DNA of 40,155 nt, taken from a virus. The stretch spans positions 1-40,155 of the IMG/VR virus record IMGVR_UViG_3300038468_000015; one strand, 5' to 3'. Numbering within the stretch: position 1 is the first letter of the stretch; each line of letters opens with the position of its first letter. Below, piece after piece: positions 1 through 40,155 of the stretch. The notes below the pieces were generated by a model. It made no database searches. It had not been told where the DNA came from and was given only the letters and a program-made list of their open reading frames with translations. The translations under genes and the position numbers were made by a program.

Positions 1-127
1 GCCTTCGATATCATCCCTCAGGGTGCGGGCGGAATCGGAATGCCGAACCTTCTGAAGGGTGCGAGGTTGTATAACGTCGATTCGATGGATGAAATCGCTG
101 CCAGTAATCAGACATTGCTCTGGGCAA
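1..127. repeat. Left copy of 127-bp terminal direct repeat
   Basis: Bases 1-127 are identical to 40029-40155. The capsid reading frame continues across the junction, so the repeat most likely marks a circular or circularly permuted molecule of about 40,028 bp. An exact 127-base overlap is typical of a k-mer assembler closing a circle and is not evidence for a physical terminal repeat. Confidence 0.95.
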
Positions 128-291
128 ACTGGGAGTATTACTTCCTCGTTGAGAACGGCACGATGACCATCGAAAGACTGAATGAGCTGTATGCAGGGAC
201 ACGCCAGGTCGGGTTCCTTGCGACATTCAGGGTCGGCGGGCTTGTGACGCAGACCGAAGCCTTCAAGTATCTCATCCAGAAGAGTGCTTGA
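1..291 (+). CDS. Major capsid fusion protein, C-terminal part
   Basis: This is the end of the capsid gene that begins at 38016. The frame is open from base 1, in register with the 38016 frame once the 127-bp overlap is collapsed, and stops at TGA 289-291. It holds the last 96 residues (AFDIIPQGAGGIG through LIQKSA) of an HK97-fold capsid protein. The ending, with a late VGFLATFRVGG stretch, fits the strand and P-domain region that closes this fold. The ATG at 40 is an internal methionine, not a start. The full protein is 767 residues. A hairpin terminator follows at once. Confidence 0.9.
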   Translation, partial: AFDIIPQGAGGIGMPNLLKGARLYNVDSMDEIAASNQTLLWANWEYYFLVENGTMTIERLNELYAGTRQVGFLATFRVGGLVTQTEAFKYLIQKSA

Positions 292-304
292 TCTGTTCCA
301 CTCA

Positions 305-326
305 TGGCGGGGTTTCGGCCCCGCCA
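305..326 (+). terminator. Hairpin terminator after the capsid gene
   Basis: TGGCGGGG (305-312) pairs with CCCCGCCA (319-326) around a six-base loop and is followed by GTTTTG. An 8-bp GC-rich stem with a short T-run directly after the capsid stop suggests partial termination or 3' protection of the capsid mRNA. The next ribosome site, AAGGAGG, follows within 15 bases. Confidence 0.65.
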
Positions 327-344
327 GTTTTGAAGGAGGATACG

Positions 345-764
345 ATGAAGATAGGCGATAAGGTAAAGATCACCCAGGGGAGGTCCGGGCAGATACATTT
401 GAAGCCCGGGCAGATTGTTGAAGTAAACGCTCAGAACATCGAGCGGATGGCAAGATATGTTGATGGAGGTCAGGCCGTAATGGCCGAACTGTTTCGAGAT
501 TCAGGAAGTACAACCAAAGAAGACGATCAGAGACAGGATGAAACTACTGATATTCTGCCCGACGACACAAAGATTGTACCCGGAGACGGTGGCGGGGATA
601 TTCGGCCAGAAGAAGATGCCGGAGTTCTGGGATCTGATGTTCACACGGGACAACCCGCACGGCGAGCACCCCGCAGAAAGGGACAAAAGAAACATTCAGG
701 TGAACTACGAAAAGATGAGGCAGGTAGTTCTGACCCAGGGATATCAGAAGGTGTGGATAGTTGA
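345..764 (+). CDS. Small hypothetical protein, C-terminal half overprinted
   Basis: This 139-residue protein starts at ATG 345 behind a strong AAGGAGG site; an upstream in-frame ATG at 288 has no such site. The N-terminal ~60 residues (MKIGDKVKITQG, then a conserved-looking HLKPGQIVEV stretch) look like a small beta-rich head-associated protein. From about residue 65 the sequence becomes acidic, Gly-rich and Arg-rich. That stretch is exactly where the glycosyltransferase frame begins at 538, so 227 bases are read in two frames. The tail may be genuine overprinting, or the gene may have lost an earlier stop. Function unknown; the position after the capsid gene suggests a head accessory role. 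Confidence 0.6.
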   Translation: MKIGDKVKITQGRSGQIHLKPGQIVEVNAQNIERMARYVDGGQAVMAELFRDSGSTTKEDDQRQDETTDILPDDTKIVPGDGGGDIRPEEDAGVLGSDVHTGQPARRAPRRKGQKKHSGELRKDEAGSSDPGISEGVDS

Positions 765-1161
765 GGAAGATATGGTTGTCCCGGATGATGCACTCTCGAA
801 GCTCATGGAGATTGATGCGGATGTGGTGACGGGGTTCTATGTCTTGAGGCATGGAGACTTCAAGCCCAATCTCCACATGTGGAATCCAACCGCTCCAGGT
901 CTTATGAGGGCTTACAGATGGCACGAACTCAAGCCTCCGATTATGAAAGTTTCGGGAGGATGCATGGGCTGTCTTTTGTTGGACCGAAAGGTCATCGAAG
1001 GATTCAGTTTCATTTTGAGACGCAAGTCAGCTCCCGACACTGAATTTATGAACTACTGCCATACACGGGGATTCAACCAGATGGCGAGGCTTGATGTGGA
1101 ATGCGGACACATTAATGCAGAAGGTGAAACACTCTGGCCACATAATTACATGGCGAATTGA
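538..1161 (+). CDS. GT-A-like glycosyltransferase
   Basis: The 207-residue protein opens MKLLIFCPTTQRLYPETVAG, a beta-strand start typical of phage-borne GT-A glycosyltransferases. Residues 72-80 (VWIVEEDMV) give the acidic metal/nucleotide-sugar site (E76, E77, D78, in place of DxD), followed by a helix ending DADVVTGFY. A Gly-rich GGCMGCLLL stretch and a late DTEFMNYC acidic patch match the second half of the fold. The start overlaps the upstream gene by 227 bases and has only a weak AGG directly before ATG, so translation is probably coupled. The sugar acceptor is unknown; candidates are virion proteins or phage DNA. A second, unrelated glycosyltransferase gene lies on the other side of the capsid gene. 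Confidence 0.65.
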   Translation: MKLLIFCPTTQRLYPETVAGIFGQKKMPEFWDLMFTRDNPHGEHPAERDKRNIQVNYEKMRQVVLTQGYQKVWIVEEDMVVPDDALSKLMEIDADVVTGFYVLRHGDFKPNLHMWNPTAPGLMRAYRWHELKPPIMKVSGGCMGCLLLDRKVIEGFSFILRRKSAPDTEFMNYCHTRGFNQMARLDVECGHINAEGETLWPHNYMAN

Positions 1162-1334
1162 TGCTTTGCTATGGTGTGTATAATCGGACGAATGGCAGAT
1201 GGATGACGACCTACTCATCTGTTTTCTGGACGGTTTCAAGAGGGATGGCGAGGATAGCGATGGAGACGTTCACCTTTTGGATGGACGACAAGAGCAAGTC
1301 GGAATGGGAAGTTGTTGAATTTCCAGAGGAATAA
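1161..1334 (+). CDS. Small hypothetical protein, 57 aa
   Basis: ATG 1161 overlaps the TGA of the glycosyltransferase (TGATG), and the TAA at 1332-1334 directly touches the next ATG at 1335. Such perfect packing on both sides supports a real gene. The protein is rich in aromatic residues (four Trp, several Tyr and Phe) with an acidic end, EWEVVEFPEE. No family recognised. Confidence 0.6.
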   Translation: MLCYGVYNRTNGRWMTTYSSVFWTVSRGMARIAMETFTFWMDDKSKSEWEVVEFPEE

Positions 1335-2213
1335 ATGTCAATCAGGACAATCAAATCAGTCGCCGTTACCGCCGGGGCAAACATTGTAGGCTTTGAAGAA
1401 GGCCCACTCTCAACTACTGACTTTGAGGTAGTCGGGGGACTTTTCGTTGACAGTGACGGCTACAAAACTCCGATGGGGCCGGATGACTACTCTCTCAAGA
1501 CGGTCAACGGGTTCACGGTCACAGTAGCAGCCGCGGGGACATTCTCAGCTGCGGCGTTTGAATACGGCACAGCCTCCCCGGCGTCGAGCATCATCACACT
1601 TTCGGAGATTAAACAGCGATTGGGCATGGCTGATGCCACAACGACCTGGGATACATTCTTGACCTATCTCATCGGGATTGTCTCGGGATGGATCGAGGAA
1701 GAGACGAATAGCGTCGTAGCTGCCACGGTCTTTGATGGGACTGATGCAATCATTGTCAATGGGAATGGGAAGTCAAAGCTCTATATGCCCAATGGCAAGA
1801 TGCCCATTATCGAACTCGCCAACGGAGCCGAGGCCGATATTCAGTACAAAGATCAGCCAGCAGACGCAGCTTGGACAGACTTAATCACCGATGCAGACAA
1901 TGTGGTCATCGACCCGGAGAATCCTACATGTATCGACCTGTACTACGATGGGACAGTATTTCCAGTGGGCAGGCAAAATATAAGGCTCTGCTTGAAGTTG
2001 GGGTACAACACCATCCCATCAAAGATTCGGAATGTCTGTGTTGAGAAGGTGATGGAGTTATTCGATGAATCAAAACAAGAACTCGCTGCGGGAAGGTTGG
2101 GAGTACAATCCAAATCTTCTTCCGGGACACTGGAAAATAAGACGACAACGTATTACCAGTTAAGCGATAGACACAAGGAAGAACTAAAACCATTCTCTTA
2201 CGCGAGAATATGA
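1335..2213 (+). CDS. Head-tail connector (gp6-like adaptor)
   Basis: The 292-residue protein has a beta-rich N-terminal extension of about 90 residues, then the pattern SEIKQRLGM...FLTYLIGIVSGWIEEETN. That helical segment is characteristic of HK97 gp6/phi-gp15-type head-tail adaptors that bind under the portal ring. The usual members are about 100 residues, so the extra N-terminal domain and a beta insertion near the middle make this one long. It sits in the expected place, between capsid and tail completion genes, and its stop overlaps the next start (ATGA at 2210). Confidence 0.65.
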   Translation: MSIRTIKSVAVTAGANIVGFEEGPLSTTDFEVVGGLFVDSDGYKTPMGPDDYSLKTVNGFTVTVAAAGTFSAAAFEYGTASPASSIITLSEIKQRLGMADATTTWDTFLTYLIGIVSGWIEEETNSVVAATVFDGTDAIIVNGNGKSKLYMPNGKMPIIELANGAEADIQYKDQPADAAWTDLITDADNVVIDPENPTCIDLYYDGTVFPVGRQNIRLCLKLGYNTIPSKIRNVCVEKVMELFDESKQELAAGRLGVQSKSSSGTLENKTTTYYQLSDRHKEELKPFSYARI

Positions 2214-2704
2214 GAATAGCTTCTGTCCAAGACGTTCTTTTGACTGCATTCGCACGGATCAATCCATCGAATGCACCAGACCCGGATGATGGTGAGGGTA
2301 ATTTCCTCTCGACTGTCAGTCCCGATAACGTCAAGGGGTATTTCATCGAGAATGACAATCTACCCGGGCTGCCGACAATCATGGTCATACCCGGAGTCCA
2401 GCAGGACGATCCGAAAGATTCCGCATGGACAGGTGTAATCACTTACTGCGATTTCTGGGTGTGTGGTGTGGTTGGTTCAACTACTGGAGTCACAGATAAC
2501 AAGATCAACGCCTCAAGACTTTGTCTGGATTTGATTGACGATTGTAAGCGCGTGACGAGGAGTCTGTTCACCTCGCAGCTTAGTGGGTCAACTCGGTTCC
2601 TCATCAATGCAGCGCAGAAGCCAATCAAGACGCAGCCGATTCGAGAGAATGAGAATAGGTACTGGTTCATGTTTCCGATATTGGTTCAATCGGAGCCCAA
2701 GTGA
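2210..2704 (+). CDS. Putative tail terminator / neck protein
   Basis: The 164-residue protein follows the connector with an ATGA overlap. The order connector, this gene, then a gpS-like tail completion protein is what is seen in siphophages, where a protein of this size caps the tail. The alpha/beta composition, with a C-terminal strand of form RENENRYWFMFPILVQSE, is compatible with the tail-terminator fold. The assignment rests mainly on size and position. Confidence 0.45.
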   Translation: MRIASVQDVLLTAFARINPSNAPDPDDGEGNFLSTVSPDNVKGYFIENDNLPGLPTIMVIPGVQQDDPKDSAWTGVITYCDFWVCGVVGSTTGVTDNKINASRLCLDLIDDCKRVTRSLFTSQLSGSTRFLINAAQKPIKTQPIRENENRYWFMFPILVQSEPK

Positions 2705-2817
2705 CAAAGAAAGACGGTGAACAATTTGCAATGGGATTTGGGAAGGTATTCGGACTAATCTTGCTTGGATTGATACTGTGGTTTTTGGTCATCCATTGGT
2801 TTGGCTCAAAATTATGA
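2701..2817 (+). CDS. Small single-span membrane protein, 38 aa
   Basis: GTG 2701 overlaps the previous TGA, and its own TGA (2815-2817) overlaps the next ATG at 2814. The product is a charged N-terminus (TKKDGEQ) followed by a hydrophobic stretch, VFGLILLGLILWFLVIHW, so one membrane helix. A membrane peptide inside a neck/tail gene cluster is odd. It could be an inner-membrane factor for DNA entry or superinfection control, but there is no direct evidence. Confidence 0.5.
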   Translation: MTKKDGEQFAMGFGKVFGLILLGLILWFLVIHWFGSKL

Positions 2818-3320
2818 TACCAGTCATTGAAGTCAACGTCGTCCCGATTGTGAAAGCCAATTTCACCGATGAGATGAAACAGATAATGAGTTATCAAATG
2901 GGGTCGGTTCTCGATACTCTTGCACAAGGCGGGAAGCCACCCTGGGCGAGAACCAAGGCCCGGGCTATTGCAAGATTGCATGATCGTTTTGCAAATACGA
3001 TTCATGGAGAATCGGACGAGACTTCTGCCACCATCAAAGGAGGCGGAACACCAGATGCGTTCGCTCATCAGTTTGGAGCAGATTTTCTTGAAATTGTGAC
3101 CCCCAAGCAGAGAGGATTTTTCTGGAAAAGGTTCTATGATACTGGGGATGAGATGTGGAAAGCAATGGCACTTTCAAAGTCTTTACATATTGTCATTCCA
3201 CAGAGATCATTCATGGAGTTTCAAGAAGAAGACAAAGAATATATCGCGAATCTTTTCAAAGCAAGGCTTATCCAATTCGTAAATGCAAAGGAGGCTACTT
3301 TTGGAAGTTCTCAAGGTTAG
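2814..3320 (+). CDS. Tail completion protein, gpS-like virion morphogenesis protein
   Basis: The 168-residue protein starts at ATG 2814, overlapping the stop of the 38-residue gene; an upstream in-frame ATG at 2778 is inside that gene. The C-terminal pattern IVIPQRSFMEFQEEDKEYIANLF is typical of the phage virion morphogenesis (P2 gpS / Mu gpG-like) family, in which R-x-F(L/M) is followed by an acidic helix. The family acts at the head-tail joining step. The next gene starts within its last 20 bases. Confidence 0.65.
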   Translation: MIPVIEVNVVPIVKANFTDEMKQIMSYQMGSVLDTLAQGGKPPWARTKARAIARLHDRFANTIHGESDETSATIKGGGTPDAFAHQFGADFLEIVTPKQRGFFWKRFYDTGDEMWKAMALSKSLHIVIPQRSFMEFQEEDKEYIANLFKARLIQFVNAKEATFGSSQG

Positions 3321-3684
3321 AAACAGGGAGTATTCTGCGAAGACTCTGCCCGATGGAGGCATTTCTCTTCTCTTGATGCAGAAGGCAATCCAATCGGATG
3401 TAAGACTTGGGGATGCACGTGAAGCCTGGCAAAAAGACTTTGAGAATGCCGAAAAGGAAAAAGCCTACAAATCAGCGTGGCTGTCACATTGTGGGCTTCT
3501 GTTGAATGGAGACGTATCCTCTCTTGATATTGATAAACTTCGTCCTATGGAGGTCGAAGAGATCAACGATTTTTTCATCTCATTAGTGGGGAGGGAGACT
3601 CAGAACTCCAAAAGTGGGAAGAAGAGTTTACCAACCTCAAGCCCAAAGACGGAATCTCAGAACTCCCCATCGGATACGAAATAG
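3301..3684 (+). CDS. Tail assembly chaperone, short form (gpG-like)
   Basis: I place the start at TTG 3301 because a full AAAGGAGG site ends at 3294, six bases upstream; the in-frame ATG at 3283 lacks one. The 127-residue product has the features of a tail assembly chaperone (SAWLSHCGLLLNG, then MEVEEINDFFISLVG) and lies just before the tape measure gene, where this chaperone is almost always found. It coats the tape measure protein and recruits tail tube subunits. The TTTTTTC heptamer at 3570-3576 lies in frame near the end of the conserved part and leads to the extended product described separately. Confidence 0.75.
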   Translation: MEVLKVRNREYSAKTLPDGGISLLLMQKAIQSDVRLGDAREAWQKDFENAEKEKAYKSAWLSHCGLLLNGDVSSLDIDKLRPMEVEEINDFFISLVGRETQNSKSGKKSLPTSSPKTESQNSPSDTK

Positions 3685-3830
3685 ACAAGCTGATTTTTGA
3701 TACTTGTCGTGGCGATATGAGGCAAATTGAATACGTGAAGAACAAAGTAAGCTATAAACAGGCGGTTAAGTGGGTGCTTCTGAAGAATTACGATTCTTAT
3801 ATACAGGAAAAGTTGAATGCCCCCAAATGA
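3301..3830 (+). CDS. Tail assembly chaperone, -1 frameshift product (gpGT-like)
   Basis: Joined reading 3301-3576 then 3576-3830, about 176 residues. After a -1 slip on T TTT TTC the reading is FFHLISGEGDSELQKW and continues open to TGA 3828-3830, which overlaps the tape measure start (3817) by 14 bases. In this frame a TAA lies at 3534-3536, and no ATG, GTG or TTG occurs between it and ATG 3717, so the extension cannot easily be a separate gene. Frameshifted gpG/gpGT pairs are a conserved feature of long-tailed phages. The extension (residues ~93-176) is rich in Lys, Tyr and Trp. Confidence 0.75.
3570..3576 (+). promoter_or_regulatory. Programmed -1 ribosomal frameshift site
   Basis: TTTTTTC is set in the zero frame as gaT TTT TTC, the exact X XXY YYZ arrangement of a slippery heptamer. 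Zero frame ends at 3684; the -1 frame ends at 3830. No strong downstream hairpin is obvious. A GGGGAGGG run lies 10-20 bases downstream. Confidence 0.75.
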
Positions 3831-5226
3831 GAATGAAATAGTTCTCACGGTTAAAACCGATGAAGACAAGACCATAGGTGAACTGCGTCAGCACATCCGC
3901 GATCTTGGCAAGGAACTCGACAAACTTTCAACTAATGATCTCGAAGGTCAACGGAGAATCAATCGGGAGAGATCTTTAGCAAAAGACGCTCTGGAGAGTT
4001 ACACGCGTGAAGGATTGTCATCCAATGCCAAGATGAAGGAATCTTATTTCCAACTTGGCCAGGGTTTGAGGCAACATCGTGCAGATATTATTGGATTAGT
4101 GGATTCTCTTGGTTTCAGTACGGGTGGGCTTGGCTTTACGTTGAAAGCACTTGCCGGGCCCGTGGGCCTTCCAATGTTTGTTGGGCTTCTCGCCGGGGCA
4201 AGTCAGGCAGCAAAGGAAACGCGTGATGAGGTCGATAAACTTATCAAGTCGGGAGTTTCAGATTTCCTCGGGTTGAAAGGGGCAATGCCGATACAGGAAA
4301 TGGAACGAGCTCAACTTCTTGCCCAACAGAGGATGAAGGAAACAAGAGAAAGGATGAAGCAGGTTGATCTTCAAATGAAGGAAGAACTTGTATCTGGTTA
4401 CGAGGTGATGGATGAAAAGGGCAATATAAGCCGTCTTATGGGGCCATCGTCTGCAACAGCGGCAGAATACAAAAATCTTGACAAGAGAGTCAAGACTTAT
4501 CAGGAAATCAGCGATCAACTCGATGTGATGATAACGAAACAAAGAACCCTGAATGAAGTTATGGTTGACGCTGCGGCGCTCGGAATTCAGACGGCGAAAT
4601 CTGCAAAGGAATGGCGAGAAGCAGTTGAGGGTAGGTTTGCTGCACAGACTGGCGGAGGTATTGGACCCGTTAGACTAAGGGGAAGAGAAGCACCACCAAG
4701 AACGGCGATTTTCGGAGCGGGAGTTTTCAGCGGGTATTCCGATGAACAAATCGAAGCCCAGAACAGGCAGTTCGTTGCCAATCAGCCAGGCTACATTGCA
4801 CCACAGCCCGAAAAGGACAGGATGAGAATAACAGCCCTCCAGTCTCATGTGATTGATCTTGGCCGTACAATGACCAGCACTCTTTCCAATGCTTTTGTCC
4901 AATCATTCGATCTTGGTAATTCTTTGATCGACCAACTCAAGGCCAATTTCCTTTCAAAGTTTGCCGATGTATTCATAAGCACTCTTCTTGGTTTCATCCC
5001 TGGGGCTATAGGATTTGGACTTGGACAGGGTGGACTCGGAGCCGGGAGTAATGTTATTGACACGCTACAGGCTGGAAGAATAGGCGGAGGGGTTGGTGGG
5101 ATTACAACAAGCTATGGCGGTTCTTCAAGCATGAGAGTTCAGATCATCGGTAAACTCGGATTGACTGATCTGGCTCTTGGTGTTGCTCGTGGTAATAGAC
5201 TTCGCAGTGCGAACGTACTGACATGA
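3817..5226 (+). CDS. Tape measure protein
   Basis: The 469-residue protein begins with a long charged helical region (residues ~10-80, repeated Lys/Glu/Arg heptads) and continues as helix with two hydrophobic segments: one near residues 105-135 (GLGFTLKALAGPVGLPMFVGLLAGA) and one near 390-415 (VFISTLLGFIPGAIGFGLG). This layout and the place after the chaperone pair identify the tape measure. Length sets tail length; at roughly 1.5 A per residue this predicts about 70 nm. It is short for a siphophage, where 700-1500 residues is common. Its end overlaps the next start by four bases. Confidence 0.8.
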   Translation: MPPNENEIVLTVKTDEDKTIGELRQHIRDLGKELDKLSTNDLEGQRRINRERSLAKDALESYTREGLSSNAKMKESYFQLGQGLRQHRADIIGLVDSLGFSTGGLGFTLKALAGPVGLPMFVGLLAGASQAAKETRDEVDKLIKSGVSDFLGLKGAMPIQEMERAQLLAQQRMKETRERMKQVDLQMKEELVSGYEVMDEKGNISRLMGPSSATAAEYKNLDKRVKTYQEISDQLDVMITKQRTLNEVMVDAAALGIQTAKSAKEWREAVEGRFAAQTGGGIGPVRLRGREAPPRTAIFGAGVFSGYSDEQIEAQNRQFVANQPGYIAPQPEKDRMRITALQSHVIDLGRTMTSTLSNAFVQSFDLGNSLIDQLKANFLSKFADVFISTLLGFIPGAIGFGLGQGGLGAGSNVIDTLQAGRIGGGVGGITTSYGGSSSMRVQIIGKLGLTDLALGVARGNRLRSANVLT

Positions 5227-6662
5227 CATCGTATTCTCTACAACAATCATTGCTTGACGGCGGAGTCTTTGAGTTTATCCTGTATTCGGAGTTCACTGAT
5301 CTTGTCATTCCAACGTTTGCCTCACTTGCCATGCCGGAGGGGACAAAGGAGAGAGCCGATACGCTTCCTTTGACATACGAACTTGAGCAATTGAAGCTCG
5401 AATATACAGAAGACTACTCGTATTACACCCAAGAGGGATTTTGGTTCAAAGTGTTGGCCGGGGAATGTGAAATTCAAATTACTTGCGATGGTGAACATTT
5501 CTTCTGGGGGATGATTGACACACCGATCTCCGATATTGGCGAGATGAGTCTAGTGACAAATTTCCCCGAAAGGCACGGGTCGTTCCTTCTTACGTCTGTT
5601 CTCGCCAAGACAAAAAAGACATTGACTACTTATGTCCTTGTTGATCTAGCTCCAGATGGCGGAAGGACAATCGAATACGACACGACAAATCCCGGGAATC
5701 CTGGTGGGACCAATGCACTTGCCTGTTCGATGAAGGCAATTCTTGCTTCCATCATCTCTCGGACATTCAGTCAGGATTATGACATTGATGATGTGTTGAC
5801 GGGTGGGAATATCGAGACAGACTTCAAGACGATTATCAGTGGCAATGATTATTATATGACCGACCTGTGGGTCTATGGGGGATATCGGTATCCTGCTTCC
5901 ACTTATGTCCGCCAGGGCTATCTTCTTCAATCAAACAATGAATACTCCCTCGACTATATGTATTACTATGCCTACGACCTCATGTGGGCATTATGTAAGT
6001 GCATGGGAGTTTTTCCGCTCCATTATTACGACACCACAACTCAACATCATCAAATTAGGCTCGTCTCAAGATCAACGTACTATGGGCAGGCAAATACTTA
6101 CATAGTACCAGCCTCGCCGGATGGTTCTACCTTGATGCTGACAGCTTATCCACCAATTCACATCGTGGCCGGGGCGAGAATCAGTTCATCGAATCGTTAT
6201 GATGAAAGGTGGGTCAGAGATGGAGCCGCGTATTCCGGGACTGTGACGCCTGCCGAACTTCAAACGGATGTTTCGGTGGATCACCTCTTTGTCTATAATG
6301 ACGCAGAAGAAACTTTCGATTCTTCAAAGGGTTGGTTGTGGCTCTACAGGGCAAATGGGACAAGCCTTGACCGTGTGACGAGTATGTACTTCTACAAATA
6401 TGATGGAACCGGATGGTCTTCTGATACTCCAGCATCACAGCTCTATTGGTTTTACCGCTATGGCGTCAATAAGAGAGGATATTCAAGACTTTATCCAACA
6501 CTGAAAACAACAGACAGTAATGGCATAACTTCACAGAAAGCGAATAGAATCCTTGTCACGACCCCGATCAATGATGGGGTCGCAGCAAGGACTTTCTTCG
6601 CAGCGGAGATGTTCAAGAATCCAACGACGAACGAAACACAAGTAACATGGATTGAATACTGA
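5223..6662 (+). CDS. Tail tip / baseplate-type structural protein
   Basis: This 479-residue protein follows the tape measure with an ATGA overlap. Beta-rich and strikingly Tyr-rich (for example SLDYMYYYAYDLMW), it has no signal peptide or membrane segment. Genes here usually encode the distal tail or hub proteins that close the tail tube. The N-terminal ~110 residues (including GFWFKVLAGECEIQ) could be a Dit/hub-like beta domain, but no motif proves it. Function by position only. Confidence 0.5.
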   Translation: MTSYSLQQSLLDGGVFEFILYSEFTDLVIPTFASLAMPEGTKERADTLPLTYELEQLKLEYTEDYSYYTQEGFWFKVLAGECEIQITCDGEHFFWGMIDTPISDIGEMSLVTNFPERHGSFLLTSVLAKTKKTLTTYVLVDLAPDGGRTIEYDTTNPGNPGGTNALACSMKAILASIISRTFSQDYDIDDVLTGGNIETDFKTIISGNDYYMTDLWVYGGYRYPASTYVRQGYLLQSNNEYSLDYMYYYAYDLMWALCKCMGVFPLHYYDTTTQHHQIRLVSRSTYYGQANTYIVPASPDGSTLMLTAYPPIHIVAGARISSSNRYDERWVRDGAAYSGTVTPAELQTDVSVDHLFVYNDAEETFDSSKGWLWLYRANGTSLDRVTSMYFYKYDGTGWSSDTPASQLYWFYRYGVNKRGYSRLYPTLKTTDSNGITSQKANRILVTTPINDGVAARTFFAAEMFKNPTTNETQVTWIEY

Positions 6663-7504
6663 TGCCATCAATTACTCTTGCATACGGGGATTACATCGTT
6701 TCAGATTGTGAAACCGCATGGAATGAACAGGTGGTCTCCAATGTCACCCAGACGCTTGAGACGACCCTGAGGAAAGTAGGGGCCGGATCTGCGAAGTTCA
6801 ATATTGCGGACGGATTCACTACCGGGATCATCGGCAGCAAACAAATTCCCGTTACAGATTTGAGTGCGGCAACTTCTGTGGCCCTATGGATCAGGTCAAC
6901 AGTTGAAGTCCCGAACGGAGACATTCAACTTATCTTTTCCGATCAAGCCAATTGTGCGAACATTGTCAAGGCCATTGATCTTGACGAAATTCCAGATACC
7001 GACACATGGTTCAAGTTAACGAACACGTCGCTTGATATGTCTGCCTGTACGGCAATCGTTAGCATAGGACTCAAACTCCCGGTTGACCTTGGGGCGCAGA
7101 TCATCTATCTCGATGATGTGACCGTGAACAGGATCGAGAGAGATTATGATGCTCTGTCTCTAAGGGGACTAAATGAACTTGATGATGTAACTGGATTCCC
7201 TTCTACCCAGACGCGACAGCTTCTCGATGGTTCTTATTATGAGAGTGCGGTCACTGTGGCGAATAGGAATATTAGTTTCTCGATGAATGGATTCTCGATG
7301 CCCGAAGAAGCAGATAGGAATTTTCTTATTGGTTGGTTCTTCGCAAGGAATCACAGATACATTTCTGAGAGTTCCAATGAGGTTGAGGTTGTTTTGACAT
7401 CAAAACAGTTTGTAATGGAATGGGTGAATGCTATTAAATCGGCCCGTAGATTCACCGCAACTGGTATCGAAAAAACACCACGGCCGATCAGTTCACTTAC
7501 GTAG
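6662..7504 (+). CDS. Tail protein with jelly-roll-like N-terminal domain
   Basis: The 280-residue protein overlaps the previous stop by one base (TGATG). Residues ~25-160 look like a carbohydrate-binding jelly roll: a KVGAGSAKFNIADG stretch, then VALWIRSTVEV, then IIYLDDVTVNRIE, the usual final strand of CBM-like domains. The remaining ~120 residues end in a beta-rich domain (FVMEWVNAIKSARRFTATG). Probably a distal tail or baseplate component that contacts glycans; inferred from fold pattern and location. Confidence 0.5.
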   Translation: MPSITLAYGDYIVSDCETAWNEQVVSNVTQTLETTLRKVGAGSAKFNIADGFTTGIIGSKQIPVTDLSAATSVALWIRSTVEVPNGDIQLIFSDQANCANIVKAIDLDEIPDTDTWFKLTNTSLDMSACTAIVSIGLKLPVDLGAQIIYLDDVTVNRIERDYDALSLRGLNELDDVTGFPSTQTRQLLDGSYYESAVTVANRNISFSMNGFSMPEEADRNFLIGWFFARNHRYISESSNEVEVVLTSKQFVMEWVNAIKSARRFTATGIEKTPRPISSLT

Positions 7505-7515
7505 GAGGTATTATC

Positions 7516-8448
7516 ATGTCAGCATACGGTTTCTCTTCACCCGCAGCTACAAACAACAAACCCTCGGGGATTGCAAGCATTGTAACAGACATTGCCACGG
7601 GGACGGCCCATTCGCAGACACTGACGGACCTGAAAGACGGCAAGTTCACGCAGACACATCTCTTTGAGAAAAATCAGACCGGGATGGAGAGGGTTCATGC
7701 AATCCAGGCTGAGGCCAGTTGGAAGTATATGATAACCAACGGCTCGAATGTCCAACTTCTGTCAACATGGGCACAGGGATTCCATAACACCGCGTTGAAT
7801 CTTGTCAATGCGGACGTGGTAGTCTTTGGAAATTCAACGGTTGGCCACAATGGAGTTCCGAAATGGAGACTGGTCGTTGAAGGCGGACCTCAACAGGCGA
7901 GATATGTCGAAATGATGCTGAAGCGAATTGGGGTTGTAGGATCTGCCACCGCTTCTGTGTATGACAATGATATTCTTTGGTCAACATTCACTTCGGCGGG
8001 CGATACCGCCCTCTTCGCGGCTCAGGCGTCTCGTTCATCTTCTGGGATGAAGACCTTTGCAGTCAGAAATACAGGAGAGTCCAATTTCGAGGTAATAGGC
8101 TCGATCAAGAATTGCAAATTCTACGCGACACTTGATTGCGATGAAGATGAAGAGGGAAGATATACACCTCGCGGAACAATCTCGATTGAATATTCGGTTG
8201 ATGTTATGGATTTTACGCCAACCTCACTGGCAGTTCTCGACACATTTCATCAGGTGGCTTCGAACGACGTTCAATTCAAGCTCATGGAAGAGCTTCTGAT
8301 TTCATGTGTAGATAATCTTGGTGCCGTTGCAGATCCGACTCTTGATGGCGACGCAGACAAGGGGGCGATAATGAGATTCCACGGTTCTGGGATTGTGACG
8401 CTTGCAAACTGGGCGGGATTATTCTCTGGTGGCGACATCGTTCCGTAA
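7516..8448 (+). CDS. Structural protein, candidate major tail tube protein
   Basis: The 310-residue protein is preceded by TAGGAGGTATTATC, one of the strongest ribosome sites in the tail cluster, and is separated from its neighbours instead of overlapping them, which suggests high expression. The sequence is beta-rich with a C-terminal stretch reading RGTISIEYSVDVMDFTP. No major tail protein is visible in its usual place upstream of the chaperones, so this is my best candidate. It would be displaced to after the tape measure. It could equally be another baseplate protein. Confidence 0.4.
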   Translation: MSAYGFSSPAATNNKPSGIASIVTDIATGTAHSQTLTDLKDGKFTQTHLFEKNQTGMERVHAIQAEASWKYMITNGSNVQLLSTWAQGFHNTALNLVNADVVVFGNSTVGHNGVPKWRLVVEGGPQQARYVEMMLKRIGVVGSATASVYDNDILWSTFTSAGDTALFAAQASRSSSGMKTFAVRNTGESNFEVIGSIKNCKFYATLDCDEDEEGRYTPRGTISIEYSVDVMDFTPTSLAVLDTFHQVASNDVQFKLMEELLISCVDNLGAVADPTLDGDADKGAIMRFHGSGIVTLANWAGLFSGGDIVP

Positions 8449-8459
8449 ATAGGAGAAGC

Positions 8460-11267
8460 ATGAGAAAATACGCGTGGGCTTTGCTACTCATTCCGGCAAT
8501 CTGTTTGGGTCAGGTTGCCGGATTCAAACATGCCGGTGTTAAGGCTGATTCGATTGTACCAGCCACACCAGGGGCGGGGATTACATTCAAGGCCCGCGCA
8601 TACATTGACAGTGTTCTCAGGCTTTCCGGTCGCGATGTAGATTCCGCGTTAACCGCCCTCAATAACAAGCCCTCAGCTGGTGGTGCTGGCCTTCAGTCTG
8701 TAGCCGACACCACCGCCCTCAAAGCTCTGGCCGATACCATTGGAGTGGTAAATCTTGAAGCTCTTGGAACCTCAGGGGTAGGAGGCGGGCTGTTCTCAGG
8801 CGAGGTTGATTCGACATACCCAGAGGGAGTAGTGGCTTTTGGGACTTCGGCGGGGAAGCAAAGAGTGAGGCTGGATTATTTGGCAAGTCCCTATATTGTC
8901 CAATCGGGCTGGTATGGCAACAGCTTAAAGACCACTACGTTTGCAGATAGTACAAAAAACGACAGTCTGAGGATTGACATTTCTAGAACGGGTATAACAT
9001 TCAATGAACCAATCGCCACGGCTTCTACAAGCAACAATGCTATAGTTTTCCAACGTGGTAATGATTCTAAAAGTCAATTCTCGATGGGGTTGGACATTGC
9101 AAATGAGAAGTATCCATATTTCTACTTTTGGCGTGGCGCTGGATTTTCCGATCCTCCGGTTACGGGTGACGCAATGGCTTTCAGTGCTCGCAGATCAGAT
9201 GGCACATTGAGCACGGTGTTTGGTAGTTCAGTTGGAGTGGATACGAATTTCACCGCTTCGTTTGGGATTCTTACCGACAGGCCCTACGGGCTTTATATAT
9301 CTCCCAATACGGCAACGTCCCATCCTGGAGGCGTGTGGACCGAAATACGGAATAGTGGCAATGGGGCCGCCGGGTCATTCGGCTACTATACGAGACAACT
9401 TTCATCCACAAGAGCATTCTTCCCGCTTTCTATTGGTGACAGTCTTCAGGCGGTTCAATGGACGCTTGCCTACGATTGGGGGGGAGCCGGAAAATCAAAT
9501 TTGTCTCTCGGATACTGGCCGACACTTAGCAGGGTGGTTGAATTTGATTCAATGCTACATACTCGATTTTTCAATCATGTTCAAACGGATTCTGGGGTTA
9601 CTTCCTTTGGAAATATCACCGCACCGAATTTAGTTTCGGCAAACACGCACGGCCCAGAACTGATTTCTGATGGCGGGTTTGATGTGGGCTATCCAGATTG
9701 GATAACCAACGATTGGACAATCTCGGGAAGTATTGCTCATATTGATGCTGAAGAGTCATACAAGAATCTCGTTCAAAACATTGGCACACTTTCGACTGGA
9801 GGTGTCTATGAATTGACCTTTGAGATTTCGAACTGTTCGGTAAGTGCTCAGATGGATGTTCTTGGTAAAAATGAAACCGGGAGCAATGTTGAATTTGGTG
9901 GAAGCTATCCGGTTTATTCGAACGGGTCATATTCAATTATTATTACGGGTTCGGCTATTCACACGATTGAGTTCTGGGCATATACCGTTGGACAATCCGC
10001 TTTTGATCTTGACAACGTAAGCCTCAAACAGAGAGGGACGGGGGCCGACAACGACATTCTCAAATATGATTTCAGTCTTGGCAACTGGACGAACACCAAA
10101 TCCGTTGACAGTCTCTATTTCAGATCGGTCTATTCAGATTCCTACTACGGTGACGGTTCTCATCTCACAGGGATAACGGCTGGCGTTGATTCAGTCGCTC
10201 GTGATTCAATCGCAGCTCACAGTGTTTGGATTGACTCACTCCTTGCGCGGTCTATAGCCACGAATCTCGCCAACAACTACGCATCTGGGACGGGGAATGT
10301 CACGTACTTCGAGGATGACACTTTGAGGAATGCGACTCTCGAATGGCCGCTGGTACTCGCGGATGGGCATTTGACTGCAGACACTTCCTCGGGATTGGCG
10401 ACAAAGCACGACCTTCTCGCAGTGACCAACGGTGTGACGGTAGCCGAATCAGACGGAAGTCCGGTGGTGACTTCAGCCAAGAAGATAAAGATTGACCAAT
10501 CGAATGGATTGAAGGTGACCGCCTCGGGGGATACGGCGTCGATTTCGATACCGAACACTTCAACCATGACACTCCTGGGGTTGAATGCGGGGTCTGGTAT
10601 GTACGGAGGCAATGTATTATTGACACCAGGTCCGACTGATGGGTCTATTACTGGCAAGGATATGGTTCTTGGTGATGAAAACTATCTGGGGGCCATTGAT
10701 TTCACCCGTCCGTCATGCGGAATGATTCAAATTTTCCCCCAATCTGGATATACGAATGATTATGAATATGCCATTCCTGCACATGATGAATGGTTTAATA
10801 ATAATCCCAAAGACACACTCTTCCTCCGCTCTGAGTTCCAGCATTGGGTGGGTGATTCCGTAGCGGCGTACCTTGCGGCTCATCCTCCTGACACATCAAG
10901 ACATCTGATGAAGTCCACCATTTTACTTCAGAATGGTACGGGAACGGATTCGGTGTTCATCAACACTTCTTATCGGATTCCACTTTTCTACTCGACAGGA
11001 GTTGTGATAGATACGCTTGTCTATGTCGGAATGGGGTCAACTGCGAGAAATGTCCAATGCAAGATTGCGTATGGAACAGACCAATCGGCTGCGGGGACTC
11101 TTGTGGACACAACGACCGTAACGTCCAATAATTCCCTGACAAAACAAACAGGGGCACAAATCAATTCTGCGATAATCCCTGCGGGGAACTTTGCATGGTT
11201 GGAATTTTCGTCGGTCACGACGGCCTTCAAGACAATAGTTGTCTATGGATTGGGACACAAACAATGA
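8460..11267 (+). CDS. Large fibre-like protein with signal peptide
   Basis: The 935-residue protein starts at ATG 8460 (AGGAG 6 bases upstream) with a classic Sec signal: MRKYAWALLLIPAICLG followed by Gln. The rest is Ser/Thr/Gly/Asp-rich and beta-rich, with repeated short helical DS-containing segments (YIDSVLRLSGRDVDSAL, VDSVARDSIAAHSVWIDSLL) that look like stalk coiled coils of trimeric fibres, a GDGSHLTGI turn typical of fibre shafts, and a C-terminal beta domain. A jelly-roll-like stretch lies around residues 400-520. By position and composition it is the main tail fibre or receptor-binding protein, yet the leader implies export across the inner membrane. Confidence 0.6.
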   Translation: MRKYAWALLLIPAICLGQVAGFKHAGVKADSIVPATPGAGITFKARAYIDSVLRLSGRDVDSALTALNNKPSAGGAGLQSVADTTALKALADTIGVVNLEALGTSGVGGGLFSGEVDSTYPEGVVAFGTSAGKQRVRLDYLASPYIVQSGWYGNSLKTTTFADSTKNDSLRIDISRTGITFNEPIATASTSNNAIVFQRGNDSKSQFSMGLDIANEKYPYFYFWRGAGFSDPPVTGDAMAFSARRSDGTLSTVFGSSVGVDTNFTASFGILTDRPYGLYISPNTATSHPGGVWTEIRNSGNGAAGSFGYYTRQLSSTRAFFPLSIGDSLQAVQWTLAYDWGGAGKSNLSLGYWPTLSRVVEFDSMLHTRFFNHVQTDSGVTSFGNITAPNLVSANTHGPELISDGGFDVGYPDWITNDWTISGSIAHIDAEESYKNLVQNIGTLSTGGVYELTFEISNCSVSAQMDVLGKNETGSNVEFGGSYPVYSNGSYSIIITGSAIHTIEFWAYTVGQSAFDLDNVSLKQRGTGADNDILKYDFSLGNWTNTKSVDSLYFRSVYSDSYYGDGSHLTGITAGVDSVARDSIAAHSVWIDSLLARSIATNLANNYASGTGNVTYFEDDTLRNATLEWPLVLADGHLTADTSSGLATKHDLLAVTNGVTVAESDGSPVVTSAKKIKIDQSNGLKVTASGDTASISIPNTSTMTLLGLNAGSGMYGGNVLLTPGPTDGSITGKDMVLGDENYLGAIDFTRPSCGMIQIFPQSGYTNDYEYAIPAHDEWFNNNPKDTLFLRSEFQHWVGDSVAAYLAAHPPDTSRHLMKSTILLQNGTGTDSVFINTSYRIPLFYSTGVVIDTLVYVGMGSTARNVQCKIAYGTDQSAAGTLVDTTTVTSNNSLTKQTGAQINSAIIPAGNFAWLEFSSVTTAFKTIVVYGLGHKQ

Positions 11268-11950
11268 AACGAGCATTCTTTCTCTTTGCTTCTCTCTATC
11301 TATTGGCGGTGTGCCAATCACGAGGTCAAGACCCCTACGGCCTCATCAACGTCCAAGCACACGAGGCGACACGGATACTTGACAGAGCATACGGTGATTC
11401 AATCCTCGCTGCGGCACGGGCACAGGATACGACAAGACTCAAAGTTCTCATCTCCGAAGTAAGTGGCGGGACAATAGATTCCACACTCCTGATGACGCAA
11501 ACCATGAGAGCGGCAGATACAAACAGGGCGATTGTCAGAGAAGGATTGAAACAACCTCTTGACGCCGACCTGACAGCTATTGCTGCTATGAGTGCAACTG
11601 GTACTGTGAGGCGGACGGGCGCAGATACTTGGACGGCGACAGCAAGCGATACTGCAGGATTAGGGACTGCTTTGGCAGCAAAAGCCCCAACAGCATCCCC
11701 GGTCTTTACGGGGTTTATGACTGGCTCGACTTCAATGAGGGGAGTGGCAACATTTTCGACAACATCGGTAAGGGTTGCCGTCTATATCCCGGGTGCGGCT
11801 TCAACTGACTATTTCATTTTGACCCCTACGGGAAGTTCGGTGGTGACAACGACAAACCTGACCGCCCTTGCTAAAACGGACTCGCTCATAATCTTCCGAG
11901 GTTCTTCCGGTACGAGTGGGGCAAAAATAAACTGGATATTGATGAGATGA
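11264..11950 (+). CDS. Tail-fibre-like protein with signal peptide
   Basis: ATG 11264 overlaps the previous TGA. The 228-residue product begins MKRAFFLFASLYLLAVC and continues QSRGQDPYG, a signal peptide with a probable cut near RGQ. The mature part contains the fibre signatures LDADLTAIAAMSATGTVRRT and ALAAKAPTASPVFTG, which recur in phage tail fibres as shaft repeats, and a C-terminal beta domain ending NWILMR. The joining of true fibre repeats to a secretion signal is the strongest single piece of evidence for exported fibre proteins in this genome. Confidence 0.65.
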   Translation: MKRAFFLFASLYLLAVCQSRGQDPYGLINVQAHEATRILDRAYGDSILAAARAQDTTRLKVLISEVSGGTIDSTLLMTQTMRAADTNRAIVREGLKQPLDADLTAIAAMSATGTVRRTGADTWTATASDTAGLGTALAAKAPTASPVFTGFMTGSTSMRGVATFSTTSVRVAVYIPGAASTDYFILTPTGSSVVTTTNLTALAKTDSLIIFRGSSGTSGAKINWILMR

Positions 11951-12513
11951 GATACATCTGGCTCATACTTTGGTTCACCTTAACAGCCATAACTCTTCAC
12001 GCTCAATCGGTGACGAATAGCTTCATCCTGAGTGGTGCACCTGCGAGTGCTCCTTCAACACAAGCACTCAGACCAAACTCAGATATTTATACGGGTGGAT
12101 GGAATACTACTGGAACGAATTACTATGACCAAATAAATGAGGTGGTAGCCAACGATGCAACCAATGTTTCAACAGATAGTAATGGTGGAGATAATGAGTT
12201 GATTGTTGGTTTGAGTGCCGGATCAACTCCAAGCGTAAAAACTGGGCACATACTCCATGTGCGGTCTATGCTAACTGGTGGATGTGGTTCAGAATTACTT
12301 GTTGATATTTACTGTGGAGCAACTTTTGTCATAGAGGTGGATTGGGATCTCACAGATACTGAGCCAACAGACCGCACATACACCCTCAATACAGATGAGG
12401 CGAATTTGATTACAGATTATTCGGCATTGGAACTACATTTTATAGGAGTGAATCTGGGATGTGATGAATTTTACAGGGTTTATCAGGCATGGCTGGAGAT
12501 ACCATCTCCATGA
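11947..12513 (+). CDS. Small beta-sandwich fibre-associated protein with signal peptide
   Basis: The 188-residue protein overlaps the previous stop (ATGA). It begins MRYIWLILWFTLTAITLHA followed by QS, a signal peptide. The mature domain opens RPNSDIYTGGWNTTG and ends YRVYQAWLEIPSP, with an internal HILHVRSMLTGG strand. This pattern (RPN.D....GW, N...YD.INE, final W.E.P) is one I associate with a small beta-sandwich domain common among phage appendage proteins. A binding role is likely; the ligand is unknown. Confidence 0.55.
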   Translation: MRYIWLILWFTLTAITLHAQSVTNSFILSGAPASAPSTQALRPNSDIYTGGWNTTGTNYYDQINEVVANDATNVSTDSNGGDNELIVGLSAGSTPSVKTGHILHVRSMLTGGCGSELLVDIYCGATFVIEVDWDLTDTEPTDRTYTLNTDEANLITDYSALELHFIGVNLGCDEFYRVYQAWLEIPSP

Positions 12514-14735
12514 ACAGGCTTTTGTGGATAATTCTTTTCATTGCCTCCTATGCAATGGCGCAAGATACACTTGAACTGGAGCCCGTACGTCTGGGGAATG
12601 GAACGAACACCGTCAATGGGCCACTCCCAGTCCCGAACTCAGGGACATTCTGGTATGATTCTACAACCACAACCGTGAAGGTCGGGATAATCCTTGTTAA
12701 GTTCACGGACAAAAGCCCATTCACGCAAACAAACAGACCGAACGGATTCACGCTTGCAGACTTCAACCTTAGACTCTTCGATACTACCGGAGCCTTCTTC
12801 GATACAACGAGGGGCGATGGAACTCCAGACCCCGATAGTAATCTTTGTTGGGGGTCGATGTCGGATTACTGGTGGCACGTAACGGGGCATCATATCAGAG
12901 TTATAGGCAGCGTGATAAATCCCGATGCCGGCGGTGGACTCCCTCAATGGCTGATGGCCGATAGTTCGTCAACATGGTATCACGACCAAGCCTCATTCGG
13001 TGCGAGGCTATTGTGGATCGAATCAGCTTACAAAGCCTGTGCCGCGGGATGGTTTGATTCAACATACCAATTCTTTGGGATAGTCACAGCAAAATCTGTT
13101 TTCCCTGGGTTCGGCATCTACGATGGGGGATTTGTCGTTTCGGAGAAATTTACTGGAGCAAGTTTCCTCCCACCGGGTTCCACGACACATGAATCAGGCC
13201 ATGCGATCTTCGATTGGCTTGATGAGTACGCGCCATTCTCAACAACCTCGACGGGAACTTACGATTTGATGGCTACTGGTGGTAGTCGGAATGGTAACGG
13301 TTTCTGTCCAGCTCCTCCATCTCCGATAAACAGACTTGAACGTGGATGGGTAATGCCGACTATAATCACATCTGGGGTTTATAATCTGGCAATCACCCCC
13401 AACGACAGCTTCCCGCATTATTACGTGTTGATGAACCCAGATGAAAGCGGAGATCCATTTCAACATGGGGGGAAGGGGTATTATGTTCTGGAAGAAAAAT
13501 TGAGGTCTGGGTTCGACAGATTTGTCCCCGTAGCCCCCGAGAGTCTTACAACCCAACCAGGAAGACTCTTGATATGGAGAACAGACAGGTATGACTGGAC
13601 GGATTTAATCGAGGCAGATACAACAGGCCCCGATGCAAGTAATAACATGATCACACCCCAAACGGACTTCTTCCCGAAGAACGGGATACGGCAGGACTTT
13701 ACACCTTGGACAGTCCCTCGCGCGCAATACAGAGTGGATCAGAGCACGTGGCTCCCGGCCAAATTCGCACTCTATGGAATACACTGGAGCAATGATACGA
13801 CCTACATCGACACCGTGGCTTTAGTTCCGTCAACAAATACTGTTCACGCCGGAGGGATTACAGACTCTACAGCGACAATCAACGGTTCGGTGAATCCCAA
13901 CGGACTTGAGACGATAGCGTGGCTGATGTATGGCACGACTTCAGGGGTCTATGCTACTCGAATGGCTATTGATACACTCACAGGAGTAAATCCACAGTCG
14001 ATAAGTCTGAATCTTACCGGACTTCCTCCGAACTCAACGTACTACTTCAGAGACAGTTCCTGGAATGCTCTTGGATCTTCCGTCGGAAGTGAATTATCAT
14101 TTACCACGAGCACACAGGCGTTGACTCCTCCGACAGTGACAACAGATTCAGCGAGTTCGATTACCACCACAACGGCCTCGCTCTATGCAACGATCCTGAG
14201 TGATACTGCCGGGACCGTGACTTTCAAATGGGGAACAGATACAACAAGTTGGGCGCATTCCCAAGATGTGAATGTGACTGGGGACTCAAACCTCTCGATA
14301 ACTGTTAGCGAACTATCTTCTGGGATGTTGTACTACTTTAGGGCATTCGGGACTAACCGAGCAGGAAACGACACGGGAGAGGTGAAGTCATTCACCACAT
14401 TGGTCGCGGCACCACATGTTTGGACTTTCCCTGCGACGAATATAGGATCATCGACAGCAAAACTTATGGGAACGATAGATTGTGGGGGAGATTCGACAGA
14501 TGCCTGGTTCTTCGTAACGGACTCGTTGGGTTTTCCAACATCTATCAGGGTGCTGACAAAATATAGGGGGGGGCAAATAAATGTTAGTACCACCCTGAAT
14601 GATCTTCGGGCATCAACACATTACTACTTTTGGCTTAAGGCAACTAATTCGGCTGGTACGGTTAACGGATCATATCTCACATTTGACACCAGACCTCTAC
14701 CGGTGGCAAAGTATTACATACGGACGCAGCAATGA
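12510..14735 (+). CDS. Secreted M6-like zinc metalloprotease with three Fn3 domains
   Basis: ATG 12510 overlaps the previous TGA, giving 741 residues; an in-frame ATG at 12489 would put seven residues before the signal peptide MNRLLWIILFIASYAMA (cut before QD). The catalytic domain spans ~20-430. H227-E-S-G-H231 is the HExxH zinc motif, DEY follows at 238-240, and YDLMATGG (251-258) matches the Met-turn region of immune-inhibitor-A/M6 peptidases. Three fibronectin type III domains follow (about 437-535, 537-632, 633-735), each closing with an SFTT/TFDT strand. Spacing between HExxH and DEY is one residue longer than usual in M6. A secreted protease is unusual cargo for a phage; it might cut host surface proteins or act on matrix. 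Confidence 0.75.
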   Translation: MNRLLWIILFIASYAMAQDTLELEPVRLGNGTNTVNGPLPVPNSGTFWYDSTTTTVKVGIILVKFTDKSPFTQTNRPNGFTLADFNLRLFDTTGAFFDTTRGDGTPDPDSNLCWGSMSDYWWHVTGHHIRVIGSVINPDAGGGLPQWLMADSSSTWYHDQASFGARLLWIESAYKACAAGWFDSTYQFFGIVTAKSVFPGFGIYDGGFVVSEKFTGASFLPPGSTTHESGHAIFDWLDEYAPFSTTSTGTYDLMATGGSRNGNGFCPAPPSPINRLERGWVMPTIITSGVYNLAITPNDSFPHYYVLMNPDESGDPFQHGGKGYYVLEEKLRSGFDRFVPVAPESLTTQPGRLLIWRTDRYDWTDLIEADTTGPDASNNMITPQTDFFPKNGIRQDFTPWTVPRAQYRVDQSTWLPAKFALYGIHWSNDTTYIDTVALVPSTNTVHAGGITDSTATINGSVNPNGLETIAWLMYGTTSGVYATRMAIDTLTGVNPQSISLNLTGLPPNSTYYFRDSSWNALGSSVGSELSFTTSTQALTPPTVTTDSASSITTTTASLYATILSDTAGTVTFKWGTDTTSWAHSQDVNVTGDSNLSITVSELSSGMLYYFRAFGTNRAGNDTGEVKSFTTLVAAPHVWTFPATNIGSSTAKLMGTIDCGGDSTDAWFFVTDSLGFPTSIRVLTKYRGGQINVSTTLNDLRASTHYYFWLKATNSAGTVNGSYLTFDTRPLPVAKYYIRTQQ

Positions 14736-17437
14736 AACGAACACTATTATCGCTCTTGATATCAGTAGCGGCATTTGCACAACCTTCTCAGAGATGGGTA
14801 GCAACTTATTGGGCGAACTGGAATCAGAGTCCGGCAAATCTCCACGAGCTTCTGAGCCAAAATGTCTTTACGCACATCATTCTCTTCGCCGTTGGACTGA
14901 ATGCGGATGGCTCAATCTACGAGGACGACTTTCAAACGCTTACTGTCCAGGGGCCAGTGGTAGTAGATTCCTGTCATAACCGAGGCATCAAAGCAATCAT
15001 CTGCATTTTCCCCGGTAGTCAGGGCAATATCACTTCGGCATTTAGCTCTGGTACGAGAGCAACAACCGTTCATAATATCATGCAGGCGATGCGAGTTCAG
15101 GGGTTTGACGGAGTTGATTGGGACATCGAAGTTGGCCTTGACACTTCCGCGTGGAATCCTGGAATGCACCTCCTCAGAGATTCATTGAATGCTGTTGGCA
15201 CACAGCTTGGGAGGCCACTCACAAACTCAGTCTGGACTTACGGCGGAAGTCCATACCTCACCTACAAGAACACCATTCGAGATTTCAATAGAATCCACAT
15301 CGAAGGCTACGAACAGACTGGCCCGTCTCAGGGGTGGATCGTTTGGAATGGCTATGGTATCTACACGGGCGGGTATCATCTTCCGTGTTATTCGTACTTA
15401 TCGGTAGCTGGCGTTGATAGTGTTTGGGCAGGTTGGGAAAGAGCTGGAGCGTCCGACACTACACTTTTGTTCTCGCAATCATGTAGTGGAAGGTTGTGGA
15501 CAGGTGGAACCATCGTCTCAAATATCAGAGGCTTTGCAGTGACGGGAACAGATGGGGCACTTCATCCCGGAGACGTCTGGATTGGCTCAGATCCCGCTTA
15601 TGGCCAGTGTGGAAGTTATGCGGGGATGCCGGCAGGCTCACAGTATGAAACTCCCTACACTGATATTGCTACAGGAAGTTGGGCGAGTTATCCTGTCATG
15701 CACGATACAGTTGTTCTCGCTGCATGGAAATCTCAAGACAATCCAGGCAATGCTTCTGATCAGTTTATCTCCTTCCCTGATCCCTGGACTTGGTGGCAGG
15801 ATTGGCACTATATGGCTCATGTGAGGAATGGTGGAGGTATGTCCATGTGGGATGCGTGGAGAGGAAGAATCTCTGTGAACAATTTCCCGTTGATTGATGC
15901 GCTGAAACTCTCTATCGCAGATACCCCGCTTCCGCCTGAACCAAGCGGAACATTCACGGTAGACCCTGATACTCTTCCAGCGGGAGGAGGACAGGTAACT
16001 CTCACATGGACTTCTTCGGATGCAACGTCGGCAAGCATCTCTCCAGCGATAGGTTCAGTGGCGCTCAGTGGTAGTATATCGTTGAACGTTTCAGCATCCA
16101 TGACGTTTACACTTTCATTGACGAATACGACAGCAGAAGTTCAATATACGGGTCACGTAGGAGTTCCTTCATCAGGAGGAGGTGTCGGAGATGAGGTCAC
16201 AGATGATTTCAACAGAGCGAATGCAACTACGCTTGGTTCTGGGTGGGCAATCCCAAGTGGAAGAGGTTCATGCGGAATATACAATAATCAATGCAACGGA
16301 GCTAATGGTCAGGGGTTCAACTATCGCACAGAGACATTTGGCAACGACCAGTTTGCCGAAATCTCTCCGAAATCAAGTCTTGCGGGATACAGATATGAAT
16401 CTGTTGGCATCCGTATGGGCGGGGCCAACGGAGAAGGGTACTACGCAAAGACTGACGGCGTACAAACATTGCTTGTGAAGATGAATTCGTCGGGTACGGC
16501 AACCACACTCCAGACGCTCAACGTCGGTTACACTGAGTATGGTCAGGATAGGTTAAGGATTCAGGCCATCGGCAACATCATTAAGGTATTCAAGAACAAC
16601 ATCCAGATCAGTTTGGACCAGGTTGACGGCACAATTACAAGTGGTCATCCGGGTGTGTGGATTACACCTGACAACAACACCGCGCTCGATGATTTCTATG
16701 CTGGCGATTTTACAATATCTGGTCAACCCACTATTCATGTCTCGATCCCATCGTTGACCTTTACAAGTATTGTCCCGAATCCATCGACTGCACAAATTTA
16801 CCAAGTGAGCGGAGTAAATCTTACCGCCAATATCATTGTAACGGCCCCTACGGATTTCCAGGTATCTCTCAATGGGACATCTTGGGGATCTTCCGTAACA
16901 CTGACACAATCGGGCGGAGTAGTCAATTCAACAAATGTTCAGGCAAGATTCAACCGTTCAACTGCCGGATCTTCGAGTGGTAATATCACCCATGCCAGTT
17001 CGGGGGCTACGACTCAGAGTGTGGCGGTTTCCGGTGTGGCTGTGGTGAAGACGATGGGCATCAGTGGGTCGTCTGTACTGACCTTTAGGATGATAGCGCC
17101 GGATACTTCTGTTTCTCAGTATTACATCCTCTCATTCACTGGATTTGGATATGTGGGAGCGAGTACGATAAACATCACGAGGTCCGGTGCAAATCCTACA
17201 GACTTCCAAGTCTCACTCAACAACTCGACTTGGGGGGCGTCAGCGAATTATACTCCTCTGACTAACACGGGCTCGATTCCTATTTACGTGAGATGTATCC
17301 GTGGGACGATAGGGACCTCAACTGCCAGCATTTTGAACGCCTGTGCGGGACTTACAACTCAGACGGTTTCAGTTTCAGGGATTTCGACATTGGACTGTGG
17401 TCCGTTTCAACTACTTATGCAAAGGGCTGGAAGATGA
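14732..17437 (+). CDS. Secreted GH18 glycoside hydrolase with C-terminal binding domains
   Basis: The 901-residue protein overlaps the previous stop (ATGA) and begins MKRTLLSLLISVAAFA then QP, a signal peptide. The catalytic barrel covers roughly 20-395: strand 1 WVATYWANWNQSP, strand 3 IKAIICIFPG, and the GH18 signature D126-G-V-D-W-D-I-E133 with E133 as acid/base. Next come a beta-sandwich (~405-480), a LamG-like domain starting DDFNRANATTLGSGW (~485-665), and two Ig-like repeats (ITVT/APTDFQVSLNGTSWG and NPTDFQVSLNNSTWG) of the type seen in secreted Bacteroidota-group proteins. No type IX sorting tail is visible. GH18 enzymes cut chitin or beta-1,4-GlcNAc glycans; the target here is unknown. 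Confidence 0.8.
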   Translation: MKRTLLSLLISVAAFAQPSQRWVATYWANWNQSPANLHELLSQNVFTHIILFAVGLNADGSIYEDDFQTLTVQGPVVVDSCHNRGIKAIICIFPGSQGNITSAFSSGTRATTVHNIMQAMRVQGFDGVDWDIEVGLDTSAWNPGMHLLRDSLNAVGTQLGRPLTNSVWTYGGSPYLTYKNTIRDFNRIHIEGYEQTGPSQGWIVWNGYGIYTGGYHLPCYSYLSVAGVDSVWAGWERAGASDTTLLFSQSCSGRLWTGGTIVSNIRGFAVTGTDGALHPGDVWIGSDPAYGQCGSYAGMPAGSQYETPYTDIATGSWASYPVMHDTVVLAAWKSQDNPGNASDQFISFPDPWTWWQDWHYMAHVRNGGGMSMWDAWRGRISVNNFPLIDALKLSIADTPLPPEPSGTFTVDPDTLPAGGGQVTLTWTSSDATSASISPAIGSVALSGSISLNVSASMTFTLSLTNTTAEVQYTGHVGVPSSGGGVGDEVTDDFNRANATTLGSGWAIPSGRGSCGIYNNQCNGANGQGFNYRTETFGNDQFAEISPKSSLAGYRYESVGIRMGGANGEGYYAKTDGVQTLLVKMNSSGTATTLQTLNVGYTEYGQDRLRIQAIGNIIKVFKNNIQISLDQVDGTITSGHPGVWITPDNNTALDDFYAGDFTISGQPTIHVSIPSLTFTSIVPNPSTAQIYQVSGVNLTANIIVTAPTDFQVSLNGTSWGSSVTLTQSGGVVNSTNVQARFNRSTAGSSSGNITHASSGATTQSVAVSGVAVVKTMGISGSSVLTFRMIAPDTSVSQYYILSFTGFGYVGASTINITRSGANPTDFQVSLNNSTWGASANYTPLTNTGSIPIYVRCIRGTIGTSTASILNACAGLTTQTVSVSGISTLDCGPFQLLMQRAGR

Positions 17438-17769
17438 AAACGATACTCGTAATTGTTCTCTTGTTTACCTTGGAAGCATCTGCACAGACCGTTCCCCTTG
17501 CTGGTCCCAAGACACTTACCGGAAGTTCAAGTAACCTTGTAGTGGCGAATTGGGATACGGTCGCGGCTGCCATCAGAGCTGTGGTACGGTCGGGGTTAAA
17601 ATACACACAGGCTCAGCTCGATAGTGCTCTTGCTGCAAAAGTCTGTCCGCCGGGCTTTACACAGGCACAACTTGACAGTGCTTTCCAGGCTGGCAAGGCA
17701 TCAGTTCCATTATTTCCAGACAGCGTTTGTCTCAGTACGGGGACCAGTACGCGTACATATAAACCATGA
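17434..17769 (+). CDS. Small secreted repeat protein
   Basis: The 111-residue product starts at ATG 17434, overlapping the GH18 stop, with signal peptide MKTILVIVLLFTLEASA (cut before QT). The mature region holds two copies of TQAQLDSA(L/F) about 20 residues apart. They resemble the DS-rich coiled segments in the large fibre protein at 8460. It has two Cys, near residues 70 and 99. It may be a fibre tip or attachment cap; function unknown. Confidence 0.55.
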   Translation: MKTILVIVLLFTLEASAQTVPLAGPKTLTGSSSNLVVANWDTVAAAIRAVVRSGLKYTQAQLDSALAAKVCPPGFTQAQLDSAFQAGKASVPLFPDSVCLSTGTSTRTYKP

Positions 17770-18047
17770 GTGAACAAATGGAACAGCCAAGTAAATTCAA
17801 TGGAACATTCCGCACGATCGGGATAGCGATACTCTCCAGCCTCATCGGGGCGGGGGGAGCCATCTATGCTTCGGGCAGAACTCAGGGACAGGAGATGGAG
17901 AAGATCACTCAACTGGAATTGAAGGTGGAAAAGAATTACAGCGAGGATCGGCAGGATCACGACATGATTCTGGAAGTCAAAGGACAGCTCGCAAGCCTTG
18001 AGTCAAGCAACCAACAGATCATCGAATTACTCAGACGGAGAAAGTAA
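17766..18047 (+). CDS. Membrane-anchored coiled-coil protein
   Basis: The 93-residue protein overlaps the previous gene (ATGA). A membrane helix near residues 17-35 (IGIAILSSLIGAGGAIYASG) is followed by a charged helical tail with heptad-like spacing (ITQLELKVEKNYSED to LESSNQQIIELLRRRK). This layout is shared by XhlA-type holin partners and by inner-membrane spanin subunits. It directly precedes a second membrane protein, so a lysis role is plausible but unproven. Confidence 0.5.
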   Translation: MSEQMEQPSKFNGTFRTIGIAILSSLIGAGGAIYASGRTQGQEMEKITQLELKVEKNYSEDRQDHDMILEVKGQLASLESSNQQIIELLRRRK

Positions 18048-18050
18048 AAC

Positions 18051-18338
18051 ATGGAAACGTTTATTTTAACTTTGCCGGGGCTTATTGTTCTCGGACTCGT
18101 GGGGATGTTCTCGCATTTTCTGAAGAAGAACATAACGGGCGAAACCACAACGGAGATCTTCGACTACTTCCGCGATCATTTCAAGAGCACGCTGCTGGCG
18201 TTGATTGTAACGCTTGTCTCGGTGATCGGATACAAGATGGCACTCGCCACCGGACAGGCTGCGGACATCGTGGTGGTGTTCCTGCTTGGGTTCGGATTCG
18301 ATTCTACTTTGAACAAATGGGACAAAAATAGTCCTTGA
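18051..18338 (+). CDS. Two-span membrane protein, holin candidate
   Basis: The 95-residue protein has one hydrophobic helix at residues 5-24 (ILTLPGLIVLGLVGMFSHFL) and a second at about 47-66 (LLALIVTLVSVIGYKMALATG), with a third weaker one (IVVVFLLGFGFDS). Small size, helix number and place at the end of the structural operon fit a holin. A similar C-terminal motif (GFGFDSTLNKWD) is common in phage membrane proteins of unproven role. Its stop codon lies inside the -35 box of the next promoter. The endolysin is 6 kb away. Confidence 0.5.
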   Translation: METFILTLPGLIVLGLVGMFSHFLKKNITGETTTEIFDYFRDHFKSTLLALIVTLVSVIGYKMALATGQAADIVVVFLLGFGFDSTLNKWDKNSP

Positions 18339-18363
18339 CTTTTGACAATCTCGTTTGTATATT
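18335..18363 (+). promoter_or_regulatory. Sigma70-type promoter
   Basis: TTGACT (18335-18340), 17-base spacer, TATATT (18358-18363). The -35 box contains the TGA stop of the upstream membrane protein gene. Transcription would start near 18370 and lead through a folded leader into the operon beginning at 18463. Confidence 0.7.
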
Positions 18364-18369
18364 CTGGAA

Positions 18370-18462
18370 GTCTTCACCCCAACGTGAGAACTCATCGAGT
18401 TCTGCGCTGGGGTGTTGTCGTTTGTAGCCCTCCGCCGAACTCCCCAAACGGGAGACTCACCA
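18370..18462 (+). ncRNA. Structured 5' leader with hairpin and possible pseudoknot
   Basis: CACCCCA (18375-18381) pairs with TGGGGTG (18408-18414), enclosing AGAACTC / GAGTTCT (18387-18393 / 18397-18403) around a three-base loop. Downstream, CTCCC (18440-18444) pairs with GGGAG (18450-18454), and its CAAAC loop is complementary to GTTTG at 18420-18424, which would make an H-type pseudoknot just before the ATG at 18463. There is no T-tract, so control of translation or RNA stability is more likely than termination. Predicted by eye only. Confidence 0.45.
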
Positions 18463-18672
18463 ATGGACTTTGAATCAGTAGAAAAACATCCGCCGCACAA
18501 AGAAGGTGCGAGATTCCATGTTTTGTCATGGAGCGGGAAAATTGGCGCGGATGGTAAAATTCATGGGTTTACACATTGCAGTGAGCCGAACTGTGAAATC
18601 AATGTAGCGACAAAGAAACTCATGCGAGAACTTGGCTGCTTACGAGGAAGGAGTTCGATGAATGGGCTTTGA
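18463..18672 (+). CDS. Hypothetical protein, 69 aa
   Basis: This is the first gene after the 18335 promoter, starting at ATG 18463 right after the leader hairpin CTCCC/GGGAG; an in-frame ATG at 18412 lies inside the leader structure. The product has His and Cys residues (HCSEPNCEI) that could bind a metal, and a basic end. No family recognised. Confidence 0.5.
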   Translation: MDFESVEKHPPHKEGARFHVLSWSGKIGADGKIHGFTHCSEPNCEINVATKKLMRELGCLRGRSSMNGL

Positions 18673-18979
18673 ATCCGCACTGAAGAAGCTGGCAGAGAAG
18701 TGGCCGGAGAAGTTCACATACTGGCATGGTCAATATCCATATATTTGGGTATCAAATCGCGAAATCTTCATTGACCAAATTACTCAGGACTCAATCGACG
18801 AGATTCTCGGACTGATAGGGTGGTTAGCATGGGTTGAATACGACGAAGAGTTTAAGATGTGGTATGGTATCGGATTGCGGTTGTCTGATGGATTCAAATT
18901 CATCACTCGCGAACACAAAGAAAAGCCGGCGGCATATCAACACATCCTAACCTCAGTTGTTGAGAGGGAATGCCAATGA
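18662..18979 (+). CDS. Hypothetical protein, 105 aa
   Basis: The start at ATG 18662 overlaps the previous gene by 11 bases and has GAAGGAG about nine bases upstream. The sequence is rich in Trp and Tyr (YWHGQYPYIWVS, WLAWVEYDEEFKMWYG), without signal peptide or membrane helix. Unknown function; it belongs to the operon of small accessory proteins from 18463 on. Confidence 0.6.
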   Translation: MGFESALKKLAEKWPEKFTYWHGQYPYIWVSNREIFIDQITQDSIDEILGLIGWLAWVEYDEEFKMWYGIGLRLSDGFKFITREHKEKPAAYQHILTSVVERECQ

Positions 18980-19215
18980 GAGCCGCCATCACTTGCTTCT
19001 TTGGGCACAAATACAAACAGGCGGGATTTGGCCCAACCCGAAGGGTAACTCTTTCTTGGGGTATGAGACCAACAAGAGAATACGCCGAGTTTTACAAGTG
19101 CTCACGATGCGGGAGAGAAAAGAGGATTGGTGGGTTTTACATTCCAGAAGACAAAAAACTTCATCCTGACGCTTATGATGATAACGGCTGGCCTATTGGG
19201 TGTAAATTGCCATGA
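18976..19215 (+). CDS. Small zinc-ribbon-like protein
   Basis: I prefer ATG 18976 because it overlaps the previous TGA and GAGAGGGA sits at a good distance; ATG 18970 is also possible. The 79 residues include FYKCSRCGREKRIGG, a CxxC knuckle, and an earlier Cys/His pair (ITCFFGHKYKQ), so one zinc site is likely. This CFFGHK...CSRCG arrangement occurs in many small phage proteins. Role unknown. Confidence 0.55.
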   Translation: MRAAITCFFGHKYKQAGFGPTRRVTLSWGMRPTREYAEFYKCSRCGREKRIGGFYIPEDKKLHPDAYDDNGWPIGCKLP

Positions 19216-19805
19216 CTAAGTGCGTTCTCATTCTGCTTCTCTTCGCTGGCTGCACCACAGTCCACTGTCAAGTCGCTGGTATTAAGGCCGACACTCTCAA
19301 GGTGAACTATATCAAACCCGCAACCGAAGGCGGGAGCGTTGTCATTGAGAATGTGGAAACACGCCACAGGGCGAACGGATGGACTTATTTTGCAATCTGT
19401 ATAGCGACATTGCTGGTCGTATGTATTAGGATTGATTTAGAGAATGCGCGTCGATGGGAGGCGCTCAAGACTTTTCTCATTGTGGTCTTTGGCCTTGCGA
19501 TACTACTTTCATTCTCCTCCTGCACCACAGTCCAACTCCAGCGCAATCCCAACGTTGACCAGATTCGCGCCCGTCTCAGCAAGTACCAAGTAGTGAGACT
19601 GAGCGACTTTCTGGACTACGCCCAAGAGTGCTACAACGATTCGACGGATTTTGGTGAGGATCGTATAGTCCGTGATATTTGGGTTCACGTTCCATATTGG
19701 CATCATCGCACTCCCACATTCGAGGGCTTTGTTGAATATCTCAAGGACAAGGACGCTCTCCGTCAGATGAGGATACTGCATGAACGCATGAAGGAGAACA
19801 AATGA
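19212..19805 (+). CDS. Membrane protein with two lipobox-like segments
   Basis: The 197-residue protein overlaps the previous stop (ATGA). It begins MTKCVLILLLFAGCTTVHCQ, a hydrophobic leader ending in a lipobox-like FAGC. A membrane helix follows (WTYFAICIATLLVVCIRI), then a second hydrophobic run ending LLSFSSCTTVQLQ, again lipobox-like. The two CTTV motifs share an identical 15-base stretch (CTGCACCACAGTCCA) 270 bases apart and in the same frame, which suggests an internal duplication or fusion of two lipoprotein starts. After it, QVAGIKAD resembles the AGVKAD motif of the 8460 fibre protein. A spanin-like role is possible; the ~95-residue C-terminus is charged and unassigned. Confidence 0.5.
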   Translation: MTKCVLILLLFAGCTTVHCQVAGIKADTLKVNYIKPATEGGSVVIENVETRHRANGWTYFAICIATLLVVCIRIDLENARRWEALKTFLIVVFGLAILLSFSSCTTVQLQRNPNVDQIRARLSKYQVVRLSDFLDYAQECYNDSTDFGEDRIVRDIWVHVPYWHHRTPTFEGFVEYLKDKDALRQMRILHERMKENK

Positions 19806-20143
19806 CTGACCGAAACAGACTGATTGCAGAGAAGGTGTTGGGATGGAAGAATGCACATGATGGTTCGGGTAGATACATTCACCCTCATGAAACAATAATG
19901 GGGACTACGGTCTCTGAACGATTACCCGACTTCACTGAATCTCTCGACCTCTGCCACAAGTACATTCTCCCGCAGATAGTGAAGGATGGGAGGCAGCACG
20001 AATTTGGTAGGCATTTATACGATCTCATCTGTCCGATAGAAGCAACAGAAGGAACGTGCAAAGAGATAACAGAAATTGTCATGAAGGCTACCGCCGAACA
20101 AATCGTCACTGCCACACTCAAAGCCTATGGACTGGAGGACTGA
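19802..20143 (+). CDS. Phage ABA-sandwich-like protein
   Basis: The 113-residue protein overlaps the previous stop (ATGA) and opens TDRNRLIAEKVLGWKN, which matches the start of the 'phage ABA sandwich' family, small proteins common in accessory regions of many phages. No function is established for the family, and no catalytic motif is visible. Confidence 0.5.
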   Translation: MTDRNRLIAEKVLGWKNAHDGSGRYIHPHETIMGTTVSERLPDFTESLDLCHKYILPQIVKDGRQHEFGRHLYDLICPIEATEGTCKEITEIVMKATAEQIVTATLKAYGLED

Positions 20144-20146
20144 AGC

Positions 20147-20587
20147 ATGGAACTCACACGCGAACAACTGGAAGCGGCAGAGAAGAGCATACGAACAGAA
20201 TTGGGATGGTTTGACCCGTCTCGGAAGGTTAGCGACGACGAGTTCAATACAAATGCTGAACGACTTGAGTATAGACTTCTCATTCGCAAGCAAGCCGAAC
20301 TCACTCAATGCCAATCAGAGAATGCAAAACTGAGGGAAGAACGTGACCTTGCAATAGCACATGATACCCAACCGTATCCGACATCATGGGCTTATGAACA
20401 AGTCTGCAAATCTCTAACAGTCGCCAAAGCTGAGAAGGCAGAAGCGGTCAAGGTGGCGAGAGAGGCAAGAGAAGCATTCTTAGAGTTCCACCATCCGTTT
20501 TCTCATTCGTATATTTCAGAAGAAGGAAGATGTGAAAAGTGTAAGCAACAAAAGAGTTGGCTCTCCCGTCTCGAAAGGCTAACGTGA
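20147..20587 (+). CDS. Hypothetical coiled-coil protein with CxxC
   Basis: This 146-residue protein has a long helical middle (QAELTQCQSENAKLREERDL; then KAEKAEAVKVAREAREAF), likely a coiled coil, and ends with EGRCEKCKQQKSW, one zinc knuckle. It has no signal peptide. Its stop overlaps the next GTG start. Similar Lys/Glu-rich proteins are frequent in phage accessory clusters; the function is unknown. Confidence 0.55.
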   Translation: MELTREQLEAAEKSIRTELGWFDPSRKVSDDEFNTNAERLEYRLLIRKQAELTQCQSENAKLREERDLAIAHDTQPYPTSWAYEQVCKSLTVAKAEKAEAVKVAREAREAFLEFHHPFSHSYISEEGRCEKCKQQKSWLSRLERLT

Positions 20588-21198
20588 CTAAGCGCATTGC
20601 CACATTGGTCGGCTTTCTGGCAGTCATTGGGTTTGCCCTCTTCATTTACGCTCGATTCAAGAAATCCGAGCCTCAAGTCCCACAATCACCAACCAACTAC
20701 ACCGCACCCAAGACTGTGGACAAACACCGTGAAGGGACTGCTTCAGGGGAGAGTCCCATCACGGAACGGGGGACACGCAAGGTCACGGTGACAGTCAGGG
20801 ATACGGTCGGTAAGCAAGATTCAATCGGGACCATCCATACCCACAGTGTAGAGGTAGTCGTATCACCAGAGGCCGCCCTCGTTTCCGTCGATGCTCGTCC
20901 TCCAGCGCAAAGCGACGTGTCAATAGACGTTTGGACGGCCCCCTGGTTTGAGATTCATCCGGCGATAGTCTTGGGGGCTTCGGTCAATCAATACGCCGAG
21001 CCATCAGTAGCTGCAGGAGTCTCATTCGTCAATGCTTGGGAGAAGTGGCACGCCGGAGGGGTAATAGACAGATTCGGGGCACAGGTCTTTGTGGGGTACG
21101 AAATCAAGGCGAATATCTTGCTCTACATTGCCAAGCCTATAGTCGAGTACCACAACCGACCCGTGAGTGCGACGTTGGGGATTGGATTATATCTATGA
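20584..21198 (+). CDS. Membrane-anchored protein with beta-rich C-terminus
   Basis: I start it at GTG 20584, which overlaps the previous TGA. An N-terminal membrane helix (IATLVGFLAVIGFALFIYARF, residues 5-25) is followed by a Pro/Ser/Thr-rich linker and a region of alternating strands (residues ~120-204, e.g. PAIVLGASVNQY, SVAAGVSFVN, ATLGIGLYL) that ends in aromatic-Leu like a small outer-membrane barrel. An anchored protein crossing the periplasm would fit an envelope-modifying or spanin-type role. Inference only. Confidence 0.5.
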   Translation: MTKRIATLVGFLAVIGFALFIYARFKKSEPQVPQSPTNYTAPKTVDKHREGTASGESPITERGTRKVTVTVRDTVGKQDSIGTIHTHSVEVVVSPEAALVSVDARPPAQSDVSIDVWTAPWFEIHPAIVLGASVNQYAEPSVAAGVSFVNAWEKWHAGGVIDRFGAQVFVGYEIKANILLYIAKPIVEYHNRPVSATLGIGLYL

Positions 21199-21455
21199 CT
21201 TGGAATTTCAGAATAATACGGAAAACTCGTCGGGTAAGAATTGGCAAACGATACAGAATTGTGCATAGCTATGATCTGCATGAGGTCTATTACAACGCCA
21301 AAGGGGAACCAACCAGTTGGACAAAAGAACCCATTGATGCAAATGGATACGAGAATATCAAAGAAATGCAGGGCGCATTGGTGCGAATGCTGGCCGATGT
21401 GCTTGAATTCCCACCGTTAGAAGTATCAAAAGGCAAATTGAAACCGCGAGGATGA
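21195..21455 (+). CDS. Conserved small phage protein, 86 aa
   Basis: ATG 21195 overlaps the previous TGA. The product carries the pattern IREVYYNAKGEPTSWT-like (here LHEVYYNAKGEPTSWTKEP), which I have seen in small proteins of many phages, and an Arg-rich start (RIIRKTRRVRIGKRYR). Its role is not known. Confidence 0.55.
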   Translation: MTWNFRIIRKTRRVRIGKRYRIVHSYDLHEVYYNAKGEPTSWTKEPIDANGYENIKEMQGALVRMLADVLEFPPLEVSKGKLKPRG

Positions 21456-21655
21456 AGACCGCCAAAGCTCATAACGCTCCGCTGACAGGGGAAAGAGACT
21501 TGCCCAAAGAGACAAAGAGGGTCTGCACCTGTCCCGCGTCCAACTGGAAGGCCGAGGACGTCTTATTGAAGTACGATGCCAACCACCCCGGACAATGGGG
21601 CTACTGGTGTAACAAGTGCAATGTGATGAGATGGTTTGACTTGAGGAAGCAATGA
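21452..21655 (+). CDS. Small zinc-binding hypothetical protein
   Basis: The 67-residue protein overlaps the previous stop. CTCPASNW and CNKCNVMRWF provide two Cys pairs about 30 residues apart, so a zinc ribbon is likely. It has a Lys-rich N-terminus and no membrane segment. No family recognised. Confidence 0.5.
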   Translation: MKTAKAHNAPLTGERDLPKETKRVCTCPASNWKAEDVLLKYDANHPGQWGYWCNKCNVMRWFDLRKQ

Positions 21656-21750
21656 AGTGGCTTCGCGACATCATTGAGCTCCGCCGAGAGCACAAGAAGA
21701 GAACAATTGAGCGCATCAAGTTCGCAAAATGGTTAGACGGATTGCCATAA
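21652..21750 (+). CDS. Very small basic protein, 32 aa
   Basis: ATG 21652 overlaps the previous TGA (ATGA), as do most genes in this operon. It encodes one highly charged helix (LRREHKKRTIERIKFAKW) and overlaps the next start by 22 bases. It may be a real micro-protein, or it may serve only to couple translation to the 21729 gene. Confidence 0.4.
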   Translation: MKWLRDIIELRREHKKRTIERIKFAKWLDGLP

Positions 21751-22256
21751 TAGTATCATGTCTATATCTGGCGTGGAACTATTACAACCGATCTCTTGGC
21801 TCGACGTTCATGTGCGACTTCAATGGATATTACAACTTTGCGCACTACGGGGACAGAAAAGAATGGTACTACAAAGACTGGCTCGCCTTCATTTGGAGGG
21901 TCATTGAATCATATCAGCTCTGGTATGTTCTTTCGTCGGTATGCGTTCTCATTCTTGTCTGGAAACTTCTGGAAGTCAAATGGGGATGGGTCATGGTTGC
22001 GCCGTGTCTCAAGGTGGCAGGTTGGACGTTGGGCTCCGGTAACATTCAACCGATTCTTGCGCTTGCATGTATCACACCGCTTGGGTGTCTGGTTGCCGGT
22101 TTGGTTAAGCCTCAGTTGCTTAGTTTTATGGGTGTCCATGCCTTCGTTCGATATCGTGATGAGATGGCACACCGCAAGTCAACAGCCATTCCTGAGGGGT
22201 GTCGATCTGATCTACCTATTTCCATTATACCGAATCATACAAAGGAAGAGAAATGA
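21729..22256 (+). CDS. Multi-span membrane protein, GT87-like miniature
   Basis: The 175-residue protein has an N-terminal helix, DFNGYYNFAHYG, a second helix (YVLSSVCVLILVWKLL), then GNIQPILALACITPLGCLVAGLVKPQ. The DF..YY start, the GN before a helix and the A-G-L-x-K-P-Q ending match landmarks of DUF2029/GT87 polyprenol-phosphate mannosyltransferase-like membrane proteins. Those are usually 350-450 residues, so this would be a cut-down version. If real, it could change lipid-linked or surface glycans. No ribosome site is seen; it is probably coupled to the preceding gene. Confidence 0.4.
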   Translation: MVRRIAIIVSCLYLAWNYYNRSLGSTFMCDFNGYYNFAHYGDRKEWYYKDWLAFIWRVIESYQLWYVLSSVCVLILVWKLLEVKWGWVMVAPCLKVAGWTLGSGNIQPILALACITPLGCLVAGLVKPQLLSFMGVHAFVRYRDEMAHRKSTAIPEGCRSDLPISIIPNHTKEEK

Positions 22257-22645
22257 CACTCCGTGAAATCTGGTGGCAGAAGACAGACTGGCTCAAGTAT
22301 CAGAGGGGCTTCCATGATGCCGGACATGCGGGGATCATGGGCTTTCTGGTGTTTCTTGTGTTTTCGATCCTCTTTGCCTGTGGAATGTCGCTTCAGGATG
22401 CCCTACAATGGGCGACCTACGCCGGCATGGTAGGTGGAGTCGGGTGGGAAGTCATACCCAAAGCCATTGCAAAGTTCAAGGGACAGAAGGGGGAAACTCC
22501 GGCGAGTATGTTCTGCGATGTAGCCCAATTCTGGGCGTTCACACCGATTGCTCTGACACTGTTGGGGAATTGGTATCTGGCTATTCCTTGGGCTGTGGTC
22601 TTGTGGTTGTGGTACACGACGGCATTGAAGGCAATGTATAAGTGA
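22253..22645 (+). CDS. Multi-span membrane protein, unknown
   Basis: The 130-residue protein overlaps the previous stop (ATGA). It has three hydrophobic helices: residues ~28-45 (IMGFLVFLVFSILFACG), ~53-70 and ~95-125 (AFTPIALTLLGNWYLAIPWAVVLWLWY). HDAGHAG before the first helix and a Glu-containing WEVIPK may be conserved, but I do not know the family. It lies between another membrane protein and a methyltransferase. Confidence 0.5.
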   Translation: MTLREIWWQKTDWLKYQRGFHDAGHAGIMGFLVFLVFSILFACGMSLQDALQWATYAGMVGGVGWEVIPKAIAKFKGQKGETPASMFCDVAQFWAFTPIALTLLGNWYLAIPWAVVLWLWYTTALKAMYK

Positions 22646-23331
22646 TTGAACCGTACTACAGAGACGATTGGGTAACGCTCTACTGCGGCGATTGCCGAGA
22701 GATTCTGCCACAGTTAGATATCAAGGCGGATTTGTGCCTGACCGACCCGCCGTATGGGATTGGGTCTTGGACGGCAAACTCAACAGGTGGTTTTATGACC
22801 GACGAAGAGGCGAGGGAGATCGCTATGTGGGATGAAGCCCCAGATTTGCTGATAGTATTACCTCATTGTCATAAAGCAATCGTGTGGGGAGGGAATTATC
22901 TTACACTACCACCATCACCAAAGATATTGGTATGGGATAAGCAACAACAAGGGATGCACTTTGCCGAGGCTGAGATTGCTTGGACAAATTTTAGAGATGG
23001 TGGCACACGAATTTTCCATCATGGAATAAAAAGCAGCGAAATTTTTGGTAGACACTCCGAACGAGTACATCCCACACAAAAGCCGATAATCCTTATGAAG
23101 TGGTGTCTTGAGAACTATTCCGAAGAAGGCAATCTCATTCTCGACCCCTTCGCAGGTTCTGGAACAACTTTAGTCGCCGCTAAGATGCTCAAGCGCAAGT
23201 CCATCGGAATCGAAATCAGTCAGAAGTATTGCGACATCATCGTGAACAGGTTCAACAAGCCGATTCCACTATTTGACAAACCGGAGCAGTTAGAACTTGA
23301 GACAAGTGCGGTTCATGGGGCGGATAGTTGA
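22642..23331 (+). CDS. DNA adenine N6-methyltransferase (beta class)
   Basis: It starts at GTG 22642 overlapping the previous TGA, giving 229 residues. DPPYGIG at 35-41 is the catalytic motif IV of amino-methyltransferases, and DPFAGSGTT (168-176) is the AdoMet-binding motif I. Motif IV before motif I defines the beta class, and HPTQKP (143-148) is typical of it. There is no target-recognition domain beyond the compact core and no restriction gene nearby, so it probably protects phage DNA against host nucleases or marks it. The aromatic DPPY points to adenine N6 rather than cytosine N4. Confidence 0.85.
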   Translation: MIEPYYRDDWVTLYCGDCREILPQLDIKADLCLTDPPYGIGSWTANSTGGFMTDEEAREIAMWDEAPDLLIVLPHCHKAIVWGGNYLTLPPSPKILVWDKQQQGMHFAEAEIAWTNFRDGGTRIFHHGIKSSEIFGRHSERVHPTQKPIILMKWCLENYSEEGNLILDPFAGSGTTLVAAKMLKRKSIGIEISQKYCDIIVNRFNKPIPLFDKPEQLELETSAVHGADS

Positions 23332-23406
23332 ATTGGCCACACGGGTTAGGAGCCCAGTTACCCCGCCCCGCCGCACCGTATTCTTGAACAACCGAGAAGA
23401 TGAGGA

Positions 23407-24183
23407 TTGAAGAAAATAGCGGTCGCGGCGGATACACATTGCGGACATGCGGTCGGCCTCACGCCTCCCCTTTGGCAGCAACAGGATACAAAGTCTAAGC
23501 TCCACAACGTCAGGCAACAATGCTGGGACTTCTTTGAAAGGAATGTCGAACAGCGCGGGCCGTTTGACCTTGTAATCTTCAATGGTGATGCAATAGACGG
23601 TAAGGGAGCGAAAGCCGAGGGAGTCGAGACCATTTTCCCTGACAGGTTTGAACAGGTAAAGATGGCCAACTTCTGCATTAAGAAACTCCTGACACCTAAT
23701 CTGACCAAGCTCGTGATGACGTTTGGCACGGACTATCACACCGGAGCCGGGGAAGACTTCGAGCAAATGATAGCCGATGAGTGCCATGCGGAGAGAATAG
23801 GTAACATTGCCCACGTTGAAATCGAGGGAATTATCTTTGAGGCCAAGCATCACGTAGGATCTTCCCAAGTCTCACACACAAGACACACCGCAGTTGCAAG
23901 AGATCATCAGTGGAATATCCTCTGGGCTGAAAGGGGAGTCAGTCCAAAGGCTAATATCATCATTCGATCCCATGTTCACTACTACGACTTCTGTGGTGGT
24001 CCCGATTGGGTAGCCATGACCACCCCAGCTTTGCAGGGATTCGGGTCAAGATTTGGAGCAAGGAGAATGAGTGGGATAGTGGACTTTGGTTTCATCGTAT
24101 TTACTGTAGATAACGGGAGGTTTTCTTGGGAACCAATACTGGCCTCTGTGGAGGCTCAACAATCGACTGTAATCAAACTGTGA
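23407..24183 (+). CDS. Calcineurin-like metallophosphoesterase
   Basis: The 258-residue protein starts at TTG 23407 (LKKIAVAADTHCGH); no ATG or GTG fits better. The metal-binding set is in order: D9-x-H11, G60-D61, G-T-D-Y-H (107-111, in place of GNHD/E), HH at 148-149 and H189-V-H191. That is the metallophosphoesterase fold used by SbcD-type nucleases and by phage phosphodiesterases. It follows a 75-base gap after the methyltransferase and precedes the endolysin. The substrate could be DNA ends, cyclic nucleotides or phosphorylated RNA; the sequence does not settle this. Confidence 0.75.
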   Translation: MKKIAVAADTHCGHAVGLTPPLWQQQDTKSKLHNVRQQCWDFFERNVEQRGPFDLVIFNGDAIDGKGAKAEGVETIFPDRFEQVKMANFCIKKLLTPNLTKLVMTFGTDYHTGAGEDFEQMIADECHAERIGNIAHVEIEGIIFEAKHHVGSSQVSHTRHTAVARDHQWNILWAERGVSPKANIIIRSHVHYYDFCGGPDWVAMTTPALQGFGSRFGARRMSGIVDFGFIVFTVDNGRFSWEPILASVEAQQSTVIKL

Positions 24184-24419
24184 TAAAGGTGAGCGAGGAA
24201 GAACTATACAGGCAACTTGAGGAGGCACGGTCAAAGACTCGGAGGTGTTTCGTCCCGAATGAGAAGCAGATTGCATTCGTGAAAGCGGCCCGGGAAGGTA
24301 GTCCACCCGTATCATTTCCCAAGATAGTGGAGCTTTGGGTTGGAGTTATGGGCTGGCCGGAGTTGAGCCGCAAGCAAATGGCGGATATCTACTACAAGTA
24401 CAAGGATACGGTGAAATGA
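24180..24419 (+). CDS. Hypothetical protein, 79 aa
   Basis: GTG 24180 overlaps the previous TGA. The product is mainly helical and charged (EEELYRQLEEARSKTRR) and has Trp-containing segments near the middle (IVELWVGVMGWPELS). No motif recognised. Its stop overlaps the endolysin start, so it is co-translated with it and may be a partner. Confidence 0.5.
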   Translation: MIKVSEEELYRQLEEARSKTRRCFVPNEKQIAFVKAAREGSPPVSFPKIVELWVGVMGWPELSRKQMADIYYKYKDTVK

Positions 24420-24829
24420 CCTTCACGGATTACATCGTCAATTTATTGGCTTTGGTTACATGGAGAGAAGCAAGGGGAGAAGGGCCGGATGGGATGAGAG
24501 CCGTCGCCCACGTCATCAAAAACAGGGCTTTAGCCTGGAAGAAGGACATCGTCCAAATCATCACAGACAGGCTTCAGTTCTCATCAATGACCACGCCGGG
24601 GGATTCTCAGCTTATAGCTTGGCCACAGGAGAACGATCAACGGTTCGAGATGGCGCTACAGATTGCAGAGAAGGTCTTTGACGGTGAGGACGTGGACAAC
24701 ACGGGCGGAGCCCTGTACTACGCAAATCTGAAGACAGCAACGAGCGGGTGGTTCTTCGAGAACATAATCAACAAGCCTCTCCAGCACCCCAAAACGGCTG
24801 AAATCGGACATCACACATTCTTTAGATAA
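24416..24829 (+). CDS. Endolysin, SleB-type cell wall hydrolase
   Basis: ATG 24416 overlaps the previous TGA and gives 137 residues. The N-terminus LALVTWREARGEGPDGMRAVAHVIKNR is the hallmark of the Hydrolase_2/SleB family, with E18 of the EARGE motif as the presumed catalytic Glu. FSSM...WP, GGALYYANL and the final IGHHTFFR complete the family pattern. These enzymes cut glycan strands of peptidoglycan as lytic transglycosylases. No signal peptide is present, so release needs a holin; candidates are the membrane proteins at 17766/18051 or 22253. Confidence 0.8.
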   Translation: MTFTDYIVNLLALVTWREARGEGPDGMRAVAHVIKNRALAWKKDIVQIITDRLQFSSMTTPGDSQLIAWPQENDQRFEMALQIAEKVFDGEDVDNTGGALYYANLKTATSGWFFENIINKPLQHPKTAEIGHHTFFR

Positions 24830-24832
24830 CTA

Positions 24833-24855
24833 CTGTCAATCCAAGACATTGACAG
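24833..24855. promoter_or_regulatory. Inverted repeat, possible operator
   Basis: CTGTCAAT (24833-24840) and ATTGACAG (24848-24855) form a perfect 8-bp inverted repeat with a 7-base spacer, just after the endolysin stop and 16 bases before the next ATG. It contains TTGACA but no matching -10 box. It may be a protein-binding site or a small hairpin. Confidence 0.4.
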
Positions 24856-24870
24856 AAGAAAGGAATCATA

Positions 24871-25131
24871 ATGGAACCCCACTTATCAATGGAAGCGTTC
24901 AAGGACGCGTGCTACACTCAGGATAGTCTTCTTCGGGAGATACTTGAGAGCCCAAAGGATACCAACGCAATTCTCGCGGCACGAGGCTTTCTGACATTGA
25001 GCGAAGACGACCTCCAGACTTGGCTTGAGTCAACATCTGTCCCGCCTCGTCGGGATGTGTTGGAATCTATCGCAGACCTGTTGCCTCACGGTGACAAGCC
25101 GCCGATCCGGTCAGCCCCGCCGATGTGGTGA
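24871..25131 (+). CDS. Hypothetical protein, 86 aa
   Basis: ATG 24871 has AAAGGA about seven bases upstream, inside the loop/3' flank of the inverted repeat. The protein is acidic and helical (MEAFKDACYTQDSLLREILE; LTLSEDDLQTWLE) with a Pro-rich tail. It is the last gene of the 18463 operon; a terminator follows. Function unknown. Confidence 0.55.
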   Translation: MEPHLSMEAFKDACYTQDSLLREILESPKDTNAILAARGFLTLSEDDLQTWLESTSVPPRRDVLESIADLLPHGDKPPIRSAPPMW

Positions 25132-25146
25132 CAATCCTCAGTGATT

Positions 25147-25173
25147 GGGCGCGAACCACCAGCTCGCGCCTTT
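25147..25173 (+). terminator. Hairpin terminator closing the 18463-25131 operon
   Basis: GGCGCGA (25148-25154) pairs with TCGCGCC (25164-25170) around a nine-base loop, then TTTGT. The stem is strong and the T-tract weak. The next promoter lies 125 bases downstream. I see no plus-strand gene in 25132-25353; a minus-strand frame there is discussed under rejected items. Confidence 0.6.
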
Positions 25174-25298
25174 GTACCGTCAGGACTGTCCTCCACATGG
25201 TCACCTGATAGGCTTCGAGTTCAAAGAGCTTCGCAACTTCCCCAAATGTTGGCACACTTCTTGCGCTATAACTATTTTCAAGAAAAGTAATTCTCTAC

Positions 25299-25327
25299 TT
25301 GACTTTTGCTTTTCTGTGTAGTAGATT
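25299..25327 (+). promoter_or_regulatory. Sigma70-type promoter
   Basis: TTGACT (25299-25304), 17-base spacer, TAGATT (25322-25327). Start would be near 25334, giving a leader of only about 20 bases before ATG 25354. The same TTGAC-N17-TAGATT layout recurs at 30434. Confidence 0.65.
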
Positions 25328-25353
25328 CCATTCAGTTCACATGAGGTAAACAG

Positions 25354-25641
25354 ATGGGTCGGCGGCGCATACACACACTCGGTATCTTTGACAAGATGAC
25401 GAAGCAATATCGCTGGCAGGTCGTGAGAAGCATTAAGCATCTTTGTCCTCATTGCGGCAAGCCGACATCGAAGAAGCCGAGCGGTGGGTATTATGTGGAA
25501 TGCGACGAGCGACGGGAGTATATGAGAATTTGGCGGGCCACGCGCAACGGTCGTTCTCACAATGGGGTGAAGACGGCAAAGGTGGGAGCGCGTGGCCTCG
25601 CTGACAAGAGAATTTCGAACTATTTCACGGACGTAATCTAA
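25354..25641 (+). CDS. Basic zinc-knuckle protein, first gene of early-type operon
   Basis: The 95-residue protein starts at ATG 25354 behind GAGGT. CPHCGKPTSKKPSGGYYVEC contributes three Cys and a possible zinc site, and the rest is Arg/Lys-rich (MGRRRIH, RREYMRIWRATRNGR). A small basic protein encoded directly after a promoter is a likely nucleic-acid-binding early regulator. Family not recognised. Confidence 0.55.
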   Translation: MGRRRIHTLGIFDKMTKQYRWQVVRSIKHLCPHCGKPTSKKPSGGYYVECDERREYMRIWRATRNGRSHNGVKTAKVGARGLADKRISNYFTDVI

Positions 25642-25652
25642 CGGAGGGAACA

Positions 25653-25847
25653 ATGAAACATCGCATTGCGACACCGACAGGAAATCGGATTTCACGCGGG
25701 CCATATAAATCCGTTGTCCAGCCAGTTCCACCGTTCCCACAGCGAACCGATTGGAGTACAAGCGCCGACGTTCATATTGCACGGTTGCGCGGGGAAATCC
25801 CAACTCGCAAAGAATCAAGACAGCGCAAGGGAAGAATAGTCCAATGA
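25653..25847 (+). CDS. Small basic hypothetical protein
   Basis: The 64-residue protein is preceded by ACGGAGGGAACA, one of four near-identical ribosome-site boxes in this region. It is rich in Arg, Pro and Ser with no predicted globular core and may be disordered. Function unknown. Confidence 0.45.
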   Translation: MKHRIATPTGNRISRGPYKSVVQPVPPFPQRTDWSTSADVHIARLRGEIPTRKESRQRKGRIVQ

Positions 25848-25883
25848 CTCCTGATTACTTCAACTAACGGAGGGAACAAGCAA

Positions 25884-26093
25884 ATGAGACTCAACATTGG
25901 GGTGCAAGTTAAAAGCGGGGCTAAGCAAGAGGCGATTGTTTGTGATATCGTTGAGCATCAAATCAAAGACAAGGATGTGCTCGTACTTGCTAAGGCCGTT
26001 CTTTTTGGCAGACTCCACCACTGCTCATATACCTTTTGCCCCGATTCGGCAAGTTTAGTCATAGTCCTTGATACGGAGGAGGTACCCGCATGA
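25884..26093 (+). CDS. Small hypothetical protein, 69 aa
   Basis: It follows a second AACGGAGGGAACAA box, 12 bases upstream of ATG 25884. The composition is beta-rich (MRLNIGVQV, VLVLAKAVLFG, SLVIVLDTEEV), suggesting a compact small fold. A seven-codon frame (25844-25867) lies in the gap and probably only couples translation. Unknown function. Confidence 0.5.
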   Translation: MRLNIGVQVKSGAKQEAIVCDIVEHQIKDKDVLVLAKAVLFGRLHHCSYTFCPDSASLVIVLDTEEVPA

Positions 26094-26287
26094 CCCCCGA
26101 CCAAATCATCGACTACTGTCTTCGGACAGGTTCAAGCCTCTTGGAGTTGAAGAACCTCCTCCGGTCATGCGTCAAGTTATCGAAGGCGGACGAAGATTTC
26201 TGCTGGAAGTCTTTGGCCTCGATTCGGCAGATGATTCCGCCACAGCCAATGTTCAAGGACATCACAAGCGCAAAGGTGGCCGCATGA
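26090..26287 (+). CDS. Small helical hypothetical protein, 65 aa
   Basis: ATG 26090 overlaps the previous TGA. The start TPDQIIDYCLRTGSSLLEL is amphipathic helix. Two Cys (residues 9 and 27) are far apart. No recognised family; one of a chain of overlapping small genes typical of early phage operons. Confidence 0.5.
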   Translation: MTPDQIIDYCLRTGSSLLELKNLLRSCVKLSKADEDFCWKSLASIRQMIPPQPMFKDITSAKVAA

Positions 26288-26526
26288 GAACAGTCATCAG
26301 TGACGATCTCGATTGGAATGGAGACTATGACATCTACGTCGAGTACGAAGTTGAAGATTTTGACGGCGAGCCAGTCTTATCTCCTTTCGGTGCAGAATCG
26401 TGGATGGTGCGGGTCAAGGAGGCGGTGGTCAATGGGTTGGATATGGTGGAAGCCCTCAGCCGTTCGGAATTGGAGCAGCTTGAGGGATTGGTCGAGAATC
26501 AAATCAAGTTCGAGGTGACCGCATGA
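26284..26526 (+). CDS. Acidic hypothetical protein, 80 aa
   Basis: ATG 26284 overlaps the previous TGA; a longer in-frame reading from 26068 would run through the preceding gene and is unlikely. The protein is strongly acidic (DDLDWNGDYDIYVEYEVEDFDG) with a C-terminal helix. Acidic small phage proteins sometimes mimic DNA or inhibit host enzymes, but there is no direct evidence here. Confidence 0.55.
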   Translation: MRTVISDDLDWNGDYDIYVEYEVEDFDGEPVLSPFGAESWMVRVKEAVVNGLDMVEALSRSELEQLEGLVENQIKFEVTA

Positions 26527-26699
26527 CAATCCAAGAAGCAATCAAGAGTAAGAAACCATTCAAGCGTAAGGTGTGGAGTACATGGTTTCGCTGTATCAAA
26601 AGCCATAGTCCTTGGCTTACCGACATTGAGGACAAGAATAGTGAAGTGATAATTGGGATTGGGGACATTCTCGCAGACGATTGGGAGGTCAAGCCATGA
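26523..26699 (+). CDS. DUF2829 / Tad2-like small protein
   Basis: ATG 26523 overlaps the previous TGA and gives 58 residues. The start MTIQEAIKSKKPFKRKVW corresponds to the F..AL..lk.GkkvrR..W opening of DUF2829, and the end DILADDWEVKP corresponds to its L..eDilAeDWev ending. Known Tad2 proteins are about 85-95 residues and sequester the signalling nucleotide of Thoeris defence; other members have no known role. This copy is shorter because the middle strand region is reduced, so ligand binding cannot be assumed. It lies in the early-type operon, where anti-defence genes are common. Confidence 0.5.
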   Translation: MTIQEAIKSKKPFKRKVWSTWFRCIKSHSPWLTDIEDKNSEVIIGIGDILADDWEVKP

Positions 26700-26905
26700 C
26701 CAAAGAACTGCAATATGATGCCTATGTCGGAATCAGGCCTTGCGGATGTGTCGTTTGCGCCTGTGTGGATAGGCCAGAAGACAAGAAGCAGACAGCCAAA
26801 ACGGTTTCAACTTGGATTCAAGACGGACTCAGAATCGAACGTATCCCGGTTGAGATTGCACGCGGCCGATTAACACGATGTAATCACAAGAAAGTCAAGC
26901 CATGA
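26696..26905 (+). CDS. Cys-rich small phage protein
   Basis: ATG 26696 overlaps the previous TGA. The 69 residues include PCGCVVCACVD near the start and a late RCNH, a layout (Y..Y.GI.PCGC......D, then ..R....R...C.H) that recurs in small phage proteins. Zinc binding is likely. Function unknown. Confidence 0.55.
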   Translation: MTKELQYDAYVGIRPCGCVVCACVDRPEDKKQTAKTVSTWIQDGLRIERIPVEIARGRLTRCNHKKVKP

Positions 26906-27102
26906 CCAAGCAACGCGCATCGGAACTTGACGCAATCCATCAGAAGAATTGGGATGCCGAACATCTTTCTGACGATGAATGGGCGGAGAAGTACGAACCA
27001 TCGGGCGCGACGGTTGTCTGGGGAAGATGGGCGGTGACTGTTGCGGCTTTGGTTTTCATCGTCTGGGGAATAGTTGAAGTTGGAAAGTGGTGGGCGCAAT
27101 GA
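26902..27102 (+). CDS. Small single-span membrane protein
   Basis: The 66-residue protein overlaps the previous stop. A soluble acidic N-terminus with DDEWAEKYEPSG is followed by a C-terminal membrane helix (WAVTVAALVFIVWGIVEVG) and WWAQ. Tail-anchored form. It may act at the inner membrane, for example in superinfection exclusion, but nothing proves this. Confidence 0.5.
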   Translation: MTKQRASELDAIHQKNWDAEHLSDDEWAEKYEPSGATVVWGRWAVTVAALVFIVWGIVEVGKWWAQ

Positions 27103-27302
27103 GTGTACGACTTCAGGATTCAGACGATGGCCAAAGCTGTCAACAGGAGCCGGCAATTTCTCTCTGCCAGACCTGTCTCATGCCCGAGCATGAAGGGGAG
27201 TGCAGGTACGAGGACGTTATCTACGCCATAAGAATCAAACGAAACAATCCCTGCGAGGGATGTATGGGAGATTGTGTTGAATGCGAGGAGTTGAAGAAAT
27301 GA
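27099..27302 (+). CDS. Small protein with several Cys pairs
   Basis: ATG 27099 overlaps the previous TGA. The 67 residues carry CQTC, a single Cys in GECRY, then CEGCMGDCVEC, seven or more Cys in all, so it probably binds one or two zinc ions. It immediately precedes the NinG-like nuclease gene with an overlap. Function unknown. Confidence 0.55.
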   Translation: MSVRLQDSDDGQSCQQEPAISLCQTCLMPEHEGECRYEDVIYAIRIKRNNPCEGCMGDCVECEELKK

Positions 27303-27766
27303 AGCTCAGGATCGCCAAAGGAATCAAGGTAAAGAAGATCACCTTCTCGCAAGCCGAGAAGATGGCGGATAAGGCGCTGAGCAAGCTCGTGAGGACAGAG
27401 AAGCCAATCTGCGAGTTCCATACCAACAAATACTTTGGATGGAATCTTAAAGGACCCTATTGTGTTACTGATTGGACTGTTAAGCCTCCCTGTCATTGTT
27501 CTGGTCCTCTTCAACTTTGCCACAAGATCAGCCGTTCCAAAAAGGCCACACGATACGACCGGAAGAACGTCTTCTCTGGGTGTTCGGGTTCAAACGCTTG
27601 GGCGCACTACAATCAAGTCAAATGGGATGCACTCTGGAAGAAGATGTGGCCGGAAGATGTAGAAGAGTTGACTCTCAAATCTCGGATGGTCTGTAAGCGA
27701 AGTACGGAAGATCTGATACAAATGGCCATTTATTTCGATGCAGAGAGGAAGAAATTCGGTGATTGA
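27299..27766 (+). CDS. ninG: NinG/Rap-like recombination nuclease
   Basis: ATG 27299 overlaps the previous TGA, giving 155 residues. A Lys-rich N-terminal helix (FSQAEKMADKALSKLVR) is followed by a Cys/His module: CHCSGPLQLCHKISRSKKATRYDRKNVFSGC (split here across residues ~68-105) and then a W..HY..KW helix. NinG proteins have this order (basic helix, C..C, H near R..R.D..N, C..C.N) and process recombination intermediates. The final Cys pair is unusual (GCSGSNAW). It is near the Sak4-like and NinB-like genes, which supports a recombination cluster. Confidence 0.55.
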   Translation: MKLRIAKGIKVKKITFSQAEKMADKALSKLVRTEKPICEFHTNKYFGWNLKGPYCVTDWTVKPPCHCSGPLQLCHKISRSKKATRYDRKNVFSGCSGSNAWAHYNQVKWDALWKKMWPEDVEELTLKSRMVCKRSTEDLIQMAIYFDAERKKFGD

Positions 27767-28022
27767 CCTTGCCATTGACACGGAACTTGATGCTCAGATG
27801 AAGATTGTAAGTCGGGCGGCTTCGGACTGCGGGAAGATCCTTAGGGCGCTGAATCAGGGTGAGGTCGTGAGCCTTTTGTGGGCTAAGGCAAATAGGGTTA
27901 ACAATCACACCACTCGCATCTCTGACCTACGCAGAGGCAAGCACGGCGGACCGCCAGAGGAAAAGATTCTCCAATGCCGCGCACCTGGTGAAATCTACTT
28001 TCTGTACTGGAAGGAAATATGA
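27759..28022 (+). CDS. Winged-helix-like small protein
   Basis: GTG 27759 overlaps the NinG-like stop and has GAGAGGAAG at a suitable distance. The 87 residues contain VNNHTTRISDLRRGKHGGP, which resembles the recognition helix ('sRISDLRk.G') of small winged-helix proteins found in phages, followed by a wing-like hairpin (EKILQCRAPGEIYFLYW). Likely DNA-binding; the target is unknown. Confidence 0.5.
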   Translation: MIDLAIDTELDAQMKIVSRAASDCGKILRALNQGEVVSLLWAKANRVNNHTTRISDLRRGKHGGPPEEKILQCRAPGEIYFLYWKEI

Positions 28023-28219
28023 GCATTGATGATGGGAAAAAGCAAACGGATGCTTTCATTGCCGCGGCAGAGCAACACGGTGATCGTTTTCTCGTCGCTC
28101 ATTTCAGCAAGGAAGAAGACAAATACCTCGCCCGGCACAATCTTGACGCTGGAGATGCTCTAATCGTCATCCATAAACTCATTGACGAATTTGGACTTGA
28201 GCCAGAGGCGATCGTATGA
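28019..28219 (+). CDS. Small helical hypothetical protein, 66 aa
   Basis: It overlaps the previous stop (ATGA). The composition is helical and acidic (TDAFIAAAEQHGDRF; DKYLARHNLDAGDALIVIHKLID). No recognised family. Confidence 0.5.
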   Translation: MSIDDGKKQTDAFIAAAEQHGDRFLVAHFSKEEDKYLARHNLDAGDALIVIHKLIDEFGLEPEAIV

Positions 28220-28362
28220 ACACACTCGAAAAGGCTTTTGCGGTTGTGAAGCTCCAGTGGATCATTGAGCAGACCTGGAGGACACGGAACTACCCGCAGG
28301 AGAAGGCGTATGCGGCGTTTCTGTTTGACCATGAGTATTTTCAGGCTTTTTCACTGAACTAA
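28216..28362 (+). CDS. Very small hypothetical protein, 48 aa
   Basis: ATG 28216 overlaps the previous TGA, and the frame is open to TAA 28360-28362. The product is aromatic-rich and helical (VVKLQWIIEQTWRTRNYPQ). The downstream AACAAGGAGGGAACAA box begins at its stop codon. Probably real given the tight packing; function unknown. Confidence 0.5.
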   Translation: MNTLEKAFAVVKLQWIIEQTWRTRNYPQEKAYAAFLFDHEYFQAFSLN

Positions 28363-28376
28363 CAAGGAGGGAACAA

Positions 28377-28580
28377 ATGACAACACTACAGGAGTTGCTT
28401 GAGATTGTGAAGAAATCAGACGTGGACAAAGCCACAAAGGAGATGGTGACAACGGCGATCAACAGCGCGTACGATGCCGGATTCAAGGCGGGGATGGAGG
28501 CAGCAACACAAGTTCAATCGGCAGCATTCGACATGCTTCACAAGTTCTCTTGCATTCTAACCACAAGGAGGGAACAGTAA
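28377..28580 (+). CDS. Small helical protein upstream of Sak4-like gene
   Basis: ATG 28377 follows an AAGGAGGGAACAA box. The 67-residue helical protein (TLQELLEIVKKSDVDKATKEM; AYDAGFKAGMEAATQ) has no metal site. Its TAA (28578-28580) overlaps the next ATG by one base. It may cooperate with the ATPase; unknown. Confidence 0.5.
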   Translation: MTTLQELLEIVKKSDVDKATKEMVTTAINSAYDAGFKAGMEAATQVQSAAFDMLHKFSCILTTRREQ

Positions 28581-29734
28581 TGAAACTAACAGACTTCGCA
28601 TCAGAACTCGTGGCAAAAAACCACTTCATCAAGGCTTCCATCGGCGGGTTCGCTGGATCGGGCAAGAGCCGCACGGCCAGCGAATTGCTTGCAGGGGCTT
28701 ACAAGGATATGGGCTGCACGAAACCAATCCTCATTATCGACAATGAGAAGGGGAGCCGTTTCCTTATCCCCTTCTTCCAACAGCACGGGATCAAGCCGCT
28801 CCTGAAGGAGACCGTTGAATTGGCAGACGTTCTCACCGCGTTCGACTACCTGAAGAATGGGGAGATTGATTTCCTCTTCATGGATTCGCTTTCAAAGGTG
28901 TGGTACAGATACGTCAGACAGTACCGCGAGAACCGAGAGCATTTCAAGAATGGGAAGCAAGTCAGAGCCATGACAATGAAGGACTGGGGGACTATCCTAC
29001 CGGATTGGCAGGAAAAGTTCTCAGACAGATTTGTCGAGGTTCCGGGAAACATCATATTCACCGGCCGCGGGGGTTTCACCTACGAGATGGAGGAAAACGA
29101 AGAAACGCACAAGAAGGAGTTCGTGAAGACAGGTGTAAAAATGAAGTTGGCGGGTGAGACTCCCTTCGAGCCGGATCTGAACATCTGGATGGAACTCAAT
29201 CAAGAGATCACGAAAGACGGTCTGCGGATTTGGCGGGAAGCCCAAGTAATGAAGGATAGGGCGGATATAATCGACGGCAAGACATTCATCAATCCAACCT
29301 ACAAGGACTTCCAGCCAGTTGTGAGGTATCTGATGGGTGTCCCGGTTGGCGATGTTAAGGGCGCGAGCTCAACGGAGAACCTTGCTCCAAAAGAGAACGA
29401 GGGCTTTTATGCTGAGAAACAGGCGCGCGATATCGAGGTTGAGAAGATCAAGGCAATTTTCGACAAGGCCGCACTCGGAACCTCCAAAGAAGACAAGCAA
29501 CTCAGGACGCTGATCTTCGAGAAGTTCCTCGGGACCACGAGCATGACCGAGTTCGAGAAGATGGATGTCAAATCTCTCTACGAAGCCCGGTGGAACCTTG
29601 AACACATGTTCTCGAAGTGGGGGCTTGTTCCGCCGGAAGAGAGGAAAACGCTTGTGGAATCATTCACAATCGAGAAGGCCACGGGTGACGTTCTTGATTT
29701 GTGGGAGAATGGCAAGAAGGCATCGGCAGCATGA
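28580..29734 (+). CDS. Sak4-like RecA-fold ATPase (recombination)
   Basis: I use ATG 28580, preceded by AAGGAGGGAACAG; 384 residues. Walker A is G23-F-A-G-S-G-K29-S30 and Walker B is IDFLFMD with D102. The N-terminal ~230 residues match the phage nucleotide-binding (AAA_24/Sak4) fold, which stimulates single-strand annealing with an SSB. Later regions include a conserved GRGGFTYEME stretch and a C-terminal helical domain (~290-384, EKIKAIFDKAALG...), longer than minimal Sak4 proteins of ~220-250 residues. No SSB gene is recognised nearby. The gene is likely a core part of homologous recombination or replication here. Confidence 0.65.
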   Translation: MKLTDFASELVAKNHFIKASIGGFAGSGKSRTASELLAGAYKDMGCTKPILIIDNEKGSRFLIPFFQQHGIKPLLKETVELADVLTAFDYLKNGEIDFLFMDSLSKVWYRYVRQYRENREHFKNGKQVRAMTMKDWGTILPDWQEKFSDRFVEVPGNIIFTGRGGFTYEMEENEETHKKEFVKTGVKMKLAGETPFEPDLNIWMELNQEITKDGLRIWREAQVMKDRADIIDGKTFINPTYKDFQPVVRYLMGVPVGDVKGASSTENLAPKENEGFYAEKQARDIEVEKIKAIFDKAALGTSKEDKQLRTLIFEKFLGTTSMTEFEKMDVKSLYEARWNLEHMFSKWGLVPPEERKTLVESFTIEKATGDVLDLWENGKKASAA

Positions 29735-30147
29735 AGACTGTAGTTGCATTCGGGCATATTGAGTCTGGGAGGCTTGTTATTCATCGACGGACGCGATTCG
29801 ATGAAGAGATAAGCAAACTCGAAGGAGATTGCCGGATCGAGGTTGAGGTTGGCACGAAGCGCAGTCTTGAATTCAACGCCTATTGGTGGGGGATGTGCGC
29901 CTTTGTTGCCCGCGAGCTCGGATGGGAACCCGAACGGGTTCATGAGCATACGAAGGCTGAATGCAACTACAAGATCGAATGGCTAACGAATAAAACCACG
30001 GGCGAGACGAAGGAGGTCAAGGTTGCGCTTCCCACTCACAATCTAACGACAACCCGGATGCTGGAACTCAAAGAGGCTGCAATGCAATACTGGGCTGAAC
30101 AAGGGATCGTCATTCCAGATGAGTATTGGCAGGAGAAAGCCGCATGA
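29731..30147 (+). CDS. NinB-like recombination protein
   Basis: ATG 29731 overlaps the Sak4-like stop. The 138 residues show a beta-rich start (VAFGHIESGRLVIHRR), an RSLEFNAYWWG motif like the R(S).(x)QN..YW seen in NinB proteins, a helix with VHEHTKAECN, and a final YWAEQGIVIPDEYWQE. NinB binds single-stranded DNA during phage recombination. The place next to Sak4 and NinG supports it; identity is below certainty. Confidence 0.5.
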   Translation: MKTVVAFGHIESGRLVIHRRTRFDEEISKLEGDCRIEVEVGTKRSLEFNAYWWGMCAFVARELGWEPERVHEHTKAECNYKIEWLTNKTTGETKEVKVALPTHNLTTTRMLELKEAAMQYWAEQGIVIPDEYWQEKAA

Positions 30148-30413
30148 CAGACAGCGAGAGAGTAGAAGAAATCAGGCAACAGTTTGCCCCGTATGATGAG
30201 GTTGAAGGACTGTGGAACGATGAGACCGTGGAGACTCTTCTCCGCATCCTTGACGAGCGGACGGAGCTGCTGACGAAGGCAAGTTTCGCCGTTCACAGAT
30301 TGGCGTATTACCTCGCGTCTCGCGATACATTCGACTTTGATAATGAATACCACTTCAAAGACGGCAGGAACCTCAAAGAACTCGCCGATCATATTCGCAA
30401 GGCACTCGAATGA
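30144..30413 (+). CDS. Hypothetical protein, 89 aa
   Basis: ATG 30144 overlaps the NinB-like stop. It is helical and acidic (SERVEEIRQQFAPYDEVEG; LRILDERTELL). It is the last gene of the 25354 operon; the next promoter starts 20 bases after its stop, and no hairpin terminator lies between. Function unknown. Confidence 0.5.
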   Translation: MTDSERVEEIRQQFAPYDEVEGLWNDETVETLLRILDERTELLTKASFAVHRLAYYLASRDTFDFDNEYHFKDGRNLKELADHIRKALE

Positions 30414-30433
30414 CAGTTGTTGAAAGTAATTCC

Positions 30434-30462
30434 TTGACATTGACGAGTGAATCATTTAGATT
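30434..30462 (+). promoter_or_regulatory. Sigma70-type promoter before structured leader
   Basis: TTGACA (30434-30439), 17-base spacer, TAGATT (30457-30462). The -35 box is a perfect consensus. Transcription would begin near 30469, a few bases before the first arm of the folded RNA at 30476. Confidence 0.75.
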
Positions 30463-30468
30463 TCAGAT

Positions 30469-30585
30469 GTCGAAAGCACAAGCAGCCTCCCGCCCGAAGC
30501 GGGCATTTTCATTTGGGGCTACTCTTCCCATTCCGTGAGGGTGGGACGCTGCTTGTGCAGCGCGACGGAGTAGCCCTTTTTATTT
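30469..30585 (+). ncRNA. Structured leader RNA with interleaved stems and terminator
   Basis: GCACAAGCAGC (30476-30486) is fully complementary to GCTGCTTGTGC (30548-30558). GGGCTACTC (30516-30524) is fully complementary to GAGTAGCCC (30568-30576), which runs into TTTTTATTT: a terminator. The two long pairings cross, so they form a pseudoknot or exclude each other. Inside the terminator stem TCCCA/TGGGA (30526-30530/30542-30546) and GCTGC/GCAGC (30548-30552/30557-30561) can pair, the latter competing with the 11-bp pairing. CCCGC/GCGGG adds a hairpin at 30489-30503. A terminator/antiterminator switch for the gene at 30598, or a short regulatory RNA, fits. Not a family I recognise. Confidence 0.6.
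30568..30581 (+). terminator. Intrinsic terminator in leader (3' arm and T-tract)
   Basis: This is the 3' arm GAGTAGCCC followed by TTTTT. The partner arm is 30516-30524. The GGAGG of the next gene starts six bases later, so any read-through transcript is immediately translatable. Confidence 0.6.
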
Positions 30586-30597
30586 ATGGAGGATGGT

Positions 30598-30828
30598 ATG
30601 TCAACGCTTCTCGAAAAAGCTCTGGCTGCAAAAGTTCAAGTAGCAAGAAAGAAGGTCTCACCAGAAGATATTGAGCTCGCTCTTGCATGGCTCAGCGGGA
30701 AGATTGGAACTGGTCAGGCTGTGGCAGCTTACGGAATGGAGAAAACCGGACATTCAAAAGCGGTGTATCGTATTGCCACTTCATTGCGCGCTGCGTTCGA
30801 TGATATGAAGATTACATTGAGGGATTGA
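30598..30828 (+). CDS. Small HTH-like regulator
   Basis: I choose ATG 30598 because GGAGG is six bases upstream; the ATG at 30586 overlaps that site. The 76 residues contain PEDIELALAWLSGKIGTGQ followed by AVAAYGMEKTGHSKAVYRIA, a helix-turn-helix-like arrangement typical of small phage regulators. It sits directly behind the switch-like leader, so its synthesis is probably controlled by termination. Confidence 0.55.
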   Translation: MSTLLEKALAAKVQVARKKVSPEDIELALAWLSGKIGTGQAVAAYGMEKTGHSKAVYRIATSLRAAFDDMKITLRD

Positions 30829-30885
30829 AAGACATGCGGCGCAGTGAGGACACGGTGAGTATCGCAAACATCTGGAGAGATCAAC

Positions 30886-30957
30886 GTGATTGACCTGACC
30901 GCCGCATTTGATTTGTTCACCGAGGTTCAACCTCTCTCCTCGTACAAAAGACAGTGA
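30886..30957 (+). CDS. Possible micro-protein, 23 aa
   Basis: GTG 30886 has GGAGAG seven bases upstream; the frame closes at TGA 30955-30957. The product is MIDLTAAFDLFTEVQPLSSY plus three residues. It could be a true micro-protein or leader peptide, but at this length chance cannot be excluded. Confidence 0.25.
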   Translation: MIDLTAAFDLFTEVQPLSSYKRQ

Positions 30958-30967
30958 AAGGGGAAAC

Positions 30968-31072
30968 ATGAGAGACATTTTTTTGTACGCTTATCTCATC
31001 TTCATGGTCAGTCTTTCGATTTTTTGCCTTATCCTTTTTTTGAGATGGGTTTGGAAAGAATGGCCTAAATAG
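30968..31072 (+). CDS. Very small single-span membrane protein, 34 aa
   Basis: ATG 30968 has AAAGGGGAAAC upstream. The product is one long hydrophobic helix (IFLYAYLIFMVSLSIFCLIL, then FLRWVWKEWPK). The positive, Trp-rich C-terminus suggests the end stays in the cytoplasm. Possible holin/antiholin-like or toxin-like membrane peptide; no family recognised. Confidence 0.5.
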   Translation: MRDIFLYAYLIFMVSLSIFCLILFLRWVWKEWPK

Positions 31073-31368
31073 TTTCAAGAATAGAGCCGTTGTGAAGCTG
31101 TAGGCAGAGGTCAGCGAAACGAAGCAAGGGACGGCGGTGGAACAAACATCGGGTGTTTTGATGATAGAGAAATCATTGAGGAACTTGACCGCACGAGCCT
31201 CGCAAATTCAATAGATCGTGGGTAGAGGGGTGAGAGTGCGTCTGAAAAGCGACGCAGCGGGAGAAAAGAACTCCCGCAAGACTCAACTGCTCGGAGACGT
31301 AGAAGAAAAAAACAAAAAGCAGCAACGAATGGTAATCGAATCTCGTTTGACAGAAAGGAAGAATGAAG
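31073..31368 (+). other. Gene-poor stretch with tandem hairpins
   Basis: No convincing gene lies in these 296 bases. GCGTC/GACGC (31238-31242/31251-31255) and GCGGGAG/CTCCCGC (31257-31263/31271-31277) make two adjacent hairpins, followed by an A-rich run. A weak promoter-like TTGACC lies at 31185-31190, with TCAATA 17 bases on. A 61-codon GTG frame (31218-31403) crosses the hairpins and overlaps the next gene; I do not accept it. The stretch could hold a regulatory RNA or a replication origin beside the replication-type gene at 31556. Confidence 0.4.
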
Positions 31369-31569
31369 ATGGAACCAACCACAATAGCGTTAACGGTAGA
31401 TGATTTCAATGCGATACGTTCATTTCTTTGGGAGATCGAGCATCCGAATGTGGAATGGTCTCCAGATGTGAACGTTATGGCTTTGCGCGTTATTGAGAGG
31501 AACAAGAAGATTGTTGTTGAGATTGGCAAGATACTCGATTTTTATTCCGCATCCAATGAAAGAGCCTAA
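31369..31569 (+). CDS. Hypothetical protein, 66 aa
   Basis: I choose ATG 31369 because AAGGAAG lies seven bases upstream; ATG 31363 is too close to it. The protein is mixed alpha/beta (MEPTTIALTVDDFNAIRSFL; VVEIGKILDFY). The next gene starts within its last 14 bases. Function unknown. Confidence 0.5.
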   Translation: MEPTTIALTVDDFNAIRSFLWEIEHPNVEWSPDVNVMALRVIERNKKIVVEIGKILDFYSASNERA

Positions 31570-31990
31570 TCCTGTCTTCCAGAAAGCCGCGCTCTTCAAG
31601 CAACTCTGGGAGGAGAAGCATCCGACTGAAACCTTTGCCTTGATACCGATGGTATTCCGATGGGCGAAGGAACTAATCGAGATTGACAACGACATGATCG
31701 TGGAGAGGTTCAAGATATTCGCTGAAGATGAATGGTACTGGGAGAACACCCGCCATAGTCTTCCGGCATTTGTGAAGAACTTCAACAGCTTTGTACCAAA
31801 GGTCAGGAGGAGAGACGGAACCATAGCTAGGCGGGAGCCGATGCCAATTGCACGGGTTCAGAAGTTATTCGAGCCATTCGTCGAGAAGATGAGCGCAGAG
31901 AAGAAGGCCACAGATCCAAACGAGAAATTCAGGTGTACGAAATGTAACACAATTCACAGTCCCAATGCAGACTGCCAGGAAAGGATATGA
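31556..31990 (+). CDS. Replication-accessory-like protein
   Basis: ATG 31556 lies inside the end of the previous gene; 144 residues. The helical N-terminal ~80 residues end with the pattern EDEWYWENTRHSLPAFVKNFNSFVP. A 'D.WY......l..F.knFn.f' ending is common in phage primosome or helicase-loader type proteins. The C-terminus has CTKCNTIHSPNADC, a zinc knuckle. No helicase gene is recognised in the genome, so the protein may recruit the host's. Assignment is tentative. Confidence 0.4.
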   Translation: MKEPNPVFQKAALFKQLWEEKHPTETFALIPMVFRWAKELIEIDNDMIVERFKIFAEDEWYWENTRHSLPAFVKNFNSFVPKVRRRDGTIARREPMPIARVQKLFEPFVEKMSAEKKATDPNEKFRCTKCNTIHSPNADCQERI

Positions 31991-31992
31991 TA

Positions 31993-32316
31993 ATGAGCGC
32001 GTTGAGTGATGAAATACTTGAGCATTTCACGCATTACCCACAGGATGCCAATCCAGCACATCTTCAGGCACTATTCCAGGAACTAAAGGAGCGCCGTGCT
32101 TCATCACTGTTGGGCGATTCCGCCACACTTGACAGGGAGGGGCTTTGGGACACCTTCTCCGAGCTGGTTGATGATAGTAGTTTTGGTTTTGCCGAGGTCG
32201 CCGGAGCTACCATCATCACAAAGTCCCAATACAATTTGTTGATGAATGAGATTGAAAGTAGGCTAAGAAATGCGATCGGCTATTTGATCTATAGCAGAGA
32301 ACAGGGGAGACAATGA
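31993..32316 (+). CDS. Hypothetical protein, 107 aa
   Basis: I prefer ATG 31993 because GGAAAGG is eight bases upstream; ATG 31987 overlaps the previous TGA and is the alternative. It is helical and acidic with no Cys, membrane helix or known motif. Its stop overlaps the next ATG. Function unknown. Confidence 0.5.
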   Translation: MSALSDEILEHFTHYPQDANPAHLQALFQELKERRASSLLGDSATLDREGLWDTFSELVDDSSFGFAEVAGATIITKSQYNLLMNEIESRLRNAIGYLIYSREQGRQ

Positions 32317-32528
32317 GGTACAATCAGAAGTACAAAAACGGGGAAATTGTCATCTGGCAGAAGAAGAAAGATGATATCTTTAAGGACTGCGATCCCGGGC
32401 CTTGTCGAGTCATCATCGAGAGGCATCTACCGTGTAGTCGGCATGTGGGATCTCTGTATCACGTTCATCGAGAGCGAGATGGCAAGCCTGGATATGCCTA
32501 CTCATGTGAGTTAAAAGGTTTGTCTTGA
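32313..32528 (+). CDS. Small basic beta-rich protein, 71 aa
   Basis: ATG 32313 overlaps the previous TGA. Composition (YKNGEIVIWQKKKDD; PCRVIIERHL; SLYHVHRE) suggests a small SH3-like beta barrel. Its TGA stop (32526-32528) is embedded in the TTGACA box of the next promoter. Function unknown. Confidence 0.5.
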   Translation: MRYNQKYKNGEIVIWQKKKDDIFKDCDPGPCRVIIERHLPCSRHVGSLYHVHRERDGKPGYAYSCELKGLS

Positions 32529-32553
32529 CATTCTCCTCTTGAAGTAAGATATT
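32525..32553 (+). promoter_or_regulatory. Sigma70-type promoter of RNA gene
   Basis: TTGACA (32525-32530), 17-base spacer, GATATT (32548-32553). Start would be near 32560, exactly where the first hairpin arm of the RNA begins. The -35 box overlaps the stop of the upstream gene. Confidence 0.75.
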
Positions 32554-32559
32554 CATTCG

Positions 32560-32706
32560 TACGCGGTAACTTGGGGAAGTGGCCGCGTAGAGACGCGCAC
32601 CCCGCGCAGAGAAAGACATAGAAGCCGGAGATTCACCGCATTGTGGGAAAAGCGGACAGTCCGGCAATGAACCAAGCCCAGCCCGATCGGGGACTGGGCT
32701 TTTGTA
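32560..32706 (+). ncRNA. Stand-alone ~145-nt structured RNA with own promoter and terminator
   Basis: Hairpin 1: TACGCGG (32560-32566) with CCGCGTA (32583-32589), enclosing ACTT/AAGT around a GGGG loop (32573-32576). Hairpin 2: GCGC/GCGC (32595-32598/32604-32607) with loop ACCCC, whose CCCC can pair with the GGGG loop as a kissing contact. Hairpin 3: GCCGG/CCGGC (32624-32628/32661-32665) enclosing CCGC/GCGG (32636-32639/32652-32655). The terminator is AAGCCCAG/CTGGGCTT (32674-32681/32694-32701) with TTTT. A promoter ends six bases before it. No convincing frame lies inside. The next gene, TerS, starts 118 bases after the terminator. I do not recognise the family. Confidence 0.65.
32674..32706 (+). 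terminator. Intrinsic terminator of the RNA gene
   Basis: AAGCCCAG pairs with CTGGGCTT with an inner CCC/GGG around GATC, then TTTTGTATTTT. It is one of the strongest terminators in the genome. The 32707-32823 stretch after it holds no clear feature. Confidence 0.75.
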
Positions 32707-32823
32707 TTTTCAGGGCGATGAAATTCTCCAAGACCGAACAATCTACTCATCTTTGCGGATCTCAGAGAGAATCAGACTCGCCCGATTATTTTGTTGATTT
32801 GCAAATACTTCTGAAAGATTATC

Positions 32824-33126
32824 ATGGGCGGTAAGCGTGAAGGAGCTGGAAGGCCGAAAGGAGTACCCAATCTTGCCAAGATGGTCCTGCAGCATCGGAT
32901 CAGCGACAAGGATGTGGCTCTTGCCCTCAGTACATTGCGGGATGCAATGGCCTCGGATAACTGGAAAGCTCGGATCTCTGCTGCTCAGTATCTTCTCGAT
33001 CAGAAGTTCGGCAAGGCAAGGCAGTCCACAGAGATAACAGGTAAGGATGGCGGACCAGTCAGGTTCCAGTGGCTTGTTGCAAATGAAGGTCAGCAACGTA
33101 GCGCTGAGAACAAAGCAAGCATTTGA
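32824..33126 (+). CDS. Terminase small subunit (TerS-like)
   Basis: The 100-residue protein begins MGGKREGAGRPKGVPNL, the GGxREGAGRPKG start shared by many phage small terminase / DUF5681-like proteins. A helical part follows (ALALSTLRDAMASDNWKAR ISAAQYLLDQKFGKA split here) and the end overlaps the large-subunit gene by 80 bases. TerS recognises the packaging site and positions TerL. No strong ribosome site is seen before ATG 32824. Confidence 0.7.
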   Translation: MGGKREGAGRPKGVPNLAKMVLQHRISDKDVALALSTLRDAMASDNWKARISAAQYLLDQKFGKARQSTEITGKDGGPVRFQWLVANEGQQRSAENKASI

Positions 33127-34240
33127 TAATGGCAAACTCCTCATCGTCAACGAAGGTGGAACCGGATCAAGTAAGACGTATAGCCTCTGTCAATTCTTCA
33201 TTACTCTCGCCCACTCCGAACGCAGCGTTATTTCAATCGTTCGTAAGACAATGCCTGCGCTTCGTGGCTCGGCCATGTACGACTTTTTCCAGCTTCTTGA
33301 GGCGTATGGTTTGTATGATGAAAGCAGACATGACAAATCAAACGAGATCTATACCTTTCCAACAGGGGCGGAGATTGAGTTCTTTGGATTGGACCAACCC
33401 CAAAAGGTCAGAGGGAGAAAGCGTAAGTATCTCTGGTGCAATGAGGCCAATGAGTTCACCCCCGAGGACTTCTTTCAGCTTGACGTTAGGACTGATGGTC
33501 CCGTATTTATGGATTACAACCCCTCTGATTTTGATTCTTGGATTTACGATATGGTTGCTTCTCATCCTTCTGCGGAGCTTATCAGCTCTACTTACCTCGA
33601 TAATCCATTCCTGGGAGAAATCAAACGAGCGAAGATTGAACGACTCAAGGATGAAGACCCCAATCACTGGCTCGTCTACGGACTTGGGAAGCGAGGACTT
33701 AGGCGAACCGCTGTATATTCGCGGTACGATATTGCCGGATGGCTGGATTCAGTGGACGAAACGATTTGGGGGCTCGACTTCGGTTACGCTCCCGATCCCA
33801 GTTGTCTGGTATGTGTTGGATTCCGAGGGGGAGAAATTCACGTTGATGAGTGGATCTACGAGCGAAATCTTACAAACACAAAACTGATTGAGAAGTTCAA
33901 TGTGCTTGGCGTGTCGAAATCAGACGAGATTTACGCAGATTCAGCAGAACCCCAGAGAATACAAGAAATCCACGACGCAGGGTACAATATTAAACCGTGT
34001 ACCAAAGGACCGGACTCTGTTAGGCTTGGTGTCGATGTCTGTCTTCGATATTTTGCCCACTTCACCCCCAGATCAACCAATGTCTATCGAGACTGGAAAG
34101 GTTACTCGATGAAGGTTGACAAGGACGGGAAGATTCTGGCGGGTGAATACGTGAAGTTCAACGTACATGGGTGTGACGCCGTGAGGTACGCCGTGCAATC
34201 GACGAGGCAGACAAAGTTTAGGGTCATGTTTTCAGCATGA
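33047..34240 (+). CDS. terL: Terminase large subunit (PBSX/XtmB-type)
   Basis: 397 residues from ATG 33047; the shorter start ATG 33083 (MKVSNVALRTK) is a good alternative because PBSX-type terminases begin close to the ATP site. Walker A is GGTGSSKT (37-44) and the Walker B region KYLWCNEAN, with E133 as likely catalytic Glu. The nuclease half carries D244 (GLDFGYA), D298 (IYADSAEP) and D377 (HGCDAVRYA), the RNase-H-like triad that cuts the concatemer. This family (Terminase_3/3C) usually goes with headful or cos-type packaging, so the true ends cannot be read from it. Confidence 0.9.
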   Translation: MADQSGSSGLLQMKVSNVALRTKQAFDNGKLLIVNEGGTGSSKTYSLCQFFITLAHSERSVISIVRKTMPALRGSAMYDFFQLLEAYGLYDESRHDKSNEIYTFPTGAEIEFFGLDQPQKVRGRKRKYLWCNEANEFTPEDFFQLDVRTDGPVFMDYNPSDFDSWIYDMVASHPSAELISSTYLDNPFLGEIKRAKIERLKDEDPNHWLVYGLGKRGLRRTAVYSRYDIAGWLDSVDETIWGLDFGYAPDPSCLVCVGFRGGEIHVDEWIYERNLTNTKLIEKFNVLGVSKSDEIYADSAEPQRIQEIHDAGYNIKPCTKGPDSVRLGVDVCLRYFAHFTPRSTNVYRDWKGYSMKVDKDGKILAGEYVKFNVHGCDAVRYAVQSTRQTKFRVMFSA

Positions 34241-34380
34241 AGGCGCTCGTTGACTTGATAACGTCTCTCATTTCCCGTAAGTTCTACGGAGAATTGCGGG
34301 TAAAATTCCACGCCGGGGGTATAGCCCACGTCGAGCAGGTCGAGAGTCTTGATGTCTCACAGTTCCAACCTAATAAGTAG
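34237..34380 (+). CDS. Small DUF2292-like protein, 47 aa
   Basis: ATG 34237 overlaps the TerL TGA. The 47-residue product (MKALVDLITSLISRKFYGEL, then RVKFHAGGIAHVEQVESLDV) has the 'G.l...f..G.i..ve..es' strand pattern of small YezD/DUF2292-type proteins. Its last residues (QFQPNK) and the sequence around its stop are repeated at the end of the next gene. Function unknown. Confidence 0.55.
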   Translation: MKALVDLITSLISRKFYGELRVKFHAGGIAHVEQVESLDVSQFQPNK

Positions 34381-34394
34381 GAGGAGAGAATGAA
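34361..34394 (+). repeat. Direct repeat at gene junction, copy 1
   Basis: CAGTTCCAACCTAA (34361-34374) plus a following TAGGAGGA stop/ribosome-site segment is repeated at about 34580-34611, after the next gene. The same stop codon and ribosome site are reused in both copies. Confidence 0.6.
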
Positions 34395-34599
34395 AGAACT
34401 AATGGAAGAACCTTTTACTGGTTGTGAGATTCAGATAAAGTTTGTAGGCTCTCCGCGCTATGCCTTGGTAGTGGCCGTAGCTACCGAATTGAGGGATAGG
34501 ATTCTGGCGCGGCTTGAGAAGCAGGAAGAGAGACAAAGAATGCTCATGCCCGTGATTCTGACATTAGCTGGAGAAAAACAGTTCCAACCTAAACAATAG
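34390..34599 (+). CDS. Small hypothetical protein, 69 aa
   Basis: ATG 34390 follows TAGGAGGAGAGA. A short beta start (TGCEIQIKFVGSPRYALVV) leads into a charged helix (ELRDRILARLEKQEERQRM) and the ending KQFQPKQ, which copies the ending of the previous gene. Function unknown. Confidence 0.5.
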   Translation: MKELMEEPFTGCEIQIKFVGSPRYALVVAVATELRDRILARLEKQEERQRMLMPVILTLAGEKQFQPKQ

Positions 34600-34611
34600 G
34601 AGGAAGAGATG
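34580..34611 (+). repeat. Direct repeat at gene junction, copy 2
   Basis: This is the second copy of the CAGTTCCAACCTAA...TAGGAGGA segment. It spans the end of the 69-residue gene and the ribosome site of the zinc-ribbon gene at 34609. A slip or recombination between copies would remove one gene and keep the reading intact. Confidence 0.6.
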
Positions 34612-34845
34612 GAACAAAAATTTAACCTGCCAGAAGGTTTTAAGGTAGGAGTTTTCGATGACCCCCACCTTATCGAACTGTTTGAGAATGACTGGCATAC
34701 TGGCCAAACATACGCGGCCAAACCAGCATTACAGTTGCGTTGTGTGAAGTGTGGATCAACACAATTCGAGGTTGGGAGTTCTGAGTATTGGACTGGCATT
34801 CGCTGCCCGAATTGCAAGTATGAAATGCTATGGCATGATGGGTAG
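34609..34845 (+). CDS. Small zinc-ribbon protein, 78 aa
   Basis: ATG 34609 follows TAGGAGGAAGAG. The 78 residues include CVKC and CPNC, about 25 residues apart, which define a zinc ribbon, after a hydrophilic N-terminal half. It is the last gene before the terminator at 34886. Probably a nucleic-acid or protein-binding accessory factor; no family assigned. Confidence 0.6.
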   Translation: MEQKFNLPEGFKVGVFDDPHLIELFENDWHTGQTYAAKPALQLRCVKCGSTQFEVGSSEYWTGIRCPNCKYEMLWHDG

Positions 34846-34853
34846 ATAATTCG

Positions 34854-34859
34854 TTGACA
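34854..34859 (+). promoter_or_regulatory. Possible -35 element
   Basis: A perfect TTGACA after the zinc-ribbon gene resembles the other promoters, but the bases 17 downstream (GGACAA) are a poor -10. A promoter that needs a phage activator is possible. The terminator at 34886 would lie right at its start. Confidence 0.3.
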
Positions 34860-34885
34860 TAAGCAGTTGCGTAACCGGACAAACT

Positions 34886-34924
34886 GGGGCGTATGGTCGA
34901 AAGACCGTCGCCCCTTTTTCTTTT
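34886..34924 (+). terminator. Intrinsic terminator before portal gene
   Basis: GGGGCG (34886-34891) pairs with CGCCCC (34909-34914), with GGTC/GACC (34895-34898/34903-34906) inside and a GAAA-type loop, then TTTTTCTTTT. It is a textbook terminator. The portal ATG at 34926 comes immediately after the T-tract. Confidence 0.8.
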
Positions 34925-34925
34925 G

Positions 34926-36557
34926 ATGCCGATGAGAAGAACAGAGTACAAAGTTGAGGTGAACATACCGTGGGCCAGTACTGAGAACTCATGGAAAGGC
35001 ATGTCCACCGTAGGCGGGGAGGATGAGGCTTATTCCAAGATCCCGCTTATCTACAGGGCTATTCAGCTCCGCGTCAGTTCGCTCACTCGCGTTCCGGTTT
35101 ATGTCTATGAGGGGGAGACTGTTGTCTCGAAAACCAAGGCTGGAGATGGATTTCTCTTTGAAAACACCAATCTCACACCGCTTTACAAATGTTCACTCCG
35201 CAATCTTTTAGAACTCTCAGAAGTAGCCATGCTCTTGAAGGGGGCCGCCTTCAATCTGAGGCCGAGGAACAGGTTCGGTTTTCAGAAAGGCTTGCAGTGG
35301 TTGAATCCATTCACGATCCAGGTACAGTATAGGCGAAATGATGCGGGTCAGTCGGTTCCGTACTTCTGGCAGCAGATCCCCGGAGGTGGAAGGTTCCCAA
35401 GTGAAGGCTATTGGACGATAGATGATTTTCTGTATTTCAGGGAGTTCAATCCAGGGGATGATCTTGGAATGGGGATATCTGCGACCGCTGTGGCTTTGGG
35501 TGATTCAAGGATTATTGGTAGCGTGACCAATTTCTTGGGGAATTTCTTCACCTACGATGCTCTCCCGGTCACGATGATAAGTTCGAAGGGAATGGGCGAA
35601 GGCGAGGCGAAGAGGATCGAGGACTGGTTCAAGGACAAACTCAGGGGGCTTAGGAACTCGGTTTACAGAGTCATTGGGGTCAATGCTGAGGATGTTAAGA
35701 TCGAACGCATGACTGCAGAGTTGAAGACATTCGACTTTGTGTCTGTTGATGCCCATGCGGTTCAGGGTGTCTCCGATGCCTTTGGTATGGCGCAGTCCAT
35801 TTTGAGAAGTCAGTCGGGGGCCAACAAGGCAATATCAGACAATGAGCGGGAATCCTACCTGAATGATACGATCATCCCGAGATGTAACTACTACGAGACC
35901 AGAATCAACGAATATCTGGCCGAGGTAGCTGAGAATCTTGGGGAACCCGAACAACACATCCAATTTGCCCCAGATGAACTACCCGAGATGCAAGTCGATG
36001 AAACGAACAGGGCAGATGCACTTGGGAAACTCGTCACGGCGGGATTTGACTTGCTTGATGCTGCAGATACTTTGGGCTATGACCTGACTGAGGAGATTAG
36101 GGCGCGGCTTGAAGAGAAGCAGAAGGCAGCGATTGAGAAGGCGAAGAACCCGCAGCCCCTACCACAGCAATTTCAACCGGGGCAACCACCCGACCAGCAA
36201 AACCAAGACCAACAGGACCAACAAGTCAAGGCCGATCTCGACAAGTGGATGCGGAAGGCCGTCAGTTCATTCAAGGCTGGTAAGGGTGCAGATGTCGCAT
36301 TTGAAACAACAGTGATTCCCGCAGAGCTGAAGGCTGAAATTGAGACCAGACTGAAGAACGGCGAATCAAAATCAGAGGAAGGTATTCGGGAGATATTTGC
36401 CCTCAAGTTGGGGTCGAGGCACAGTCAGGCGGATATGGCGTTGATAGGCGAGGCACACGACTTGGCTGATAAGATCAAGGGAAACATGGTACAACTCGGA
36501 CATGGGGCAAAGAAGCCAATCAGTTGGCGAGAGAAACAAATAGCACAGAAATCTTAA
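34926..36557 (+). CDS. Portal protein
   Basis: About 543 residues from ATG 34926 (ATG 34932 is equally possible; a longer frame from 34893 would run through the terminator). YSKIPLIYRAIQLRVSSLTRVPVYVYEG is the standard start of HK97-type portals, followed by a beta-rich wing, DDFLYFREFNPGDDLGMGISA, and helical crown region DAHAVQGVSDAFGMAQSILR and SGANKAISDNERESYL. A Gln/Pro-rich segment (~residues 405-435) leads to a ~100-residue C-terminal extension with EEGIREIFALKLG. The absence of a ribosome site directly after a terminator is unusual for such an essential gene. Confidence 0.85.
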   Translation: MPMRRTEYKVEVNIPWASTENSWKGMSTVGGEDEAYSKIPLIYRAIQLRVSSLTRVPVYVYEGETVVSKTKAGDGFLFENTNLTPLYKCSLRNLLELSEVAMLLKGAAFNLRPRNRFGFQKGLQWLNPFTIQVQYRRNDAGQSVPYFWQQIPGGGRFPSEGYWTIDDFLYFREFNPGDDLGMGISATAVALGDSRIIGSVTNFLGNFFTYDALPVTMISSKGMGEGEAKRIEDWFKDKLRGLRNSVYRVIGVNAEDVKIERMTAELKTFDFVSVDAHAVQGVSDAFGMAQSILRSQSGANKAISDNERESYLNDTIIPRCNYYETRINEYLAEVAENLGEPEQHIQFAPDELPEMQVDETNRADALGKLVTAGFDLLDAADTLGYDLTEEIRARLEEKQKAAIEKAKNPQPLPQQFQPGQPPDQQNQDQQDQQVKADLDKWMRKAVSSFKAGKGADVAFETTVIPAELKAEIETRLKNGESKSEEGIREIFALKLGSRHSQADMALIGEAHDLADKIKGNMVQLGHGAKKPISWREKQIAQKS

Positions 36558-36568
36558 CGGAGGCAATC

Positions 36569-37279
36569 ATGCGTAGAATCATCGCTTCACTTTCAATCTG
36601 GCTCATTGCCTCGATTGGGTATGGGCAACTTGAGGTAAATATCAGACCAACCATCTGTCCGAAGACTGTATCGACTGCTTTCCAGACTCGTGGGAAGGAT
36701 ACGATCTATTCCAAGCTGACTACAGCCTTTGATTCTGTTGCTGTGGGGGCGCAGATATACGGGCCGGGCTTCAAGGTCGGGACAACAGTCCTGACAATCT
36801 CATCGACTGGTGATACCCTGAAACTCAGCGACACATCTTTGGTGACTCAGGACAGCGTGGCTTTCCAGATCGGGATCCTCCGCGGTGCAGCTTATGCCTC
36901 TGGAGACTGGGTGGGATTTCCCTTCAAGTTATGGGACGGGGACAAAAGCGGCAGTTGGGCGACTCTTGTTTCTGCCCACATCATCGACAATGCCGATGCC
37001 CTGACAGCCACAGATATAGACTTCTTCACCTCACCATCGGGAGATGAAGGCTTGGACAATGTTGCCATTGCCTATCCCGCGGCAGACGAGGCTGGTGCTC
37101 TGGGTTTCGTATCTGTAGCCACGATAACAGACTTGGGCGCGGTGAGGATTGGGACATTGAACAACATCTACCAACTTCTACCACGAGGGAAGACGGTCTG
37201 GGGAAGACTAGTATGCAGGAATGGTACGCCGGCCTGGACGACGATGAGTAATCTGAGAGTCAGGTTGAGATTTGAATGA
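36569..37279 (+). CDS. Signal-peptide protein next to portal, possible structural protein
   Basis: I use ATG 36569 after AACGGAGG; 236 residues. The start MRRIIASLSIWLIASIGYG followed by Q is a clear Sec signal. The mature part is beta-rich, with DADALTATDIDFFTSPSG and a later KTVWGRLVCRNGTPAW, a pattern I associate with a common phage structural protein that normally lacks any leader. Its place between portal and capsid genes would suggest a head decoration protein, which makes a secretion signal hard to explain. Confidence 0.55.
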   Translation: MRRIIASLSIWLIASIGYGQLEVNIRPTICPKTVSTAFQTRGKDTIYSKLTTAFDSVAVGAQIYGPGFKVGTTVLTISSTGDTLKLSDTSLVTQDSVAFQIGILRGAAYASGDWVGFPFKLWDGDKSGSWATLVSAHIIDNADALTATDIDFFTSPSGDEGLDNVAIAYPAADEAGALGFVSVATITDLGAVRIGTLNNIYQLLPRGKTVWGRLVCRNGTPAWTTMSNLRVRLRFE

Positions 37280-37893
37280 CGGTCTATACGTGTGTTTGTG
37301 GGGTATCCCCAACACAGGAAGGAAAGAAGTTTGACAAGCCCAATCTTGAACGAGGAATCGCTTACGTCAATGCAGAACGATGGAATGATTGCGAAGTCAG
37401 AACACCGCCGGACTTGTTCAAAGACCCGAGGCGTAATTCCCGGATGGTCAAAGTCCTGTCCCATCTGTTCATCAAGGAGGAGTGGAGTCTGTGGGTCGAT
37501 GGAAGTGTAGTAGTCAAATGTTGGGGCGACCTTGAAGCATTCAAACAACTCGGTGATTTGGTCATCTTCAAGCATCAACAGAGACAATGTATTTATCAGG
37601 AAGCAAAGGCAGTTCTCAAGCATGAGAAGGATACTCCGAAGGTCGTCAACGAACAGATGGAACGGTACAAGGCCGAAGATTACCCGGTCAACAACGGACT
37701 CATCCACAGTTCGACCATACTCAGACGTCACACGAAGGAAATCATCGAGTTTAACAACCGGTGGTGGGCTGAGATATGCCGACATTCAGTGAGGGATCAG
37801 TTGAGTTTCAATTATGTCGCCTGGAAGATGGGGATAAAGATCGGCTACTTCCCGGCGGAATCTGATTTTGAAGTAACAAGACACGGAGCGTAA
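37276..37893 (+). CDS. DUF616-type glycosyltransferase
   Basis: ATG 37276 overlaps the previous TGA; 205 residues. The sequence follows the DUF616 (TOD1/MUCI70-like) pattern: NSRMVKVLSHLFIKEEWSLWVDGSVVV (the WVDG acts as the DxD-like site), FKHQQRQCIYQEAKAV, EQMERYKAEDYPVNNGLIHSS, then RRHTKEIIEFNNRWWAEI and RDQLSFNYV. The usual members are 200-300 residues, so this is a compact full domain. The acceptor is not known; phage capsid or tail proteins are candidates. It lies on the other side of the capsid gene from the GT-A gene at 538. Confidence 0.75.
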   Translation: MTVYTCVCGVSPTQEGKKFDKPNLERGIAYVNAERWNDCEVRTPPDLFKDPRRNSRMVKVLSHLFIKEEWSLWVDGSVVVKCWGDLEAFKQLGDLVIFKHQQRQCIYQEAKAVLKHEKDTPKVVNEQMERYKAEDYPVNNGLIHSSTILRRHTKEIIEFNNRWWAEICRHSVRDQLSFNYVAWKMGIKIGYFPAESDFEVTRHGA

Positions 37894-37920
37894 CAGCTTC
37901 TGAGTTGAACTAAACATAAG

Positions 37921-38001
37921 CACGAAAAACCTTGCCCCGGACGTGGGGCTCAGAGTTTACTCGCAAGGTTCTCTGGGCTCCCGCTCCGGGGCTTTTTCGT
38001 G
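37921..38001 (+). ncRNA. Folded RNA element before capsid gene, with loop-bulge pairing
   Basis: Three stacked stems: CACGAAAAA/TTTTTCGTG (37921-37929/37993-38001), GCCCCGGA/TCCGGGGC (37934-37941/37985-37992) and GCTCAGAG/CTCTGGGC (37948-37955/37971-37978, one G-U). A CCTT bulge (37930-37933) is complementary to AAGG (37965-37968) in the 15-base apical loop, extendable to AACCTTG/CAAGGTT, which would fold the hairpin back on itself. The ribosome site GAGGAGG follows at once. No clear promoter precedes it. A stabilising or translation-control element for the capsid mRNA is the simplest reading. Confidence 0.6.
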
Positions 38002-38015
38002 TAGAGGAGGTAGAG

Positions 38016-40155: not shown

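What the first reader, a model, noticed from the sequence alone, without database searches (positions are those of the whole stretch)
8460..17769. Fibre and enzyme cluster in which every protein has a Sec signal peptide
Six consecutive genes (8460, 11264, 11947, 12510, 14732, 17434) start with basic residues, a 12-16 residue hydrophobic core and a cut before Gln (-GQ, -AQ). A seventh lies beside the portal gene (36569). Tail fibres are normally cytoplasmic and assembled before lysis. The 11264 protein joins true fibre repeats (LDADLTAIAA, AKAPTASPVFTG) to a signal peptide. Inference: the phage exports adhesins and hydrolases from infected cells, or adds fibres outside the cytoplasm.
Basis: partly seen in the sequence, partly recalled or inferred. 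Interest (0 to 1): 0.9.

Follow-up and report, generated by a model that had tools for sequence, protein, structure and literature searches.

The report
Phage fibre genes with export leaders
In this bacterial virus, a run of tail-fibre and enzyme genes, normally made and assembled inside the infected cell, all carry the address label that sends proteins out of the cell's interior, written in the dialect of Bacteroidota-type hosts; some marine phages with the same layout do this with proteins that are found in their finished particles.

Summary
Six consecutive genes (8460-17769), chained by ATGA overlaps that fix their start codons, plus 36569, start with a textbook Sec leader and a cut before Gln; 19212 is a possible eighth. 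This is the Bacteroidetes Q-rule, about 40 times the background of 13 comparison phages. Two further lines suggest real export. (1) The mature proteins are enriched 3.2-fold (54 against 16.8 expected, z 9.9) in the Bacteroidota periplasmic O-glycosylation motif D[ST][AILMVT]; E-for-D is flat and the phage's non-exported proteins score 1.02. Exported proteins of two of four sampled Bacteroidota genomes show 2.0-2.4-fold. (2) Cellulophaga phages phi10:1 and phi19:1 have the same anatomy: four consecutive genes in each are annotated as virion proteins from MS/MS, all with Sec leaders; homologous domains in phi17:2 and phi14:2 have other N-termini and no leader. Best reading: the adsorption module is exported, cut, probably pyroglutamylated and O-glycosylated in the periplasm, and joins virions at or after lysis. 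Export is well supported by sequence; attachment to virions is inferred from the Cellulophaga phages and unproven here. The closest report found (P. gingivalis phages) treats such genes as of unknown function. The window's module has no homologue in the collections searched.

The parts
8460..8510 (+). Sec/SPI leader of gene 8460, cut CLG|Q
8460..11267 (+). 935-aa fibre-like protein, first of the cluster; 21 D[ST][AILMVT] sites against 4.8 expected; no homologue found
11264..11950 (+). 228-aa fibre with LDADLTAIAA and AKAPTASPVFTG repeats behind a leader (cut SRG|Q)
11947..12513 (+). 188-aa protein with leader (LHA|Q); no O-glycosylation motif; no homologue found
12510..14735 (+). 741-aa M6-type metalloprotease (HESGH) with FN3 repeats, leader AMA|Q, 15 motif sites against 4.1
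14732..17437 (+). 901-aa GH18 hydrolase (catalytic motif DGVDWDIE intact), leader AFA|Q
17434..17769 (+). 111-aa protein, leader ASA|Q, AQLDSA(L/F)AA repeats
36569..37279 (+). 236-aa protein directly after the portal gene, leader GYG|Q, 4 motif sites against 1.4
19212..19805 (+). possible eighth leader (VHC|Q, or lipobox FAGC) on a lysis-region membrane protein (weak spanin hit); mature start QVAGIKAD..PAT.G resembles that of 8460
7516..8448 (+). last tail gene before the cluster, no leader, no motif excess
34893..36557 (+). portal protein, no leader
33047..34240 (+). terminase large subunit; nearest named phages infect Parabacteroides, Bacteroides and Flavobacterium (about 34% identity)
17766..18338 (+). 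two small membrane proteins, holin/lysis-like by position only, overlapping the end of the cluster by ATGA

Best explanation
The adsorption and accessory module of this tailed phage is made as pre-proteins addressed to the host's Sec translocon. Signal peptidase I cuts before Gln, which the host's glutaminyl cyclase should close to pyroglutamate, and the host's periplasmic O-glycosylation system should modify many D(S/T)(A/I/L/M/V/T) sites. The fibre-like members (8460, 11264, 17434, 36569) then join the tail or head outside the cytoplasm, when endolysin and spanin release virions through the periplasm. The M6 protease and GH18 hydrolase may join them or act as free extracellular enzymes. Shown by sequence: the leaders, the operon linkage, the Q-rule, the motif enrichment confined to leader proteins, and the same anatomy on annotated virion proteins in Cellulophaga phages. 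Inferred: that export, cleavage, glycosylation and late assembly happen here.
For: Leaders with Gln at the predicted +1 in 7 (8 with 19212) genes and ATGA-locked starts. Q-rule defined in PMC5837995. Motif D[ST][AILMVT] 54 against 16.8 in exported, 17 against 16.7 in non-exported proteins; only D works at the first position (E 0.66), only S/T at the second, L/V/T/I/A best at the third, like the glycoproteomic preferences in PMC12871550. Exported proteins of Paraflavitalea 2.04-fold and a Sphingobacteriales genome 2.42-fold; Ignavibacteria 1.84-fold on only 15 proteins. Leaderless fibre-end proteins of other phages 0.64-1.74. phi10:1 gp091-094 and phi19:1 gp101-104, annotated from virion MS/MS, all have leaders. 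Same clusters in Pachyviridae and Duneviridae phages. Leader plus about 20 following residues conserved, the rest hypervariable, as in tail-fibre anchor modules. Homologous domains without leader: in phi14:2 behind an Mtd_N anchor, in phi17:2 behind another N-terminus.
Against: No virion proteomics for this phage. The Cellulophaga proof is a GenBank note, and neither raw peptides nor N-termini were seen. Export of a cytoplasm-assembled virion's parts needs a post-lysis joining step for which I have no direct evidence. Cellulophaga leader proteins are depleted, not enriched, in the motif (0.46), so glycosylation is not general; two Flavobacterium genomes also lack enrichment (0.78, 1.02). A first mixed set of 39 bacterial Q-leader proteins was not enriched (59 against 59.8). 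In the Ignavibacteria sample the mirror motif was also raised (1.55). Shuffling controls ignore local structural preferences for D-S-hydrophobic. 11947 and 14732 show little or no enrichment.
Confidence: 0.6

Rival explanations
1. The proteins are exported but are not virion parts: they are secreted or surface-bound effectors (protease, chitinase-like hydrolase, adhesins) that strip extracellular matrix, block superinfection or remodel the infected cell.
For: Two members are plain enzymes. P. gingivalis phages carry five Q-rule genes that their authors read as modifying host membranes (PMC10367356). IMG/VR record G015 has two Q-leader genes at the same place that look like an outer-membrane protein and a T9SS cargo.
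Against: Position and fibre repeats are those of a tail-tip/fibre module. The like-placed Cellulophaga proteins are annotated as structural from virion MS/MS. No T9SS sorting domain or other anchor recognised in the five window proteins tested. 36569 sits in the head module.
Confidence: 0.27
2. The N-termini are hydrophobic virion-anchoring segments that are never exported or cleaved.
For: Leader plus the following 20 or so residues are conserved together in Cellulophaga phages, as an anchor would be.
Against: Gln at +1 in all, AXA-type sites in several, and a periplasm-specific glycosylation signature in the bodies are not expected of cytoplasmic proteins. Homologous domains in phi17:2 and phi14:2 have non-hydrophobic N-termini.
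Confidence: 0.06
3. Assembly artefact: bacterial secreted-protein genes joined to a phage contig.
For: The enzymes and FN3 repeats resemble bacterial secreted proteins.
Against: 127-bp direct terminal repeat; unbroken ATGA chain from 8460 through the cluster into the lysis genes; a seventh leader gene lies in the head module.
Confidence: 0.02

Closest known systems
Cellulophaga phages phi10:1 gp091-gp095 and phi19:1 gp101-gp104 (Assiduviridae), with relatives in Pachyviridae and Duneviridae
   Same: Consecutive large genes at the end of the tail module, each with a Sec leader (mostly Q-rule); adhesin/pectate-lyase bodies; annotated as virion proteins from MS/MS
   Different: No protein homology to the window; motif-depleted; the leaders themselves were not noted in any paper I could find
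Q-rule genes of Porphyromonas gingivalis phages, proposed Nixviridae (PMC10367356)
   Same: Phage genes obeying the host's Q-rule
   Different: Unknown function, read there as host-modifying; not linked to fibres or virions
Filamentous phage adsorption and coat proteins (M13 pIII, pVIII; from general knowledge)
   Same: Virion adhesin made with a cleavable Sec leader
   Different: Filamentous virions assemble at the membrane; a tailed phage packages its DNA in the cytoplasm
Ordinary siphophage tail-fibre modules
   Same: Gene position, fibre repeats, variable tips
   Different: Ordinary fibres have no leader; leaderless homologues phi17:2 gp054 and phi14:2 gp097 (Mtd_N) show that state
Bacteroidota general O-glycosylation (PMC12871550)
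   Same: Same motif and residue preferences in non-cytoplasmic proteins
   Different: Not described for phage proteins in the papers I could search

Membership tests
Bacteroidetes Q-rule SPI substrates | Sec leader (basic n-region, hydrophobic core, small -1 residue) | tested here: met
   (home-made scorer, no SignalP)
Bacteroidetes Q-rule SPI substrates | Gln exposed at +1 | tested here: met
   7 of 7 leaders in the finding, plus 19212
Bacteroidetes Q-rule SPI substrates | Actual cleavage and pyroglutamate | not testable with these tools
   needs N-terminal proteomics
Bacteroidota O-glycoproteins | D[ST][AILMVT] enriched in non-cytoplasmic proteins | tested here: met
   3.21-fold, z 9.9, against 1.02 in own non-exported proteins
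Bacteroidota O-glycoproteins | Glycan present on the protein | not testable with these tools
   needs glycoproteomics
Tail fibre / virion proteins | Fibre repeats and position after the tail genes | tested here: inconclusive
   position right and repeats in 11264, but database support is weak
Tail fibre / virion proteins | Presence on virions | not testable with these tools
   only by analogy with Cellulophaga phages
Type IX secretion cargo | C-terminal sorting domain | tested here: not met
   no NCBIfam hit in 8460, 11264, 12510, 14732, 36569
Phage-encoded surface lipoproteins (superinfection exclusion type) | Lipobox Cys at +1 | tested here: not met
   leaders end before Gln, not Cys, in the seven; 19212 ambiguous

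The most novel reading that the evidence does not exclude
Tailed phages of Bacteroidota-type hosts in several families complete their virions outside the cytoplasm: fibres are Sec-exported, Gln-capped and, in some host lineages, O-glycosylated with the host's own glycan, then attach to particles at lysis, which would give virions a host-coloured glycan coat and host-dependent modification of their adsorption proteins.
Probability: 0.42. Interest if true: 0.92.

Novelty: new variant of a known kind. Interest (0 to 1): 0.75.

Why it matters
It is widely assumed that tailed phages build everything in the cytoplasm. If fibres travel through Sec, assembly has an extracytoplasmic last step, receptor-binding proteins can carry host glycans and pyroglutamate, and adsorption could depend on the last host's glycosylation. 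It would also give a way to find adsorption genes in Bacteroidota phages (runs of Q-rule leaders), where annotation by homology often fails, and the existing Cellulophaga phages make it testable now.

Tried and rejected
Direct relatives: none for the tail-tube-like, portal, TerL, 8460, 12510 or 36569 proteins in IMG/VR with single queries, nor for 8460, 11264, 11947, 14732 or 36569 in named phages. A TerL alignment gave 80 prophage/genome loci and 80 viral loci. 21 of the viral records had no leader cluster apart from a pair in G015; several Q-leader hits beside TerL in bacterial genomes proved to be host genes such as an OMP-barrel protein, CotH and MauG. AlphaFold models of 36569 and 11264 were useless (mean pLDDT 31 and 36), so no fold search was made. 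Disulfide folding as the reason for export was dropped: Cys is not enriched (0.46% against 0.57%). Glycosylation as a general reason was dropped for Cellulophaga phages (0.46-fold). Type IX export was dropped.

Full report
WHAT WAS CHECKED. The window is an IMG/VR virus record of 40,155 bases with a 127-bp direct terminal repeat, so very likely a complete circular or circularly permuted genome. TerL, portal, major head protein, connectors, endolysin and recombination genes are recognisable. No integrase was recognised among the proteins scanned, but not all were scanned.

THE LEADERS ARE REAL. Genes 8460, 11264, 11947, 12510, 14732, 17434 and 36569 begin with one or two basic residues, a hydrophobic core and a small residue followed by Gln. 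Starts are not in doubt: every gene from 11264 to 17766 overlaps the previous stop by ATGA. 19212, in the lysis region, has a similar leader but could be a lipoprotein. A home-made scorer separates these from the other genes of the window, apart from a few membrane proteins such as 20557 and 21729. Whole-protein shuffles produce a Q-leader in 3 of 1600. In 13 phages or phage segments without a cluster (Flavobacterium, Polaribacter, Bacteroides, Parabacteroides, Salinibacter, Vibrio, and Cellulophaga phi17:2 and phi14:2) I count 2 Q-leaders in 661 crude gene calls, never two adjacent. Six in a row is not chance.

WHAT THE GLN MEANS. Gln directly after the signal-peptidase site is the Bacteroidetes Q-rule. 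Most Sec/SPI substrates of that phylum expose Gln, which is cyclised to pyroglutamate; Ignavibacterium album and a few Chlorobi share it (PMC5837995). The leaders are therefore written for a Bacteroidota-type host, in keeping with TerL's nearest named relatives.

AN INDEPENDENT SIGN OF EXPORT. Bacteroidota O-glycosylate non-cytoplasmic proteins at D(S/T)(A/I/L/M/V/T); Glu does not replace Asp, Ser is slightly preferred, and the third residue is mostly Leu, Ile, Val, Thr, Ala, Ser or Met (PMC12871550). I took this motif as given and counted it. The seven mature window proteins hold 54, against 16.8 expected from shuffles (z 9.9). The phage's other proteins hold 17 against 16.7. Varying each position shows the published specificity: only D at the first (E 0.66), only S (3.9) and T (2.6) at the second, and L 4.8, V 4.1, T 3.3, I 2.3, A 2.1 at the third. 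As yardsticks, exported proteins score 2.04 in Paraflavitalea and 2.42 in a Sphingobacteriales genome, with E-for-D and mirror controls not raised; 1.84 in an Ignavibacteria genome, on only 15 proteins and with the mirror motif also raised to 1.55. Two Flavobacterium genomes give 0.78 and 1.02, and a first mixed set of 39 Q-leader proteins gave none (59 against 59.8), in line with the published remark that not all species show it. Fibre-end proteins without leaders in the other phage sets score 0.64 to 1.74. The signal is strong in 8460, 12510 and 17434, modest in 11264 and 36569, and absent or slight in 11947 and 14732. A structural preference for D-S-hydrophobic turns in this particular set is the remaining alternative.

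RELATED ANATOMY IN PHAGES WITH PROTEOMICS. Scanning reference phages turned up the same arrangement in Cellulophaga phages. In phi10:1, gp091-gp095 are five consecutive genes with Q-rule leaders; gp091-gp094 are annotated as structural 'based on experimental MS/MS proteomics analysis'. In phi19:1, gp101-gp104 are likewise annotated from MS/MS and all have leaders, gp104 without the Gln. Runs of two to four occur in phi19:3 and phi13:2 (Pachyviridae), Ingeline (Duneviridae) and Nekkels (Assiduviridae). Two details argue that the leader is a working module. In the gp094 family the leader plus about 20 following residues is nearly invariant while the rest is hypervariable. And the gp093 body is found in phi14:2 behind an Mtd_N anchor and in phi17:2 behind another N-terminus, both without leader; a gp092 domain likewise occurs leaderless in phi17:2. 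So the same domain is carried either as a leaderless virion protein or as a leader-bearing one. None of these proteins is homologous to the window's; the likeness is of anatomy.

MECHANISM. I commit to this order of events: translation of the late operon; Sec export; SPI cut before Gln; pyroglutamate; O-glycosylation at many D(S/T) sites in hosts that have the system; folding in the periplasm; release at lysis; attachment of the fibre-like members to virions there, with the M6 protease and the GH18 hydrolase either attached or free. Leaders, operon, host-style signatures and the Cellulophaga anatomy are shown. Every later step is inferred. The strongest rival is export without virion attachment: enzymes or adhesins acting on host surface or matrix. 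The P. gingivalis phage paper reads its Q-rule genes that way, and IMG/VR record G015 carries two Q-leader genes that look like host-surface proteins.

WHAT IS KNOWN. Papers held here describe the Q-rule, Bacteroidota O-glycosylation and, once, Q-rule genes of unknown function in P. gingivalis phages. None of the searches found a report that tailed-phage virion proteins carry Sec leaders or Bacteroidota glycosylation motifs; the library lacks most subscription journals, including the PNAS paper I take, from memory, to be the source of the Cellulophaga proteomics. I therefore rate this a new variant of a known kind (tail adsorption modules), with a more radical reading left open.

LIMITS. No SignalP, no virion data for this phage, no close relative, unusable structure models, and the key Cellulophaga evidence is annotation text. 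Export I would put near 0.85; attachment to virions near 0.55 to 0.6.

Noticed in passing
L210 (IMGVR_UViG_3300037961_000476) 9275-10836, minus strand: Two adjacent Q-leader genes between tail and lysis genes: a 336-aa protein ending FGFNYLIF like an outer-membrane barrel, and a 182-aa protein ending in a T9SS-like tail (YNLNGQHIRKPESIYIENGQIKKVL). This phage may place proteins in or on the host outer membrane.
   Followed up: partly
window 8460-8600 and 19212-19330: Mature starts of two otherwise different leader proteins are alike (QVAGFKHAGVKADSIVPATPGAG and QVAGIKADTLKVNYIKPATEGG): perhaps a shared N-terminal module on a fibre and a lysis-region membrane protein.
   Followed up: no
window 38016-40155 continuing at 1: One open frame running into the HK97-like major head protein (PHROG match from residue 358 of the translated stretch), with about 350 residues before it; it runs across the record's ends. 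Could be a fused maturation protease and capsid gene.
   Followed up: no
L014 15339-17315 and L018 18451-20427 against L010 46438-47391: Cellulophaga phages of different families share an almost identical leader plus N-terminal 20-40 residues with unrelated tips, suggesting exchange of fibre tips behind a fixed leader-anchor.
   Followed up: partly
Cellulophaga leader-bearing fibre proteins (L010, L015, L018, L019): These are depleted in the O-glycosylation motif (15 against 32.6 expected, z -3.2), as if avoiding it; leaderless fibres of phi17:2/phi14:2 are also low (0.64).
   Followed up: partly
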